Shown here one piece after another: positions 1-64,000 of a DNA stretch of 64,000 bases. The stretch is from Vibrio quintilis. GTDB taxonomy: Bacteria > Pseudomonadota > Gammaproteobacteria > Enterobacterales > Vibrionaceae. Position numbers and translations under genes: made by a program. The stretch spans positions 4,053,921 through 4,117,920 of the forward strand of contig NZ_AP024897.1 in assembly GCF_024529975.1 (NCBI RefSeq), read 5' to 3'. Each line of letters begins with the position of its first letter. Within the stretch, counting starts at the first letter, position 1. The notes under the pieces were generated by a model. That model was not told the DNA's origin and ran no database searches. It worked only from the letters and a program-made list of their open reading frames with translations.

Positions 1-220
1 TGAGCTGGAAAAACCACTCCCTCTTCCTGCATACGAGCGGATTCTGAAAGCTGGCCATGCATTTAATCTGCTGGATGCGCGCAAAGCAATTTCTGTCACA
101 GAGCGCCAGCGCTATATCCTGCGTATCCGCGATCTGACAAAGTCAGTGGCTGAAGCGTATTATGCGTCCCGAGAAGCACTTGGCTTCCCCATGTGTAATA
201 AGCAAGACCAACAAGCATAA
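1..220 (+). CDS. glyQ: Glycine--tRNA ligase alpha subunit, C-terminal fragment
   Basis: Only the last 72 codons are present; the gene starts left of the window. The reading frame begins at base 2 and ends with TAA at 218-220. The encoded end ([18 protein letters not shown], then [19 protein letters not shown]) reads as the C-terminus of the class II glycyl-tRNA synthetase alpha subunit, the catalytic part of the alpha2beta2 enzyme that charges tRNA-Gly in the cytoplasm. The beta-subunit gene follows after 11 bases with its own ribosome-binding site (GGGAAGAG), the usual glyQS operon arrangement. The identification rests on this resemblance and on glyS being next. Confidence 0.93.
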
Positions 221-231
221 GGGAAGAGAAC

Positions 232-2298
232 ATGAGCAAAGAATTTTTAATTGAACTGGGAACAGAAGAACTGCCGCCAACACAGCTACGCACTTTAGCG
301 GAAGCATTTGCCAATAACTTCGAAGCTGAGCTGAAAAACGCTGAACTGGCATTTGATCAGATCAAATGGTTTGCCACACCGCGCCGTCTGGCACTGAAAG
401 TCACCTCCCTGGCTGAAAGCCAGCAGGATAAAGTGGTCGAAAAACGTGGTCCTGCAATTTCTGTTGCTTTTGATGCGGATGGTAATCCAACCAAAGCTGC
501 ACAAGGCTGGGCCCGTGGTAACGGCATCACCGTCGATCAGGCAGAACGTTTAGTGACAGATAAAGGCGAGTGGCTGCTGTTCAAACAGGAAGTCAAAGGT
601 CAGGCAACCAAAGAGATTGTTGTAGAGCTTGCAGCAAAAGCGCTGCATCACCTGCCAATTGCAAAACCAATGCGCTGGGCCGATAAAGAAACTCAGTTTA
701 TCCGTCCGGTCAAAACCCTGACAATTCTGCTTGATGATGAATTGATAGCCGGTGAAATCCTTGGCGTTCAGTCTGACCGAACCATCCGTGGGCACAGATT
801 CATGGGTGAGCAGGAATTCACCATTGAGAGCGCTCAGCAGTACCCGGCGATTCTTGAAGAACGTGGTAAAGTCATCGCGGATTACGAAGCACGTAAAGCG
901 ACGATTATCGCAGATTCACAACAAGCAGCTCAGGCGGTTGGCGGCACAGCCGATCTGGAAGATGACTTAGTCGAAGAAGTAACATCACTGGTCGAATGGC
1001 CTGTTGTTCTCACCGCGAAGTTTGAAGAAAAATTCCTGGCAGTCCCGTCAGAAGCGCTGGTTTACACCATGAAAGGTGACCAGAAGTACTTCCCGGTCTA
1101 CAGTGATGACAATCAACTACTGCCGAACTTTATCTTTGTTTCAAACATTGAATCGAAAGAACCCCGTCATGTCATTGAAGGGAACGAAAAGGTTGTTCGC
1201 CCTCGTCTTGCCGATGCGGAGTTCTTCTTCAATACAGACCGCAAACAACCTTTGATTGACCGTCTGCCAATGCTGGAAAATGCCGTTTTCCAGAAGCAGC
1301 TTGGAACCATCAAAGACAAGACCGATCGAATTACTGAACTGGCCGGCTACATTGCAGACAAAATTGGTGCAGATGTTGAGAAATCAAAGCGCGCCGGCCT
1401 GCTGGCAAAATGCGACCTGATGACCAATATGGTGTTCGAATTTACCGAAACACAAGGCATCATGGGGATGCACTACGCCCGTCATGATGGTGAAGATGAA
1501 GCGGTTGCGATTGCTCTGAACGAACAATACATGCCCCGCTTTGCCGGTGATGAACTGCCTGCGAACGGGATTTCTTCTGCTGTCGCTATGGCGGACAAGC
1601 TGGATACCATCGTAGGTATTTTCGGTATTGGACAGGCTCCGAAAGGTTCAGACCCGTTTGCCCTGCGCCGTGCCTCACTGGGTGTGCTGAGAATTATCGT
1701 TGAATACGGTTATCAGCTGGACCTGACTGATCTGGTCGCCAAAGCCAAATCGCTGTTTGGTGACAAGCTGACAAATGACACTGTTGAATCAGATGTGATT
1801 GAGTTTATGCTGGGCCGTTTCCGTACCTGGTATCATGATGAAGGCTTCAGTGTCGATGTCATTCAGGCAGTACTGGCCCGTCATCCAACCAAACCAGCAG
1901 ACTTTGACCAGCGTGTCAAAGCAGTCTCTCACTTCCGTTCACTGGAAGCAGCTGAATCTCTGGCTGCTGCCAACAAACGGGTCGGAAATATTCTGGCGAA
2001 ATTTGATGGTGAACTGAACACAGACGTTGATCTGGCGCTGTTGCAGGAAGATGCGGAAAAAGCACTGGCTGAAAATGTTGAAGTTCTGACAGAAGCGCTG
2101 GAACCGGCATTCGCGACCGGAAACTATCAGGCAGCCCTCAGCAAGCTGGCCGATCTGAAAGAGCCGGTCGATGCATTCTTTGACAATGTCATGGTCATGG
2201 CTGATGACGAAGCATTGAAGAAGAACCGTCTGACCCTATTGAATAACCTGCGAAATCTGTTCCTCGAGATTGCAGATATTTCTGTTTTGCAGAAATAA
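232..2298 (+). CDS. glyS: Glycine--tRNA ligase beta subunit
   Basis: The 688-residue product is almost exactly the length of E. coli GlyS (689). It begins [16 protein letters not shown], the family's characteristic opening, and contains the [28 protein letters not shown] segment (quoted in parts: [10 protein letters not shown], then GSDPFALRR) typical of the HD-like region, followed by a C-terminal tRNA-binding helical region. The beta subunit binds tRNA and completes the alpha2beta2 enzyme. The start at 232 is preceded by GGGAAGAG at a suitable distance and follows glyQ by 11 bases, so the two are co-transcribed. A strong terminator follows at 2326. Confidence 0.97.
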
Positions 2299-2325
2299 CA
2301 CCAGGCAAAACCAAATACCCGCTTC

Positions 2326-2357
2326 AAAGCCCGGCCAACTGCCGGGCTTTCTTTTTA
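2326..2357 (+). terminator. Rho-independent terminator of glyQS
   Basis: AAAGCCCGGC (2326-2335) pairs perfectly with GCCGGGCTTT (2341-2350) across a five-base loop, followed by a T-rich tract. It lies 28 bases after the glyS stop. Confidence 0.9.
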
Positions 2358-2431
2358 TTGATAATTATCATCTTCAAACCGGGAGCAAATGGTATACATT
2401 AATCACCTTTATCACGGTTGAAGGAGTCACC

Positions 2432-3352
2432 ATGCCCTATTTGCTTTTAACACTGGCAGCAATGTTCTGGGGAGGAAATTACGTTGTCGGACATATTCTG
2501 GTCAGTGGTGCAGATCCGATCCTGATGACAGCAGCCCGCTGGTTTTTAACCGCTCTGTTACTGACTTCTCTGTACTACAAACATATCTTCACCCATCACA
2601 AATTAATCATACAATCTCTGGCTACCATTGTTTTTCTGTCTGTATTCGGACAAGTATTATTTCCGCTCACCCTGTATATCGGCCTGCAAACCACCTCTTC
2701 GCTCAATGCTGCCATTTATATGTCTGCCACGCCTTGTCTGGTGTTATTAATCAACAGGATTATTTTTCATGACCAAATCTCAGTAAATAATTATCTTGGC
2801 GTGCTTCTTAGCACAGCTGGCGTTTGTTATCTGATTTTTCAGGGAGATTTCGGGAATTTACGGACGTTAAACAATCTGAGCAGAGGCGATCTCTGGGCCA
2901 TGGGTTCTGCACTGAGCTGGGCGCTCTACTGTTCATTTTTGCGTAAGAAAAACAAGCAAATTCCGGGGAATGTCTTCGTTGCAGTCAGCGCTGTCATTGG
3001 TGCCATCATCCTGATCCCGGTGATTACACTTTATCTCATTTCGGTTCCATCTGTTGATGTCAGTTCCTATTCACAGGCGGGGTTCCTGACCGGACTGTTA
3101 TATCTGGTGATTTTTCCGTCCTGGCTATCGTATGTTTTCTGGAACCGCGGCATTACAGAAATCGGGGCAACCCGCGGAGAGATATACACCCATATCATTC
3201 CGTTATCCGGCGGGCTTTTCAGTGTGATATTTCTCGGCACCCGGCTGGCGTCATTTCACCTGATCAGTGCTGCCCTGATCGCAGCCGGAATCTGGTTATG
3301 CTCAGGCAGAAAATCCGGAGAAAAAACGATTCAACCAGTCTCTTCAGAGTAA
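2432..3352 (+). CDS. EamA/DMT-superfamily membrane transporter
   Basis: The protein has about 306 residues and roughly ten hydrophobic segments arranged as two EamA repeats, the drug/metabolite transporter plan. The first repeat opens with LTLAAMFWGGNYVVGH and the second with WAMGSALSWALYCSF, both typical of the family. The frame is open back to 2270, overlapping the end of glyS and the terminator, but ATG 2432 is chosen because AAGGAG lies just upstream at 2421-2426 and a transmembrane segment starts at once. The substrate cannot be told from sequence; relatives export amino acids, metabolites or drugs. It converges on the PhzF-family gene. Confidence 0.85.
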   Translation: MPYLLLTLAAMFWGGNYVVGHILVSGADPILMTAARWFLTALLLTSLYYKHIFTHHKLIIQSLATIVFLSVFGQVLFPLTLYIGLQTTSSLNAAIYMSATPCLVLLINRIIFHDQISVNNYLGVLLSTAGVCYLIFQGDFGNLRTLNNLSRGDLWAMGSALSWALYCSFLRKKNKQIPGNVFVAVSAVIGAIILIPVITLYLISVPSVDVSSYSQAGFLTGLLYLVIFPSWLSYVFWNRGITEIGATRGEIYTHIIPLSGGLFSVIFLGTRLASFHLISAALIAAGIWLCSGRKSGEKTIQPVSSE

Positions 3353-3374
3353 CTCCGCACGGGGAGGTCCACGC

Positions 3375-3398
3375 AGACACCGGTTGGATCCGGTGTCT
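3375..3398. terminator. Inverted repeat between convergent genes
   Basis: AGACACCGG (3375-3383) and CCGGTGTCT (3390-3398) form a perfect 9-bp stem between the convergent transporter and PhzF-family genes. Neither side has a good T tract, so termination is only suggested by position. Confidence 0.4.
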
Positions 3399-3410
3399 GA
3401 TAAAACATCA

Positions 3411-4208
3411 TCAGATAAACATAACCCCTTTTAAAACCGTCACAGCCCTACCCGTAAGTTTGACCCGCGACGCTGAAAGTGACACGTCCATCAAACCGCC
3501 CCGTTCTGATGCCTGATAACCGCTTAATGACGACTTGCCAAGTTGTTCACACCAATAAACAGCCAGCGCACAAAAAGCTGAACCCGTCACCGGATCTTCA
3601 TTCACACCCACCCAGGGTGCAAAATAGCGACAAATGAAATCCTGAGCCGCACCAGATGATCGGGCAGTCACAACAACCCCCCGTCCAGGAACCTTACTCA
3701 GGCCGGTAAAATCAGGGGATAATTCACGAATGCGTTGCTCACTATCGACAATAATCAGCTCTTTCTCATCAAAACGGTGGTAAGCCATAACCTCATCGGC
3801 TCCCACGCCAAGCAGGTCAAGCATCGCGTGATTCGTCCGTGCTTCAGATTCAAAGACCGGGGCCGGAAAATCCATCTCAAAGGCGTCTGTCTGTACCGTA
3901 ACAGATAAAGGACCAGACAACGTATTGAAAACCACTGTTTCACCAACGGCAACAAGACCTTTTTCCTTTAAGATCTGAGCTACCGCCAGCGTACCGTGCC
4001 CACAAAGCTTCACCTCGGTTTGTGGCGTAAACCACCTCAGCTGCATCTCCGGTAAAGATAAAAAAGCCGTCTCAGATAAAGCCATTTCTCTTGCCACCGA
4101 AAACATCACCGCGTCTTCAAGTGGTCCTTCGGTGATACAGACACCTGCCGGGTTCCCTTTAAAAGCCTCAGCCGTAAATGAATCAACCTGATATATCTCT
4201 AATTCCAT
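3411..4208 (-). CDS. PhzF family isomerase/epimerase-like protein
   Basis: The 265-residue protein has the PhzF fold signatures: FKGNPAGVCI near the start, SETAFLS with the family's catalytic glutamate, LRWFTPQTEVKLCGHGTLA at the end of the first half, and APWVGVNEDPVTGSAFCAL in the second half. PhzF itself isomerises a dihydroxyanthranilate in phenazine synthesis, but most bacterial homologues have no known substrate, and no phenazine genes are nearby. It is slightly shorter than the usual 280-300 residues. It is followed on the same strand, upstream, by the RidA-family gene 29 bases away, so the two probably form one transcript. Both may handle reactive amino-acid-derived intermediates; that is inference. 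Confidence 0.85.
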   Translation of the reverse strand: MELEIYQVDSFTAEAFKGNPAGVCITEGPLEDAVMFSVAREMALSETAFLSLPEMQLRWFTPQTEVKLCGHGTLAVAQILKEKGLVAVGETVVFNTLSGPLSVTVQTDAFEMDFPAPVFESEARTNHAMLDLLGVGADEVMAYHRFDEKELIIVDSEQRIRELSPDFTGLSKVPGRGVVVTARSSGAAQDFICRYFAPWVGVNEDPVTGSAFCALAVYWCEQLGKSSLSGYQASERGGLMDVSLSASRVKLTGRAVTVLKGVMFI

Positions 4209-4237
4209 CTTTTTTCCTTCAATCAGGGATGCTGTCT

Positions 4238-4618
4238 TTAATAGAGATTCAAAGCAGCAACCGCTTCAATTTCAATCTGTAAATCAGGATGGATCAATGC
4301 AGACACTTCCACCAGAGAACACGCCGGTAAATGTCCCTCATAAAATTCGAATAACAATTCACGCATCTGCGGGAGTTGACTGATATCTTTGACAAAAATT
4401 GTCAGCTTCACCAAATCACTTTTTGAACAGGATTCAGCCGCCAGTATCTGCGAAATCTGCTGAAGTATTTCCTGACACTGCTCTGGCAGTGATAAAGACT
4501 GCGCCGCAGTGCCGTAAGCCGTCAAACCGGAAACATAAAGGGTATTACTATGCCGGACAGCATGAACATAAGGGCCGGCTATTTGCGGCAGGAACTCATA
4601 ATTGATTCTTTGGGTCAA
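4238..4618 (-). CDS. RidA (YjgF/YER057c/UK114) family protein lacking the catalytic arginine
   Basis: The 126-residue product has the RidA family layout: NTLYVSGLTAYG in the N-terminal half, a DISQLPQMRELLFEFY helix and the end DLQIEIEAVAALNLY. Classical RidA hydrolyses reactive imines/enamines produced by PLP enzymes and needs an arginine in a PARS-VEV motif. Here the motif reads PACSLVEVS: the codon is TGT where CGT would give Arg. The conserved Glu of IEIEA is kept. The protein therefore probably belongs to a RidA subgroup without deaminase activity, or carries a point mutation. It is first in a likely two-gene transcript with the PhzF-family gene and divergent from avtA. Confidence 0.85.
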   Translation of the reverse strand: MTQRINYEFLPQIAGPYVHAVRHSNTLYVSGLTAYGTAAQSLSLPEQCQEILQQISQILAAESCSKSDLVKLTIFVKDISQLPQMRELLFEFYEGHLPACSLVEVSALIHPDLQIEIEAVAALNLY

Positions 4619-4822
4619 TGTCGTACTCCTTGAAGTCAGTTACATAACAACAAGAATTAAATATAAACGAACAACTGACAAAATATTCTGCCTCGTTTCA
4701 GAAACAGGCCTTAACAAGCAAAAATGAAATAAAATCAATGACAGAAGAATATATTAAGCTCAGATATCACGCCCCGATCAACCAACTCAGCCATCATGCG
4801 TAAAAAACCCCCGCCAGCCCCC

Positions 4823-4850
4823 TTGCTTTTTGGTCAGAAAATATTACGGT
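4823..4850 (+). promoter_or_regulatory. Possible sigma70 promoter of avtA
   Basis: TTGCTT (4823-4828) is followed after 16 bases by TACGGT (4845-4850), about 60 bases before the avtA start, in the 293-base divergent spacer between the RidA-family gene and avtA. The match is moderate; nothing else clear was seen in this spacer. Confidence 0.3.
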
Positions 4851-4911
4851 ATGGTGAATAATTATGTAAATCACAACTTTCTTAAAACAATATAAATCAG
4901 GTAAACCAGTC

Positions 4912-6159
4912 ATGCAGTTCTCTTCGTTTGGTGAGAAATTCAACCGATACACAGGTATCACACAGCTCATGGATGATTTAAACGATGGTCTTCGTACGCC
5001 GGGCGCCATCATGCTGGGCGGAGGTAACCCGGCAGCCATTCCAGCCATGCTCGACTATTTTCATCAGGCCAATCAGTCACTACTGGACAGCGGCAAACTC
5101 GTTGCCGCCATGGCAAATTACGATGGTCCACAGGGGAACGATGCATTCATCCGCTCACTTGCAGCCTTGCTGCGCGATACATTCGGCTGGGACATCAGTG
5201 AAAAAAATATTAGTCTGACCAATGGCAGTCAGAGCGGATTTTTCTATCTGTTCAACCTGCTGACCGGTAAACAACCGGATGGTTCGCACAAAAAAGTTCT
5301 GCTGCCGCTGGCTCCCGAGTATATCGGCTATGGCGACGCAGGGATTCACGATGATATTTTTGTTTCCGGCCGCCCGGAAATTGAATATCTGGACAACCGT
5401 CTGTTCAAATATCATGTCGACTTTGAAAATCTGAAAATCGATGATTCGATTGCTGCAATCTGTGCTTCAAGGCCGACCAACCCAACCGGTAACGTCCTGA
5501 CCGATGAAGAAATCCACAAACTGGATGAACTGGCCCGCCAGCATCATATCCCGCTGATTATCGATAACGCTTACGGGTTACCATTCCCGAATATCATTTT
5601 TGAAGACGTAAAGCCATTCTGGAATGAGAACACCATTCTGTGTATGAGTCTGTCAAAGCTTGGGCTGCCGGGATTACGCTGCGGTATCGTGATTGCGAAT
5701 GAAGCTATGACAACTGCACTCAGCAATCTCAACGGGATTATCAGCCTGTCACCGGGAAGTGTTGGCCCTGTACTGGCCAATCACATGATTGAGAACAATG
5801 ATATTTTGCGTCTGAGTAGTGAAGTGATTCGTCCGTTCTATCAGCAGAAGTCGCAGCGGGCGATTGAATTACTTCAGCAGGCCATTCCGGATCCGCGTTT
5901 TCGCATTCACAAACCGGAAGGCGCAATTTTCCTCTGGCTGTGGTTCGATGAATTGCCAATCACCACCATAGAACTCTATCAACGTCTGAAAGAACGTGGC
6001 GTTCTGATTGTTCCCGGCGAATACTTCTTTATCGGACAGGAAGCAACATGGGAACATGCTCACCAATGTCTGCGCATGAACTATGTTCAGGATGATGATC
6101 AGATGCAAAAAGGTATCGCGATCATCGCTGAAGAAATCGCCAGAGCTTACGCTGAATAA
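4912..6159 (+). CDS. avtA: Valine--pyruvate transaminase
   Basis: The 415-residue product is close in length to E. coli AvtA (417) and reads as the same family throughout: FSSFGEKFNRYTGITQLMDD at the start, GGGNPAAIP, a CASRPTNPTGNVLTDEE aminotransferase segment, and SLSKLGLPGLRCGI carrying the PLP-binding lysine. AvtA moves an amino group between valine and pyruvate (alanine) in the cytoplasm. The gene occupies the avtA position known from V. cholerae, near glyS and the small heat-shock gene, but is separated from the heat-shock gene here by some 23 kb of accessory DNA. Confidence 0.95.
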   Translation: MQFSSFGEKFNRYTGITQLMDDLNDGLRTPGAIMLGGGNPAAIPAMLDYFHQANQSLLDSGKLVAAMANYDGPQGNDAFIRSLAALLRDTFGWDISEKNISLTNGSQSGFFYLFNLLTGKQPDGSHKKVLLPLAPEYIGYGDAGIHDDIFVSGRPEIEYLDNRLFKYHVDFENLKIDDSIAAICASRPTNPTGNVLTDEEIHKLDELARQHHIPLIIDNAYGLPFPNIIFEDVKPFWNENTILCMSLSKLGLPGLRCGIVIANEAMTTALSNLNGIISLSPGSVGPVLANHMIENNDILRLSSEVIRPFYQQKSQRAIELLQQAIPDPRFRIHKPEGAIFLWLWFDELPITTIELYQRLKERGVLIVPGEYFFIGQEATWEHAHQCLRMNYVQDDDQMQKGIAIIAEEIARAYAE

Positions 6160-6176
6160 CTCCCCTGAAACCACCA

Positions 6177-6207
6177 GATGCACATGATGTTCAATAGCAT
6201 GTGCATC
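6177..6207 (+). terminator. Hairpin downstream of avtA
   Basis: GATGCACATG (6177-6186) and CATGTGCATC (6198-6207) form a perfect 10-bp stem 17 bases after the avtA stop. No T tract follows, so it may be a weak terminator or an mRNA 3'-end stabiliser. Confidence 0.45.
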
Positions 6208-6437
6208 GTCCTCCTCACCAACCACTCTGGTTAAATCTGCACCACAATTGTTCTGTTCTGCACCACAGTGAAACTTCCACACCCACACTAAAAACAATAA
6301 AATCAATATAACCAATTGAAATAATTTAATTTTATAAAGATGGCATACCACTTGCTGTCTGAGAGTGTTAGTTGCGAAGAGCATAATCCAGTTTTTATTG
6401 CTAACGACAAAAAGTTACTAACGACAATTTGTCAAAA
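6208..6437. other. Non-coding spacer before the guanidine riboswitch
   Basis: The 450-base gap 6160-6609 has no credible gene. This part is AT-rich and should hold the operon promoter, but I see no pair of -35/-10 boxes with good spacing. It contains a 10-base direct repeat CTAACGACAA at 6401-6410 and 6418-6427 (period 17), just upstream of the riboswitch, which could be a binding site for a regulator. Confidence 0.4.
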
Positions 6438-6545
6438 CAGACATCTAGGGTTCCGGCTACCACACATCATCATGGCAGTGACTGGTCCGAGAGTTGTCAA
6501 CCTCAACTGAGGTCACACGGCGGGATAAAAGCCCGGGAGGCCAGC
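6438..6545 (+). promoter_or_regulatory. Guanidine-I (ykkC class) riboswitch
   Basis: The leader contains the conserved blocks of the ykkC/guanidine-I aptamer in order: CTAGGGTTCCGG at 6445-6456, ACTGGTCCGAGAG at 6481-6493, a small hairpin ACCTC-AACT-GAGGT, then ACACGGCGGGATAAAAGC and CCCGGGAG up to about 6539. This class binds guanidinium and turns genes on. It lies 65-70 bases before the first gene of a guanidine-degradation operon, exactly where expected. No terminator with a T tract is visible between aptamer and gene, so control may act on translation or through Rho. The end points are approximate; the class assignment is firm. Confidence 0.92.
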
Positions 6546-6609
6546 CAATCATAATTGGTTATGTCTCTTGTGCAATGATTCAAACGTGACTCACAGTGGA
6601 GGTGATCCC

Positions 6610-7695
6610 ATGCAACATTTTCTGAAACGACTTCTGACAACGCTGATGTTATCCGCAGGTTTAATCGCTGCCTTTTCAATATCAGCCACCGCATTTGCCA
6701 AAGAGAAAAAAGACTTTACCCTGGCCTGGTCAATCTACGTTGGGTGGATGCCCTGGGATTATGCAGATCAATCCGGCATTCTGAAAAAATGGGCCAACAA
6801 ATACGGCATCAACATCGATGTGATTCAGGTCAATGACTACGTCGAGTCTATTAACCAATACACAGCCGGTCAGTTTGATGCCACGGTCATGACCAATATG
6901 GATGCACTGACCATTCCGGCAGCAAGCGGTGTTGATTCTACGGCTCTGATTGTTGGGGATTTCTCTGATGGGAATGACGGCATTATCCTGAAAGGAAACA
7001 ATAAGTCCATCCGCGATATCAAAGGCCAGAACGTCAATCTGGTTGAACTGAGTGTGTCTCACTACCTGATGGCCCGCGGACTGGAAAGTGTCGGACTGGC
7101 AGAAAAAGATGTGCACGTCATTAACACATCCGATGCCGATATTGTTGCAGCCTACCAAACACCGGATGTTACTTCAGTTGTCACCTGGAACCCGCTACTC
7201 AGCGAAATTACTTCCCAGCCGGGCAGCACGCTGGTTTTTGATTCCTCAAAAATTCCCGGAGAAATCATTGATTCGCTGGTGGTCAATACACAAATCCTCA
7301 AACAAAACCCCAATTTTGCGAAAGCCTTAACCGGCGCATGGTACGAAGTCATGTCTGAAATGACATCGAAAAACACCGCTAAATCCGATGAAGCTAAAAC
7401 CTTTATGGCGAAAGCTTCCGGAACCGATTTAGCTGGTTACAACGCCCAGCTGAAAGCCACCCGGATGTTTTACAAGCCTGCAGAAGCCGTCCGGTTTACC
7501 CAAAGTTCAGCCCTGACAGATACGATGAAGAAAGTTGCGGAATTCTCTTTTGAGCATGGTTTGTTAGGGGAAGGCGCACCCGATGCTACCTTCATCGGTA
7601 TTGAAACGCCAGCCGGCATCTATGGCAGCAAATCCAATATTAAACTGCGGTTTGATCCGGCTTATATGGAAATGGCGGCCAAAGGTCAGCTGTAA
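6610..7695 (+). CDS. Guanidine/urea-carboxylase-linked ABC transporter, substrate-binding protein
   Basis: The protein has 361 residues with a signal peptide (MQHFLKRLLTTLMLSAGLIA to about ATAFA). The mature part starts KDFTLAWSIYVGWMPWDYA and resembles NMT1/ThiY-like binding proteins of the type found beside urea carboxylase genes (TIGR03427 group). It should capture the substrate, inferred to be guanidine, in the periplasm. The frame is open from 6568, but ATG 6610 follows GGAGGTGA at 6598-6605 and starts the signal peptide. It is the first gene after the guanidine-I riboswitch and heads a seven-gene operon with short gaps. Confidence 0.88.
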   Translation: MQHFLKRLLTTLMLSAGLIAAFSISATAFAKEKKDFTLAWSIYVGWMPWDYADQSGILKKWANKYGINIDVIQVNDYVESINQYTAGQFDATVMTNMDALTIPAASGVDSTALIVGDFSDGNDGIILKGNNKSIRDIKGQNVNLVELSVSHYLMARGLESVGLAEKDVHVINTSDADIVAAYQTPDVTSVVTWNPLLSEITSQPGSTLVFDSSKIPGEIIDSLVVNTQILKQNPNFAKALTGAWYEVMSEMTSKNTAKSDEAKTFMAKASGTDLAGYNAQLKATRMFYKPAEAVRFTQSSALTDTMKKVAEFSFEHGLLGEGAPDATFIGIETPAGIYGSKSNIKLRFDPAYMEMAAKGQL

Positions 7696-7740
7696 AGCAA
7701 ACTTGAGTCTCACCATCATTCAGACCAAAACGGAGACAGC

Positions 7741-8562
7741 ATGACCCGACTGATCAACAAAAAACCATCACGTCCCACCCGACTGATGCTGGGCATCCTG
7801 CCGTTTGCTATTGCTCTGCTGGTTTATCTGGTAGCCTCTGATGCGCGTCTGGCAGCCAATCCCTCAGATAAGTTACTACCGGCATTCTCCAGTTTTGCCG
7901 ATGCCGTGGAGCGGATGGCCTTCACACCCAGCAGGCGTACCGGAGAATACCTGCTGTGGGCCGATACCCTTGCCAGCCTGCAACGTCTGACAATCGGGGT
8001 TGGCTTCAGTGCGCTGATTGGCCTGTGTCTCGGGATTGCCAACGGCATGGTGCCACTGGTGCGCTCATCACTATCGCCGTTTGTCACCGCGATATCCCTG
8101 ATTCCGCCAATGGCTATCCTGCCGGTGTTGTTTATCTCGCTCGGGCTGGGCGAAGTCTCCAAAGTTGCGCTGATATTTATCGGCATCTGCCCGATGATCA
8201 TCCGCGACATGCAGCTTAAAACGCAGTCTTTACCACAAGAGCAGCTGATCAAAGCCCAGACACTGGGCGGTAACAGCTGGCAAATCATTATCCGGATCAT
8301 CACACCGCAAGTTTTTCCGCATCTGGTTGACGCAGTCCGGCTGACACTGGGTAGCGCATGGCTGTTCCTGATTGCCGCAGAAGCGATTGTCGCCACAGAA
8401 GGGCTCGGATACCGGATTTTCCTTGTCCGACGCTACCTGTCGATGGATGTGATTCTGCCTTATGTCCTGTGGATCACCTTACTGGCTTACCTGATGGACT
8501 GGCTGCTCAGGCAGTTATCGCGCAAGGTCAGTCCGTGGTATCACGAGTCACAGGGGGCATAA
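7741..8562 (+). CDS. Guanidine/urea-carboxylase-linked ABC transporter, permease
   Basis: The 273-residue membrane protein has about six hydrophobic segments and a BPD-permease region with an EAA-type loop (LIKAQTLGGNSWQIIIRIITP). The family is the nitrate/sulfonate/taurine-type permease (SsuC/TauC-like), as in other urea-carboxylase operons. It begins 45 bases after the binding-protein gene, with CGGAGAC before the ATG, and ends just before the ATPase gene. It would form the membrane channel of the importer. The substrate guanidine is inferred from the riboswitch and downstream enzymes. Confidence 0.87.
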   Translation: MTRLINKKPSRPTRLMLGILPFAIALLVYLVASDARLAANPSDKLLPAFSSFADAVERMAFTPSRRTGEYLLWADTLASLQRLTIGVGFSALIGLCLGIANGMVPLVRSSLSPFVTAISLIPPMAILPVLFISLGLGEVSKVALIFIGICPMIIRDMQLKTQSLPQEQLIKAQTLGGNSWQIIIRIITPQVFPHLVDAVRLTLGSAWLFLIAAEAIVATEGLGYRIFLVRRYLSMDVILPYVLWITLLAYLMDWLLRQLSRKVSPWYHESQGA

Positions 8563-8563
8563 G

Positions 8564-9397
8564 ATGAACACGCAACAGCCTAAACAGCCGATGATAGAAA
8601 TCCGCAATGTCTGGAAAGAATACGGCCATAACATTGTGCTTGAACGACTGCATAAAAAAGTTCACCAGGGTGAATTTATCAGTATTGTCGGCGCATCCGG
8701 CTGCGGTAAAACCACGTTTCTGAACATGTTGCTTGGCACAGAACAACACAGCCGCGGAGAGATTCTGCTCGACGGCCAGCCACTAAGGCGGGAACCGGGC
8801 ACAGAACGGGGCATTGTGTTCCAGAAATATTCCGTCTTCCCTCACCTGACTGCTTTGGACAACGTCATGATTGGGCTGGAGTTTGAAAGCAGCGGACTCA
8901 CCAGCAAACTGTTCGGCCGGAATAATGGCGTACAGAAACAGCAGGCCCGACAACACGCACGGGAAATGCTGGCACAGGTTGGTCTGAGCCATGCAGAAAA
9001 CCAGTATCCGCACCAGCTTTCCGGCGGCATGCGCCAGCGCCTTTCAATTGCACAGTCACTGGTGAAACAGCCCCGGATTCTGCTGCTGGATGAACCCTTT
9101 GGCGCACTGGATCCGGGGATTCGTAAAGACATGCATACCTTAATCCGCAGCCTGTGGCAGGAGCAGCAACTCACGGTTTTTATGATTACCCATGACCTGA
9201 GCGAGGGTTTTCAGCTTGGCAGCCGGATCTGGGTGTTTGACCAGCCAAGAGTCGACCCACAGGCACCGGAGCGCTATGGCGCACAAATTACCTTCGATAT
9301 TCCGCTGAACAAACAAACTATCAATCAACCCGGCTTACTCAGCGCTCTGAACCAAACATTACAACCGGCAGAGCCGCTGCAATCCGGCTCTGTCTGA
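8564..9397 (+). CDS. Guanidine/urea-carboxylase-linked ABC transporter, ATP-binding protein
   Basis: The 277-residue ATPase shows Walker A GASGCGKTTF, the Q-loop region GIVFQKYSVFPHLTALDNV, the signature LSGGMRQRLSIAQSL, Walker B ILLLDEPFGALDP and a switch histidine in MITHDLSEG. It belongs with SsuB/TauB-type importers. The ATG lies one base after the permease stop, with AGGGGG upstream, so the two are translationally coupled. It powers uptake by the preceding binding protein and permease. Confidence 0.9.
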   Translation: MNTQQPKQPMIEIRNVWKEYGHNIVLERLHKKVHQGEFISIVGASGCGKTTFLNMLLGTEQHSRGEILLDGQPLRREPGTERGIVFQKYSVFPHLTALDNVMIGLEFESSGLTSKLFGRNNGVQKQQARQHAREMLAQVGLSHAENQYPHQLSGGMRQRLSIAQSLVKQPRILLLDEPFGALDPGIRKDMHTLIRSLWQEQQLTVFMITHDLSEGFQLGSRIWVFDQPRVDPQAPERYGAQITFDIPLNKQTINQPGLLSALNQTLQPAEPLQSGSV

Positions 9398-9407
9398 GGA
9401 ACACATT

Positions 9408-10172
9408 ATGCCAACATCACAACAACCGATTTTTACAGAATTACTGCCCGGCGCAGCACACTGGTCAATGAAAATCCCTAAAGGTTTTGTCCTGACCGCC
9501 AGAGATTTGGAAGGCGGCGCTAATCTCAGCCTGCTGTTTTACAATCCGGACAATTTACTGGAACGCTATAACGCACCGGATACCCTGAAATGCCAGCATA
9601 CCTTTAAGCTCACCGCAGGCCATTGCCTGTACTCTGATATGGGCCGGGTGTTCTGCACCATTCTCCGGGATGATACCGGCTGGATTGATACCGTGTGCGG
9701 CGTTGCGAATAAAGAGAAAGTGTCAGAAAAATGGGGAGATCGCAGCTATCAGGCAGACCGGAATCAATGGAGACAGAATGGCTATGATTCCCTGCTGGTT
9801 GAAGTTGCTAAATACGGACTGGGTAAACGCGATCTGGCTGCGAACCTCAACCTGTTCAGCAAAGTCAGCACGGATGCTGAAGGCAACCTGAGTTTTGCTG
9901 CCAGCCACAGTCACCCCGGCCACGAAATTGCCCTGCGCTTTGAAATGGACACGTTAGTCGTCCTGACCACCTGCCCGCATCCGTTAAATCCGGCGACGGA
10001 GTATCCGTTTAAACCCGTTGAGCTGACCCTGACCGAAGCGACAAAAATCACGCCGCCTCTCCCGCTACACGGACAGGCTGAAAACCAGCGCGGACTGGAA
10101 AACAACCGACGTTATCACTGCGCCCATACTCACTCCTTTCACTCTCACTCAGCGCCGGAGGTACAGGCATGA
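9408..10172 (+). CDS. Carboxyguanidine deiminase subunit (urea carboxylase-associated protein 2 type, DUF1989)
   Basis: The 254-residue protein belongs to the DUF1989/UAAP family: [35 protein letters not shown] and [10 protein letters not shown] in the first half, [16 protein letters not shown] and [11 protein letters not shown] in the second. It pairs with the next gene, a shorter homologue with the same plan. In guanidine-degrading bacteria the two form carboxyguanidine deiminase (CgdAB), which converts carboxyguanidine to allophanate and ammonia. Which of the two is CgdA and which CgdB is not decided here. Its C-terminus is rich in His ([12 protein letters not shown]), perhaps a metal-binding tail. 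It overlaps the next gene by 4 bases. Confidence 0.88.
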
Positions 10173-10810
10173 TTACCGAAAGCAAACTTCACCCTGAAAC
10201 CGCCATCCGCCGTGATGTCATCCCGGCCGGTGATTACTATATGCAGGTGATTCAAAAAGGGCAAACCTTCCGTATTCTTGATATGGAAGGGAATCAGGCT
10301 GCTGATACTCTGTTCTATAACGCCAGTCATCCGGCGGAGCGCTACAGCGCCATCGATACCATTCGTGAGCAGGGCAATGTTTACCTGACCACTGGTACAA
10401 AGATTCTGTCTGATCAGGGCAATGTGATGCTGGAAATTGTCGCCGATACCTGCGGCCGCCATGACACGTTAGGCGGCGCCTGTGCTACCGAAAGTAATAC
10501 GGTCCGGTATGCGCTGGAGAAAAAGACCATGCACGCCTGCCGGGACAGCTGGTTGCTGGCCGTCACTGAGCATGAAGAGTTTGGCCTGACCAAGCGGGAT
10601 ATCACTCATAACATCAATTTCTTTATGAATGTACCGGTTACTGAAAGCGGTGGCCTGACGTTTGAAGATGGCATCAGCGCACCAGGAAAATACGTCGAAA
10701 TGAAAGCTGAAATGGATGTGATTGTCCTGATCTCTAACTGCCCGCAGCTGAATAATCCCTGTAATGCATATAACCCGACACCAGTCGAAGTGCTGGTTTG
10801 GGATGAATAA
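10169..10810 (+). CDS. Carboxyguanidine deiminase subunit (urea carboxylase-associated protein 1 type, DUF1989)
   Basis: The 213-residue product is a paralogue of the preceding one, with matching segments: [68 protein letters not shown] and [19 protein letters not shown]. Conserved cysteines in GGAC and SNCPQ suggest metal binding or catalysis. Together with the upstream subunit it is expected to remove ammonia from carboxyguanidine, giving allophanate. The ATG overlaps the TGA of the upstream gene (ATGA), so subunits are made in equal amounts. It is followed by a 76-88-base spacer holding a second riboswitch, rather than directly by the carboxylase. Confidence 0.9.
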
Positions 10811-10831
10811 TCCCCAAAACAAGAAAAATAA

Positions 10832-10882
10832 GCCGGGGACGACCCCGACCAGGCTTAGCGTCATCAACCGGGACGACCCGGA
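10832..10882 (+). promoter_or_regulatory. Guanidine-II (mini-ykkC) riboswitch in the spacer before the carboxylase gene
   Basis: Two small hairpins have the same tetraloop ACGA. The first is CGGGG-ACGA-CCCCG (10834-10847), the second CCGGG-ACGA-CCCGG (10868-10881), separated by 20 bases. Tandem GC stems with ACGR loops are the defining feature of the mini-ykkC/guanidine-II class, in which each loop binds guanidinium. The second hairpin ends just before the ribosome-binding site GGAAAG (10889-10894) of the carboxylase, the usual place for translational control by this class. The sequence match is plain; function in this operon position is inference. Confidence 0.87.
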
Positions 10883-10898
10883 ATAAATGGAAAGATCT

Positions 10899-13800
10899 AT
10901 GTTTAGTAAGGTATTGATTGCCAACCGTGGTGCGATAGCCTGCCGGGTCATCCGTACCCTGAAACAGATGAATATTGCCAGTGTTGCCATTTACAGTGAA
11001 GCAGATGCTGACAGCCTGCACGTCATTCAGGCCGATGAAGCCTTTTCTCTGGGTGAGGGTGCTGCGGCGGCAACTTATCTGGATCAGGAAAAAATCATTG
11101 CCATTGCCCGTAACTGCGGCGCACAGGCCATTCATCCCGGCTACGGTTTCTTAAGTGAAAATCCGGATTTCGTCACTTTATGCGAACAGGCAGGCATTGT
11201 TTTCCTTGGCCCGACACCTGCACAGATGAACACATTTGGCCTCAAGCACTCTGCCCGTGAAATAGCCGCACAAGCAGATGTTCCCCTGCTGCCCGGTACC
11301 GGACTGATAACGGACGATGAAACAGCATTAAAACAAGCAGAGAATATCGGCTATCCGGTGATGCTCAAAAGCACAGCCGGAGGTGGCGGCATTGGTATGC
11401 AACGTTGTGATGAGGCAGAAACACTCCACAGCGCACTGGATACCGTCAGACGCCTGAGCGCCAACAATTTCAGTCACAGTGGTATTTTCTTAGAGAAATT
11501 TATCGGGCAGGCCCGTCATATTGAGGTCCAGATATTTGGTAACGGTCAGGGCGAAGTCATCGCTCTGGGTGAGCGGGACTGTTCAGCACAGCGCCGGAAC
11601 CAGAAAGTCATCGAAGAAACCCCGGCACCCCATTTAAGTGAAGACACCCGTCAGGCATTGAGAAACACAGCCATCCGGCTGGCTCAGGCAGTCAATTACC
11701 GCAATGCAGGGACAGTCGAATTTGTGCTCGATCAGCAAACACAAGCCTTCTATTTTCTTGAAGTGAATACCCGCTTACAGGTTGAGCACGGTGTAACCGA
11801 AGAAGTCTTTGGTGTTGATTTAGTTGAATGGATGATCAGACTTGGCGCCGGTGAACTGGATTTATCCGGCTGGAAAACCAGCCCCCAACCACAGGGTCAT
11901 GCCATTCAGGTCCGTTTATATGCCGAAGATCCGAATAAGAACTTCCAACCCTGTGCCGGGTTACTCAGCCATGTTGACTGGCCCCGGATAGAAGGCTTAC
12001 GGATTGAGCACTGGATTGAAGCAGGTACAGAAGTCTCACCATTCTTTGACCCGATGCTGGCGAAAATCATCGTGCATGCCGACAACCGGGAACAGGCGCT
12101 GCTCAAAATGGAACAGGCACTGGCCGGCCTTTCTGTCTACGGCGTTGAGCACAACCGCCAATATCTGCAACAGCTGCTTCAAACCCCACAGGTTCGGGAC
12201 GGTCGGGTTCTGACACAAAGCCTCAACCAGTTCAGCTACCAGCCCAATACCATCGATGTAGTCAGCAGCGGCACGCAAACCACAATTCAGGATTATCCCG
12301 GCCGGAAAGGTTACTGGCACATTGGCGTACCACCATCCGGACCGATGGACCCGCTCAGCTTTCGGCTGGCCAATCAGATACTGAAGAACGAAAAGAACTG
12401 TGCCGGGCTGGAAATCATTGTCAGCGGCCCTGCCCTGACATTTAACATCGCGAAAAAAATAGTACTCACCGGTGCATCCATTCAGGCCAGTCTGGATGGT
12501 ATCTCTGTCCCGATGGGTAAAGTTGTCGCTGTTGAAAAAGGCCAGACTCTCAGGCTGGGTAAAATCACCGGCCCCGGTGCCCGGACTTATCTGGCCGTGG
12601 AAGGCGGCCTGCAATGTCCGGATTATCTGGGCAGTCAATCCACCTTTACTCTCGGGCAGTTCGGCGGACATGCCGGACGACCGCTACGCGCAGGTGATGT
12701 GTTACACCTGAGTACAACGTCCACCCCGGCCAGAGAAGGCCAGACCATCACTCAGCCAGCGCTCGCTGATCACTGGGATATCCACGTGATGTACGGGCCG
12801 CATGGTGCGCCTGACTTTTTCACCGACAAAGATATGGAGATGTTCTTTGATGCGCAGTGGGAAGTCCATTTCAACTCCAGCCGGACCGGCGTGCGTCTGA
12901 TCGGCCCGAAACCTGACTGGGCGAGACAGGACGGCGGTGAAGCCGGACTTCACCCTTCCAACATCCATGATAATGCTTATGCGGTTGGCACCATCGACTT
13001 TACCGGCGATATGCCGGTGATTCTCGGGCCCGATGGCCCGAGCCTCGGGGGATTTGTTTGCCCTGCCACCGTGATTAAAGCGGACTTGTGGAAAGTCGGA
13101 CAACTCAAGGCTGGAGATAAAATCCGCTTTATTCCGGTCTCACTGGCAGATGCCGAAGCGGCTGAACAAATGCAAAATGCACAAATTCAGCAAGGTCAGG
13201 TGCAAGCTTACCACTGTGATATGCCAGCAATCGGCTCTCCCATTATTGATGTCATTCCGGCAGAAGAAACCATGGAACACGTGGTCTATCGACAGTGTGG
13301 TGAAGATTTTCTGCTGGTGGAATACGGGCCGCAGACACTGGATATCCGCCTGCGTTTCCGCGTGCATGCGCTGATGCTGAAACTGGAAGCGCTACAACTG
13401 CCCGGTATTGAAGAGCTGACGCCGGGAATCCGCTCCTTACAGGTGCATTACAACAATCTGATCCTGCCCCGTGATGAATTGATGCAGACCCTGCGGGCGC
13501 AGGAAGCCACACTGCATGATATCGACAAACTGACTGTTCCGGCCCGGATCGTCCATCTGCCACTGTCATGGGACGATGAAGCAACCCGGCTGGCAATCCG
13601 CAAGTATGAAGAAGTCGTCAGAAAGGATGCCCCCTGGTGCCCGGACAATATTGAATTTATCCGCCGGATTAACGGGCTGAATTCGGTTGAGGATGTGAAA
13701 CGTATTGTGTTTGACGCCAGTTATCTGGTGATGGGACTGGGTGATGTGTATCTCGGTGCACCGGTCGCCACCCCGCTCGATCCGCGCCACCGGCTGGTCA

Positions 13801-14507
13801 CAACCAAATATAACCCGGCCCGGACATGGACACCGGAAAATGCGGTTGGTATCGGCGGCGCATACCTGTGCGTTTATGGTATGGAAGGTCCCGGCGGCTA
13901 TCAGTTTGTTGGCCGGACGCTGCAAATGTGGAACCGTTACCGGAGCACTGCCTGTTTTGAAAAGCCGTGGTTACTGCGCTTTTTTGACCAGATACGTTTC
14001 TATCCGGTGTCCGCAGAAGAACTACTTGAAATCCGCCGGCAACACCCGCGCGGACAATACCCGCTTAAAATTGAACAGACAACATTCTCTCTGTCTGACT
14101 ATCAGGCACTGATCAAACAACATGCCGTTGAAATTGAGCAGAGCAAAATCCGTCAGCAAGCCGCCTTTGAAGCAGAACGCCAGCGCTGGATTGAAAGCGG
14201 ACAAGCCAATTTTGTTGTCCCGGAAACAGAGCCTCATTCAACAGAGCACTTTGTCCCGGAAGACGGTTGTGAAGCCATTGAAAGTCATGTCACAGGTAAT
14301 ATCTGGCAGATCACCGTCAAACCGGGGCACTCTGTACAGGCCGGAGACGTTGTCGCAATACTGGAAGCCATGAAAATGGAACTTGAAGTAACCAGCCAGG
14401 TTTCCGGTGTGATTGAGACCCTCTGCCAACAAACTGGTGACTCAGTCCATGCCGGGCAAGCCATCATGACAATCCGTCCGGAGACAAAAACGCAGGGAGG
14501 CGAATAA
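10899..14507 (+). CDS. Biotin-dependent guanidine carboxylase (urea carboxylase family)
   Basis: The protein has about 1202 residues. Order of domains: biotin carboxylase (about 1-445, MFSKVLIANRGAIACRVIRT, glycine-rich ATP loop KSTAGGGGIGM, FLEVNTRLQVEHGVTE), KipA/AHS2-like part (from about 450, QTTIQDYPGRKGYWHIGVPP), KipI/AHS1-like part (from about 783) and a biotinyl domain with EAMKM, biotin lysine near residue 1159. It carboxylates the nitrogen compound using ATP and bicarbonate. Two riboswitches and the deiminase pair make guanidine, not urea, the likely substrate. ATG 10899 is chosen over ATG 10887 because GGAAAG lies 4 bases before it and MFSKVLIANRG is the usual biotin carboxylase start. 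Confidence 0.93.
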   Translation: MFSKVLIANRGAIACRVIRTLKQMNIASVAIYSEADADSLHVIQADEAFSLGEGAAAATYLDQEKIIAIARNCGAQAIHPGYGFLSENPDFVTLCEQAGIVFLGPTPAQMNTFGLKHSAREIAAQADVPLLPGTGLITDDETALKQAENIGYPVMLKSTAGGGGIGMQRCDEAETLHSALDTVRRLSANNFSHSGIFLEKFIGQARHIEVQIFGNGQGEVIALGERDCSAQRRNQKVIEETPAPHLSEDTRQALRNTAIRLAQAVNYRNAGTVEFVLDQQTQAFYFLEVNTRLQVEHGVTEEVFGVDLVEWMIRLGAGELDLSGWKTSPQPQGHAIQVRLYAEDPNKNFQPCAGLLSHVDWPRIEGLRIEHWIEAGTEVSPFFDPMLAKIIVHADNREQALLKMEQALAGLSVYGVEHNRQYLQQLLQTPQVRDGRVLTQSLNQFSYQPNTIDVVSSGTQTTIQDYPGRKGYWHIGVPPSGPMDPLSFRLANQILKNEKNCAGLEIIVSGPALTFNIAKKIVLTGASIQASLDGISVPMGKVVAVEKGQTLRLGKITGPGARTYLAVEGGLQCPDYLGSQSTFTLGQFGGHAGRPLRAGDVLHLSTTSTPAREGQTITQPALADHWDIHVMYGPHGAPDFFTDKDMEMFFDAQWEVHFNSSRTGVRLIGPKPDWARQDGGEAGLHPSNIHDNAYAVGTIDFTGDMPVILGPDGPSLGGFVCPATVIKADLWKVGQLKAGDKIRFIPVSLADAEAAEQMQNAQIQQGQVQAYHCDMPAIGSPIIDVIPAEETMEHVVYRQCGEDFLLVEYGPQTLDIRLRFRVHALMLKLEALQLPGIEELTPGIRSLQVHYNNLILPRDELMQTLRAQEATLHDIDKLTVPARIVHLPLSWDDEATRLAIRKYEEVVRKDAPWCPDNIEFIRRINGLNSVEDVKRIVFDASYLVMGLGDVYLGAPVATPLDPRHRLVTTKYNPARTWTPENAVGIGGAYLCVYGMEGPGGYQFVGRTLQMWNRYRSTACFEKPWLLRFFDQIRFYPVSAEELLEIRRQHPRGQYPLKIEQTTFSLSDYQALIKQHAVEIEQSKIRQQAAFEAERQRWIESGQANFVVPETEPHSTEHFVPEDGCEAIESHVTGNIWQITVKPGHSVQAGDVVAILEAMKMELEVTSQVSGVIETLCQQTGDSVHAGQAIMTIRPETKTQGGE

Positions 14508-14508
14508 A

Positions 14509-16281
14509 ATGACTCAACCCATCACGATCACTCAGCTGTTAGATACCTATCGCGAAGGAACACTTTCTGTAAGTGAATACTTACAGAAAAAGCTGACACA
14601 GGCACAGGCAGATACCCGTCATGTCTGGCTCAGTTGCATCACATCAACACAACTGGACCAGTATCTGGATGCTTTGTCTGCACACAATATCGATGATCTG
14701 CCACTCTATGGCGTACCTTTTGCCATCAAGGACAATATCGATCTCGCAGGTTTACCCACAACAGCAGGTTGCGATGCTTATCGCTACCATCCCGAATCCT
14801 CCGCTTTTGTGGTTGAATTATTGATTGCAGCCGGGGCTGTACCGATCGGTAAAACCAGTCTGGATCAGTTTGCCACGGGACTGGTGGGCACCCGCAGCCC
14901 GTGGGGAGCGACAAATAACAGTTTCGATCCGGAATATATCTCCGGTGGCTCCAGTGCAGGAAGTGCAGTCGCTGTCGCAACAGGACAGGTCATGTTCGCC
15001 TTAGGGACGGATACAGCAGGCTCGGGCCGGGTTCCGGCGGCATTCAATAATCTCTTTGGCCTGAAGCCAACCAAAGGTGTTTTGAGCTGTCAGGGCGTGG
15101 TGCCGGCCTGCCGGACACTGGATTGTGTGACCTTTTTTACAGCCAATGGCGATGATCTGGCACTGTTACATCAACTCACAGCTGTCAGTGATCCGCAGGA
15201 TAGTTTCTCCCGGCCATTCGCATCGCCCCGACAGCCGGTTCCTATGACATGGCAGAACCTGAAAGTCGGCGTTCCTCATCCATCACAACTGAACTTTTTT
15301 GGTCATGATGCTTATCAGGCACTCTACCAGCAAGTACTGACTCAACTGGAAAACATGGGTGCAGAACTCATACCGTTTGACCTCAGCCCATATCTGCAAG
15401 CAGCCCGGCTACTGTATGACGGACCCTGGGTTGCGGAACGTTATGCAGCAATTGAAGAGTTTTACACACAAGATCCTTCCCGCTGCCTGCCGGTGATTCA
15501 AACGATTATTGGTCAGGCAGAAAACATCACGGCAGCACAAACCTTCAAAGCCATGTATCAGTTGCAGGATTATCAGGTGATCTGCGATCGACAACTGGCA
15601 GAAGTTGACGTCGTTATCACACCGACCGCCGGCACGATTTATACGATTGAAGAAGTCAATCAAGACCCGGTCGCGCTCAACAGCAATCTTGGTTATTACA
15701 CCAACTTTATGAATTTGCTCGACTACAGCGCCATTGCCATTCCGGGCGGATTCACACCGGAAGGGCTGCCATTTGGTTTTACTCTGTTTAGCCAGGCTTT
15801 TGCGGATAAATCTCTGATCGCTCTTGCCGGTGCATGGCAAAAAACCGCTCATCTGCCAGTCGGAGCAACGGGAATTTATCCGGATTCAACCCGTCGCCTT
15901 GATTTGCTGGTTTGCGGTGCACATATGCAGGGTTTGCCGCTCAACCATCAGCTCACTGAGCTGGGAGCGACACTGAAGCAGGTGACTCAGACATCTTCCC
16001 GGTATCAGCTTTACGCACTGGCAGGCGGACCACCAGCACGACCGGGGCTGGTCCGCAACGAAGCGGAAGGCGTTTCGCTGGATGTGGAAGTCTGGTCAAT
16101 ACCCATGGACGCCGTTGGTGCTTTCCTCAGCCAAATTCCTCACCCGCTCGGACTGGGCAGCGTTGAGCTGCTATCCGGTGAGTGGGTGAAGGGGTTTATC
16201 TGTGAACCAGCCGGACTGGAGGGCGCGGAGAATATCAGCCACTTTGGCGGCTGGCGGGGGTATCTGACAAGTCTGAAATAA
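14509..16281 (+). CDS. atzF: Allophanate hydrolase
   Basis: The 590-residue enzyme has an amidase-signature domain (about 1-450) and a smaller C-terminal domain (about 460-590, LLVCGAHMQGLPLNHQL). The Ser-cisSer-Lys triad can be placed: Lys74 in FAIKDNID, Ser148 in SGGSSAGS and nucleophile Ser172 in DTAGSGR. The first domain splits allophanate to ammonia and N-carboxycarbamate; the second domain is thought to decarboxylate that product. It starts one base after the carboxylase stop, with GGGAGG upstream, and ends the operon before a strong terminator. It completes guanidine breakdown to ammonia and carbon dioxide. Confidence 0.94.
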   Translation: MTQPITITQLLDTYREGTLSVSEYLQKKLTQAQADTRHVWLSCITSTQLDQYLDALSAHNIDDLPLYGVPFAIKDNIDLAGLPTTAGCDAYRYHPESSAFVVELLIAAGAVPIGKTSLDQFATGLVGTRSPWGATNNSFDPEYISGGSSAGSAVAVATGQVMFALGTDTAGSGRVPAAFNNLFGLKPTKGVLSCQGVVPACRTLDCVTFFTANGDDLALLHQLTAVSDPQDSFSRPFASPRQPVPMTWQNLKVGVPHPSQLNFFGHDAYQALYQQVLTQLENMGAELIPFDLSPYLQAARLLYDGPWVAERYAAIEEFYTQDPSRCLPVIQTIIGQAENITAAQTFKAMYQLQDYQVICDRQLAEVDVVITPTAGTIYTIEEVNQDPVALNSNLGYYTNFMNLLDYSAIAIPGGFTPEGLPFGFTLFSQAFADKSLIALAGAWQKTAHLPVGATGIYPDSTRRLDLLVCGAHMQGLPLNHQLTELGATLKQVTQTSSRYQLYALAGGPPARPGLVRNEAEGVSLDVEVWSIPMDAVGAFLSQIPHPLGLGSVELLSGEWVKGFICEPAGLEGAENISHFGGWRGYLTSLK

Positions 16282-16340
16282 TCCGGCTTCATACAAACCG
16301 GGCACGTTCCGCCAACCCCCAAAAATGATTCCGTACGTGC

Positions 16341-16378
16341 AAAAAGCCAGCTATTAACACTGGGCAGCTGGCTTTTTT
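16341..16378 (+). terminator. Rho-independent terminator of the guanidine operon
   Basis: AAAAAGCCAGCT (16341-16352) pairs with AGCTGGCTTTTTT (16366-16378), giving a perfect 7-bp GC-containing stem plus A/T pairs and a T tract. It can also serve the convergent HigBA pair. Confidence 0.9.
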
Positions 16379-16419
16379 GTCCATACAGAAGAATCAATGA
16401 GCCTCACAGCGGTACAAAC

Positions 16420-16716
16420 TTACAGTGTTGCAAACTCAATCGCCCGAACGCGGGAAAGATTCACTTTTTTCCTGGCCCGCCATAAGTCATAGTTATCCTG
16501 CATTGCCAGCCAGCTTTCAGCACTACGTCCCAGTGCTTTGGAAAGCCGCAGTGCCATCTCAGGAGAAATTGCACTCTGTCCTTTCAGAATCCTGCTGAGT
16601 GTGGAAGATGAAACGTCCAACTGCTTTGCCACATAACGACAGCTATAACCAAATGGCTCCATGTAGATACTGAGTATAAATTCTCCGGGGTGAGGCGGAT
16701 TATGCATTTTCATCAA
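16420..16716 (-). CDS. higA: HigA-type antitoxin, XRE-family DNA-binding protein
   Basis: The 98-residue protein opens NPPHPGEFILSIYMEPFGYS, the typical HigA N-terminus (HPGE box), followed by a helix-turn-helix around VAKQLDVSSSTLSRILKGQS and the MALRLSKALGRSAESWLAMQ segment. HigA neutralises HigB by direct binding and represses the pair's promoter. It lies downstream of the toxin and overlaps it by 4 bases, the toxin-first order characteristic of higBA. Confidence 0.93.
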   Translation of the reverse strand: MMKMHNPPHPGEFILSIYMEPFGYSCRYVAKQLDVSSSTLSRILKGQSAISPEMALRLSKALGRSAESWLAMQDNYDLWRARKKVNLSRVRAIEFATL

Positions 16717-16991
16717 TGATAGTCCTCATAGTTAATAATATATGCATGACCATTGATAAACTCAAAAGTAATCCGCCAGTTACCATTGACCATAACCGAC
16801 CATATACCCTCCCGGTTTCCATGAAGAGAATGAAGATTAAATCCCGGTAAATCAATGTCATCAATCATGACAGCGGTATCTATTGCTGCCAGCACCATTC
16901 TCAGTTTGCGCTGATGCATCGTCTGAATACCCGCAGTACTTCCGGTCTCAAAAAACCTTCTGAGTCCTTTATGCTTAAATGTCTTGATCAT
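16713..16991 (-). CDS. higB: HigB-type toxin, RelE-superfamily mRNA interferase
   Basis: The 92-residue product starts MIKTFKHKGLRRFFETGST and continues with IDDIDLPGFNLHSLHG, WSVMVNGNWRITFEF and YIINYEDYH, the standard HigB/RelE-superfamily sequence. HigB cuts mRNA on the ribosome. The arginine and C-terminal tyrosine/histidine region usual in the family are present, so it looks intact. It precedes higA with a 4-base overlap. A promoter whose -10 box lies 5 bases before the start codon suggests a leaderless transcript. Confidence 0.93.
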   Translation of the reverse strand: MIKTFKHKGLRRFFETGSTAGIQTMHQRKLRMVLAAIDTAVMIDDIDLPGFNLHSLHGNREGIWSVMVNGNWRITFEFINGHAYIINYEDYH

Positions 16992-16996
16992 CGTTG

Positions 16997-17027
16997 ATTA
17001 TATAGTGTGATGCGTATAGCGCAACAC
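16997..17027 (-). promoter_or_regulatory. higBA promoter with overlapping candidate operator
   Basis: On the minus strand TTGCGC (17019-17024) and TATAAT (16997-17002) are 16 bases apart. An inverted repeat, GTGTTGCG-ctata-CGCATCAC on that strand with one mismatch between arms (17007-17027), covers the -35 box and spacer and is a likely HigA operator. The -10 box ends 5 bases before the higB ATG. Confidence 0.5.
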
Positions 17028-17152
17028 CCGGTATGTTATCTGAATAGTTCAGAGAAATTAACTGATTTTTAAACTCAGATGTTGTGTTTACACAGCAACT
17101 ACATGATTACCTGACAAAAAATCATACTCTCTATACATGATTTTCATCAAAA

Positions 17153-19864
17153 TCAAATCCAGCGATCCTGTTTTTTAACTTCTTCCCTGAAAAGTGAAGA
17201 AAAAGCTTTTCCTCTGGCTTTTAAAAGCGCTTTCCGGCCTTCGGCTGAGCGGGTATAGATCAATCCGGACGGACAGACATGTTTATTCCAGTTGCGGCAA
17301 AAGATCTCTGCGGTTTCCTTTTTGGTGGCAAACTTCAGCGGTACGGCATGGTAATCATCCCGCTCCAGTCCCATAAACTGTCCGGAGCGGACAATCAGAT
17401 ACCTCGGACTTTCCACCGGTGCAAGAATCTCCGCCAGACAATCAGCAAATAAGGAAGCGTCATAAAATGTACCTCCCGTCAGACAGAGATAAAACTGCCC
17501 GTCCGGCATCTCAGCCGTCCTGACTTTAAGTTGCATCACCGGTGTATTAATCCATCCTGCCTGACATAATGAGTCTTTCAGTGCATTGCCGATCTGGATT
17601 AAAGCACCATCAACCGGCAGGTAGCGACATAGCACCCGGATCGTTTTCACGGTTTTGGGCAGCTTGTATAACAGTGCACCACCAACCGCCAGTGAGATAA
17701 AAAGCAATATGGATTTCCAGACAGCGGGAAAAGAGAACACATAGCTCAGCGCAACTAACACGGCACCAGCAAGCTGAGATGAGAGATAAGCAAGAGAATG
17801 CCGCAGAATGTAGCCTCTGATTTCAGGCTTCCGGGCTGTCTTCACAGAAGGCGTCACCCGGTTTCCGGTACTATCAATCGTTAATGCACGATGCCAGCGG
17901 GTTGCAATTTGGTCCAGTTGCTGAAAACGCTGCGCCATCTGGCGGTTGTTCTCCGCTACAGATGGCTTTTTACCGGCAAGAAGCGGTGCAATCAAGTAAT
18001 TCGCATCCATCCGGTTGAAGCCGCTTTCTATAGAAACCTGTTTTTCAGAAAGTCCGACAAAGGTATCAAAACGCCGGCTCAGGCTGAATAAATCACTGAA
18101 CCCGCTGTCTGAGCGGGTATTCAGCGCCACCAAATGCCAGATTGAACTGACTTTGCGTGGATGCTGCGGGTCGATTCTGATTGCCCGGCCACGCATTTGA
18201 TTTGTCAGCATAAAAGACCCAACCGAACTGGCAAGAATCAAAGAATTCAATGCAGGTGCATCCCAGCCCTCCCCCAAAAGTGAGCGGGTACCGACTAACA
18301 CGTTGATATCTCCCGCCATCAATAACGCAGTCATTGCACTTGTCAGCTGATTTAATGGTGCCGTGACTTTGATATACAGTGAATTGAGATAAAGTGAATT
18401 TTGATCAGCGGAATCCGGGAACAATGGTTCAGTGTTCAGTTGATCCGGGGAAAGCAATGCCTGTAATGAAGGGAACAGTTCAACCGGAAGTATCGTTAAC
18501 CTGCCGGTCAGTAAAGCCAGCTTCTCAGGAACCGGAGAAGACAATGCCAGTGTTTCAAATACAGGCCATGCCCCCAAATTAACCTCTCCGGTATCCATGC
18601 CGGAAATCAGGGCTTCATCCCGGATATAATCGGTTAAAATCGCCTGTCGCAGCCCGCTTCCACGGTGCTGATATTCCAGATGATGAATGTCACTGCAGGC
18701 CCGCACTTTGGAAGCACTTAAAGACAATGACCGCTCCATCCGGGCAGAACGTTCCAGTGAAAGCTCTCTTTTGTGCAATAACTCTGACGCCTGTAACTGC
18801 TTTCTCAACTGCTCAATAAACGGTTGGTGTTCACCCTGACGTCCAAAGCCATCAGAAAACAGGACACTTTCGATCAACACCTGCCACCAGTGGCGGCCGG
18901 GTTCCGGAATATCTCCAACCGTTAAATCTAAAATCTGCATCAGATGCCCGCCACCCGGACAACGCTTTGCTTTCAGAAAGCAGAGCATTGCAATGGCGAC
19001 TTCCGGTGCTTTGATAACCTCAGATTCAATATCAGTTTGAGATTCAATACTGGTTTGACTTAACCAGGCGTGAGAACGAATGACTTGCTCAAATGCTTCA
19101 CTTTGAAACAGCGTCTGGCAGGTCGTCATCACCCGTTGATCATACATCTCAATCTGTTTTTGTTCCGTCACGGTTGCATCACAAGCCCTGATAAAGTCCT
19201 GATGCGGACAAAGTGTCCCGGATTTCACCAGCTCCGGGACGGAAATTTCCTCGTCAACCGGCCCGCATAACTGCTCGTATCTGGCCCACGCCTGCTCTCC
19301 GGAATCATAAGGAGGAGTGGCCGTTAAAGCGACCAGCGTGATGTCTGGAAAGTGAGCACAAATTTTTTCCAGAGCCCGCCACCACTCCGCACGCAAATGA
19401 TGCGCCTCATCAAGAATTAACACCTCGATCCGGTGTTGTTCCAGGGTCTGTATAAAACGATGTATATCTTCCTTTGCCGGGCCTTTGCCTGTTTCCGGCC
19501 CATCAGGTTCTTCATCGCCTAATGCTTCTGCAAACCTTGCATGTAATGCCTGATAAGTGATGGAAGTCAGCACTGCGGGATCATGCACAGAACGGCTGAC
19601 CCAGGGAAGCTGGCGGGGATGATCGGTTTCACAGAAATCTTTGAGCCGGTCAATCCACTGATCCCGGATAATCCGGGTCGGAGATAAAATCAGCGCGGGT
19701 TTTTGCAACATCCGGAAAACTTCCAGCCCCAGCATGGTCTTACCTGCCCCGGGAGCCGCAACAAGATGAAGCCGCCGATCAGTTAAATGCTGCTGCAAGG
19801 CATAAAGCACCCGCTGCTGATAAGGACGCCATGAGTGACGAAATTTCATTGAATTAAATGGCAT
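17153..19864 (-). CDS. SF2 DEAH-type helicase with internal membrane hairpin
   Basis: The 903-residue protein begins with an SF2 helicase/translocase core: Walker A AAPGAGKTM (about 36-44), DEAH at 152-155, SAT-like motif LTATPP (about 180), then motif V/VI-like GTRSLLGEGWDAP and NQMRGRAIR in the middle. About residues 697-736 are strongly hydrophobic in two blocks (AGAVLVALSYVFSF and SILLFISLAVGGALLY), predicting two membrane passes. A 165-residue C-terminal domain I do not recognise follows. Its role is unknown: restriction-like or antiphage helicases share the core, but no nuclease or partner gene is adjacent apart from HigBA. The start follows GGAAG by about 10 bases; ATG six codons or fewer downstream (MKFRHSW) is possible. 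Confidence 0.75.
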   Translation of the reverse strand: MPFNSMKFRHSWRPYQQRVLYALQQHLTDRRLHLVAAPGAGKTMLGLEVFRMLQKPALILSPTRIIRDQWIDRLKDFCETDHPRQLPWVSRSVHDPAVLTSITYQALHARFAEALGDEEPDGPETGKGPAKEDIHRFIQTLEQHRIEVLILDEAHHLRAEWWRALEKICAHFPDITLVALTATPPYDSGEQAWARYEQLCGPVDEEISVPELVKSGTLCPHQDFIRACDATVTEQKQIEMYDQRVMTTCQTLFQSEAFEQVIRSHAWLSQTSIESQTDIESEVIKAPEVAIAMLCFLKAKRCPGGGHLMQILDLTVGDIPEPGRHWWQVLIESVLFSDGFGRQGEHQPFIEQLRKQLQASELLHKRELSLERSARMERSLSLSASKVRACSDIHHLEYQHRGSGLRQAILTDYIRDEALISGMDTGEVNLGAWPVFETLALSSPVPEKLALLTGRLTILPVELFPSLQALLSPDQLNTEPLFPDSADQNSLYLNSLYIKVTAPLNQLTSAMTALLMAGDINVLVGTRSLLGEGWDAPALNSLILASSVGSFMLTNQMRGRAIRIDPQHPRKVSSIWHLVALNTRSDSGFSDLFSLSRRFDTFVGLSEKQVSIESGFNRMDANYLIAPLLAGKKPSVAENNRQMAQRFQQLDQIATRWHRALTIDSTGNRVTPSVKTARKPEIRGYILRHSLAYLSSQLAGAVLVALSYVFSFPAVWKSILLFISLAVGGALLYKLPKTVKTIRVLCRYLPVDGALIQIGNALKDSLCQAGWINTPVMQLKVRTAEMPDGQFYLCLTGGTFYDASLFADCLAEILAPVESPRYLIVRSGQFMGLERDDYHAVPLKFATKKETAEIFCRNWNKHVCPSGLIYTRSAEGRKALLKARGKAFSSLFREEVKKQDRWI

Positions 19865-20033
19865 GAGTCATTACTTCCGTTCAGACAACATCAGTCTCTG
19901 AAATCACGTAAATCAGTCACCTGTGCGGGAAAACAAAATCAGGACAAACAGAAACTTACTGAGCATAGTTTGTTCATCATATCATTGCACTATTGCGAAC
20001 AAAAATGATTTACAGACTTCATCCGGATTACAG
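19865..20033. other. Spacer between helicase and nik operon
   Basis: The helicase and nikA are divergent and separated by about 350 bases with no credible gene. The spacer holds a palindromic dispersed repeat (20034-20082) and a separated inverted repeat TTTGTTC (19969-19975) / GAACAAA (19997-20003) with a 21-base gap, possibly a regulator site. I looked for the NikR half-sites GTATGA/TCATAC and did not find them. Confidence 0.35.
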
Positions 20034-20082
20034 ATATACCCAAACAACCTGAAGATGCAGGGTTCAGGTTGTTTGGGTATAT
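20034..20082. repeat. Palindromic dispersed repeat, copy 1
   Basis: ATATACCCAAACAACCTGAA (20034-20053) and its exact reverse complement (20063-20082) flank nine bases. The same element recurs at 25836-25867 (decayed) and 44559-44594, always between genes. In RNA it would be a long hairpin. It lies upstream of nikA in the 5' region. Confidence 0.85.
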
Positions 20083-20217
20083 ACACATCAGTTATTGTAT
20101 TAATTTATGGAATATGCAATTAAAAACACCTTTCTATTGATCTGGATCGCTCTGTTTTCACAAACCTTTTGTAATAAAATAGCCACTCATTTTTCTGACC
20201 CAATGGTTCCAGTTTTC

Positions 20218-21795
20218 ATGTCAATCAGACGTCTTTTCACGGTGTGGGCCACTTTCATTTTCACACTGCCTCTCACCGGCTTTGCTCATTCATCTGCCAG
20301 CCTCAACATCGCCTGGCCGGTCAATGTCGGGGAACTGAATCCCCATCTGTACACACCCAACCAAATGTTTGCCCAGAGTATGGTTTATGAACCGTTGGTG
20401 CAGTATCAGGCTGATGGTCAGGTGAAGCCGTGGCTGGCAACACACTGGGATATTTCCAAAGATGGCAGGGTGTACACTTTCACACTTCGTCACGGTGTCC
20501 GGTTTTCTGATGGCGAACCGTTCAACGCTCAGGCAGTCGTTGCCAACTTTCAGGCCGTGCTGGACAACAAAGCCCGGCACAGCTGGCTTGAACTGGTCAA
20601 TGAAATTGAGAGCATTCAGGCGACAGCTCCTGATAAAGTGGTACTGACACTCAAACATGCCTACTATCCATTGTTGCAGGAACTGGCCCTGCCCCGGCCA
20701 TTCCGGTTTATTGCCCCCTCTCAGTTTGTTGACGGTACAACCAAAAACGGAATCAAAAAACCGGTGGGAACCGGGCCATGGGTTCTGAAAGAAACCCGCT
20801 ACGGTCAGTATGACAGGTTTGAACGTAATCCAGGTTACTGGGGAGAAAAACCAGCTTATCAACAGATTACGGTGAAAGTAATCGCCGATCCAACCAGCCG
20901 GGCCATGGCATTGCAAACCGGAGAAGTCGACCTGCTTTACGGTGTCAACGGCATCGTTTCTCCGGATATGTTTGACCAGCTCAGCCATTCAAAGCGCTGG
21001 GTCACTCAAGTCTCCGATCCTGTTGAAACATCGATGCTGGCACTGAACAGCAGCCGCTTTCCTACCAGCGATCTGAGTGTCCGTCAGGCCATCAACCATG
21101 CCGTGAATAAAGAAATGCTGGTTCAAACCGTGCTGTATAATACCCAGCAACCAGCCAAAACATTATTTGCCCCGAATATTCCCTATGCAGATATTCAGAT
21201 TCAACCCTATCAATTTGATTTAAACCTGGCCAGACAACTGCTGGAAAAAGACGGATGGCATCTGCCTGAGCAGGGGACAATCCGGATGAAAAACGGGCAG
21301 AAGCTTAGCATCGATCTGGTGTTTACCGGAACAAATGCGGTACAGAAGTCTATTGCCGAAGTGATTCAGGGTGATTTGCAACAGGCCGGCATTCAGGTCA
21401 GCCTGATTGCGGAAGAAGAAAGCAGTGTTTTTGCCCGCCAGCGCAATGGACGGTTCGGGATGATTTTTAATGCAACCTGGGGCGCCCCTTACGACCCGCA
21501 TGCCTTTATCGGTTCGATGCGGGTTCCGGCCCATGCAGATTATCAGGCACAAAAAGGTCTGCCCGACAAAAAAATTATTGATGCCAAAATTAAACAGGTG
21601 CTTCTGACAAGCGATGCAACCAAACGGCGGGAACTCTACCGTAACATTATGACCCGTTTACACGATGACGCCGTTTATTTGCCGCTGATCTGGATCAGCA
21701 GCTGGGCCATTGCATCGCCTTCTGTGGGGAACCTGCACTTTGCACCGATGACATCAGATATTCCATTAAATCAGTTCAAACCGGTCAGGAACTAA
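20218..21795 (+). CDS. nikA: Nickel ABC transporter, periplasmic nickel-binding protein
   Basis: The 525-residue product matches E. coli NikA (524) closely: [83 protein letters not shown] and [10 protein letters not shown]. It binds nickel (as a chelate) in the periplasm. ATG 20218 gives a normal signal peptide ([20 protein letters not shown] to GFAHS); ATGs at 20203 and 20107 are in frame and no ribosome-binding site is obvious for any of them, so the start is uncertain. It heads nikABCDE; nikR is not in the window. Confidence 0.93.
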
Positions 21796-21796
21796 C

Positions 21797-22744
21797 ATGC
21801 CGGGTTTTATATTAAAACGACTGGGAATGCTCATTCCGATGCTTTTCGCAGCCTCGGTTGTCATCTTTCTGTTGCTCCGCCTCGGGCCCAGCGATCCGGC
21901 GATTGACTATCTGCGGCTGTCAAACCTTCCGCCAACACCAGAGCTGGTCACGGAAGTCCGTCATCAGCTCGGATTGGATCAATCCCTGGTGACTCAGTAC
22001 AGCAACTGGATAAAAGATGCAATTCATCTGGATTTCGGCCGCTCATATGCAACGGGCCGCCCGGTTTTGGATGAACTATCAGGCTACCTTCCGGCCACAC
22101 TGCAACTGGCAGGAGCCGCCATGATTCTGATCGTAATTCCTTCCATATTTCTGGGAATGCTTGCCGCCCGGCATCATAACCGCCTGCCGGATCACCTGAT
22201 TCGGCTGTTCGCATTACTGGGCGTTTCCATGCCGAATTTCTGGCTGGCCTTTTTATTTGTGATGCTGTTTGCGGTAAAGCTGGGCTGGTTACCTTCCATG
22301 GGTTACGGAGACTGGCGTCATCTGATTCTGCCAGCGGTCAGCATTGCATTTATGTCTCTCTCGATTAATGCCAGAATGCTGCGGGCCAGCATTCTGGAAG
22401 TTTCCGGACAACGACATGTTTACTGGGCCAGGCTGCGCGGACTGAAAGAGTCGGTCATCCAGCGGGATCATATCCTGCGTAATGCACTGCTCCCGGTGAT
22501 TACGCTGCTCGGAATGCATTTCGGTGAGCTACTCGGCGGCACACTGGTGATTGAGTCCATTTTCAGTTGGCCGGGTGTTGGCCGGTATGCGGTCTCTGCG
22601 GTATTTAACCGGGACTACCCGGTAATTCAGTGTGTGACATTGATGATGGTTTTTGTCTTCGTTGTATTTAACTTACTGACAGATATTGGTTATGCCTGGC
22701 TTGATCCCCGGATTCGCCTGACATCTGCGGAGGATAACAGATGA
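21797..22744 (+). CDS. nikB: Nickel ABC transporter, permease NikB
   Basis: The 315-residue membrane protein begins [20 protein letters not shown] and continues with [17 protein letters not shown], the DppB/NikB-family N-terminal layout, followed by about five more membrane segments and an EAA-type loop ([20 protein letters not shown]). It forms one half of the nickel channel in the inner membrane. It starts one base after the nikA stop and overlaps nikC by 4 bases (ATGA). Confidence 0.94.
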
Positions 22745-23568
22745 AACGGACACACCCGGTTTTGTTGTACGGCGCGCCCGGCATCGCCCTGCTCCTGATA
22801 TGCTGTGCTTTGTTCTCTCCCTGGCTGCATCCGTACGATCCTGGTACCATTGATTTAATGCACCGCTTCTTACCGCCATCGCCACAGCACTGGTTTGGCA
22901 CTGATCATCTGGGCCGGGATATCTTATCCCGCCTGATATGCGGGGCTTCCACATCTTTAGGTTCTGTGCTGGCTGCGGTCGGGCTGATTCTTTTGCTTGG
23001 ATTGTTCATCGGCGGCAGTGCCGGATTAATCGGCGGACGCTTTGACCAGCTGTTAATGCGTCTTACTGATATTTTCATGACTTTTCCAACCCTGATTCTG
23101 TCGCTGTTTATGATTGGTGTACTGGGAACCGGGCTGACTAATGTCATCATCGCTATCGCTTTATCCCACTGGCCCTGGTATGCACGGATTGTCCGAAGTA
23201 TCGTGCTGGGAATCCGTCACCGGGAATATATGCTGTCAGCCCGGCTGTCCGGTGCCAGTCGCACCGCGGTTTTTTACCGGCATTTGCTACGGCCGATCTG
23301 TGCACAGCTTTGCGTGCTGGCAACGCTGGATATCGGCCACATGATGCTACACGTGGCCGGCATGTCATTCCTGGGGCTGGGTGTGCAGGCACCGACACCA
23401 GAATGGGGCGTGATGATTAATGATGCCCGTCAGTATATGCAAACACAGCCTCAGTTGATTTTCTGGCCGGGTTTGTCTTTATTATTGAGCGTCCTGAGCT
23501 TTAACCTGCTGGGTGACCGGTTCCGCGATTACCTCGATCCACATATCCAGAGGGAGCATTCTCATTGA
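22741..23568 (+). CDS. nikC: Nickel ABC transporter, permease NikC
   Basis: The 275-residue membrane protein shows the DppC/NikC pattern: [18 protein letters not shown] and [19 protein letters not shown] near the N-terminus, an EAA-type loop ([20 protein letters not shown]) and the end [17 protein letters not shown]. It pairs with NikB. It overlaps nikB and nikD by 4 bases each, so the operon is tightly coupled. Confidence 0.94.
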
Positions 23569-24356
23569 AGCCGCAAATTTTAACTTTTGAGCATTTGTCT
23601 GTCCGGCATCAGGATCAGTTACTGGTAAATGAACTGTCTCTGACACTCCGTCAGGGACGCACGCTGGCACTGATTGGCAGCAGTGGCAGCGGAAAATCAC
23701 TAACGCTGGCCGCAGCACTGGAATTACTGCCTGCCGGCGTACAAAGAACAAACGGAGACATAAAACTAAATCAGCAAACTGTTTGTGGTTACCAGCTGCG
23801 CGGCACAACAGTGGCGTCCATTTTACAAAATCCGCGCAGCGGATTTAATCCGGTCCGGACCATTGGTCAGCATGCCAGAGAAACTATGCTGGCAGCAGGT
23901 CACGTCATGAATAAAAATCAGATGAAGCTGAGAATCGAAACGGCATTTACCGAAGTCGGGCTGGAGAATACTGCGCAGCTGTTACGTTTATATCCGTTTG
24001 AAATGAGTGGCGGCATGCTGCAACGCGTCATGATTGCTTTTGCCCTGCTCAGTGGCGCCCCGTTTTTGTTCGCCGATGAACCCACAACAGATTTAGACAT
24101 GCTGACACAAGCCAGAGTACTGAAGATTCTGGAGCGTCAGGTTCAGGAGCATCAGCTCGGATTATTACTGGTGACACATGACATGGGCGTCGTCGCCCGT
24201 CTGGCAGATGATGTGGCCGTGATTCAACAGGGAAAAATAATCGAAACAGGACGGGTCGAAAAAATATTCTGGCATCCGGAGCATGAGGCAACAAAGGAAC
24301 TGATTGAAGCTCACTTAGCACTGTATCCGGAAATTTCTGCGGAGGCCGCATGTTAA
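23565..24356 (+). CDS. nikD: Nickel ABC transporter, ATP-binding protein NikD
   Basis: The 263-residue ATPase has Walker A GSSGSGKSLTLAAALELLPAG, Q-loop LQNPRSGFNPV, signature MSGGMLQRVMIAFALLSG, Walker B FLFADEPTTDLD and the switch histidine in LLVTHDMGVVARLADD. The Walker A run ending ALELLPAG is typical of NikD. It overlaps nikC by 4 bases and nikE by 7 bases. With NikE it drives nickel import. Confidence 0.94.
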   Translation: MKPQILTFEHLSVRHQDQLLVNELSLTLRQGRTLALIGSSGSGKSLTLAAALELLPAGVQRTNGDIKLNQQTVCGYQLRGTTVASILQNPRSGFNPVRTIGQHARETMLAAGHVMNKNQMKLRIETAFTEVGLENTAQLLRLYPFEMSGGMLQRVMIAFALLSGAPFLFADEPTTDLDMLTQARVLKILERQVQEHQLGLLLVTHDMGVVARLADDVAVIQQGKIIETGRVEKIFWHPEHEATKELIEAHLALYPEISAEAAC

Positions 24357-25165
24357 TCGAAGCTTGTCACCTTCATCATACTTATCAGCGCCAGCCTCTG
24401 TTTCAGCGAACAATTACCCGGCATGTACTGAATGATATCAACCTGCAAATCCGGCCGGGAGAAACACTGGCACTGGTTGGCGGCAGTGGTAGCGGGAAAA
24501 GCACTCTGGCAAGGTTGTTATGCGGCCTTGAGCAGCCTTCTCAAGGGAAGGTGTTGTACCAGCAGCAGGATATAGCCCATTTTACGCCAGCAGACAAAAA
24601 AGCATTCCAGCGGGATGTTCAAATGGTTTTTCAGGACTCTTTTGGTGCAGCGGACCCTTACTTTACGATCGCAGAAATCATTCAGGAGCCACTGAACTAC
24701 CTGACTTCAATGGATGAGCAGGAGAAAAAACGGCGTATCCGGGAATTACTTAAACTTGTCGGGCTGTCCCCTGCTGATGAGATAAAAAAGCCGCATCAAA
24801 TGAGCGGCGGACAACTACAGCGTGTTTGTCTGGCCCGGGCACTCGCTCCTTCCCCGTCGCTGATCATTCTCGATGAATCACTTTCCGGCCTGGACCGGCT
24901 GCTCCAGTCACAACTACTAAAATATTTACAACAGATTCAGCAGCAAACCGGTGTTGCCTACCTGTTTATTACCCATGACCTGCGTTTGGTTCATCTGTTT
25001 TGTCAGCACGTGGCTGTGATGCATCAGGGCAAAATTGTTGAGCAGCAGGAAGTATCCGGACGACTGAAGTTTCATCATCCTGCAGCCAAAGCATTACAGG
25101 ATGCGATTTTACCCCCATTTCCGGTGCGTTCTGCTGATCACACCGACAGTCACCTCCGGGAGTGA
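24350..25165 (+). CDS. nikE: Nickel ABC transporter, ATP-binding protein NikE
   Basis: The 271-residue ATPase has Walker A GGSGSGKSTLARLLCGLE, Q-loop MVFQDSFGAADP, signature MSGGQLQRVCLARALAPSP, Walker B IILDESLSGLD and FITHDLRLVHLFC. It is the last nik gene. Its final 16 bases overlap the end of the convergent msrQ gene on the other strand, so the two transcripts collide here without any terminator between them. Confidence 0.93.
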   Translation: MLIEACHLHHTYQRQPLFQRTITRHVLNDINLQIRPGETLALVGGSGSGKSTLARLLCGLEQPSQGKVLYQQQDIAHFTPADKKAFQRDVQMVFQDSFGAADPYFTIAEIIQEPLNYLTSMDEQEKKRRIRELLKLVGLSPADEIKKPHQMSGGQLQRVCLARALAPSPSLIILDESLSGLDRLLQSQLLKYLQQIQQQTGVAYLFITHDLRLVHLFCQHVAVMHQGKIVEQQEVSGRLKFHHPAAKALQDAILPPFPVRSADHTDSHLRE

Positions 25166-25782
25166 TCTCTCAGGTCCGGATTTCGTCGCTTACGGATAAA
25201 TCCTTTCCATTGCGCCTGCCAGCGGGGGAAGCGTGTTGCCAGCAATGCTCCCCCGATCACACCATAAATAAATGCATCCTGATAACTGGCCCGGACCTGC
25301 CATAGCAGGTGAATCCAACCCAAGACTAATGCCGGATACACCAGACGATGCAATTGCTGCCACCGTTTCCCCAGCCGTTTCATCCAGCCTTTCGTTGACG
25401 TGATGCCCAGTATAATCAAAATCACAATGACTGGCGCACCCGCCAGAATATAGGGACGATGGACAATTTCACTGCCCAGCATCAGTAAATTTCCCCCAAG
25501 GATAAACTGATAATAAGCCAGCAGGTGAAGCAATGCATAAAACAGAGAGAACAACCCCAGCATTCTGCGATGCACCATCAGCCAGCGCCATTTCAAATAC
25601 CGGACCAGCGGGGAAACGGCTAAAGTAATCAACAGAAAGCGTAATGCCCAATGGCCGGTTTCCCAGACAATTGTTTTGGCCGGATCAGCACCCAGCGTCT
25701 GATTGATGGCCCCTGAAACCAGTAAAACAGCCGGGAGACACCCCGTGAGGAAAATAACCCAGCGCCGAATCGTAACTGACAT
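25150..25782 (-). CDS. msrQ: MsrPQ system heme-binding membrane subunit
   Basis: The 210-residue protein has six hydrophobic segments and the YedZ/MsrQ pattern: WETGHWALRFLLITLAVSPL, VHRRMLGLFSLFYALLHLL and KRWQQLHRLVYPALVLGWIH, carrying the conserved heme-ligand histidines. MsrQ passes electrons from the inner membrane quinone or flavin pool to MsrP. It lies 98 bases downstream of msrP on the same strand, with a copy of the palindromic repeat in between, and its 3' end overlaps nikE. Confidence 0.93.
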   Translation of the reverse strand: MSVTIRRWVIFLTGCLPAVLLVSGAINQTLGADPAKTIVWETGHWALRFLLITLAVSPLVRYLKWRWLMVHRRMLGLFSLFYALLHLLAYYQFILGGNLLMLGSEIVHRPYILAGAPVIVILIILGITSTKGWMKRLGKRWQQLHRLVYPALVLGWIHLLWQVRASYQDAFIYGVIGGALLATRFPRWQAQWKGFIRKRRNPDLRDHSRR

Positions 25783-25835
25783 ATTGATATGCTGTGCTCC
25801 ATGTTAGTTTTTACTTACCGGTAGAGACCTGTTGA

Positions 25836-25867
25836 CCCAAACAACCTGAAGATGCAGGTTTTGGGGG
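25836..25867. repeat. Palindromic dispersed repeat, decayed copy 2
   Basis: CCCAAACAACCTG (25836-25848), AAGATG, then CAGGTTTTGGGGG (25855-25867). The left arm and loop match copies 1 and 3 exactly; the right arm has lost about three bases of its match. It sits between msrP and msrQ. Confidence 0.7.
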
Positions 25868-25879
25868 ATAGCACTGAAT

Positions 25880-26881
25880 TTAATAATGACGGGACAAATC
25901 CATCCCTTCATACAATGAAGCCACTTCATCGTAGCCATTGAACAGCTGAGTCGGGATGATATTTGGCCGGAACAACCCCGAAGGTAACCTTCGTTCTTCT
26001 TTCTGAGTCCAGCGGGGATGGTCAACAGCCGGATTCACATTGGCATAAAAGCCATATTCCTGTGGCGCAATCTGGCTCCAGGTCGTTGGTGGCTGTGTTT
26101 CCGTCAACTCAATTTTGACGACAGACTTAATACTTTTAAACCCATATTTCCACGGCACAACCAACCTGAAAGGTGCACCATTCTGATTCGGTAATGTTTT
26201 ACCATACAACCCGACAGCAAGCAGGGTCAGCGGATGCATCGCTTCATCGATTCTCAACCCTTCAACATAAGGCCATTTGATAGTACTGAAGCGACTTTTC
26301 TGCGCCGGCATCTGCTCCGGCCTGACGATGGTCGTAAAGGCAACATACTTTGCCCGGCTGGTTGGCTGAAAGCGTTTAAGTAATGAGGCCAGCGGAAAGC
26401 CAATCCAGGGAATGACCATCGACCAGGCTTCCACACAACGCAACCGGTAAATCCGCTCTTCAAGCTGAATGCCTTTCAGCAAATCTTCCAGATGATAATG
26501 ACCGGGTTTGGCCACCTCACCGGCAATCTCTACCTGCCACGGAAACGGCTCAAATTTATCCGACAATCTGGCCGGTTCCCGTTTACTGAAGCCAAATTCA
26601 TAAAAATTATTGTACTCGGTCACCGTTGAATAAGGCGTGAGTTTATCCTTGATAAGCTGTTCATTGTTTTGTGAGTTCTGTATCTGTTGCTTCAGCCATG
26701 GCGGTGTTTGCGGGTGAAATGAACCATCCTGATTTTCTGGTGCAGCGGCAACGAACCCGGAAGGCAGCATCGCACCGGCACCCAGCATAAAAGCACCTTT
26801 CATAAACTGACGCCGGGCCCGGTAAATATCTTCTGGTGTCACATCAGACTCGGTCAGTTGTGGATTCTTCTTAATCAACAT
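25880..26881 (-). CDS. msrP: Periplasmic protein-methionine-sulfoxide reductase catalytic subunit
   Basis: The 333-residue protein is a sulfite-oxidase-fold molybdopterin enzyme (YedY/MsrP). It has a Tat signal with [15 protein letters not shown] (Arg-Arg at 23-24) and the molybdenum-ligand cysteine in [20 protein letters not shown]. Other family stretches are [14 protein letters not shown] and [20 protein letters not shown]. It repairs oxidised methionine in periplasmic proteins, receiving electrons from MsrQ, which is encoded next on the same strand. The ATG at 26881 follows GGGGAGC. Confidence 0.95.
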
Positions 26882-27087
26882 AAGTGCTCCCCGTAATGGA
26901 TTAATCCATGAAAAATCTGACTTTGGTCTTAATTAGACGAACCTGTCCGGGAAAAATTACACACTGTATAAAAAAAACACTTCATATGAGCTAATATCAA
27001 TAAAAAACAGACTCATAAATACATATAATCAATACATCTCCCGACCACTTTTCTTCAGGATGAAGGCAATTTAAGGAGTACAACGTC

Positions 27088-29046
27088 ATGCCTGGTTCTC
27101 AATACCTCAATCATATCTCGATAAAAACACGCTTTATTTTTTCAATGTGCGGCCTGCTGCTGATTTCTCTGGGTATCATTATTTTTGTCAATCAGTATCT
27201 CAATAAATCACTGGCTCAGGAAAGAGTACTGAATGTTGAATTACCAGCCCAGGTGGAAAAAGCTGGTAATAAAATATTAGCCGATCTGAAAGTACCAATA
27301 ACGGAAGGCATTGCTTTTGCCAATGCCACTTATGTGACTGACTATCTCACCGATAATGCTGCACATGTTTCTGAGCAGGAAATCATCAGATATATGAATG
27401 ATTTACGCCAAAGAACGGAGAGTGCCAGTATTTTTCTGTCATCCATGAAAAATGGACAGGTTGTTTATGTTTCTGATGGCGGCATCAACCGGAAAACATT
27501 AAGCCGGGAAAACCCGGATGATCAATGGTTCTATCAGTTTATCGACTCCGGAAAACCTTATGCCATTAACCTGGATACTTCAGAATTTAATGGCAAAACA
27601 TTCCTTTATATCAATGTTCGCTCAGAAAAAAAGGGACAGCTGGTCGGCATCAGTGGTTTATCACTCGATATAACAAACCTCAGTAAAACCATTGGCCAGT
27701 ATCATTTCGGCAAAAAAGGTTATATTTTTATTACCGATCCACAGGGAAAAATATCCATTCATGGGAATGTCAGCCTGATTGGAAAATCATTAAACCAAAT
27801 CGATAACAGTGCAGACTTTACTCAGGCACTGACTCAGGCAATGAATGGTAAAACTGCACAGGTTCATTTCAAAGTCCACGGTGATGCGTGGCTTTCTGCT
27901 GCCTATCGTATTCCTGAAATAAACCGGATTATTTTTGCCAGTATGCCGGCTTCTGAAGTTTTTGCTGCTTATGATGCCAACCGGAGAAATACCATGCTGA
28001 TCAGCGCATTGATTATTCTCATTTCTCTGGGACTAACCGTATGGTTTTCCGGTTCTATCGTGGACCCAATTCGTCAGGTCAGCTTGCAAATCACTAAAAT
28101 TGCACAGAATAAAAACCTGTCTGAAAGAATCAACGTGAATGACCATGCAGAAATAGGACAGCTGGCACAATGCTTTAACCAGTTTATTAATGCACTGGGC
28201 GACTCTTTCTCTGTGGTCCGGACCAGTGCATTACAAGTCGAACATTCGGCTTATAACAATGCTGAGGCATCAAAAAACATCAGTCAGCAAATTATTGCTC
28301 AACAGCAGTCAATGCAAACTCTCAATCAGGAATTTAAAGCCATCACGGAAGAAGCGGATGCGATCGATCAGTCCGCAGAAAAAGCAGCTGATTTTTCAAA
28401 GCATATCGTTGAAAGTATGAATCATGTACAGCATTCGATTACCCATTCAACCCAGGAAATGGCACAACTCAGCCATGAAATCGCTCAATCGTCGGAAATC
28501 ATTGATGAAGTCGCGAAGGATGTGGAAAGCATTAACTCCATCGTTGATGTGATTTCATCTATCTCCGATCAAACCAATCTGCTTGCTCTGAACGCAGCCA
28601 TTGAAGCCGCCAGAGCTGGTGATGCCGGCCGCGGCTTCGCCGTCGTCGCCGATGAAGTCAGGGCTTTATCACAACGAACCAATGAATCAACCAGTGAAAT
28701 ACGGGAAAAAATTGATCGGCTGCAAACCCAAAGCCATCAGGCAACCCAGTCCATGCAGGCCTGTCTGAACATTACTTCAACCTGTGTCACCGGAATAACG
28801 GGTTCCAGTAAAGAACTGAATAACTCAGTTGAAGAAGTGCATTCAATTTCTCAGCAGCTTGAAATGATTGCCAGATTAACAGATAAACAGAACAGCGCCA
28901 TTCAGGAAATTGATGCCGTCATCACACAGATCTCTGATCTGTGTGATGCGCACCAGCTCAGTGCCCAGGAGACTTCAGATTCAAGTCAGGAGTTTGTCGG
29001 AGCGGCGCAGTCTGTCAGCCAACAGGTGGAACAATTCAAGTTTTAA
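27088..29046 (+). CDS. Methyl-accepting chemotaxis protein with Cache-type sensor domain
   Basis: The 652-residue receptor has an N-terminal membrane segment ([19 protein letters not shown], about 14-32), a periplasmic dCache-like domain (about 35-300, with [18 protein letters not shown] and [16 protein letters not shown]), a second membrane segment (about 302-322), a HAMP region and the signalling hairpin tip [19 protein letters not shown]. It has no C-terminal pentapeptide for CheR/CheB docking. The ligand is unknown; dCache domains often bind amino acids or carboxylates. AAGGAG precedes the ATG. It is divergent from msrP. Confidence 0.93.
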
Positions 29047-29105
29047 GGAAACAATTTAAATTCTGAGGGCTGGCACCATAAAACCATCTCATCAATGACA
29101 AGATC

Positions 29106-29132
29106 AAAAAGAGCGCCCTGCTGGCGCTCTTT
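29106..29132 (+). terminator. Terminator-like hairpin between chemoreceptor and heat-shock gene
   Basis: AAAGAGCGCC (29108-29117) pairs with GGCGCTCTTT (29123-29132) across CTGCT. The convergent arrangement and the A/T flanks on both sides suggest a bidirectional terminator, though the T tract is short. Confidence 0.65.
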
Positions 29133-29198
29133 CACTACTTTATGGTTATTTAAAACCTGCGTTTGCTTAAAACTCAGTGCTCAAAAACAATTCAATCA

Positions 29199-29636
29199 TT
29201 ATTTGTTTTCGATGAGAGTTTTACCGTTAATTGCAATTTTACGTGGTTGCATGGCTTCAGGAATTTCACGTTCCAGATCCACATGAAGCAATCCGTTTTC
29301 CATTGTCGCACCGGTGACTTTTACATAATCGGCCAACTGGAATTTACGCTCGAAGTTCCGTTCAGCAATCCCCTGATAGACATAGGTTTTTTCGTCTTCA
29401 GGCTGACGTTCACCCCGGACAAGTAAAGTATTTTCCTGTTGGGTGATTTCCAAATCAGCGTCAGCAAATCCGGCAACCGCCATAGTGATCCGATACTGAT
29501 TCTCAGATTTCTGTTCAATATTGTATGGTGGATAGCCAGCAGAAGCATTTTTTGCATTTGCTGTTTCCATCATATTGAACAAACGGTCAAAACCAATGGC
29601 ATTACGGTATAAAGGAGTGAAATCGATGGTTCTCAT
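29199..29636 (-). CDS. ibpA: Small heat-shock protein, Hsp20/IbpA family
   Basis: The 145-residue product begins [20 protein letters not shown], the IbpA/IbpB-family start, and has an alpha-crystallin domain ([46 protein letters not shown]) and a C-terminal anchoring tail with PRKIAING. It holds unfolded proteins in a refoldable state in the cytoplasm. The frame is open for 24 more codons upstream, but this leader lacks similarity to the family and has the features of an RNA thermometer, so the start is set at 29636 after GAGGA. The position beside gyrB is the one known in V. cholerae. Confidence 0.93.
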
Positions 29637-29720
29637 AGTCCTATCCTCTTTAATTAAGCAATAGGTCCGGCTTTCTGTGTTCAGCCAGACATTGAACAAC
29701 CTATTCATTCGACATAGGTG
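29637..29720 (-). promoter_or_regulatory. Candidate ROSE-like RNA thermometer in the heat-shock leader
   Basis: On the minus strand the leader ends with CCTATTGCTTAATTAAAGAG then GATAGGACT before the ATG. TTGCT faces the ribosome-binding site AGAGGA across a short loop, and CCTAT pairs with ATAGG, as in ROSE elements that melt on heating. An upstream hairpin GTCTGGCT...AGCCGGAC is also present. The assignment rests on this pattern and gene identity, not on a full fold. Confidence 0.55.
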
Positions 29721-29820
29721 TCAATTATTCATATTTGATGTTGTTACCCGCAATCTTCTCTTCTGAGCAAGCTGCCGGAGTAACAGTTTCTGAGGCCCTT
29801 ACGGCATCCTCTTCACTATC

Positions 29821-29851
29821 ATATATTGCGTCATTTTTTTCCGGATCAAGG
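29821..29851 (-). promoter_or_regulatory. Candidate sigma32 heat-shock promoter
   Basis: On the minus strand CCCTTGATCC (29842-29851) resembles the sigma32 -35 box of dnaK, and CGCAATATAT (29821-29830) is a weak -10 match at about 13 bases from the CTTGAT core. It would give a leader of about 180 bases. Low certainty. Confidence 0.3.
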
Positions 29852-29894
29852 GATCAATGAAAAAAATTTAAAAATTTTCCGTATAAACAATGTC

Positions 29895-29928
29895 GGAAAA
29901 ACAAACAGCTGCCCGAAAGGCAGCTGTT
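29895..29928 (-). terminator. Rho-independent terminator of the dnaA-dnaN-recF-gyrB operon
   Basis: Read on the minus strand, AACAGCTGCC pairs with GGCAGCTGTT (plus-strand arms 29904-29913 and 29919-29928, loop CGAAA), followed by TTTGTTTTT. It lies about 40 bases after the gyrB stop. Confidence 0.88.
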
Positions 29929-29966
29929 GATCAATCATTGAATCAAGGATCTGTGACCCTGAAAAA

Positions 29967-32384
<2,418 letters not shown>

Positions 32385-32399
32385 TTACTCTCTTTATGT

Positions 32400-33479
32400 T
32401 TATCTTTGCTCTATCCGGCCCTGTTCCATATGGAACATTTTACTGTCTGACATCACCATGTCATCCACCTGGCTTTGCGTAATAGAACTTACAAAAACCT
32501 GAGCTCCGGTCGCTTTAAAGCAATCCGCCAGTAATTTGCGGCGCTCGCTGTCCAGCTCAGAAGCAAAATCATCAATGAGATAGATACACTGTTTCCCGGT
32601 CAGAGACGTGAGATGCTGCCCCTGAGCTACCCGGAGCGCACAAACCATGAGTTTCAGTTGCCCTCTGGATAAAATATCTTCCACCGGTGTGCCATTGACC
32701 CGAATCCGTAAATCGGCTTTATTCGGGCCACTAAACGTATATCCTAACATTTTATCGCGCTCAAAGTTTCTTTCGAGCAGCTCCCGATAAGATGTTTCTT
32801 TATCCCAGCCACGGTAGTATTGCAGCCGGATATCAAATTCAGGTAAAAAGTCCTGACACAGACTTTCCGTACCTGTTTTTATCTGTTCAACATAACCGGC
32901 CCGCCACGTATCGATCTGTTCCGCAAGACTCGAGAGTTCAGCATCCCAGTATTGCATTTCCCGATAAGAGGTTGCCGTTTTTAATAAAGCATTGCGTTGT
33001 TTGTTTAAGCGGCGAAAACGCCCCCAGGCCTCAAAAAAAGCAGGGACGGAATAAAAAACACCCCAGTCAATAAAAGCCCGGCGCTGCTTCGGACCATCTG
33101 TCAATAACTCAAAGCCTTCAGGATGAATGAGCTGTAGCGGTAAGACCTGAGTCAGCTGAGATAACTTCTGGCCGGACATTCCGCCTATTTTAACCTCAAC
33201 TACACCATCACGCTGCTTATTAATTCCGATAGGTGTCTCAATTTGTTCTGAATTGAGCAACCGGCCATGAACAAACAGCTCCTGACATGCATTCTGAATT
33301 ACCCGACCGGTTAAAGAACTCCGGAACGAGCGCCCGTACCCGAGCATATACAAAGCTTCCAGAAGACTTGTTTTGCCGCTGCCATTAGGGCCGATAAGAA
33401 AGTTAAAGCCTGATGACAATTCAATATCACAGGCTTTAATATTCCGGAACTGCTGAATCATGAGTCGGGTCAGTGGCAT
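32400..33479 (-). CDS. recF: DNA replication/repair protein RecF
   Basis: The 359-residue SMC-like ATPase has Walker [16 protein letters not shown], the signature region [18 protein letters not shown] and Walker [14 protein letters not shown]. It begins [20 protein letters not shown], the usual RecF start. With RecO and RecR it loads RecA at gaps. It sits 11 bases after dnaN and 18 before gyrB. Confidence 0.97.
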
Positions 33480-33490
33480 ATGTAAATCAA

Positions 33491-34591
33491 TTACAAACGA
33501 ATCGGCATCACAACGTACATGGCACTTTCATCGTCAGGGTTCTCAATCAGAGTACTGGCAACAGAATCTGACATTGAAAAACGCACCTGATCGCATTTCA
33601 GTGTATTCAGAACATCAAGCAAGTAGCTGACATTAAAGCCAATTTCAATTTCTGTCCCTTCGTATTCAACATCCAGCATTTCTTCTGCTTCTTCCTGCTC
33701 CGGGTTATTCGCGGTCATACGCATTTCATTGTCATGAATACTCAGACGCACACCACGAAACTTCTCATTTGATAAAATAGCAACGCGGGAGAAAGAATGA
33801 CGAAGCACATCACAAGGTGCTGTCAGCGTTTTATTCGTATGTTGCGGCATAACCCGGCGATAATCAGGGAAGCGCCCGTCAATCAGCTTGGACGTAAAAA
33901 TAAATTCATTGACTGTGATCCGGATATTGGCGTTACCAATTTGTACCATCACCGACTCTTCCGGCGCATCGAGTAACTTCACTAATTCAAGAATCCCTTT
34001 ACGCGGCACAATAATTTGTAAAGGGTTCAGCGGCTCTTCCAACGTCATCTGAGCGACAGCCATCCGGTGCCCATCCGTCGCAACAGTCCGGAATGTCGTG
34101 TCTTCAATATCAAACAGCATGCCGTTCATATAATATCGCACATCCTGATTTGCCATAGAAAACTGGGTTTTCTCAATCAGACCGCGCAGCTTCGCCTGAG
34201 ACAACGAGACAGAAAGCTCGCTCTGCCAGTCATCAATATTAGGAAATTCAGCAGCAGGCAATGTTGCCAGAGAAAAACGGCTGCGCCCGGAGCGAATTAA
34301 CAAACGGGTATCATCCAGAACAATAGATAAAGAAGCTGAATCCGGCAATCCCCGGCAAATATCTAAAAATTTGCGGCCCGGTACAGTCACACTACCGCCT
34401 TCCACCTCACTTTCAAGGTTCACTTTACCAATCAGCTCCACTTCCAGATCAGTCGCCGTCAGCATGAGCGTATTGTCTTCTACCGTCAGTAAAATATTGT
34501 TGAGAATCGGTAGCGTCGTCCGCCCGCCTACAGTACCGGAGACTTGCTGAAGTGGTTTGATTAACTGACTGCGCTCAATGGTAAATTTCAT
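33491..34591 (-). CDS. dnaN: DNA polymerase III beta subunit (sliding clamp)
   Basis: The 366-residue product has E. coli clamp length and sequence: [21 protein letters not shown] at the start (quoted in part), [49 protein letters not shown] and the end YVVMPIRL. It forms the ring that holds polymerase III on DNA. It follows dnaA by 67 bases in the same operon. Confidence 0.98.
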
Positions 34592-34658
34592 AATTTGCTC
34601 TTCAGTGATGAAAATCGAATGTTCTCTGTTTACAGCTAAAAATACAGAACGATCAGCA

Positions 34659-36062
34659 TTAAGATGACAAAGTCCGGATCAAATTTGAATAATCTTCTTT
34701 GATATCATGACTTTCTTCTCTGAGCTGTTCAATTTTTCGGCAGGCATGTAATACTGTGGTATGGTCACGTCCGCCAAACGCATCACCTATCTCAGGTAAG
34801 CTGTGGTTCGTCAGTTCTTTCGCCAGTGCCATAGCAAGCTGTCTTGGTCTGGCAACGGAACGGGAACGACGTTTAGATAAGAGATCTGCTACTTTGATTT
34901 TATAATATTCAGCGACTGTTTTCTGGATATTATCAATTGTCACCAGCTTTTCCTGCAACGCAAGCAGGTCGCGCAGGGCCTCACGGACAAAATCAATCGT
35001 GATAGGACGACCGGTAAAGTTTGCATTAGCAATCACCCGGTTTAATGCCCCTTCAAGTTCACGCACGTTAGAACGAAGTCTTTTGGCGATAAAAAAAGCC
35101 ACTTCATCCGCCAGATGAATTTGATGGTCTTCAGCCTTCTTCATCAGAATCGCCACCCGGGTTTCCAGCTCCGGAGGCTCAATCGCAACCGTCAGACCCC
35201 AGCCAAAACGGGATTTCAGCCGATCTTCTACTCCGCTGATTTCTTTCGGATATCGATCAGATGTCAGAATAATTTGCTGATTGCCTTCCAGCAGGGCATT
35301 AAAGGTGTGGAAAAATTCTTCCTGAGAACGCTCTTTATTAGCAAAGAACTGAATATCATCGATCAGCAGCGCATCAACACTGCGGTAATAACGTTTGAAC
35401 TCTTCAATCGCATTATTCTGCAGGGCTTTTACCATATCCTGAACAAAACGCTCAGAATGCATATAAACCACTTTCGCATTACGGTTATGGTCGATGATCG
35501 CATTTCCTACCGCATGCAACAGGTGTGTTTTACCTAAACCTGTTCCGCCATACAGAAACAGCGGGTTATAAGCTGCACCGGGATTATCAGCCACCTGTTT
35601 TGCAGCTGCAAGACCAAGCTGGTTCGATTTACCTTCAACAAAGTTATTAAACTTATGCTTCGGATTGACATTAGATCGGTAATTCATTCCAACCGGGGCT
35701 GATTCATCATCCCAGGTTTTATGGACAGGTTTTCGCGCCTGAAGCTGAGCAGGCGCGGAAGATTCAGCGGCAACATCCGCAGGTGTACGGACCGCCGGTT
35801 TGATTCGTTCTGTCACAGGCTTGTTGCCCACTTCAAAACGTAAGCTCGGGATATCATTACCACAGTGCTCATTCAATAAGCGATTAATACTGTGAAGATA
35901 CCGGTCCCGCACCCAGTCGAGCACAAAACGGTTCGGAGCGTATAAAGTGAGAGTATTGTCATTCAACTCGGCTTGTAATGGCCGAACCCACATACTGAAC
36001 TCTGTCGCAGGCAGTTCTTCCTGAAGCTGTTGCATGCATTGCAACCATAGAGAAGATGACAC
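34659..36062 (-). CDS. dnaA: Chromosomal replication initiator protein DnaA
   Basis: Using GTG 36062 as start gives 467 residues, the E. coli length, beginning [20 protein letters not shown] as in V. cholerae. GAGTGAGGGA precedes it. The frame is open for 28 more codons but that part is not DnaA-like. Domain I (about 1-85), a variable linker, the AAA+ domain (Walker [14 protein letters not shown], Walker [10 protein letters not shown]) and the DnaA-box-binding domain ([35 protein letters not shown]) are all present. It opens oriC, which lies about 27 kb away at the right end of the window. Perfect and near-perfect DnaA boxes lie in its own promoter region. Confidence 0.97.
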
Positions 36063-36159
36063 GGTTCCCTCACTCAAAGTAGATAAGTTGATAAAGATTG
36101 GCAATTCTACCTTTTGATCATGCAGATCGCCAGTAAATGATCTCAATTCCAGTGAAGAA

Positions 36160-36275
36160 GATCCAAGTTATTCACATATTTCTACTGTTTTATCATCGGA
36201 TCTTTGCTGTTTTTACCCGGTTACCCACATATCATTCCACATTTATTGAAAAAAGCTATAAGTTATCCCCAGATC
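36160..36275 (-). promoter_or_regulatory. dnaA regulatory region with DnaA boxes
   Basis: The divergent spacer (36063-36366) between dnaA and the amino-acid binding protein gene has one perfect DnaA box, TTATTCACA (36168-36176), and two one-mismatch boxes, TTACCCACA (36231-36239) and TTATCCCCA (36263-36271), all on the plus strand. A hairpin CCAGAT-caacaa-ATCTGG follows at 36268-36285. The cluster fits autorepression of dnaA. I cannot place the promoter exactly. Confidence 0.65.
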
Positions 36276-36366
36276 AACAAATCTGGTTATGAGCCATAAC
36301 ATATCGTTATTTATTTTGTGGCTGACGAGACTAGAATAGCACCTCCAGAATTATTCGGAGCAAATC

Positions 36367-37116
36367 ATGAAAAAATGGTTAACCATCGCACTAGCCGCAG
36401 TTACATTAACAACATTCACAGCGCAGGCAACGACAGAAGTCAAAATCGGCATGTCAGGGCGCTATTTCCCGTTTACCTTTGTGAAACAAGGAAAACTGCA
36501 GGGATTTGAAGTCGATGTATGGAACGCGATTGGTCAACGGAACGATTACGATGTCAAATTCGTCACCGCAAACTTTTCCGGTCTGTTTGGACAGCTGGAA
36601 ACCGGACGAATTGATACCATCTCAAACCAGATCACAGTGACAGAGAAACGCAAAGCAAAATACCTGTTCTCTGAACCCTATGTAATTGATGGCGCTCAGT
36701 TGGCCGTCAGAAAAGGAAATGACAGCATTCATGGTCTTGCCGACCTGAAAGGTAAAACTGTCGCGGTCAACCTGGGATCAAATTTCGAACAATTGCTCAG
36801 AGCACATGATAAGGATGGTCAGATTGATATCCGGACTTATGATTCAAGTTTTGAACAGGATGTCGCATTAGGCCGTATTGATGCCTTCGTGATGGATCGT
36901 TTATCCATCCTGGAAGTCATCCGTAAATCAGGTCTCCCGCTACAGCTTGCCGGACAGCCTTTTGAAACCATTGAAAATGCATGGCCTTTCCTGAAAAATA
37001 AACATGGCGAAAAACTTCGGGATGACGTTAACCATGCACTGGAAGCTATGCGCGCAGATGGTACACTGAAGCAAATTTCTGAAAAATGGTTTAGTTCAGA
37101 TATTACACAGCGCTAA
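36367..37116 (+). CDS. Polar amino-acid ABC transporter, substrate-binding protein
   Basis: The 249-residue protein has a signal peptide (MKKWLTIALAAVTLTTFTAQ) and the family-3 binding-protein fold (EVKIGMSGRYFPFTFVKQGK, GFEVDVWNAIG, LKGKTVAVNLGSNFEQLL). It captures an amino acid in the periplasm; cystine/arginine-type relatives are closest by eye but the ligand is not certain. CGGAGC precedes the ATG. It is divergent from dnaA, in the position of the V. cholerae amino-acid transporter. A terminator-like hairpin separates it from its permease gene. Confidence 0.9.
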   Translation: MKKWLTIALAAVTLTTFTAQATTEVKIGMSGRYFPFTFVKQGKLQGFEVDVWNAIGQRNDYDVKFVTANFSGLFGQLETGRIDTISNQITVTEKRKAKYLFSEPYVIDGAQLAVRKGNDSIHGLADLKGKTVAVNLGSNFEQLLRAHDKDGQIDIRTYDSSFEQDVALGRIDAFVMDRLSILEVIRKSGLPLQLAGQPFETIENAWPFLKNKHGEKLRDDVNHALEAMRADGTLKQISEKWFSSDITQR

Positions 37117-37150
37117 ACTGATTTGATTGAATTCCGGTGACGGAAAACCG

Positions 37151-37209
37151 AAACCCACTGTATTGATAGTCGCTTCAGGCTAAATTACAGTGGGTTTTAT
37201 TTTTATTCT
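37151..37209 (+). terminator. Intra-operon terminator/attenuator after the binding-protein gene
   Basis: AAACCCACTGTA (37151-37162) pairs perfectly with TACAGTGGGTTT (37186-37197), followed by the T-rich run TTATTTTTATTCTTTT. It sits between the binding-protein gene and the permease gene, so most transcripts likely stop here, giving more binding protein than membrane parts. Confidence 0.8.
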
Positions 37210-37239
37210 TTTACCGGACAGAACAACGAAGACATAACT

Positions 37240-37911
37240 ATGCAATTTGATTTTCAGTATATGTTCGATTTGATACCGTATTTACTCAAAAATCTCGGTA
37301 CCACGATTGAACTGGCCGTATTGGGCATGATTCTGGCCCTAATCCTTTCTGTTATTGTTGCGAACATCCGTATTTTTAAGGTGTTCGGGCTGGATCCGCT
37401 CTGCCAGCTTTATATCAGCTATTTCAGAGGCACACCGTTACTGGTGCAGATGTTTCTGTTCTACTACGGCCTGCCGCAAATCTTCCCCTTTATGGTTGGG
37501 TTAGATGCCTTTAGTGCCGCGGTGATTGCACTGACACTGCATTTTGCAGCTTATATGGCAGAAACCATTCGTGCAGCCATCATGGGCATTGACAGAAGCC
37601 AGATGGAAGCAAGTTTATCTATCGGTATGACACAACAACAGGCAATGCGCCGGATCATTCTGCCTCAGGCGACCCGGATAGCCCTGCCTTCACTGATGAA
37701 CTATTTCATCGATATGATCAAATCCACCTCGCTGGCCTTTACATTCGGTGTGGTTGAGATGATGGGCGCTGCACAAAACGAAGCTTCAACCTCTTACAAA
37801 TTCTTTGAATCATTTCTGGCAGTCTCATTGATTTACTGGGTCGTCACGATCGTATTAACCCGGGTGCAAAGCTGGGCAGAGAATCAACTGAATAAGGCAT
37901 ATGCAAGATGA
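37240..37911 (+). CDS. Polar amino-acid ABC transporter, permease
   Basis: The 223-residue membrane protein of the HisMQ/TcyL family has four or five hydrophobic segments, [20 protein letters not shown] after the first of them, and the EAA loop [20 protein letters not shown]. It is the channel for the transporter whose binding protein is encoded upstream and overlaps the ATPase gene by 4 bases. Confidence 0.92.
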
Positions 37912-38645
37912 TCAAGCTGACAAACATACATAAAAAATTCGGTCAGAGTGAAATACTGAAAGGCATCGATCTGGAGATCAATCAAGGTGAAATCATCGTG
38001 ATTATTGGTTCCAGCGGAACCGGAAAGTCCACCTTATTGCGTTGTATTAATTTTCTGGAACAAGCGGATCAGGGCAATATCACCATTGATAATATCAGTG
38101 TGGACAGCAGCAACGCGACTCAGGCTGAAATATTACAGCTGCGCCGGAAAACCGGATTTGTCTTCCAGAACTATGCTTTATTTGCGCATCTCACAGCAAA
38201 AGAAAACATCGCAGAGGGTTTGATCACCGTCCGGGGATGGAAAAAAGATCAGGCTTATGCCAAAGCGCTGGAAATTCTCAACGATATCGGGCTTGGGGAT
38301 AAAAGTGATCAATATCCGGCCTCCTTATCCGGCGGGCAACAACAGCGGGTCGGAATAGGTCGGGCGATGGCACTGGCGCCTGAGCTGCTGCTCTTTGATG
38401 AACCGACCTCCGCATTAGATCCTGAATGGGTTGGCGAGGTTTTATCACTCATGAAAAAGCTGGCTAAAGCGCATCAAACCATGCTGGTCGTGACCCATGA
38501 AATGCAGTTTGCAAAAGAAGTGGCTGATCACGTGATCTTTATGGCTGACGGCCACATCGTTGAACAAGGATCTCCACAGGATATCTTTCTTCATCCACAG
38601 GATATCCGGCTGCGTAAATTCTTAAATCAGGTCGGGATCGATTAA
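37908..38645 (+). CDS. Polar amino-acid ABC transporter, ATP-binding protein
   Basis: The 245-residue ATPase has Walker [20 protein letters not shown]-loop [18 protein letters not shown], signature [19 protein letters not shown], Walker [20 protein letters not shown] and [14 protein letters not shown]. It looks like the YecC/TcyN branch. It overlaps the permease gene by 4 bases (ATGA). The gene order binding protein, permease, ATPase is normal for this family. Confidence 0.93.
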
Positions 38646-38651
38646 GGATCC

Positions 38652-38679
38652 TTGAGATTTTGTCATCGCCACGTATAAT
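38652..38679 (+). promoter_or_regulatory. Upstream promoter of rpmH-rnpA
   Basis: TTGAGA (38652-38657) and TATAAT (38674-38679) are 16 bases apart, just after the transporter ATPase gene. Confidence 0.6.
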
Positions 38680-38755
38680 CGGCCAACTACGCTTGTATAG
38701 GGAGGATATTTCGCCCGTCAGCGTATAAAAGAGTGAATGACTCGTTTTCTAATCA

Positions 38756-38784
38756 TTGACACGTTTGTTGCCAGTGATTACAAT
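38756..38784 (+). promoter_or_regulatory. Main promoter of rpmH-rnpA
   Basis: A consensus TTGACA (38756-38761) and TACAAT (38779-38784) lie 17 bases apart, 114 bases before the rpmH start. This is the best sigma70 promoter in the window. Confidence 0.85.
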
Positions 38785-38785
38785 T

Positions 38786-38836
38786 CCGCCTCTTTGTTGA
38801 GAGGCGTCGGAAATGTTCCTCTTATATTAAGAGGAA
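38786..38836 (+). promoter_or_regulatory. Structured leader of rpmH
   Basis: Two hairpins follow the promoter: GCCTC (38788-38792) with GAGGC (38801-38805), and TTCCTCTTA (38816-38824) with TAAGAGGAA (38828-38836). Neither has a T tract, so a control or stabilising role in the leader is possible but unproven. Confidence 0.45.
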
Positions 38837-38898
38837 TGGTAAAGCCCACGCCGGGTTTAACGAAAACCTAGAAACTACTGATCAGTAAGGTAAATACA

Positions 38899-39033
38899 AT
38901 GAAACGCACTTTTCAACCTACAGTTCTGAAGCGCAAACGTACTCACGGTTTCCGTGCTCGTATGGCAACAAAGAACGGTCGTAAAGTTATTAACGCACGT
39001 CGTGCGAAAGGCCGTGCTCGCCTGTCAAAATAA
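38899..39033 (+). CDS. rpmH: 50S ribosomal protein L34
   Basis: The 44-residue product is [20 protein letters not shown] followed by [20 protein letters not shown] and RLSK, the near-invariant bacterial L34. It is very basic and part of the large ribosomal subunit. AGTAAGG lies before the ATG. Two promoters precede it and rnpA follows with its start 13 bases after the rpmH stop, the universal rpmH-rnpA pairing. Confidence 0.98.
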
Positions 39034-39046
39034 TCCCAGATTAATT

Positions 39047-39403
39047 TTGAAAAAGTACGCTTTTCGTCGGGAGTTACGATTGTTAACTCCCGAACATTAT
39101 CGACATGTATTCCAGCAAGCACAAAGTGCTCGCTCGCCTCATTTCACTATCATTGCCAGAAAAAACTCCCTTTCTCATCCCAGACTGGGACTTGCCGTTC
39201 CTAAAAAGCAAATTAAAACTGCTGTCGCCCGGAATCGTTTTAAACGTCTTTCGCGTGAAAGTTTTCGTCTGAAACAACACGAATTGCCCCACAAAGATTT
39301 TGTTGTCATCGCGAAAAAAAGTGCTCAGGAACTCAGCAATGAAGAAATAATGAAATTGTTTGATAAATTATGGCTACGCCTGTCTCGCCCCTCTCGTGGA
39401 TAG
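39047..39403 (+). CDS. rnpA: Ribonuclease P protein component
   Basis: The product has about 118 residues from a TTG start (39047), matching E. coli RnpA (119). It reads [20 protein letters not shown] and has the family signature [17 protein letters not shown] (RNR motif). It assists the RNA subunit in tRNA 5'-end maturation. An open frame extends upstream through rpmH to 38954 but that part is an out-of-frame reading of rpmH. TTG is the first start in the spacer; no strong ribosome-binding site is seen, so coupling with rpmH is likely. The 3' end overlaps yidD by 34 bases. Confidence 0.95.
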
Positions 39404-39627
39404 TCATCGGACTCGTTTATCTCTACAGATGGTTCATTAGCCCGCTGTTAGGTCCACGTTGCCGTTTTACACCAACCTGCTCTCAGTATGCGATAGAAGC
39501 GTTGAAAGCTCACGGTTTTGTAAAAGGATGTTGGTTAACAGGCAAACGTCTATTAAAATGCCACCCTTTAAACGAAGGTGGTTTTGATCCCGTACCACCA
39601 AACCGAAAACAAGACAGAGATAAATAA
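39370..39627 (+). CDS. yidD: Membrane protein insertion efficiency factor
   Basis: The 85-residue protein carries the YidD hallmark [20 protein letters not shown], then [14 protein letters not shown] and GGFDPVPPN. It has an N-terminal amphipathic/membrane segment and three cysteines. It is thought to help YidC-dependent insertion of inner-membrane proteins. It overlaps rnpA by 34 bases and is followed by yidC after 2 bases, the conserved order. Confidence 0.96.
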
Positions 39628-39629
39628 TA

Positions 39630-41261
39630 ATGGATTCTCAACGTAATATCTTGTTAATCGCTTTTGCTCTGGTTTCTTTCCTGTTGTACCAAAACTGGCA
39701 GACAGCAAAGAACCCGGCACCACAAGCGGTTGAGCAGACACAATCAAGTAGTTCTATTCCTGCTCCGTCATCTGCTTCTGATGAGTTTGAACCGCTCGCC
39801 GATCAGAATGTTGCAGGAAAAACCGTTATCGCGAAAACGGATGTATTGACTCTGTCCATCAGCACGGTCGGGGGAGATGTCATTTCAGCCAAACTGAACG
39901 ATTATGCTCAGACTCTGAACTCAGAGCAGCCGTTCCAGCTACTGAAAGACACAAATGACCACCAGTTTATCGCTCAAAGCGGACTGATTGGCCCACAAGG
40001 GATTGATAAAAGTTCTGGCCGCGCCACTTATCAAACCACTCAGGATTCTTATCAGCTTGCTGAAGGGCAGGATGAACTGCGCATCCCGCTGACTTATCAG
40101 GCAAACGGGATAACCTATTCCAAAACATTTGTCCTCAAACGTGGCAGCTATGCGGTTGATGTTGATTTTAATGTCGACAATAACTCAGGTCAGAACGCTG
40201 CTGTGGCGATGTACGCTCACCTGCGTCAGAACCTGCTGGATTCCGGCGGTAGCCTGGCCATGCCAACTTACCGTGGTGGTGCATATTCAACTCAGGAAAA
40301 CCGGTATAAAAAGTTCAGCTTTGATGACATGGAAGAACATAACCTGAATCAAACGCTGGAAAATGGTCAGGGTTGGGCTGCAATGATTCAGCACTACTTT
40401 GCAACCGCCTGGATTCCACGCGATGCGCCGGGTACAAAACTGTTCTCACGGGTGATCAGCAGCCGCAATGTGGGTGATATTGGTATCAAAGAACCAACCC
40501 GCACGATTGCAAACGGCGAAAGTACCACTTTCAAAGCAACACTTTGGGTTGGTCCGAAATTACAGAACCAAATGGAAGCTGTTGCACCGAATCTGGACCT
40601 GGTGGTTGATTACGGCTGGTTATGGTTCCTTGCCAAACCGCTTCACATGCTGCTTTCTTTCATTCAAAGTAACATTGTTTCAAACTGGGGTCTGGCGATT
40701 ATCTGTCTGACATTTATTGTGCGTGGTGGTATGTATCCGCTAACCAAAGCGCAATATACCTCGATGGCAAAAATGCGGATGTTGCAGCCAAAACTTCAGG
40801 CAATGCGTGAACGTATCGGCGATGACCGTCAGCGCATGAGTCAGGAAATGATGGAACTCTACAAGAAAGAGAAGGTCAACCCGCTGGGTGGCTGTCTGCC
40901 GATTGTCTTCCAGATGCCGATTTTCATCGCGCTGTACTGGTCACTGATGGAATCTGTTGAGTTGCGTCATCAGCCTTTCTTCGGCTGGATTACTGACTTA
41001 TCAGCACAGGATCCCTACTTTATTCTGCCTGTATTGATGGGCGCAAGTATGTTCCTGATCCAGAAGATGAGCCCAACAACCGTGACTGACCCGATGCAGC
41101 AAAAGGTCATGATGTTTATGCCGGTTGTTTTCAGTGCATTCTTCTTCTTCTTCCCGTCAGGACTGGTGCTTTACTATTTCGTATCGAACATCGTCACACT
41201 GATCCAGCAGACTTTAATTTATAAGTCGCTTGAGAAGAAAGGGTTACATTCCAAGTCATAA
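39630..41261 (+). CDS. yidC: Membrane protein insertase YidC
   Basis: The 543-residue product has an N-terminal membrane anchor ([19 protein letters not shown]), a large periplasmic domain (about 60-340) and the conserved five-helix core with [20 protein letters not shown] and the end segment [20 protein letters not shown]. It inserts inner-membrane proteins alone or with SecYEG. It belongs to the rpmH-rnpA-yidD-yidC run and is followed by a terminator. Confidence 0.98.
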
Positions 41262-41278
41262 TCCGGATTGAACCAGAT

Positions 41279-41306
41279 AAAGGCGACCTTCCGGTCGCCT
41301 TTTTTA
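41279..41306 (+). terminator. Rho-independent terminator after yidC
   Basis: AGGCGACC (41281-41288) pairs with GGTCGCCT (41293-41300) across TTCC and is followed by five T residues. Confidence 0.92.
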
Positions 41307-41381
41307 TAACGGTCAGTTTTCAACCAACAAACATCCGAATGTGTCTATAATACGCATTCCACCACATTGATGAATTAAGCG

Positions 41382-42743
41382 ATGACAACAGAGACAATTG
41401 TTGCTCAGGCGACCCCCACCGGAAGAGGTGGTGTCGGTATTATCCGGGTTTCCGGGCCGAAATCCGCCGAAGTAGCACAACAGATTACCGGAAAAACACT
41501 TCGCCCCCGCTACGCAGAATATCTGCCCTTTAAAGACAGCGACGGCACCCAGCTCGATCAGGGCATTGCGCTGTTTTTCCCCAATCCGAACTCATTTACC
41601 GGCGAAGATGTCCTTGAACTTCAGGGTCACGGCGGACCGGTTGTGATGGATATGCTGATTCGGTCCATTCTTTCCATACCTGGCGTCCGGGCAGCAAGAC
41701 CGGGTGAGTTTTCTGAAAGAGCGTTTCTCAATGACAAAATGGATCTGACTCAGGCAGAAGCAATCGCAGATCTGATTGATGCCAGCTCAGAACAGGCGGC
41801 TAAATCCGCCCTGAAATCTCTTCAGGGAAGCTTCTCAAGCCGGATCAATACGCTGGTTGAGTCATTGATCCATTTACGGATCTACGTTGAAGCAGCGATT
41901 GATTTTCCGGAAGAAGAGATTGATTTTCTGGCTGACGGCAAAGTGGCTGGTGACTTACAAACGATTATTGATCATCTGAACGCAGTCCGCCGCGAAGCGA
42001 ATCAGGGCGCGATTATGCGCGAAGGAATGAAAGTCGTCATCGCCGGACGGCCAAATGCCGGAAAATCAAGTTTGTTAAATGCCCTCTCAGGGAAAGAATC
42101 AGCGATTGTTACCGACATCGCAGGCACAACACGGGATGTATTGCGTGAACACATTCATATCGATGGCATGCCACTACACATTATCGATACCGCCGGACTG
42201 AGAGATGCTTCTGATGAAGTCGAACGCATCGGTATTGAACGCGCGTGGGATGAAATTAATCAGGCCGACCGAATCCTGTTCATGGTTGACGGCACCACCA
42301 CAGATTCAACCACACCGGAAGAAATCTGGCCCGACTTTGCTGACCGTCTGCCATCTGATATTGGCATCACGGTGATTCGCAATAAAGTGGATCAAACCGG
42401 TGAAACGCTGGGGATCAGCCATGTCACTACACCAACTTTGATTCGTTTATCGGCTAAAACCGGTGAAGGCGTCGATGCGCTCAGGAATCATTTGAAAGAA
42501 TGTATGGGCTTTACCGGCAGTCAGGAAGGCAGTTTTATGGCCAGACGACGTCATCTGGATGCACTGGAAAAAGCGTCAGAACACCTTGATACAGGACAGC
42601 AACAGCTGGAAGGCTACATGGCCGGAGAAATCCTTGCTGAGGAACTACGTATCGCGCAGCAACACTTAAGTGAGATTACCGGAGAATTCAGCTCAGATGA
42701 TTTACTGGGACGGATTTTTTCTTCGTTTTGTATCGGCAAGTAA
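41382..42743 (+). CDS. mnmE: tRNA modification GTPase MnmE
   Basis: The 453-residue product starts [20 protein letters not shown], has [16 protein letters not shown] (G1), DIAGTTRD (G2/G3 region), DTAGLRD, NKVD (G4) and the C-terminal FCIGK motif with the catalytic-site cysteine. With MnmG it modifies U34 of certain tRNAs. A TATAAT box (41346-41351) with no good -35 lies upstream, after the yidC terminator. It converges on the LysR gene 28 bases away with no obvious terminator. Confidence 0.97.
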
Positions 42744-42771
42744 ATATCACCATCCAACCATCCGGAACAAT

Positions 42772-43665
42772 TCAACCACACACACCAGCGATCTTTGCCC
42801 TCAGCCATTGATGGGCAGGATCCCGGTGGGACCGCTCATGCCATAGCATCACCAGTTCAAACGGTGGCAATTCAATTGGCGGTTCGGCCAGCACCAGTCC
42901 GGTTTGATCCTGAACCAGACGGTGCGGTAGCATCGCAACCAAATCTGACGTCTTCAGGACAGAAATGACAAAGTGGAAATGAGGTACAGAAAGCACGACA
43001 TCACGGGCTAAACCTTTTTCCTTCAGTACTTCATCCGTCATGCCGACAAAACCGCCTCCGTCAGGAGAAACCACCACGTGCTTCAGCTGACAAAAAGAAC
43101 CGACACTCACTGGCTGACGCAATACAGGATGACCCGCTCTGCCCACCAGCACGTAACGTTCGCTGAATAATGCCTTACTGCGCAACTCCTGCGGCGCGTT
43201 TTCCCTGATATGAAACGCCAGATCTATCTCTCCCCGCTCCATTTGCCGCGCCAGTCTGCCCGGTATCATTTGAGTCACCGCGATCCGGCTTTGTGGCGCT
43301 TCCTGAAACAACACATTCATTGCCGGCTGAATTATAGTGAACTCACTGTAATCAGATGCTGACAGCCGCCATGTCTGCTGTGACAGAGCGGGTTCAAAAG
43401 GCACCGTGGTTAACAGCGCTTTTTCCAGTGATTCAAGCGCCTGACGCAAAGGCTGACGTAATTCATCAGCGAGCGCGGTTGGTTTCATACCTCTGGAATC
43501 CGGAATGAGCAGCGGATCATTAAACAACTCTCTCAGCTTCGATAAATGAACGCTCACCGAAGGTTGTGAAAGGTGCAGCCGCTCCGCTGCACGGGTGACA
43601 TGGTGTTCGGTTAACAGTACATCCAGCGTGCGCAATAAATTCAGATCCAGATTCGACAAATTAAT
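42772..43665 (-). CDS. LysR family transcriptional regulator
   Basis: The protein has about 297 residues, beginning MINLSNLDLNLLRTLDVLLT. The winged helix-turn-helix includes HVTRAAERLHLSQPSVSVHL, and a periplasmic-binding-protein-like effector domain follows (about 90-297). In-frame ATGs 12 codons and fewer upstream exist; ATG 43665 is chosen since it starts the conserved DLNLL segment and has AGGT upstream. It is divergent from a quinone reductase gene, which it probably controls. A symmetric motif ATTT-CTTATGAT-AAAT at 43714-43729 in the spacer is a candidate binding site. Confidence 0.9.
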   Translation of the reverse strand: MNLSNLDLNLLRTLDVLLTEHHVTRAAERLHLSQPSVSVHLSKLRELFNDPLLIPDSRGMKPTALADELRQPLRQALESLEKALLTTVPFEPALSQQTWRLSASDYSEFTIIQPAMNVLFQEAPQSRIAVTQMIPGRLARQMERGEIDLAFHIRENAPQELRSKALFSERYVLVGRAGHPVLRQPVSVGSFCQLKHVVVSPDGGGFVGMTDEVLKEKGLARDVVLSVPHFHFVISVLKTSDLVAMLPHRLVQDQTGLVLAEPPIELPPFELVMLWHERSHRDPAHQWLRAKIAGVCG

Positions 43666-43713
43666 CATTTTAATACCTGACATACCAGCAATTAATTTCA
43701 AGTATATCAGGGG

Positions 43714-43729
43714 ATTTCTTATGATAAAT
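43714..43729. promoter_or_regulatory. Candidate LysR binding site
   Basis: ATTTCTTATGATAAAT is an imperfect palindrome of the T-N11-A type, centred in the 94-base divergent spacer between the LysR and quinone reductase genes. Confidence 0.35.
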
Positions 43730-43759
43730 CCACAAATAAAATAAAGCCGGAGAATAAAA

Positions 43760-44554
43760 ATGAATATCCTGATTGTTTATGCACACCCACAACCTCAATC
43801 CCTCAATGGCACCATCAAATCATTTATGATCAACCACCTGGAATCATCCGGTCATCAGGTTCGGGTTTCCGATCTGTATCAGATGAACTGGAAACCGACA
43901 CTGGATGAACAAGATAATCTGATGCGGGATAGCAGCGCACCCTTTCACCCTTCGCTGGACTCAAAAGCAGCTTATGAGAACGGCACCCAGAGCCCGGACA
44001 TTGAAGCTGAACAGGAAAAACTGCGCTGGGCTGATACGGTGATTTTTCAGTTTCCTTTGTGGTGGTTTTCGATGCCGGCCATCATGAAAGGATGGTTCGA
44101 ACGGGTCTATGCTTACGGGTTTGCTTATGGCTACGGTGAACACTCAGATCATCATTGGGGAGACAGGTATGGTGAAGGCAATATGTCCGGCAAAAAAGCC
44201 ATGCTGTTAGTCACTGCCGGTGGCTGGGAATCCCACTATAGTGCCCGCGGCGTCAACGGCCCGATCGATGATCTGCTTTTTCCGATTCACCACGGCATGC
44301 TGTTTTATCCCGGATTTGAAGTTTTGCCGCCCTTTGTGGTCTACCGGACCGGTAAAACCGATGAAGAACGTTTGCAACATATCTTTGAAAATCTGTCACA
44401 GCGGCTGGACACCTTACAGACCACACCACCGATTCCGTTCCGCAGACAGAATGGTGGTGACTACCATATCCCGGCATTGACTTTGCGTGAAGAGATTACC
44501 CCGTCAACCTCCGGATTCGCAGCGCATCTGTCTCGAAAAGATACAGTAAAATGA
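43760..44554 (+). CDS. NAD(P)H-dependent quinone reductase, flavodoxin-like fold
   Basis: The 264-residue flavoprotein opens MNILIVYAHPQPQSLNGTIK and has QFPLWWFSMPAIMKGWFERV and LLVTAGGWESHYS, the pattern of NQO1/MdaB/YwrO-type enzymes binding FAD or FMN. It reduces quinones by two electrons, protecting against electrophiles. A C-terminal tail of about 50 residues goes beyond the minimal fold. It is divergent from the LysR gene and is followed by the third palindromic repeat, possibly its terminator. Confidence 0.9.
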   Translation: MNILIVYAHPQPQSLNGTIKSFMINHLESSGHQVRVSDLYQMNWKPTLDEQDNLMRDSSAPFHPSLDSKAAYENGTQSPDIEAEQEKLRWADTVIFQFPLWWFSMPAIMKGWFERVYAYGFAYGYGEHSDHHWGDRYGEGNMSGKKAMLLVTAGGWESHYSARGVNGPIDDLLFPIHHGMLFYPGFEVLPPFVVYRTGKTDEERLQHIFENLSQRLDTLQTTPPIPFRRQNGGDYHIPALTLREEITPSTSGFAAHLSRKDTVK

Positions 44555-44558
44555 TAGT

Positions 44559-44594
44559 TACCCAAACAACCTGAAGATGCAGGTTGTTTGGGTA
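44559..44594. repeat. Palindromic dispersed repeat, copy 3
   Basis: TACCCAAACAACCTG (44559-44573), AAGATG, CAGGTTGTTTGGGTA (44580-44594): a perfect 15-bp inverted repeat 5 bases after the quinone reductase stop and 50 bases before the end of the convergent phosphoesterase gene. In this place it could work as a bidirectional terminator. Confidence 0.85.
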
Positions 44595-44643
44595 TAGATG
44601 TGCAACCAGTAAGACACATATCTTACTGGTGCTTTGCTGTGGA

Positions 44644-46044
44644 TCAGGCAGTTTGCTGAATACGATGCAACAGGTTGTGAATCATTGCCGTATTTTCAGA
44701 CCAGGGCGATAAACTGACACTGTTATCGGCCAACCCGTCATCAACTGCAAGCTGGTATAACTTTGAGCCCATATAAGCGGTGGTTGCATCGCCGCTGTTG
44801 ATCATCTGAGTTAACGCTGCCAACGTAGTTTGATCCGCGGCCTCATCTCCTTTGTAGTGAGCGACATGTAATGCTGCAGCAAGTGTTTCCAGCGTCGCCA
44901 GTTCTTCTTCACCAAGCGTAACCCCCATTTTTTCCAGCGTCTCCGGCAGCATGACCTTGTACAGATTCATCATGCCGGTATAAATAAATGATTCTTTGTA
45001 CGTCGCAAAATCTTCCATCGAATCAATACTGTCAATATCGGTACTGGTGATACTCATCGTGCCGGAGGCGGTATCCAGATCGATCAGCCGGAACGGGCAG
45101 GGAGAGGTGACCACAGATCCGGTTTCCACATCGTACATCATCAGCGAACCATCTTCGTTATAGTCCGCACTGACAATATCCTGCGCATGAAAATGACCGG
45201 TAAACACCAGATTCAGCCCACTTGTAGCCAGCTGTTTGCCGACATTTTCATAGTCATCGACCAAATATTCACTGAAGAAATCCGGCTGACTGCCAAAATG
45301 AGGCACAATGCCATGATGCAGCATACCGAAAACGGTTTTGTTTTGAGCCTGTGCAGAACTGAGTTGATCGCTGATCCAGTTGAGTAAATCAGAGGTCAGT
45401 TGTCCGGAGGTTTCCGGTGACTCTGCATTATCTTCATCACTGTACTTACAGGAATCAAGCCCAAGTAACCATATCCCTTCAACCGGCTCAGCAACATAAC
45501 TTAAGGAGTTGTCATGGCGCGCAATCGCAGCATCGTAGCCAAAGTCCTGATAGATTTCAGCAAACTTGCTGGCTGTGACACTTTCAACCTGAGTCGTTGT
45601 TTCCCCGGAAAATGACACTGCATCCGGATTGTTAATGTCATGGTTTCCGGGCACGACAAACACTGCAACCCCGGCATCCCTTAGTGGCTGCAACAAGGAC
45701 GTGACTTTCTGGTGGCAGACCAGTTCCCCGTCTTTAGTTAAGTCTCCCGGAATAATCACCGCCTGAAGGCCATCGACAGCAAGCAGCTTCTCAACCATGG
45801 CCGATAATATTTCAGCGCTCTGTTCCAGCATTTTTCGATCGGAAGCCACATAGGATTCAAAAGCCGACCCATCTTTTCCCAGAGAAGTATCATAAACGTG
45901 CAAATCTGAAAGTACCGCAAACCGGAGGCCTGGCGATTCAGTCTCACTATTGCCGTTACATCCGGTCAGACTGAATCCAACAGAAGCGGAAGCCCCCAGA
46001 AACGCAGAGGTTTTGAGGAAATGGCGTCGGGTTTGATTGATCAT
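44644..46044 (-). CDS. Tat-exported metallophosphoesterase, likely lipoprotein
   Basis: The 466-residue protein has a twin-arginine signal (TRRHFLKTSAFLGASAS, Arg6-Arg7) ending in a lipobox SLTGC (Cys29). The calcineurin-like metal-binding motifs follow: DLHVYD, GDLTKDGE, VPGNHDINN, GMLHHG and TGHFHAQD. It is expected to fold in the cytoplasm with its metals and then be exported as a lipid-anchored phosphatase. The substrate is unknown. It is divergent from pstS, so a role in phosphate supply is plausible but inferred. Confidence 0.88.
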   Translation of the reverse strand: MINQTRRHFLKTSAFLGASASVGFSLTGCNGNSETESPGLRFAVLSDLHVYDTSLGKDGSAFESYVASDRKMLEQSAEILSAMVEKLLAVDGLQAVIIPGDLTKDGELVCHQKVTSLLQPLRDAGVAVFVVPGNHDINNPDAVSFSGETTTQVESVTASKFAEIYQDFGYDAAIARHDNSLSYVAEPVEGIWLLGLDSCKYSDEDNAESPETSGQLTSDLLNWISDQLSSAQAQNKTVFGMLHHGIVPHFGSQPDFFSEYLVDDYENVGKQLATSGLNLVFTGHFHAQDIVSADYNEDGSLMMYDVETGSVVTSPCPFRLIDLDTASGTMSITSTDIDSIDSMEDFATYKESFIYTGMMNLYKVMLPETLEKMGVTLGEEELATLETLAAALHVAHYKGDEAADQTTLAALTQMINSGDATTAYMGSKLYQLAVDDGLADNSVSLSPWSENTAMIHNLLHRIQQTA

Positions 46045-46197
46045 CGTTGTCGTCCCTGAATATGATTAGATTAATCAGTTATGCTAATAATTGGACATGA
46101 CACTGGTGTTATTTTTTAATTACAACGAGTTAGTGGCCTTGTCTTTCCCCTTGGCTCAACGCTGAAACCTCCTGTGCAACCCACCCCACATTCCTTT

Positions 46198-46225
46198 ATG
46201 AACAACTGATGAACTTTTCGTGACT
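46198..46225. promoter_or_regulatory. Candidate PhoB box array upstream of pstS
   Basis: ATGAAC (46198-46203), ATGAAC (46209-46214) and GTGACT (46220-46225) recur every 11 bases. PhoB boxes are 11-base direct repeats of a TGTCAT-type half-site, here in reverse orientation (ATGACA-like). The half-site matches are 4 to 5 of 6. It lies about 80 bases before pstS in the spacer shared with the phosphoesterase gene. Confidence 0.38.
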
Positions 46226-46303
46226 CATCTGGTTAAAAAACAAACAGCAGCCTACGCTTTTAGTGCTTACGCAATTCATGAGAGTAAATTTAGGGAGAAA
46301 GTG

Positions 46304-47350
46304 ATGCATATAAAGAATATGCGCAGAACAACGAAACAGTTGGTATGCACTCTGGGTTTACTGATGCTGGCAACACCAGCACTGGCCCGGGAACAAATCA
46401 GTATTGTTGGCTCTTCAACCGTTTACCCTTTTGCGACCATTGTTGCCGAAAGGTTTGGTAAATCAACCCGGTTTAAAGTACCAAAAATTGAGTCAACCGG
46501 ATCAGGCGGCGGGCTTAAACTATTTTGTGCTGGTGTGGGTCAAAACACGCCGGACATTACCAACGCCTCACGAAAAATTAAAGCCTCTGAAGTCGCCAAA
46601 TGCAAAAAAAATGGTGTCACTGAAATCATTGAAGTCAAAATTGGTTATGACGGAATCACCCTCGCCAACTCAGTAAAATCACCGGTCATGGATGTTTCGG
46701 TGAAAGAAATTTATATGGCATTAGCGAAAGTATTACCGGATAAAAACGGCAAGCTGATGAAAAACCCATATACCCGCTGGCAACAAATCAACAGCGCCTT
46801 ACCGGATAAAAAAATTGAAGTCTTAGGGCCGCCACCGACTTCAGGCACCCGGGACGCTTTTGTTGAACTGGTGATGGAAGCCGGATGTAAAACCCATCCG
46901 GCAATGAAAGCACTGCGTAAAAGTGACAAAAGTAAATTTAAAGCGGTCTGTCATGGTATTCGTGAAGATGGTGCATTTATCGAAGCCGGTGAGAACGACA
47001 ATCTGATTGTTCAAAAACTGGTTTCTAACCCTGGCGCTTTTGGCATTTTCGGGTTCAGTTTCCTCGATCAGAACCGGGATAAAGTACAGGGTGCCAAAAT
47101 TAACCAGGTTTCCCCGACGTTTGAAGCGATTGGTAACGGCGCTTATCCGGTTTCCCGTTCACTGTATTTCTATGTGAAAAAAGCCCATGTCGGCATTATT
47201 CCGGGTATCAAAGAGTATGTGTCTTCCTTTACCAGTGAAGATGCGATTGGTGAAGATGGCTATCTGACCGAACGGGGGTTAATTCCGCTACCACCTTCAG
47301 ACTGGAAAACGGTCAGAAAATATGCCGGGAGCATGACACCCAACCTGTAA
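46304..47350 (+). CDS. pstS: Phosphate ABC transporter, substrate-binding protein
   Basis: The 348-residue product has a signal peptide (MHIKNMRRTTKQLVCTLGLL to PALA) and the PstS pattern: ISIVGSSTVYPFATIVAERF, IESTGSGGGLKLFCAG (the phosphate loop), SRKIKASEVAKC and GPPPTSGTRDAFVELVM. It binds phosphate in the periplasm. ATG 46304 is chosen for AGGGAG at 46292-46297 and the signal peptide; the frame is open from 46220. It heads pstSCAB. Its resemblance is to the PstS family found in marine Vibrio second phosphate systems. Confidence 0.93.
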   Translation: MHIKNMRRTTKQLVCTLGLLMLATPALAREQISIVGSSTVYPFATIVAERFGKSTRFKVPKIESTGSGGGLKLFCAGVGQNTPDITNASRKIKASEVAKCKKNGVTEIIEVKIGYDGITLANSVKSPVMDVSVKEIYMALAKVLPDKNGKLMKNPYTRWQQINSALPDKKIEVLGPPPTSGTRDAFVELVMEAGCKTHPAMKALRKSDKSKFKAVCHGIREDGAFIEAGENDNLIVQKLVSNPGAFGIFGFSFLDQNRDKVQGAKINQVSPTFEAIGNGAYPVSRSLYFYVKKAHVGIIPGIKEYVSSFTSEDAIGEDGYLTERGLIPLPPSDWKTVRKYAGSMTPNL

Positions 47351-47380
47351 TAATGATTATAAACTTATAGTGATAACGTT

Positions 47381-48766
47381 ATGACTATCGTCATTATTAC
47401 ACTGATGTTTGCAGCGCTGGCTTTTTTCTCCGGCCGGATGAAATCGCGCAGGGCTGCCTCAGAACTCGGGGGCATTCGTTATCTGCACTCACTGCCGGAT
47501 TATTATGGCTGGTACGTGGTGTGGATAACCCTGCTCCCGGTGGTTATTTTCGCGCTCTTCTGGACCATTTCCGAACCCTGGCTACTCAAGTACCTGACTC
47601 TCAGTCACTTTGAACTCCAACAACCGGTCTCCCAGACCGGTATTACCCGGGATTTGATTTACACACAAATTATCTCAGCCTCAACACAGGATCTGTCCGG
47701 GCTGAACTATTCCGATGCTTTAACACAATCGAATCTGTACTATCATCAGTTGATTTCCGGCAGAAACACCATCTTTTACACTGCGGCTTTTCTGTTGTTA
47801 ACCGGTTGTATTTCTTTCGGACTATATCGGGTTGCCCCTGGGTTTAAAGCGAGAAATCAGGTTGAAAAGCTGGTTCGGTTTCTTCTGGCTCTGAGTTCAA
47901 CCATAGCGATTCTGACTACCCTGGGCATTGTACTGTCGGTGTTATTTGAATCGGTTCGTTTCTTTGCCCATATTCCGGTGAGTGATTTTCTGTTCGGCAC
48001 ACACTGGTCACCCCAGATCGCCATCCGGGCGGATCAGCAGGGCGCCAGTGGTGCGTTTGGCATTATTCCGCTGTTTGCCGGTACACTGCTGATTACAGTG
48101 ATTGCGATGCTGGTGGCTGCACCCATCGGCATTTTCAGTGCGATCTGGCTGGCAGAATACGCCCCGGAGAAGGTGCGTACCTATGTTAAACCGGCGATGG
48201 AAATTCTCGCCGGTATTCCGACAGTGGTTTACGGGTTTATTGCCGCCTTAACTATTGCACCAGCTATTCGTTCCATTGCCGAGTCAATGGGCAGTGAGAG
48301 CGTTTCTTCAGAAAGTGCCCTTGCTGCCGGGCTGGTCATGGGCGTGATGATTATTCCGTTCGTCTCTTCTTTGTCTGATGATGTCATCCGGGCTGTGCCG
48401 CAGAGTATCCGGGATGCATCCCTTGCGATGGGTGCGACCCGCTCGGAAACCGTAAAAAAGGTCATTCTTCCCGCGGCTCTGCCGGGAATTGTCGGCGGGC
48501 TGTTGCTGGCAATCTCACGGGCGATCGGAGAAACCATGATTGTCGTCATGGCTGCCGGGCTGACCGCTAATCTGACCGCCAATCCACTGGAGTCTGTCAC
48601 CACAATTACGGTACAAATCGTGACGCTTCTGGTTGGCGATCAGGAGTTCGACAGCCCGAAAACACTGGCTGCCTTTGCGCTGGGACTCACCCTGTTTATC
48701 GTGACCCTGATACTGAATATCTTCGCCCTCAGAATCGTGAAAAAATACCGGGAGCAGTATGAGTGA
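47381..48766 (+). CDS. pstC: Phosphate ABC transporter, permease PstC
   Basis: The 461-residue membrane protein is longer than E. coli PstC (319) because of an N-terminal region of about 150 residues with two more membrane segments and a soluble stretch. The core contains ISRAIGETMIVVMAAGLT near the C-terminal end and the EAA loop ASLAMGATRSETVKKVILPA. Long PstC forms are common in Vibrio and related bacteria. It pairs with PstA and overlaps its gene by 8 bases. Confidence 0.93.
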   Translation: MTIVIITLMFAALAFFSGRMKSRRAASELGGIRYLHSLPDYYGWYVVWITLLPVVIFALFWTISEPWLLKYLTLSHFELQQPVSQTGITRDLIYTQIISASTQDLSGLNYSDALTQSNLYYHQLISGRNTIFYTAAFLLLTGCISFGLYRVAPGFKARNQVEKLVRFLLALSSTIAILTTLGIVLSVLFESVRFFAHIPVSDFLFGTHWSPQIAIRADQQGASGAFGIIPLFAGTLLITVIAMLVAAPIGIFSAIWLAEYAPEKVRTYVKPAMEILAGIPTVVYGFIAALTIAPAIRSIAESMGSESVSSESALAAGLVMGVMIIPFVSSLSDDVIRAVPQSIRDASLAMGATRSETVKKVILPAALPGIVGGLLLAISRAIGETMIVVMAAGLTANLTANPLESVTTITVQIVTLLVGDQEFDSPKTLAAFALGLTLFIVTLILNIFALRIVKKYREQYE

Positions 48767-50015
48767 TCCATTATTAAAACTGGCTGAACGAAAAACAGAA
48801 ACCGTCCGTCAGTCATTACATCACCGCAAAAGAGCAGAAAAGCGCTTTCGGGGCTACGGTATTGCATCGGTGCTGAGTGCCTTAATGTTTCTGGTCTTTC
48901 TGTTGATCACCATTGTGGTTACCGGCAAGAGTGCCTTTACCACCACTGAAATCAAAATGACGTTTCCAACCGCAGACTACCATGCAGGCAGCTCGCCTTA
49001 CGCCATGATCAAGGCTCAGCTCCGGAATGATTTCAGCACCGTCATCAGCAGAGCGGATAAACGTCAACTGTACAAGCTGCTGTCATCCGAATCCGAATAT
49101 ATACTGAAACAGGCACTTGAGTCCGCCGCACCGGAAGATAAAACCATCACGTTATGGCTGCCTGCCGGCGACAAATTCAATCAGTCCTATAAAGGCAACC
49201 TGTTAACCGGAAAAAGCTTTGGTCTGAATGACAAAGAACAAAACTGGCTCCGGCAATTAGAGCAGCAGGGCAAAGTCCGCTCAGCTTTCAACTGGCGCTT
49301 CTTTACTCACGGTGACAGCAGAAACCCGGAAGTGGCCGGAATTGGCGGCGCGTTTATGGGATCGGCCTTCACCTTAATCACCGCTTTGCTACTGAGTTTT
49401 CCTATCGGCGTCGGGGCCGCGATTTATCTGGAAGAATTTGCACCCAAAAACCGGCTGACCGACATGATAGAAATTAATATCAATAACCTGGCAGCGGTCC
49501 CTTCGATTGTATTTGGGTTACTCGGGCTGGCGATTTTCCTCAATGTACTGGAACTTCCCCGCTCTACACCGCTGGTGGGTGGTTTAGTACTGACTCTGAT
49601 GACCCTGCCAACCATTATTATTTCCAGCCGGGCATCCCTCAAATCGGTGCCACCTTCAATCAGAGACGGCGCTCTGGCACTCGGCGCCTCCAGAACTCAA
49701 GTTGTCTTTCACCACGTCTTACCTCTGGCACTGCCCGGTATGTTTACCGGGTCAATTATCGGTATGGCTCAGGCGCTGGGAGAAACAGCCCCATTACTGA
49801 TGATTGGTATGGTTGCCTTTATTGTTGATATTCCGGGCAGCTTTGTTGATGCAGCCACGGCACTGCCGGTTCAGATTTTTCTGTGGTCAGAAAATCCGGA
49901 GCGCGGCTTTGCTGAACTCACTTCCGCTGCCATTATTGTCTTACTGTTCTTTCTGTTTTTGATGAACGGCATTGCCTTATATCTGCGCAGAAAGCTGGAA
50001 AGGAGATGGTCATGA
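48759..50015 (+). CDS. pstA: Phosphate ABC transporter, permease PstA
   Basis: The 418-residue membrane protein also has an extended N-terminal region (about 150 residues, one membrane segment then a soluble domain). The core has [37 protein letters not shown] and the EAA loop [20 protein letters not shown]. It forms the phosphate channel with PstC and overlaps pstC by 8 bases and pstB by 4. Confidence 0.94.
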
Positions 50016-50875
50016 TGAATAGTACCGGCCAACAACAGTTTTATGCTCAGGTATCACCGGAGCAAACCGCTTTGAAAGCGCAATCACTGGAAACCCATCA
50101 GACGATTGGTGAATTGACCAGCGATAACCCCGGGATGACAACCCGCCGGATTGATGTTTTCTACAATGATGTTCAGGCCATTTATGACGTCAGCCTCGAT
50201 CTGGGAGAGAAAGAAGTTCTGGCTCTGATTGGCCCGTCCGGATGCGGAAAATCGACTTTTCTCCGTTGTCTGAACCGGATGAATGATACCGTGGCTCATT
50301 GTAAAATCAGCGGTGAGATTAGTTTACACGGTACAAAAATCTCAGAGATCGAAGCTGAAGAATTGCGGTCGCGGGTCGGTATGGTGTTTCAAAAACCCAA
50401 TCCATTTCCCAAATCGATCTACGAAAATATTGCCTATGGGCCGAAAATTCATGGACTGGCGGAAAACAAAGCCGATCTGGATGAGATAGTCGAAGCCGCC
50501 TTACGCAAAGCGGGTTTATGGGATGAAGTATCTTCAAGGCTGGATGTCCCGGCAACCGGATTATCCGGCGGCCAGCAACAACGGTTATGTATCGCCCGGG
50601 CAATCTCCATCAGCCCGGAAGTAATCTTAATGGATGAACCCTGTTCCGCGCTTGATCCCATTGCCACTTCTGTGATTGAAGATCTGATGTCCGAGTTAAA
50701 AGAGAACTATACCATTTGTATGGTGACACACTCGATGCAACAGGCGAAACGCATCTCAGACCGGACGGCTTATTTCCATCTGGGAAAACTGATTGAGGTG
50801 AATCCAACCCGGCAACTCTTCGAGCAACCGGTTCATCAGTTGACACAAGGTTATTTACGTGGAAGTTTCGGATAG
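50012..50875 (+). CDS. pstB: Phosphate ABC transporter, ATP-binding protein
   Basis: The 287-residue ATPase has Walker [20 protein letters not shown] (typical PstB), Q-loop [20 protein letters not shown], signature [19 protein letters not shown], Walker [20 protein letters not shown] and [17 protein letters not shown] 50012 overlaps the pstA stop (ATGA) and follows AAAGGAG; ATG 50006 would sit on the ribosome-binding site. The protein has about 45 residues before the ATPase fold. phoU, often next, is absent. Confidence 0.95.
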
Positions 50876-50889
50876 TTTCACCTGGGACA

Positions 50890-50917
50890 AATCACCGTTC
50901 AGTCTCAGACGGTGATT
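50890..50917. terminator. Inverted repeat at the pstB / deoR-type convergent junction
   Basis: AATCACCGT (50890-50898) and ACGGTGATT (50909-50917) form a perfect 9-bp stem that covers the stop of the minus-strand regulator gene. No T tract. Possible bidirectional terminator. Confidence 0.5.
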
Positions 50918-51660
50918 AACTCAAGATCCTGTGCACGGATCTGCTGCTGTACCGCTTCTTCAAGGCTGGTATCGGTAATAATCCGGGTCATATTGTCCAG
51001 ATCACACGCCTTATAGAGGGAATATTTGCCATATTTAGTGCTATCAGCAATCAAAACCTTTTGTCTGGCGTTCATCACCAGATCACACTTCAGCAAGGCT
51101 TTTTCTTCGGTTGGAGTCGTGACACCTTTCTCCAGACTCCATGAGTTACAAGTCATAAAAGCAATATCGGGATTGATTGAACGGAGTAAATGCCGGCCAT
51201 GTTCACCAATGGTTGACTGACTGCTGTCATCGACTTTTCCTCCGGTGACAATCACTTCAATTTGCTTAAATTCAGACAGGAATAAAGCAATATGTAAATC
51301 GACCGTAATGACTCTTAAAGGCAAATGAATCAGCTGCTTCACCAGCGCCATTGATGTTGTTCCCGCATCCAGCACCACAGAGTCACCAGCACTGACCATT
51401 TCAGCCGCCGCTTCAGCAATACATTGCTTCTCACGGGTGTTCTGCATGATTTTTTCATTGGTGGTCGGCTGGCTGGCGACAAACCGGTTGAGGGAAACAC
51501 CACCATGTGTCCGGGTGATCACCCCTTGTTTATCCAGCTTGATCAGATCACGCCGGATCGTGGCCGGAGAAACGTCGATCACCCGAACCAGATCATCCAC
51601 TGTCGCCAGATTCTGATGCTTCAGGTATTCAATAATTTGTTCAACCCGATAATTTTTCAT
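50905..51660 (-). CDS. DeoR family transcriptional regulator
   Basis: The 251-residue protein has the DeoR N-terminal HTH ([48 protein letters not shown]) and a sugar-phosphate sensor domain ([49 protein letters not shown]). It should sense a phosphorylated sugar acid. It overlaps the PdxA-like gene by 4 bases and is the last gene of a leftward operon, so it probably controls that operon and the divergent one through the palindrome at 54078. Confidence 0.93.
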
Positions 51661-52649
51661 ACGTTGCTGAGTTTCACTGCAAGTTCGATGGATTTAATCA
51701 TACTTTCCGGATTTGCTTTCCCTGTCCAGGCAATATCAAAAGCGGTGCCGTGATCTGCTGAGGTTCTGAAGAACGGCAGACCGGCGGTAATGTTAACACC
51801 GTCATAAAATCCCATCAATTTAAGCGGAATATGGCCCTGATCGTGATACATCGCCACCACAATATCGAACTGCCCCTGAAACGCCTGTAAAAAAACCGTA
51901 TCCGGCGGGCAGGGTCCGCAAACATCAATCCCTTCCTGCTGCATCGCTTCAATGCAGGGATTGAGCACCTGAATTTCTTCCTGACCGAAAAGACCATTTT
52001 CTCCGGCATGGGGATTTACCCCGGCTACCGCGATTTTAGGCTGGGCAAAACCGGCTTTTTTCATGAAAGTATCTGCAATCTTAATCACGGTATTCACCCG
52101 GGTCTGATTGAGATTCTTCAGAAAATCTAACAGCGCAATATGCGTGGTGACATGAATGACTCTGAGTTTATCCGTATACAAAACCATCGCATAGTCTTTG
52201 GTGTCAGTTAAATGCGCCAGTAACTCGGTATGTCCGGGATAAAAATGCCCTGCAAGATGAAGCGCTTCTTTATTCAGGGGAGCAGTCGCAATTGCAGCAA
52301 TCTCACCCTGCTGAGCCAGCCGGGTCGCGATCGTAACACAGCGGTAGGCCAGATCACCGGACTGCGCCTGCACCTTGCCGGACTCAAACGTTGACATGTC
52401 TTCCAAGGGAACGTCGATGACATTCACAATCCCGGATTCAAACCGGGCTTCACTGACAGATGAAATCACATGAATTTGCTGTGCCGGCACCAGCTGCTCT
52501 TGCTGCACCCGCTTTAAAACATCCACACTGCCGATGACAACACAGTTGGTTCCGGTTAATTCATCCGTCATCAGTGCCTTTAAAATAATCTCCGGGCCAA
52601 TCCCGGCAGGGTCGCCCATCGTGATACCAATCACACCTTTCATAATCAA
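51657..52649 (-). CDS. PdxA-family 4-phospho-sugar-acid dehydrogenase (PdxA2 type)
   Basis: The 330-residue protein is a PdxA homologue: [39 protein letters not shown] with a metal-site histidine, [18 protein letters not shown] and [20 protein letters not shown]. True PdxA works in vitamin B6 synthesis, but paralogues next to DUF1537 kinases oxidise and decarboxylate 4-phosphorylated four-carbon acids (such as 4-phospho-D-threonate) to dihydroxyacetone phosphate. The kinase gene upstream overlaps it by 4 bases, so that role is likely here. The exact substrate stereochemistry cannot be told. Confidence 0.92.
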
Positions 52650-54007
52650 ACCTCTTTGTGTAGATATTGAATCAATTCCAGAAATACGCTTTCTTCACCA
52701 AATCCGCCCGCTTTTGTCAAAACAGGACAGGTAAGGCGGCTGCCAGTGAAATATCCCCAGGGCATACAGCGGAACATGCCGTGAAGCGAAAAAGCCGATC
52801 TCCCCATTTGCCGGGCTGACGCGACCGCAATATCTCCGCCGCATAAAATCAGACTCCCGACAGAGACTGCTTCAGACGGATGGTTCAGAACCCGATCAGG
52901 AATCGCCGCAAGAAAATCCCGCACCCGACAGGCAATAAGAAAAGAATCCAGCTGATATTTTTGGCTGAGATCATCCAGCTGATAACGTAACTGCGGGTTG
53001 CCACAACTCCGGACAATACAGTGACGTCCCTGAGAAAGGGCTGACCTGACCTGCTCAGCAAGCTGGTTTAAATAACGATGTGCCTGATCCGACACAATCA
53101 GACCAATATCAGGTTCAATACAAACTGAAGGAACTGAGGTCAGCAGTGTATTGACCTGATGAAACGTCACTTCACTCATCGAACCGACAATGGCCAGCAC
53201 TGGTTCAGAAGACCGGGGAAGCGCCGGGAGAGGCGCTTCTGGTGTGATCAATGCGGGAGTTAGTTCACCGGTGGTGACAAATACGCAAGATAATGGCAAC
53301 TGCTCAGCAGCCAGATAGAGACAGCGTAAATCCTGTGCTGACTCAGCATCACAGATAATGATCCGCTTTCCCAGCCCGTGCAGCCTCTGGAAGTGCCCGC
53401 TCAGTTCAATTGAGCTCTCATCTGAGTACGTACCTGAACATTCATAAACGTGAATATCAGCCAAAGTACTGTCTATTTGAGTCAAAGTACTGTCTATTTG
53501 AACCAGATAACTATCGATCTGAGCCTGAACAATATCCAGCACGCGGGAAGAAGAGACAGGTGATTTCGGGTCGGTCGCAAATTCAGTTTCAGCAAGAGGC
53601 ACATCATTCACATAGCAGATTCCGCCAGTGGTTTTTCTGCCGGCTTCCGGCGCAGCCATTGCCATAATTGCCAGATCGTAGCCATCACTGAGTAAAGCAG
53701 CTAATTCACTGCCAATATTGCCACGTAAGGTGGAGTCTGCTTTTTTGATCAGTGTCTGCTGACACTGCGCGAGCTGAAATATCTGATTGACATGCAGGGT
53801 GGTTTCAAAAGCTTCTTCTGACGCCATATCCCTTGAGTCCGTACAGAGTACCGAAACATCAGCACATGTATCCGGGTCAGGCGGAACCACCTGGTTGAAT
53901 AATACCTCTGTACACAAACCAGCATGAGCAAAGGCCACACCGATATCATTCGCACCGGTGAAATCATCTGCAATGATAAAAACAGGTTTCTGATCTAAGC
54001 CCTTCAT
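52646..54007 (-). CDS. Four-carbon acid sugar kinase family protein (DUF1537)
   Basis: The 453-residue product has the two-part kinase plan: FIIADDFTGANDIGVAFAHA at the N-terminus and a nucleotide-binding part with VGSLILCGGDIAVASARQMG and GGFGEESVF at the C-terminus. Family members phosphorylate D-threonate, D-erythronate or related acids. ATG 54007 is chosen for GAGTGAG just upstream; ATG 54013 is possible and the frame is open to 54133. The middle contains a repeated heptapeptide (QIDSTLT-like, three times) from a 21-base tandem repeat at 53462-53524. It is the first gene of the operon and overlaps the PdxA-like gene (ATGA). Confidence 0.88.
   Translation of the reverse strand: MKGLDQKPVFIIADDFTGANDIGVAFAHAGLCTEVLFNQVVPPDPDTCADVSVLCTDSRDMASEEAFETTLHVNQIFQLAQCQQTLIKKADSTLRGNIGSELAALLSDGYDLAIMAMAAPEAGRKTTGGICYVNDVPLAETEFATDPKSPVSSSRVLDIVQAQIDSYLVQIDSTLTQIDSTLADIHVYECSGTYSDESSIELSGHFQRLHGLGKRIIICDAESAQDLRCLYLAAEQLPLSCVFVTTGELTPALITPEAPLPALPRSSEPVLAIVGSMSEVTFHQVNTLLTSVPSVCIEPDIGLIVSDQAHRYLNQLAEQVRSALSQGRHCIVRSCGNPQLRYQLDDLSQKYQLDSFLIACRVRDFLAAIPDRVLNHPSEAVSVGSLILCGGDIAVASARQMGRSAFSLHGMFRCMPWGYFTGSRLTCPVLTKAGGFGEESVFLELIQYLHKEV
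53462..53524. repeat. 21-base in-frame tandem repeat inside the kinase gene
   Basis: Three 21-base units: 53462-53482 and 53483-53503 differ only in the last two bases; 53504-53524 is diverged. They encode QIDSTLA/QIDSTLT/QIDSYLV heptads. A recent in-frame expansion in a surface loop is the simplest reading. Confidence 0.85.
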
Positions 54008-54077
54008 TTTCATCTCACTCAGGAAATCAAAATTAACACGAATTATTCTAGTCAAAAAATCACTCAAATAAAGCACT

Positions 54078-54099
54078 TTTTGATTAAATTTAATCAAAA
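54078..54099. promoter_or_regulatory. Perfect 22-bp palindrome, candidate DeoR-type operator
   Basis: TTTTGATTAAA directly followed by its reverse complement TTTAATCAAAA, in the 203-base spacer between the divergent kinase and alcohol dehydrogenase genes. Its position is right for one regulator acting on both operons; the DeoR-family protein encoded in the kinase operon is the obvious candidate. Confidence 0.7.
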
Positions 54100-54210
54100 T
54101 GATTATATGTGAGCTATATCGCGCTAATTTCACCCTGAGTGAATTATAAATAATGAAGATTTTATCTCTGAATGATTGAAATAAATCATCACCTGACTGA
54201 GGGCTTACAG

Positions 54211-55353
54211 ATGAATATCTTCACAACCGTGATGAGTGGCGCACCGGAACAGTTGTTTCCACTACTGGATAAAACACAGCAGCTACTGATCATGACAGAT
54301 AAAAATATCGTCGGGCTGGACTGTATCCGCTCTTTTCTTCATGGCATCGAGAAACAAGGCATTCATTATACCTTAGTGGATGACCTGCCGGCAGAACCCA
54401 CAGATACCGATGTGTATCAGCTCATCGAACACTTACCGGCACAGGCTGATTTGGTATTGGGTATCGGGGGTGGCAGTGTGCTTGATATCTCTAAGCTGAT
54501 CGCCGTGCTGTATCATCCGGATGCCGGGGCAGACAAACGCACCCGCTTCGATCGGCTGCTCAACGCAGATAACCCCCAACACCGGATTCCGTTAATTCTG
54601 GTCCCGACAACCGCTGGCACCGGGGCTGAAGCAACACCAAACGCCATCATCGCACTGCCGGATAAGTTAACGAAAGTGGGGATTATTTCACCGGTCATGC
54701 TGCCGGATTACGTTCTGCTTGCCCCTGCATTCACGACTTCAATGCCTGCACCTATTGCTGCATCGACCGGGATTGATGCCCTTTGTCACTTAATCGAGTG
54801 CTTTACCGCCTGCATAGCCAATCCGGTAGGTGATAACTACGCCATGATCGGGATGCAAAAGTTTTTCATGAATATAGAACACCTGATAGATACGCCGGAA
54901 GATTTAACCATCCGGATGAATCTGTTATGGGCTTCCTATTATGGCGGCGCTGCGATTTCTCATTCAGGAACGCATCTGGTTCACGCTTTATCTTATCCGT
55001 TAGGCGGGACTTACAAAATACCTCACGGTCTGGCCAATGCTTTGCTGCTGGTGCCGGTGATGAAACACATTTGTGCCGGATGTACAGAAAAGCTGGCTCA
55101 GGTGTACCAGTTGTTACCGTCAGCAAAGCCGGATTTACCAGTCACTGAACAGGCACAGGCGCTGATTGATTATCTGGAACAGTTAGTCGCCCGGCTAAAA
55201 CTGCCGACCCGCCTGAATGCAGTCGGCATTTCGCAGGAACAGCTTCCCGGACTGGCAGCCGGAGCAATGGAAGTGAAACGATTACTCAATCATTCACCGG
55301 TCTCCGTCACCGAAGCAGAAATTCTTTCAATTTACCAGAGTATTACAGATTAA
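54211..55353 (+). CDS. Iron-containing alcohol dehydrogenase family protein
   Basis: The protein has about 380 residues. Family features are visible: GIGGGSVLDISKLIAVLYHP (NAD-binding loop), VPTTAGTGAEATPNAIIA, ASTGIDALCHLIECFTA with metal ligands and HLVHALSYPLGGTYKIPHGL. The histidine/aspartate metal site looks complete. The substrate is unknown; in this setting it may interconvert a hydroxy acid and its oxo form. ATG 54211 follows GAGGG; the frame is open from 54172. It is first in the rightward operon and is followed by a DapA-family gene 9 bases later. Confidence 0.88.
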   Translation: MNIFTTVMSGAPEQLFPLLDKTQQLLIMTDKNIVGLDCIRSFLHGIEKQGIHYTLVDDLPAEPTDTDVYQLIEHLPAQADLVLGIGGGSVLDISKLIAVLYHPDAGADKRTRFDRLLNADNPQHRIPLILVPTTAGTGAEATPNAIIALPDKLTKVGIISPVMLPDYVLLAPAFTTSMPAPIAASTGIDALCHLIECFTACIANPVGDNYAMIGMQKFFMNIEHLIDTPEDLTIRMNLLWASYYGGAAISHSGTHLVHALSYPLGGTYKIPHGLANALLLVPVMKHICAGCTEKLAQVYQLLPSAKPDLPVTEQAQALIDYLEQLVARLKLPTRLNAVGISQEQLPGLAAGAMEVKRLLNHSPVSVTEAEILSIYQSITD

Positions 55354-55362
55354 GGGGCAGAT

Positions 55363-56241
55363 ATGACAACTCCCGTTAGCGGACCACACATTGCGATCGT
55401 TACCCCGTTTGATGATCAGGGAAACCTCAACGAACAGGCAATGAGACAACAGGTGCAACGGCAGATTTCTCATGGCAACAAGGTGTTTTGTAATGGCACC
55501 AATGGTGAATTTTTTGTCCTGAATGATCAGGAAAAACGCCGGGTCACAGAGATCTGTCTCGAAGAAGCACAACACGATGATCAGGTGGTCACTCACATTG
55601 GCGAAATCTCTCTGGCACAAACAATCGCTCACGGCAAAGATGCAGAACAGATGGGCGTTAAAGCGGTTTCCGTGATTACACCCTGGTTTGTCGCTTTAAG
55701 AGAGAAAGAACTCATCCGGTATTATCAGCAGGTCGCCGATAGCCTGAGTATTCCGGTTTATCTCTACAATATTCCGGCCCGGACCGGCAATACCATCACC
55801 CCGGCGATTGCTGATGTCCTCGCCACTCATCCGAATATCTACGGTATCAAAGACAGTGCCGGTTCTCTGGAAAGTCTGAAAGGATTTCTGGACGTTTCAG
55901 CCCGTCACGACAATTTCGATGTCCTCAACGGCCCGGATTCATTAATCCTGACCGGTTATCAGTTGGGATGTACCGGCTGCATTTCAGGACTGGGAAATAT
56001 TGTGCCGGAGCTCGTTAATCAGGTCTGGCAAAGTTACTCCACTGATGATCAGCAACAAGCGTTGCAGGCACAGGAACGAATCAGCTATCTGCGCGCCAAT
56101 CTGTTTTCGATTGGTTTTGGTCCTGCGGTTGTCAAACAGGCACTGAATCAACTCGGACATCAGGTTGGTCCGTCCAGATACCCCACCCAATTCAATGAGG
56201 AAGAAATCAATCAAATCACAAAAGTCTTAAGTTCTGAGTAA
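55363..56241 (+). CDS. Dihydrodipicolinate synthase (DapA) family lyase/aldolase
   Basis: The 292-residue protein has the family hallmarks: HIAIVTPFDDQGNLNEQAM, CNGTNGEFFVLNDQEKR, VYLYNIPARTGNTITP with the catalytic tyrosine, and YGIKDSAGSLES with the Schiff-base lysine (Lys163). The family covers DapA, N-acetylneuraminate lyase, KDG aldolase and related enzymes that make or break bonds to pyruvate. Its position between an alcohol dehydrogenase and a TRAP importer points to catabolism of a sugar or hydroxy acid, not lysine synthesis. Confidence 0.9.
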   Translation: MTTPVSGPHIAIVTPFDDQGNLNEQAMRQQVQRQISHGNKVFCNGTNGEFFVLNDQEKRRVTEICLEEAQHDDQVVTHIGEISLAQTIAHGKDAEQMGVKAVSVITPWFVALREKELIRYYQQVADSLSIPVYLYNIPARTGNTITPAIADVLATHPNIYGIKDSAGSLESLKGFLDVSARHDNFDVLNGPDSLILTGYQLGCTGCISGLGNIVPELVNQVWQSYSTDDQQQALQAQERISYLRANLFSIGFGPAVVKQALNQLGHQVGPSRYPTQFNEEEINQITKVLSSE

Positions 56242-56344
56242 CCCCGTGCAACAGAACCGTTCAGGCATGCTGCACACAGGATACAAAAAGCATAAAAACA
56301 AAAGAATAAAACACAGTGAAACAGAAGAATACCAGAGGTATACA

Positions 56345-57346
56345 ATGTCTATTTTTAATCCAAAAACATTTTCAAAAGCCGCAAGGATATTATTGTTAAG
56401 TTCCGCTGTAATATCTTCATTTGCTTACGCAAAATCTGTCAAAATCATTGCCGAAGAACCCGGCGGAGGCTGGTACACATACGGCACAACCTTCGCCAGA
56501 TTAATCGCGGAAAAAACCGATAATCAATACACGGTATCGCTGATCCCCAGAGGCGGCGGTATGACTAACCCGGTTGCAGTCAATAACGGTAAAGCCGATT
56601 TTGGTTTTGCCACTTCAAATGCTGCTGCCTGGGCAAAATTTGGCCTGACCGATATTTATAAAGGCCGGAAAAACAACAACATCATGAGTATGCTCAATGG
56701 CCTTCAGGAAGCATATACCCTGATAGCAGCCCGCAAAGACTGGGTTGAAAAAACCGGTAACAACACACTGGAAAAAATCATCAAGGCCAAAGACGTGGTG
56801 ATTGCGACCTCTCCGACCGGTTCACAGGTTCCGATTATCGCTGACTTTATGTTTAAAGCTCTGGGCACCAGCCTGAAAGAACTCAGAAGTGACGGCAAGC
56901 TGATTCAGATTGGTGGCGGACAGATGTCACAAATGCTCAGAGATAAAACCATCGATATTTTTATCGAGAATGTACCAGCTAACCACCCTTCCGTGACTGA
57001 AATGACACTGACCACCGATCTTGTTTACATTCCTTTCCCGACCAAAGTGTTAAAAGCATTAGCGGATGTTGGCCTGCCAACCGGTGTAATGAAAGCAGGT
57101 ACTTACAAAGGACAGACCGAAAATTATATCAATCCGGTCAGTGCTTCTGTTTTTATCACCAACTCAAATGTTGATACTGAAACGGTTTATGCCATTACCA
57201 AAGCTTTGGTTGAAAGTCAGGCAAAAATAAAGGCGAGCCATGCACCGTTGAAAGTCTGGGATCCTGAAAAAAGTGTTTCACAGAGTGTGTTACCGCTGCA
57301 TCCGGGCGCGAAAAAATACTATCAGGAAAAAGGCTGGTTGAAATAA
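56345..57346 (+). CDS. TAXI-family TRAP transporter, solute-binding protein
   Basis: The 333-residue protein has a signal peptide (MSIFNPKTFSKAARILLLSS to SFAYA) and then KSVKIIAEEPGGGWYTYGTT, GGGMTNPVAVNNGKADFGFA and QIGGGQMSQMLRDKTIDIFI, the TAXI plan. It captures a solute for the following permease. ATG 56345 is chosen for AGAGGT and the signal peptide; the frame is open from 56246. A strong GC hairpin at 57356-57383 follows before the permease gene. Confidence 0.9.
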   Translation: MSIFNPKTFSKAARILLLSSAVISSFAYAKSVKIIAEEPGGGWYTYGTTFARLIAEKTDNQYTVSLIPRGGGMTNPVAVNNGKADFGFATSNAAAWAKFGLTDIYKGRKNNNIMSMLNGLQEAYTLIAARKDWVEKTGNNTLEKIIKAKDVVIATSPTGSQVPIIADFMFKALGTSLKELRSDGKLIQIGGGQMSQMLRDKTIDIFIENVPANHPSVTEMTLTTDLVYIPFPTKVLKALADVGLPTGVMKAGTYKGQTENYINPVSASVFITNSNVDTETVYAITKALVESQAKIKASHAPLKVWDPEKSVSQSVLPLHPGAKKYYQEKGWLK

Positions 57347-57355
57347 ATGAGAAAT

Positions 57356-57383
57356 CTGCCTGTGGCCGTCAGGCCGCAGGCAG
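57356..57383 (+). other. Stable hairpin between TRAP binding-protein and permease genes
   Basis: CTGCCTGTGGCC (57356-57367) pairs with GGCCGCAGGCAG (57372-57383) with one G-U pair. No T tract. Likely an mRNA 3'-end stabiliser raising the level of binding protein over permease. Confidence 0.6.
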
Positions 57384-57398
57384 ACAGAGGAATCAGAG

Positions 57399-59282
57399 AT
57401 GTCTGCTAAAATACTTCAGTCAATCAAAGTATTGATATCGTTTACTTACCTTTTCTTTCTGCTGAAACAATTCTTTGTGCCTGTCTCGCCATTATATGCA
57501 GCAACAGTCCATGTATTTATGGCGACTTCACTGGTTTTTTGTTTTAAGCCGCTGGAAACAGAAAAATTCAAACCCATCGCTTTTATTATTGATCTGATAT
57601 TGATTATCGCTGCACTTGGTATGTGCTGGCATTACGTCACCAATATGGAACGCCTGGAAACCCGTCTGGAAATGATTGATGAGGTCTTTCTGCGCGATCA
57701 GGCAGCTTTCGTTGCCGGAATGTTACTGGTGTTTGAAGGCGTTCGCCGCTCCGTTGGTTTTTCTTTACTGAGTGTGATTTTATTTTTCGTATTCTATGCC
57801 TGGTATGGAAATTACTTCCCCGGATGGACCCACTTTGCCGGATTCAGCCTGACCGAGTTATCTGAAATCGTAACGATGAAAACTGATGGTTTATTCGGAG
57901 TCACAGCCAGCACTGCGGTGAATTTTGTGTTCTTTTTTGTCATGTTTGGCTGCATATTCACCCTGACAGGTGGCGGTAGTATTTTTATCGATATTGCTAT
58001 GCTGGCGACAGCCAGATTAAAAGGCGGTGCCGCGAAGATGTCTTTATTCGGCTCTGCACTATTTGGCATGGTCAGTGGTTCTGCGGTTGCGAATACAACC
58101 TCAACCGGCGTATTAACCATCCCAATCATGCATCGCTCCGGTTACAGTAAAGAGCAGGCCGCAGCGACTGAAGCGATTGCTTCAACGGGAGGGCAGCTTA
58201 TGCCACCGATCATGGGCGTGGCTGCATTTGTGATGGCCGATATGCTGGGTGTACCTTATACACAAATCGCTGCGGCGGGTTTAATCCCTGCCCTCGCCTT
58301 TTATTTTGCCTTATTTATCATCATTGATTTAAGAGCCCGCAAAACTGGTGTTGGTAATATCAGTCCGGAAGATTTGAATATAGATCCCATCAAACCAAGA
58401 CTTCACCTGTTGATGTCGCCGGTGTTGCTGATCTCTTTTCTGGTCGCTGGCTATTCCGCCCCGTTTTCGGCTTTTATCGGCTCGATTGTGGCTCTGATTG
58501 TTCCTTTTGCCCGCAAAAATACCCACTATCCCATCAAAGATCTCTATTCACTGATCCTGGATATCACAAAGCAAATGGCATGGGTTTCTGTTCCGCTGGC
58601 ATCTGTCGGCATCATTATGGTGATTGCCACACAGTCAAATCTGGCCTTTAAATTTGTCGAATTACTGACTGAAGTCGGGGCAAGTAACCTGTATCTCTCG
58701 TTAGTGATGGTCATTTTCGGTTGTATCATCATGGGCATGGGTTTACCCACCGTAGCTGCGTATATCATCGGCTCGATTATTTTCGTTCCGGCATTAACGG
58801 ATATGGGCGTCGGTGCTCTGGCCGCAAATATGTTTGTGATGTATTACTGCGTCCTTTCAATGGTCACACCGCCGGTCGCACTCTGCTCCTATGCTGCCGC
58901 AGCGCTGGCCAAAAGTGATTCAACCAAAACCGGTCTGGTGGCATTTTCATATGCTTTGGTGATCTTTCTGGTGCCATTCAGCTTCATCAGTGATCCGGCA
59001 GTTTTATGGCAAGGCAGTACATTCCAAATCATCATTGCTTTTATTGGTATGATGCTGGCGACCTTCTCCTGGTCGGTTTTCTTACAGGGATGGCTGAAAA
59101 AAGATCTCAACTGGTTTGAACGGGTTGTGTTCTTAGGTGCCAGCATTGCCCTGATCATCGAAAAATCAGGCACATGGATCTGGGGAGTCATGCTGTGCGT
59201 GAACTTAGTGATTATTGGCTGGTGTCTCTACTCTGCAAAAACGGCCAAAACTTCAATCACACATTCCGCCGCTTGTAAGTAG
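57399..59282 (+). CDS. TRAP transporter fused permease (small and large subunits), TAXI type
   Basis: The 627-residue membrane protein has a DctQ-like N-terminal part (about 1-150) fused to a DctM-like part. The latter has GSALFGMVSGSAVANTTSTG, ASTGGQLMPPIMGVAAFVMA and MGMGLPTVAAYIIGSIIFVP, the standard TAXI-TRAP signatures. It imports a solute, driven by sodium or proton flow, delivered by the upstream TAXI protein. The substrate is probably an organic acid or sugar acid, by context. Confidence 0.93.
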   Translation: MSAKILQSIKVLISFTYLFFLLKQFFVPVSPLYAATVHVFMATSLVFCFKPLETEKFKPIAFIIDLILIIAALGMCWHYVTNMERLETRLEMIDEVFLRDQAAFVAGMLLVFEGVRRSVGFSLLSVILFFVFYAWYGNYFPGWTHFAGFSLTELSEIVTMKTDGLFGVTASTAVNFVFFFVMFGCIFTLTGGGSIFIDIAMLATARLKGGAAKMSLFGSALFGMVSGSAVANTTSTGVLTIPIMHRSGYSKEQAAATEAIASTGGQLMPPIMGVAAFVMADMLGVPYTQIAAAGLIPALAFYFALFIIIDLRARKTGVGNISPEDLNIDPIKPRLHLLMSPVLLISFLVAGYSAPFSAFIGSIVALIVPFARKNTHYPIKDLYSLILDITKQMAWVSVPLASVGIIMVIATQSNLAFKFVELLTEVGASNLYLSLVMVIFGCIIMGMGLPTVAAYIIGSIIFVPALTDMGVGALAANMFVMYYCVLSMVTPPVALCSYAAAALAKSDSTKTGLVAFSYALVIFLVPFSFISDPAVLWQGSTFQIIIAFIGMMLATFSWSVFLQGWLKKDLNWFERVVFLGASIALIIEKSGTWIWGVMLCVNLVIIGWCLYSAKTAKTSITHSAACK

Positions 59283-59305
59283 CTTGTCAATCACAGAGAA
59301 CAAGA

Positions 59306-59337
59306 AGGATCCGATACCAGAATGGTGATCGGATCCT
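59306..59337 (+). other. Hairpin between TRAP permease and YhcH-family genes
   Basis: AGGATCCGAT (59306-59315) pairs exactly with ATCGGATCCT (59328-59337). No good T tract follows. It may lower read-through or mark a processing point before the last gene of the operon. Confidence 0.45.
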
Positions 59338-59365
59338 GTTCCCATTTCAATTCGGAGAAATTCAT

Positions 59366-59845
59366 ATGATTTATGGTCACTGGGAATCCGCAGGCCAGAG
59401 TGGTTTGTGCAATAACATGTTGAAAATAATACAAAGCAAGATCTGCTCTTTTACCAGCCTGTTGCAGGCAGAGGAAGGAAAAATCGATCTGGAAGCCGAA
59501 CCAGGCGTCCAGGCTGCATTCATCAATATCATGTATGGAAAGACAGATCAGAGAGACCACCGGCACACCGAAATACATCAGCAATATATCGATATTCAGT
59601 TAGTACTCACAGGAGAAGAGCTGATTTATTATGGGCATCCTGGCTTTGACGCCGTCGTTAAATCCAATCCCAAGCCAGATTTATATCTGCTTGATGCACC
59701 GCCCCTGACAAATTCAGTTCACCTGACACCGGGACATTTCGCGGTTTTCTTTCCGGGAGAACCACATCAGGCATTGTGTCGCATCAACCAGTGCGACACC
59801 ATCAAAAAAGCGGTGTTTAAAATTCCGGTCGAACTGTACCGGTAG
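59366..59845 (+). CDS. YhcH/YjgK/YiaL family protein
   Basis: The 159-residue cupin-like protein has MYGKTDQRDHRHTEIHQQYI, DIQLVLTGEELIYYG and the metal-site pattern FFPGEPHQALC. E. coli relatives occur in sialic acid (YhcH) and gulonate/xylulose (YiaL) operons, perhaps as anomerases or isomerases for an acid sugar. That again supports a sugar-acid pathway for this operon. CGGAG precedes the ATG. A terminator follows. Confidence 0.9.
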   Translation: MIYGHWESAGQSGLCNNMLKIIQSKICSFTSLLQAEEGKIDLEAEPGVQAAFINIMYGKTDQRDHRHTEIHQQYIDIQLVLTGEELIYYGHPGFDAVVKSNPKPDLYLLDAPPLTNSVHLTPGHFAVFFPGEPHQALCRINQCDTIKKAVFKIPVELYR

Positions 59846-59853
59846 CATCCGGG

Positions 59854-59888
59854 AAAAATCCGGGCGAGGCACTCACCCGGATTTTTTG
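59854..59888 (+). terminator. Rho-independent terminator of the TRAP/YhcH operon
   Basis: AAAAATCCGGG (59854-59864) pairs with CCCGGATTTTTT (59876-59887), with a T tract, 9 bases after the yhcH-type stop. Confidence 0.9.
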
Positions 59889-60026
59889 TATTTTCATCTC
59901 TGAATAAAACAGACGCTGTTGATTTTGTGTTTAGTTTTACTTAACCCAGTTACAAATTTTATTAGATATATTTAATGAATTGCCAGATCTAACATACCAG
60001 CAACAACGTTTTTCAGGATAAATTTC

Positions 60027-61031
60027 ATGAAGTATATCAGCGGTATTCTGGTGACTCTGTTCATGGCACTGGTCTCTTTTCAGGTTTCTTCTCTTTCTTT
60101 TTGTAAAACCTATCAGCTGAGCCCTTTGGTGATCTGTATTGTGCTGGGGATGCTGATCGGTAATCTCTTTCACCGTTCTATCCCGGAAGGATGCCAGAGT
60201 GGTATTCGCTTCAGTCAGCAAAAACTGCTGCGGCTGGGCGTGATTCTCTACGGTTTTTTCATTACTTTTCAGCAAATAGCAGCCGTTGGTATGTCCGGGC
60301 TGTTTACTGATGTACTGATCATCACCACTACATTTATTGGCGGCACTTTTATTGGTATCAGGCTACTGGGACTGGATAAAGAAACAGCGATGCTGACGGC
60401 CGTCGGCTCCTCAATTTGCGGAGCTGCCGCTATTTTAGGAACCGAACCCGTGGTGAAATCGAAATCTCATCAGACTGCAATAGCTGTTGCAACCGTTGTC
60501 ATCTTCGGCACACTGGGTATGTTTATTTATCCGTTTATCTTTCATATTTTCAACATTACAGCAGAGACGATGGGCATCTATACCGGAGCAACGATCCATG
60601 AAGTCGCGCAGGTGGTCGCAGCCGGAAACGCAATGGGATCCGACATTGGTGCGACTTCAGTGATCGTCAAACTAACCCGGGTGATGATGCTGGCCCCATT
60701 TCTGATCATACTCAGCTTTTATCTCAACCGCTCAACGCCTGACAGTGCAGATCAGCAGGCAAAAATCGTGATTCCCTGGTTTGCAATTCTGTTTGTTGTC
60801 GCTGCCGGTATTAACTCAGCTCACTTGCTGCCGCAAACGATTGTGAACCTTATGACTCAGGCCTCAGTACTGTTTTTAAGTATGGCAATGGGCGCTTTAG
60901 GGATTGAAACAAATATCGGTAAAATCCGTGGCGTCGGACTCAAACCCGTGATTCTGGCTGGTGTCTTATGGATCTGGCTGCTCACCGGCGGATATGGGAT
61001 CACAATAGCTGTGCAACAACTTATCCATTAA
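60027..61031 (+). CDS. YeiH family putative sulfate exporter
   Basis: The 334-residue membrane protein of the UPF0324/YeiH family has about ten hydrophobic segments, with QLSPLVICIVLGMLIGNLFH at the start, GSSICGAAAILGTEPVVKSK, TGATIHEVAQVVAAGNAMG and GALGIETNIGKIRGVGLKP. The family is described as putative sulfate exporters; some act with taurine or sulfoacetate breakdown. No sulfur gene is nearby, so the role here is open. It has its own spacer of 138 bases after the previous terminator. Confidence 0.87.
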   Translation: MKYISGILVTLFMALVSFQVSSLSFCKTYQLSPLVICIVLGMLIGNLFHRSIPEGCQSGIRFSQQKLLRLGVILYGFFITFQQIAAVGMSGLFTDVLIITTTFIGGTFIGIRLLGLDKETAMLTAVGSSICGAAAILGTEPVVKSKSHQTAIAVATVVIFGTLGMFIYPFIFHIFNITAETMGIYTGATIHEVAQVVAAGNAMGSDIGATSVIVKLTRVMMLAPFLIILSFYLNRSTPDSADQQAKIVIPWFAILFVVAAGINSAHLLPQTIVNLMTQASVLFLSMAMGALGIETNIGKIRGVGLKPVILAGVLWIWLLTGGYGITIAVQQLIH

Positions 61032-61042
61032 GACTGTCAATC

Positions 61043-61080
61043 GTTGTCACCTTCCCTGTCAAATCAGGGAAGGTGACAAC
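61043..61080. terminator. 16-bp perfect inverted repeat at the yeiH / IclR convergent junction
   Basis: GTTGTCACCTTCCCTG (61043-61058) and its exact reverse complement (61065-61080) have a 6-base loop that contains the IclR-gene stop codon. It forms the most stable stem in the window. Likely a bidirectional terminator or RNA end protector; no long T tract. Confidence 0.7.
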
Positions 61081-61835
61081 GGATTCTGGCTCAACTCCCG
61101 CGCAACCCGGATCAATTCATCTTTAGCCTGTACAATATCTTTAACAGAATGAGATACGGTTTGAGAGTTTAACGTCATGTACGGAATCGTAATCACCGCC
61201 AAAAGATCACCCTGTGGGCCGAAGATTGGTGCACTAATGTTTGTGACACCTGATATCTGAGGACTTTTTCCCAAAAAATAGCCTCTTCGACGGGTTTCCT
61301 CAGCCTGTTGCAGCGTTGTTTGTATGAGTTCCTCTGTCGCATATTCGTTGGTCAGAAGCGCTTCCCTGATCTCAGGTGCACAAAATCCCAGTAACACGGC
61401 ACCGGAACCCGATGCAAAGACATCAATCCGGGCGCCGACTTTCAGACTAAATCCCATCTTATAAGGGCTTTCTTCCCTGGCGATCACTAATAACTCGCCA
61501 TTGCTGTAACGACTGATATGACAGGATTGATTGACTTTTTTACAGAGTTGCTCTGTCAGTAAGGCGCACTGACGAAGCAACAGCATAACCGGCGGATGCT
61601 GATTCGATAAAGCGAACATTTTCAGAGTGAGCACATAACCCGCAGTATCCTTGTGGCATTCAATATAACGCTTTTCTTTCAAAACAGATAACATCCGGAA
61701 AATTTCACTGACGCTGCGATTCAGTTTCTCTGCAATCTGCTTCTTTGTCAGCGGCTCTTCTGCTTTTGCCAGCAACTCAAGTATTTCGAGACCTTTCTCA
61801 AGTGCCGGTGCTCTGTATTCTGGTTTCTTAGTCAT
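61059..61835 (-). CDS. IclR family transcriptional regulator
   Basis: The 258-residue protein has the IclR winged HTH (LEKGLEILELLAKAEEPLTK, KQIAEKLNRSVSEIFRMLSV) and ligand-binding domain (ISRYSNGELLVIAREESPYK, VFASGSGAVLLGFC). It is encoded 18 bases after kduI on the same strand. KdgR, a pectin-pathway regulator, belongs to the same family, so a KdgR-like role is plausible. I cannot say it is KdgR itself. Confidence 0.9.
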   Translation of the reverse strand: MTKKPEYRAPALEKGLEILELLAKAEEPLTKKQIAEKLNRSVSEIFRMLSVLKEKRYIECHKDTAGYVLTLKMFALSNQHPPVMLLLRQCALLTEQLCKKVNQSCHISRYSNGELLVIAREESPYKMGFSLKVGARIDVFASGSGAVLLGFCAPEIREALLTNEYATEELIQTTLQQAEETRRRGYFLGKSPQISGVTNISAPIFGPQGDLLAVITIPYMTLNSQTVSHSVKDIVQAKDELIRVARELSQNPLSPSLI

Positions 61836-61853
61836 TGTCGCTACAGTTTCTTC

Positions 61854-62699
61854 TTAACGAATTTCATCCATACTGACAAAATCCATGTCATCAAAGGTTT
61901 GGTTTTCTCCGGCCATGCCCCACACAAAACTATAATTTTGCGTGCCACAGCCCGAATGAATCGACCAGCTCGGTGAAAGAACCAGCTGATTGTTTCTGAC
62001 AACAAGGTGCCGGGTTTCATCCGGCTCCCCCATCAGGTGAAAAACAACCTGAGATGGATCAAGATTAAAATAGAGATAAGCTTCCATCCGGCGCTCATGC
62101 GTATGCGCAGGCATTGTATTCCAGACACTTCCCTGTTTCAGATGAGTGACCCCCATACAAAGCTGGCAGGTAGGCAGAACGTCCGGGTGGAGATATTGGG
62201 TAATCAGTCGCTCATTCGCATTTTCCTGTGTCCCTAATTCAATCTGCCTGGCTTCATCACGACGGATGATCCGTGACGGGTAGCTCTGATGTGCCGGGGC
62301 ACTCAGACAATACAACTGAGCACTTTGCGCCGGGTCAGTCGATGCAAACTCAATCGCCTGCTCTCCCCGCCCCAGATATAAAGCATCCAGATATTCAAGA
62401 CGGTATGACTGCCCTCCCAGACAGCGAACTTCCGCAGCCGGACCTAAATTGACAATCCCCAGCTCACGCCGCTCAAGAAAAAAAGTCGTCCCGAAAGACT
62501 GACTATCAATAAAATCATCCAGCGCAAGAGTACGGCCTTGCTCAGGGCATGCCCCCATCACAACCATACGATCAATATGACTGTAAACAACATTGATCTT
62601 GCCCGGAGAAAATAAGTTTTCTGTTAAAAATTCTTCTCTTAAGCGGGATGTATCATAGTGTTTTGCATCCTTAGGATGAGAATTATGATGGATAAACAT
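61854..62699 (-). CDS. kduI: 5-dehydro-4-deoxy-D-glucuronate isomerase
   Basis: The 281-residue product (E. coli KduI 278) has FTTFFLERRELGIVNLGPAA-like sequence (FFLERRELGIVNLG), GRGEQAIEFASTDPAQSAQL and the zinc site PAHTHERRMEAYLYF with WSIHSGCGTQNYSFVWGM. It converts 5-keto-4-deoxyuronate from pectin or uronan breakdown to 2,5-diketo-3-deoxygluconate. The partner kduD is not in the window. It is followed by the IclR gene in the same operon. Confidence 0.96.
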   Translation of the reverse strand: MFIHHNSHPKDAKHYDTSRLREEFLTENLFSPGKINVVYSHIDRMVVMGACPEQGRTLALDDFIDSQSFGTTFFLERRELGIVNLGPAAEVRCLGGQSYRLEYLDALYLGRGEQAIEFASTDPAQSAQLYCLSAPAHQSYPSRIIRRDEARQIELGTQENANERLITQYLHPDVLPTCQLCMGVTHLKQGSVWNTMPAHTHERRMEAYLYFNLDPSQVVFHLMGEPDETRHLVVRNNQLVLSPSWSIHSGCGTQNYSFVWGMAGENQTFDDMDFVSMDEIR

Positions 62700-63198
62700 A
62701 AACGATTCCTTATTTCAGGCGCTTACCGGCCTCAGGTTGCTGTACAAATATTCAGCACATCTCGGAACACAGTGTATGCTTCATTGATATATGATCAATA
62801 TTTTTTATATATAAAAACAAAAAGTGTGATCCATCAGGCAACACATGTTTTTGATCAAAAAATCTTCAAACGACAAATGACGGAGAAAAAAGATCTTACA
62901 GCTGAATATCAACATCTTACGCACAGGATCCTGGCTCTTCAGAAATTGTGACCTGAACAAACTCCGGATAACTACCCTGAGCAGGTGTATAACATCTTAT
63001 CCCCGGATGAAAGTCAGATAAAATTATTGACAACATAACTCACTAATAAATATGGTATTAATATAGAATGTTCCGGTAATATCATCCGGAAGATCAAAGC
63101 CTGTCCACAGAATGTTCTCTGCAATGCTTTCATTATCTTTCGAGTTTGATTAATCTAGGTGAAACTCAGAGTAATGAAGTCAATAATAAAGGGTAGTA
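62700..63198. other. Divergent spacer between kduI and mioC
   Basis: No convincing gene lies here; a 97-codon open frame (62658-62951) overlaps kduI and looks like chance. The left half is AT-rich and has a 14-bp palindrome TTTTTGATCAAAAA (62848-62861), possibly a regulator site of kduI. The right half holds the mioC promoter. GATC sites are scattered. Confidence 0.5.
63027..63056 (+). promoter_or_regulatory. mioC promoter
   Basis: TTGACA (63027-63032) and TATGGT (63051-63056) are 18 bases apart, about 140 bases before mioC. A DnaA-box-like TTATCCCCG lies just upstream at 62998-63006, as DnaA control of mioC in E. coli would suggest. Confidence 0.65.
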
Positions 63199-63639
63199 AT
63201 GATCCACATAATTACAGGTAGTACACTGGGATGCGCGGAATATGTCGGGGATCATCTTAGCGATATATTTCAGGAACAGGGGTTTACCACCTCGATCCAT
63301 AACCAACCGGATATTGGAGAAATACCAGCTGAGGGTGTATGGTTGATCATTACTTCAACTCATGGTGCAGGTGATTACCCTGAAAACATCAAACCTTTTA
63401 TTCAGGCTCTTACACTCACCCCGCCAAAAACAGATAAGTTATCATTTGCTGTTATTGCCATTGGTGACTCAAGCTATGATACATTTTGTGCCGCCGGAAA
63501 AAATGCATATCATCTGCTGGAAGATATAGGAGCCACCCCGCTGACAGATTGCTTATTCATTGACATTCTTGAGCACACGATTCCCGAAGATTCTGCAGCC
63601 GAATGGTTAAAAGAACATATCCACTGCTTTAATTCCTGA
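63199..63639 (+). CDS. mioC: FMN-binding protein MioC
   Basis: The 146-residue flavodoxin-like protein (E. coli MioC 147) reads [37 protein letters not shown] and [20 protein letters not shown], with FMN-phosphate and ring-binding loops. It supports biotin synthase electron supply in E. coli. Transcription runs into oriC, the conserved placement. GGGTAGT precedes the ATG. Its left neighbour, normally mnmE in V. cholerae, is displaced by about 20 kb. Confidence 0.96.
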
Positions 63640-64000
63640 GTGCTTGTGTATAAATGTAAAAAGATCCAGTGAAAAACTCATAGTTATTCAATGAATAACT
63701 CTTGAAAAAGGATCTAAATGTGAATAACTATACATTTTGATCCCAGCAAATCCCATAACAGATCAGTCAATGATCACAACAAATGATCGTCTCAAAGCTC
63801 ATGATCTTTATGATCATTTTTAGCTTATCCACAATGATCATCCTGCTTAATAGTAGATCTAATAAAAAGATCCTTATATAGATCATATATATTTATATTA
63901 TTTTCATGATCACAGGAAAGCATTTTCTAACGCAGAGAAAGAAGGTAAAATGCTTCACCTTTTATTAGTTCCTATAGATTGAATACCCTGAGGTCGGTTC
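63640..64000. other. oriC: Chromosomal replication origin oriC (partial at window end)
   Basis: After mioC come three perfect DnaA boxes: TGTGTATAA (63645-63653, minus), TGTGAATAA (63719-63727, minus) and TTATCCACA (63825-63833, plus). An inverted repeat AGTTATTCA-a-TGAATAACT (63682-63700) holds degenerate boxes. I count 13 GATC sites between 63662 and 63912, far above chance, for Dam/SeqA control. The AT-rich run 63850-63905 is the likely unwinding element. The layout, with mioC on one side, matches gamma-proteobacterial oriC; mnmG should follow right of the window. Confidence 0.93.

Follow-up and report, generated by a model that had tools for sequence, protein, structure and literature searches.

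Guanidine-I and guanidine-II riboswitches in a probable guanidine carboxylase operon of Vibrio quintilis

The guanidine carboxylase locus

We analyzed a 64,000-nucleotide stretch of the V. quintilis genome (hereafter the window). On its + strand lie, in order, a guanidine-I riboswitch aptamer, three genes of an ABC importer, cgdA, cgdB, a guanidine-II riboswitch, gca and an allophanate hydrolase gene. These and the associated features are as follows.

6238..6265, + strand: two putative NtrC-like half-sites TGCACCA (at 6238 and at 6259), which precede the -24/-12 motif by 82-103 bases
6341..6356, + strand: candidate sigma-54-type -24/-12 promoter motif TGGCATACCACTTGCT, a single match in 64 kb
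6434..6541, + strand: guanidine-I riboswitch aptamer (RF00442, 81.3 bits, gathering score 63)
6495..6517, + strand: P2 region of guanidine-I, complementary to 6585-6607 (predicted duplex -22.7 kcal/mol)
6610..7695, + strand: ABC transporter substrate-binding protein (TIGR03427, 550.6 bits)
7741..8562, + strand: ABC transporter permease (best family TauC, below the TauC cut-off)
8564..9397, + strand: ABC transporter ATP-binding protein (family matches below their cut-offs)
9408..10172, + strand: carboxyguanidine deiminase subunit, CgdA-like (UAAP1, DUF1989; TIGR03425, 295.8 bits; PF09347)
10169..10810, + strand: carboxyguanidine deiminase subunit, CgdB-like (UAAP2, DUF1989; TIGR03424, 340.3 bits; PF09347)
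10829..10857, + strand: outer helix on P1 of guanidine-II, UAAGC (10829-10833) with GCUUA (10853-10857), absent from the Rfam model
10831..10881, + strand: guanidine-II (mini-ykkC) riboswitch (RF01068, 38.0 bits, gathering score 32)
10889..10894, + strand: Shine-Dalgarno sequence GGAAAG of gca, read directly
10899..14507, + strand: guanidine carboxylase gca, urea carboxylase family (TIGR02712, 1841.5 bits)
14509..16281, + strand: allophanate hydrolase (TIGR02713, 749.4 bits; PF01425 and PF21986)

For the substrate-binding protein we took the ATG at 6610, picked by its Shine-Dalgarno sequence, as the start codon, where the open reading frame list has a TTG at 6568. The deiminase genes form an adjacent DUF1989 pair of the UAAP1 and UAAP2 kinds, and the assignment of the former as CgdA is based on gene order and family, not on a tree. 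When the gca product was aligned to the Kluyveromyces lactis urea amidolyase (5i8i), with positions counted by hand, Asp700 fell at K. lactis position 1330, where the latter has Asn1330, and Asp949 fell at position 1584. Aspartates at these two positions separate guanidine carboxylases from urea carboxylases according to the available part of PMC11410670, and the V. quintilis enzyme, as aligned, bears both. The nearest carboxylase locus among the best 80 listed is that of Vibrio sp. MEBiC08052 (76% identical).

The gaps between successive genes are 45, 1, 10, -4, 88 and 1 bases, and no + strand terminator-like site was found in the two stretches scanned (6160-6700 and 10600-11000). It is therefore likely that the genes from the importer to the allophanate hydrolase share one transcript, as the preliminary description of this locus had proposed along with the deiminase and carboxylase functions, which the protein families and the carboxylase aspartates support. 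Elsewhere in the window, positions 35472-35552 gave a borderline Rfam match to AsdA, an antisense RNA of dnaA mRNA (53.1 bits, cut-off 52).

Promoter motifs and the guanidine-I leader

The sequence TGGCATACCACTTGCT at 6341-6356, which we take to fit the sigma-54 -24/-12 consensus, is the only match on both strands of the 64 kb by a strict as well as by a looser pattern. For comparison, 53 guanidine-I leaders matched our script pattern (it passed over several leaders, so that L063, L066 and L103 are the only ones of the eight Vibrio relatives described below among them), and the tests were run on the non-redundant leaders available for each. The strict pattern occurred in 20 of the 53 leaders, with 0.0 expected from shuffles, and the looser one was found in 31 of the 47 leaders left after removal of redundancy, compared with a mean of 0.35 in dinucleotide shuffles and a maximum of 3 in 200. 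The two copies of TGCACCA further upstream are presumably NtrC-like half-sites by consensus; such half-sites numbered 50 in the 47 leaders against 14.5 expected and a maximum of 23 in 200 shuffles, and no full NtrC-type dyad was present in 6100-6440. These counts suggest that a conserved sigma-54-type motif with NtrC-like half-sites precedes the operon. The two papers found to combine guanidine, riboswitch and NtrC both concern c-di-GMP by title, and in a second search, with 254 matches, 'guanidine carboxylase' occurs in none of the ten papers listed.

The guanidine-I aptamer that the preliminary description had placed in the 5' leader scored well above its gathering score (81.3 versus 63 bits), is present as a whole aptamer and has no second RF00442 match beside it in the genome (5.85 Mb, E <= 0.001). 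The stretch complementary to its P2 region (6585-6607) contains the Shine-Dalgarno sequence of the first gene, GGAGGUGA (6598-6605), and the predicted duplex is the second strongest of 35 leaders. Across these leaders, P2 paired more stably with the 42 nt before its own first gene than with those of other leaders (-19.66 versus -14.94 kcal/mol when swapped; 0/5000 permutations, n=35). The result was the same with the Shine-Dalgarno stretch alone (0/5000, n=32), and a control stretch further upstream gave 882/5000 (n=27). Thus, the guanidine-I P2 of each leader covaries with its own first-gene Shine-Dalgarno region.

With P2 forced to form, the mean accessibility predicted for the Shine-Dalgarno sequence rose from 0.264 to 0.483 (n=52 leaders). 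In the test on the shortest stretch, the increase exceeded 0.1 in 37 of the 52, and a decrease of more than 0.1 was seen in only one, the window. Shuffling P2 likewise raised accessibility in 41 of 49 leaders (mean 0.28 to 0.45). In the window itself, the predicted value went from 0.26 to 0.15 with P2 forced and from 0.26 to 0.22 with P2 shuffled, that is, no switch is predicted. Since the window's predicted accessibility did not rise on either forcing or shuffling P2, we infer a guanidine-I switch in this copy from the relatives, in which covariation supports the pairing of P2 with the Shine-Dalgarno region.

RF00442 RNAs are usually transcription switches with a terminator, as stated in the available text of a 2025 J Bacteriol review (PMC12186494), whereas in the V. 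quintilis leader nothing terminator-like was found in 6160-6700 and P2 is complementary to the Shine-Dalgarno region. A terminator is the usual platform of this class and not a rule of membership. Some related leaders carry a U-rich stretch after the alternative stem that would fit a terminator. At least six T in the eight bases after this stem were counted in 22 of the 53 leaders, compared with no more than three in the window, by a script that misses some leaders (L143 and L148 scored 0 for lack of a partner stem, yet six consecutive T are present in L143). Translational leaders of guanidine-I, or P1 stems with a bulge, may have been noted before, in the papers that first described the two classes.

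The guanidine-II element upstream of gca

The spacer between cgdB and gca had been described as containing two hairpins with ACGA loops, the second ending 7 bases before GGAAAG, and both were confirmed at these positions. The P1 inner stem (10834-10838 with 10843-10847) encloses one ACGA loop (10839-10842) and the P2 stem (10868-10872 with 10877-10881) the other (10873-10876), and the gca start codon follows at 10899. The proposed guanidine-II identity held in the covariance-model search (38.0 versus 32 bits), with an E-value of 5.1e-4 for the 64 kb against all Rfam families and 8.3e-5 for 6000-16500, and a search of the whole 5.85 Mb genome gave no other RF01068 match at E <= 0.001. The covariance score, the two ACGR-loop hairpins and the closeness to the gca ribosome-binding site all place the element in this class, whose members, including the E. 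coli sugE element, likewise carry a pair of hairpins with ACGR loops immediately ahead of a ribosome-binding site (PMC9300104). Cooperative binding of guanidinium through kissing loops is expected of the class, and this copy may bind in the same way.

To compare this element with its relatives, we assembled 78 loci, namely the window, 22 loci from a sample of the order and 55 of the 80 carboxylase loci that were named; in the other 25 named loci the 92 bases ahead of gca showed no pair of hairpins or (8 of the 25) lay outside the listing. Guanidine-II was obtained from 73 of the 78, and 72 entered the distance count, the start of L147 having been lost in the analysis. From the end of the P2 loop to the gca start the median was 23 nt, with 18-31 nt in 64 of the 72 loci and a full range of 18-120. 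Among 28 close relatives (window included), 6 of the 10 pairs of the P1 inner stem and P2 had changes on both sides, and RNAalifold recovered both stems from the MAFFT alignment. As for Vibrio relatives, eight loci are among the best 80 (L063-L066, L070, L071, L073 and L103), and in all eight the spacer comparison called for in the preliminary description revealed two ACGA hairpins immediately ahead of the start of the carboxylase gene. Guanidine-I was present in all eight of these genomes; by Rfam, the operon guanidine-II scored above the cut-off in six, at 31.4 bits in that of L103, and was not found at E <= 0.001 in that of L065. Seven Acinetobacter loci among those listed (L125, L127, L129, L132, L133, L140 and L142) lacked a guanidine-II hairpin pair over the 92 bases that precede gca, and in L091, from a Pseudomonadales MAG, guanidine-II (loop position 7451) lies about 1.5 kb before the carboxylase rather than adjoining it.

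P1 of the V. quintilis element departs from RF01068 in having a short inner stem, separated by a 3' bulge of 5 bases (10848-10852) from an outer helix. In relatives the strands of this helix read GAGC/GCUC, GGGC/GCCC, AAGGC/GCCUU, GAGUG/CACUC or GGCC/GGCC. In a close group (the window, L063-L080, L103, L110 and L143-L164; 43 rows, 38 distinct), at least four outer-helix pairs were found in 28 of the 38 distinct sequences, the other 10 being without the helix. Since MAFFT loses the register of the outer helix, which RNAalifold did not find in the alignment of 28 sequences, we used an own-versus-swapped test instead. With 0-1 bases on the 5' side and 4-7 on the 3' side, a geometry that, like the close group, was set only after inspection of the sequences, 34 non-redundant close-group sequences averaged 3.68 bp with their own partner strand and 2.39 with a swapped one (0/5000 permutations), and 23 of them had at least four pairs.

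The same fixed geometry gave 4311/5000 for other carboxylase-linked copies (n=30) and 3989/5000 for copies located away from carboxylase genes (n=17), and free geometry gave 53/5000 and 1109/5000, respectively. The latter copies came from the 30 top-scoring loci of the order sample (L003-L032), in 20 of which guanidine-II was found; 19 of the 20 do not precede a carboxylase, 18 of these 19 have an exporter-like motif by a crude pattern, and 17 non-redundant ones were tested. The covarying outer helix is thus a feature of close carboxylase-linked relatives, with no signal at this geometry in the 17 non-carboxylase copies. In sequences with the helix, 7-12 bases are left between it and P2. Crystal work indicates that the linker must track both stems, which in G. 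violaceus means that 14 nt span 49 A; a hinge at the P1 bulge, or opening of the outer helix upon ligand binding, is therefore plausible by analogy.

In published models of guanidine-II, known here from parts of the papers, the Shine-Dalgarno sequence is masked without ligand by the linker (PMC9300104) or by a competing hairpin (PMC5486947). The linker and the Shine-Dalgarno sequence of the same locus did not form a better duplex than swapped partners, either over all loci (650/5000 with the P1 3' arm included, 2010/5000 with the linker alone) or in the close group (415/5000 and 1667/5000), and the window's duplexes were among the weakest, in 53rd place of 56 and of 57. Forcing both hairpins moved the mean predicted Shine-Dalgarno accessibility from 0.522 to 0.534 (n=67), with a rise of more than 0.1 in five loci and a fall of more than 0.1 in two; in the window it moved from 0.57 to 0.58. 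These predictions, which are based on secondary-structure energies alone, do not support masking by the linker, the expected gate. By eye, masking-like pairing can be seen in some relatives (AAUCACC/GGUGAUU in L072, UUCAUC/GGUGAA in L074). We also considered a separate promoter or a + strand terminator ahead of guanidine-II and rejected both, as neither was found in 10600-11000: no sigma-70-like promoter was detected in that stretch and no sigma-54-like site in 10500-10900, and the two terminator-like sites in 10600-11000 are on the - strand, over the P1 hairpin.

The order sample shows how common the layout is. At E <= 0.001, guanidine-II was matched in 96 of its 394 genomes and guanidine-I in 39. 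In 29 of these 39 (the V. quintilis genome included) a guanidine-II follows downstream on the contig that bears guanidine-I, at a distance of 4217-6819 bases (median 4313), in two cases with a score below the Rfam cut-off. A guanidine-I aptamer followed by guanidine-II is thus common in the order sample. Among same-genus genomes with any match, only V. quintilis has guanidine-I, and five others have guanidine-II alone. In the genomes of the best 80 carboxylase loci listed, some of which are also in the order sample, 44 had guanidine-II at E <= 0.001, 37 of them above the cut-off. Of the 30 searched for both families, 29 had guanidine-I, and by hand count both elements lay no more than 9 kb apart in 25, among them 6 whose guanidine-II is below the cut-off.

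One locus of a different composition is that of Psychromonas sp. B3M02 (L077), in which two hairpins resembling guanidine-II, UUCGGG-ACGA-CCCGAA and CUGG-ACGA-CCAG, come some 140 bases after guanidine-I (2025-2121; whole stretch L077:2025-2350). This middle pair was left unscored by Rfam at E <= 1 and lies just before a 2-OG/Fe(II) dioxygenase gene, whose product may be MgdH-like, judging by its position, and is assigned by Pfam to its superfamily only. Another guanidine-II precedes gca, which brings the guanidine-RNA-like elements of this one operon to three.

Published counterparts and models of control

In V. quintilis, guanidine-I precedes the importer and cgdA/B, and guanidine-II lies between cgdB and gca, all on one strand. 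This is the published layout: according to the available part of the review, Raoultella terrigena, Klebsiella michiganensis and Erwinia rhapontici, which belong to another lineage, have the same split (PMC12186494), with guanidine-I linked to importer and deaminase genes and a downstream guanidine-II linked to the carboxylase and allophanate hydrolase genes. Vreelandella boliviensis has the same order, with a leader guanidine-I, the importer, cgdA/B, guanidine-II between cgdB and gca, gca and allophanate hydrolase (PMC12508155), and differs in also having mgdH and mgdL. Since the arrangement in Raoultella, Klebsiella, Erwinia and Vreelandella has been published, our finding is not new in layout, and the novelty implied when two classes in one operon were first noted at this locus does not stand (PMC12186494; PMC12508155). 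The sigma-54 motif and the bulged P1 helix are features of V. quintilis that are not mentioned for V. boliviensis in the accessible portion of PMC12508155.

That study (Sinn et al. 2025, PMC12508155), as far as its available text goes, subjected both V. boliviensis RNAs to in-line probing. It reported for guanidine-I an apparent KD of 44 uM for guanidine, with methylguanidine binding not seen, and for guanidine-II an apparent KD of 93 uM with guanidine and of 83 uM with methylguanidine. The authors presume terminator control by guanidine-I and Shine-Dalgarno unmasking by guanidine-II, and the same in 'several other bacteria'. The two-step control suggested in the preliminary description, with early transporter expression and a later gate on the carboxylase, would fit these two apparent KDs for guanidine and is plausible.

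Taken together, we consider it likely that two guanidine riboswitches, of classes I and II, are present in this one guanidine carboxylase operon and that the second acts on gca. The steps could be as follows. Under nitrogen shortage, a sigma-54-type promoter, probably with help from NtrC, would switch the operon on, which the motifs make somewhat probable. Without guanidine, the P2 strand of guanidine-I would pair with the Shine-Dalgarno region of the first gene and block the importer; with guanidine, the aptamer would fold, P2 would close on itself, and importer and deiminase would be made, a step to which we give an even chance. Before gca, as published work on other copies suggests, ligand binding would cause the ACGA hairpins to kiss and raise gca expression, and the bulged outer helix of P1 probably tunes this kissing complex in its geometry or affinity. 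The full reading, namely a three-input AND gate, is tentative, and we rate it at somewhat under even. It would combine a sigma-54/NtrC input, a guanidine-I whose P2 covaries with the Shine-Dalgarno region (translational, and in this copy lacking a terminator), and a guanidine-II subtype specific to carboxylases with a hinged P1 (a 3' bulge of mostly 5-6 bases and a covarying outer helix) that gates gca otherwise than by linker masking.

How guanidine-II acts is the point on which other readings differ. Instead of unmasking the Shine-Dalgarno sequence, it could act mainly on mRNA stability or on transcription past the 88-base gap, through RNase or Rho access. Masking was seen neither in the window nor in the swapped-partner test over the relatives, the gap from the end of cgdB (10810) to gca (10899) holds no operon gene, and the available part of PMC12186494 reports that guanidine-III controls stability; however, the tight spacing of P2 to the start codon (18-31 nt in 64 of 72 loci) is what would be expected of action on initiation, and we regard this reading as possible but rather unlikely. 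A lower likelihood still attaches to the idea that guanidine-II mainly broadens the range of ligands at the gca step, to methylguanidine as well as guanidine, and sets no second guanidine threshold. The V. boliviensis guanidine-II, in what is available of PMC12508155, binds the two ligands alike and its guanidine-I only guanidine, and L077 has its guanidine-II-like pair before a 2-OG dioxygenase gene within such an operon, but the V. quintilis stretch that runs from guanidine-I through the allophanate hydrolase gene contains no gene for a dioxygenase.

Two further explanations would deny the element a present role. That it is now redundant, left over from an ancestor in which gca-atzF formed a separate operon under a promoter of its own, would accord with the occurrence of guanidine-II away from carboxylases in relatives (19 of the 20 found in L003-L032) and with some carboxylase genomes having no match for one of the two classes. 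No sigma-70-like (10600-11000) or sigma-54-like site (10500-10900) stands just before guanidine-II, however, and its conserved position and the both-sided changes that keep its stems paired argue for present function, which makes a relic improbable. The element is short and scores only 6 bits over its Rfam cut-off, as two ACGA hairpins that arose by chance might; yet its E-value in the operon stretch (8.3e-5), its standing as the sole genome match at E <= 0.001, and the same placement with compensatory changes in relatives leave chance with next to no credibility, the relatives in particular refuting it.

Two unrelated RNA sensors for one ligand on one transcript would make an unusual control design. 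Its parts can be tested in this copy and in its relatives, namely the covarying pairing of guanidine-I P2 with the Shine-Dalgarno region, the hinged P1 of carboxylase-linked guanidine-II and the nitrogen-type promoter motif, the last of which would link guanidine use with nitrogen shortage.
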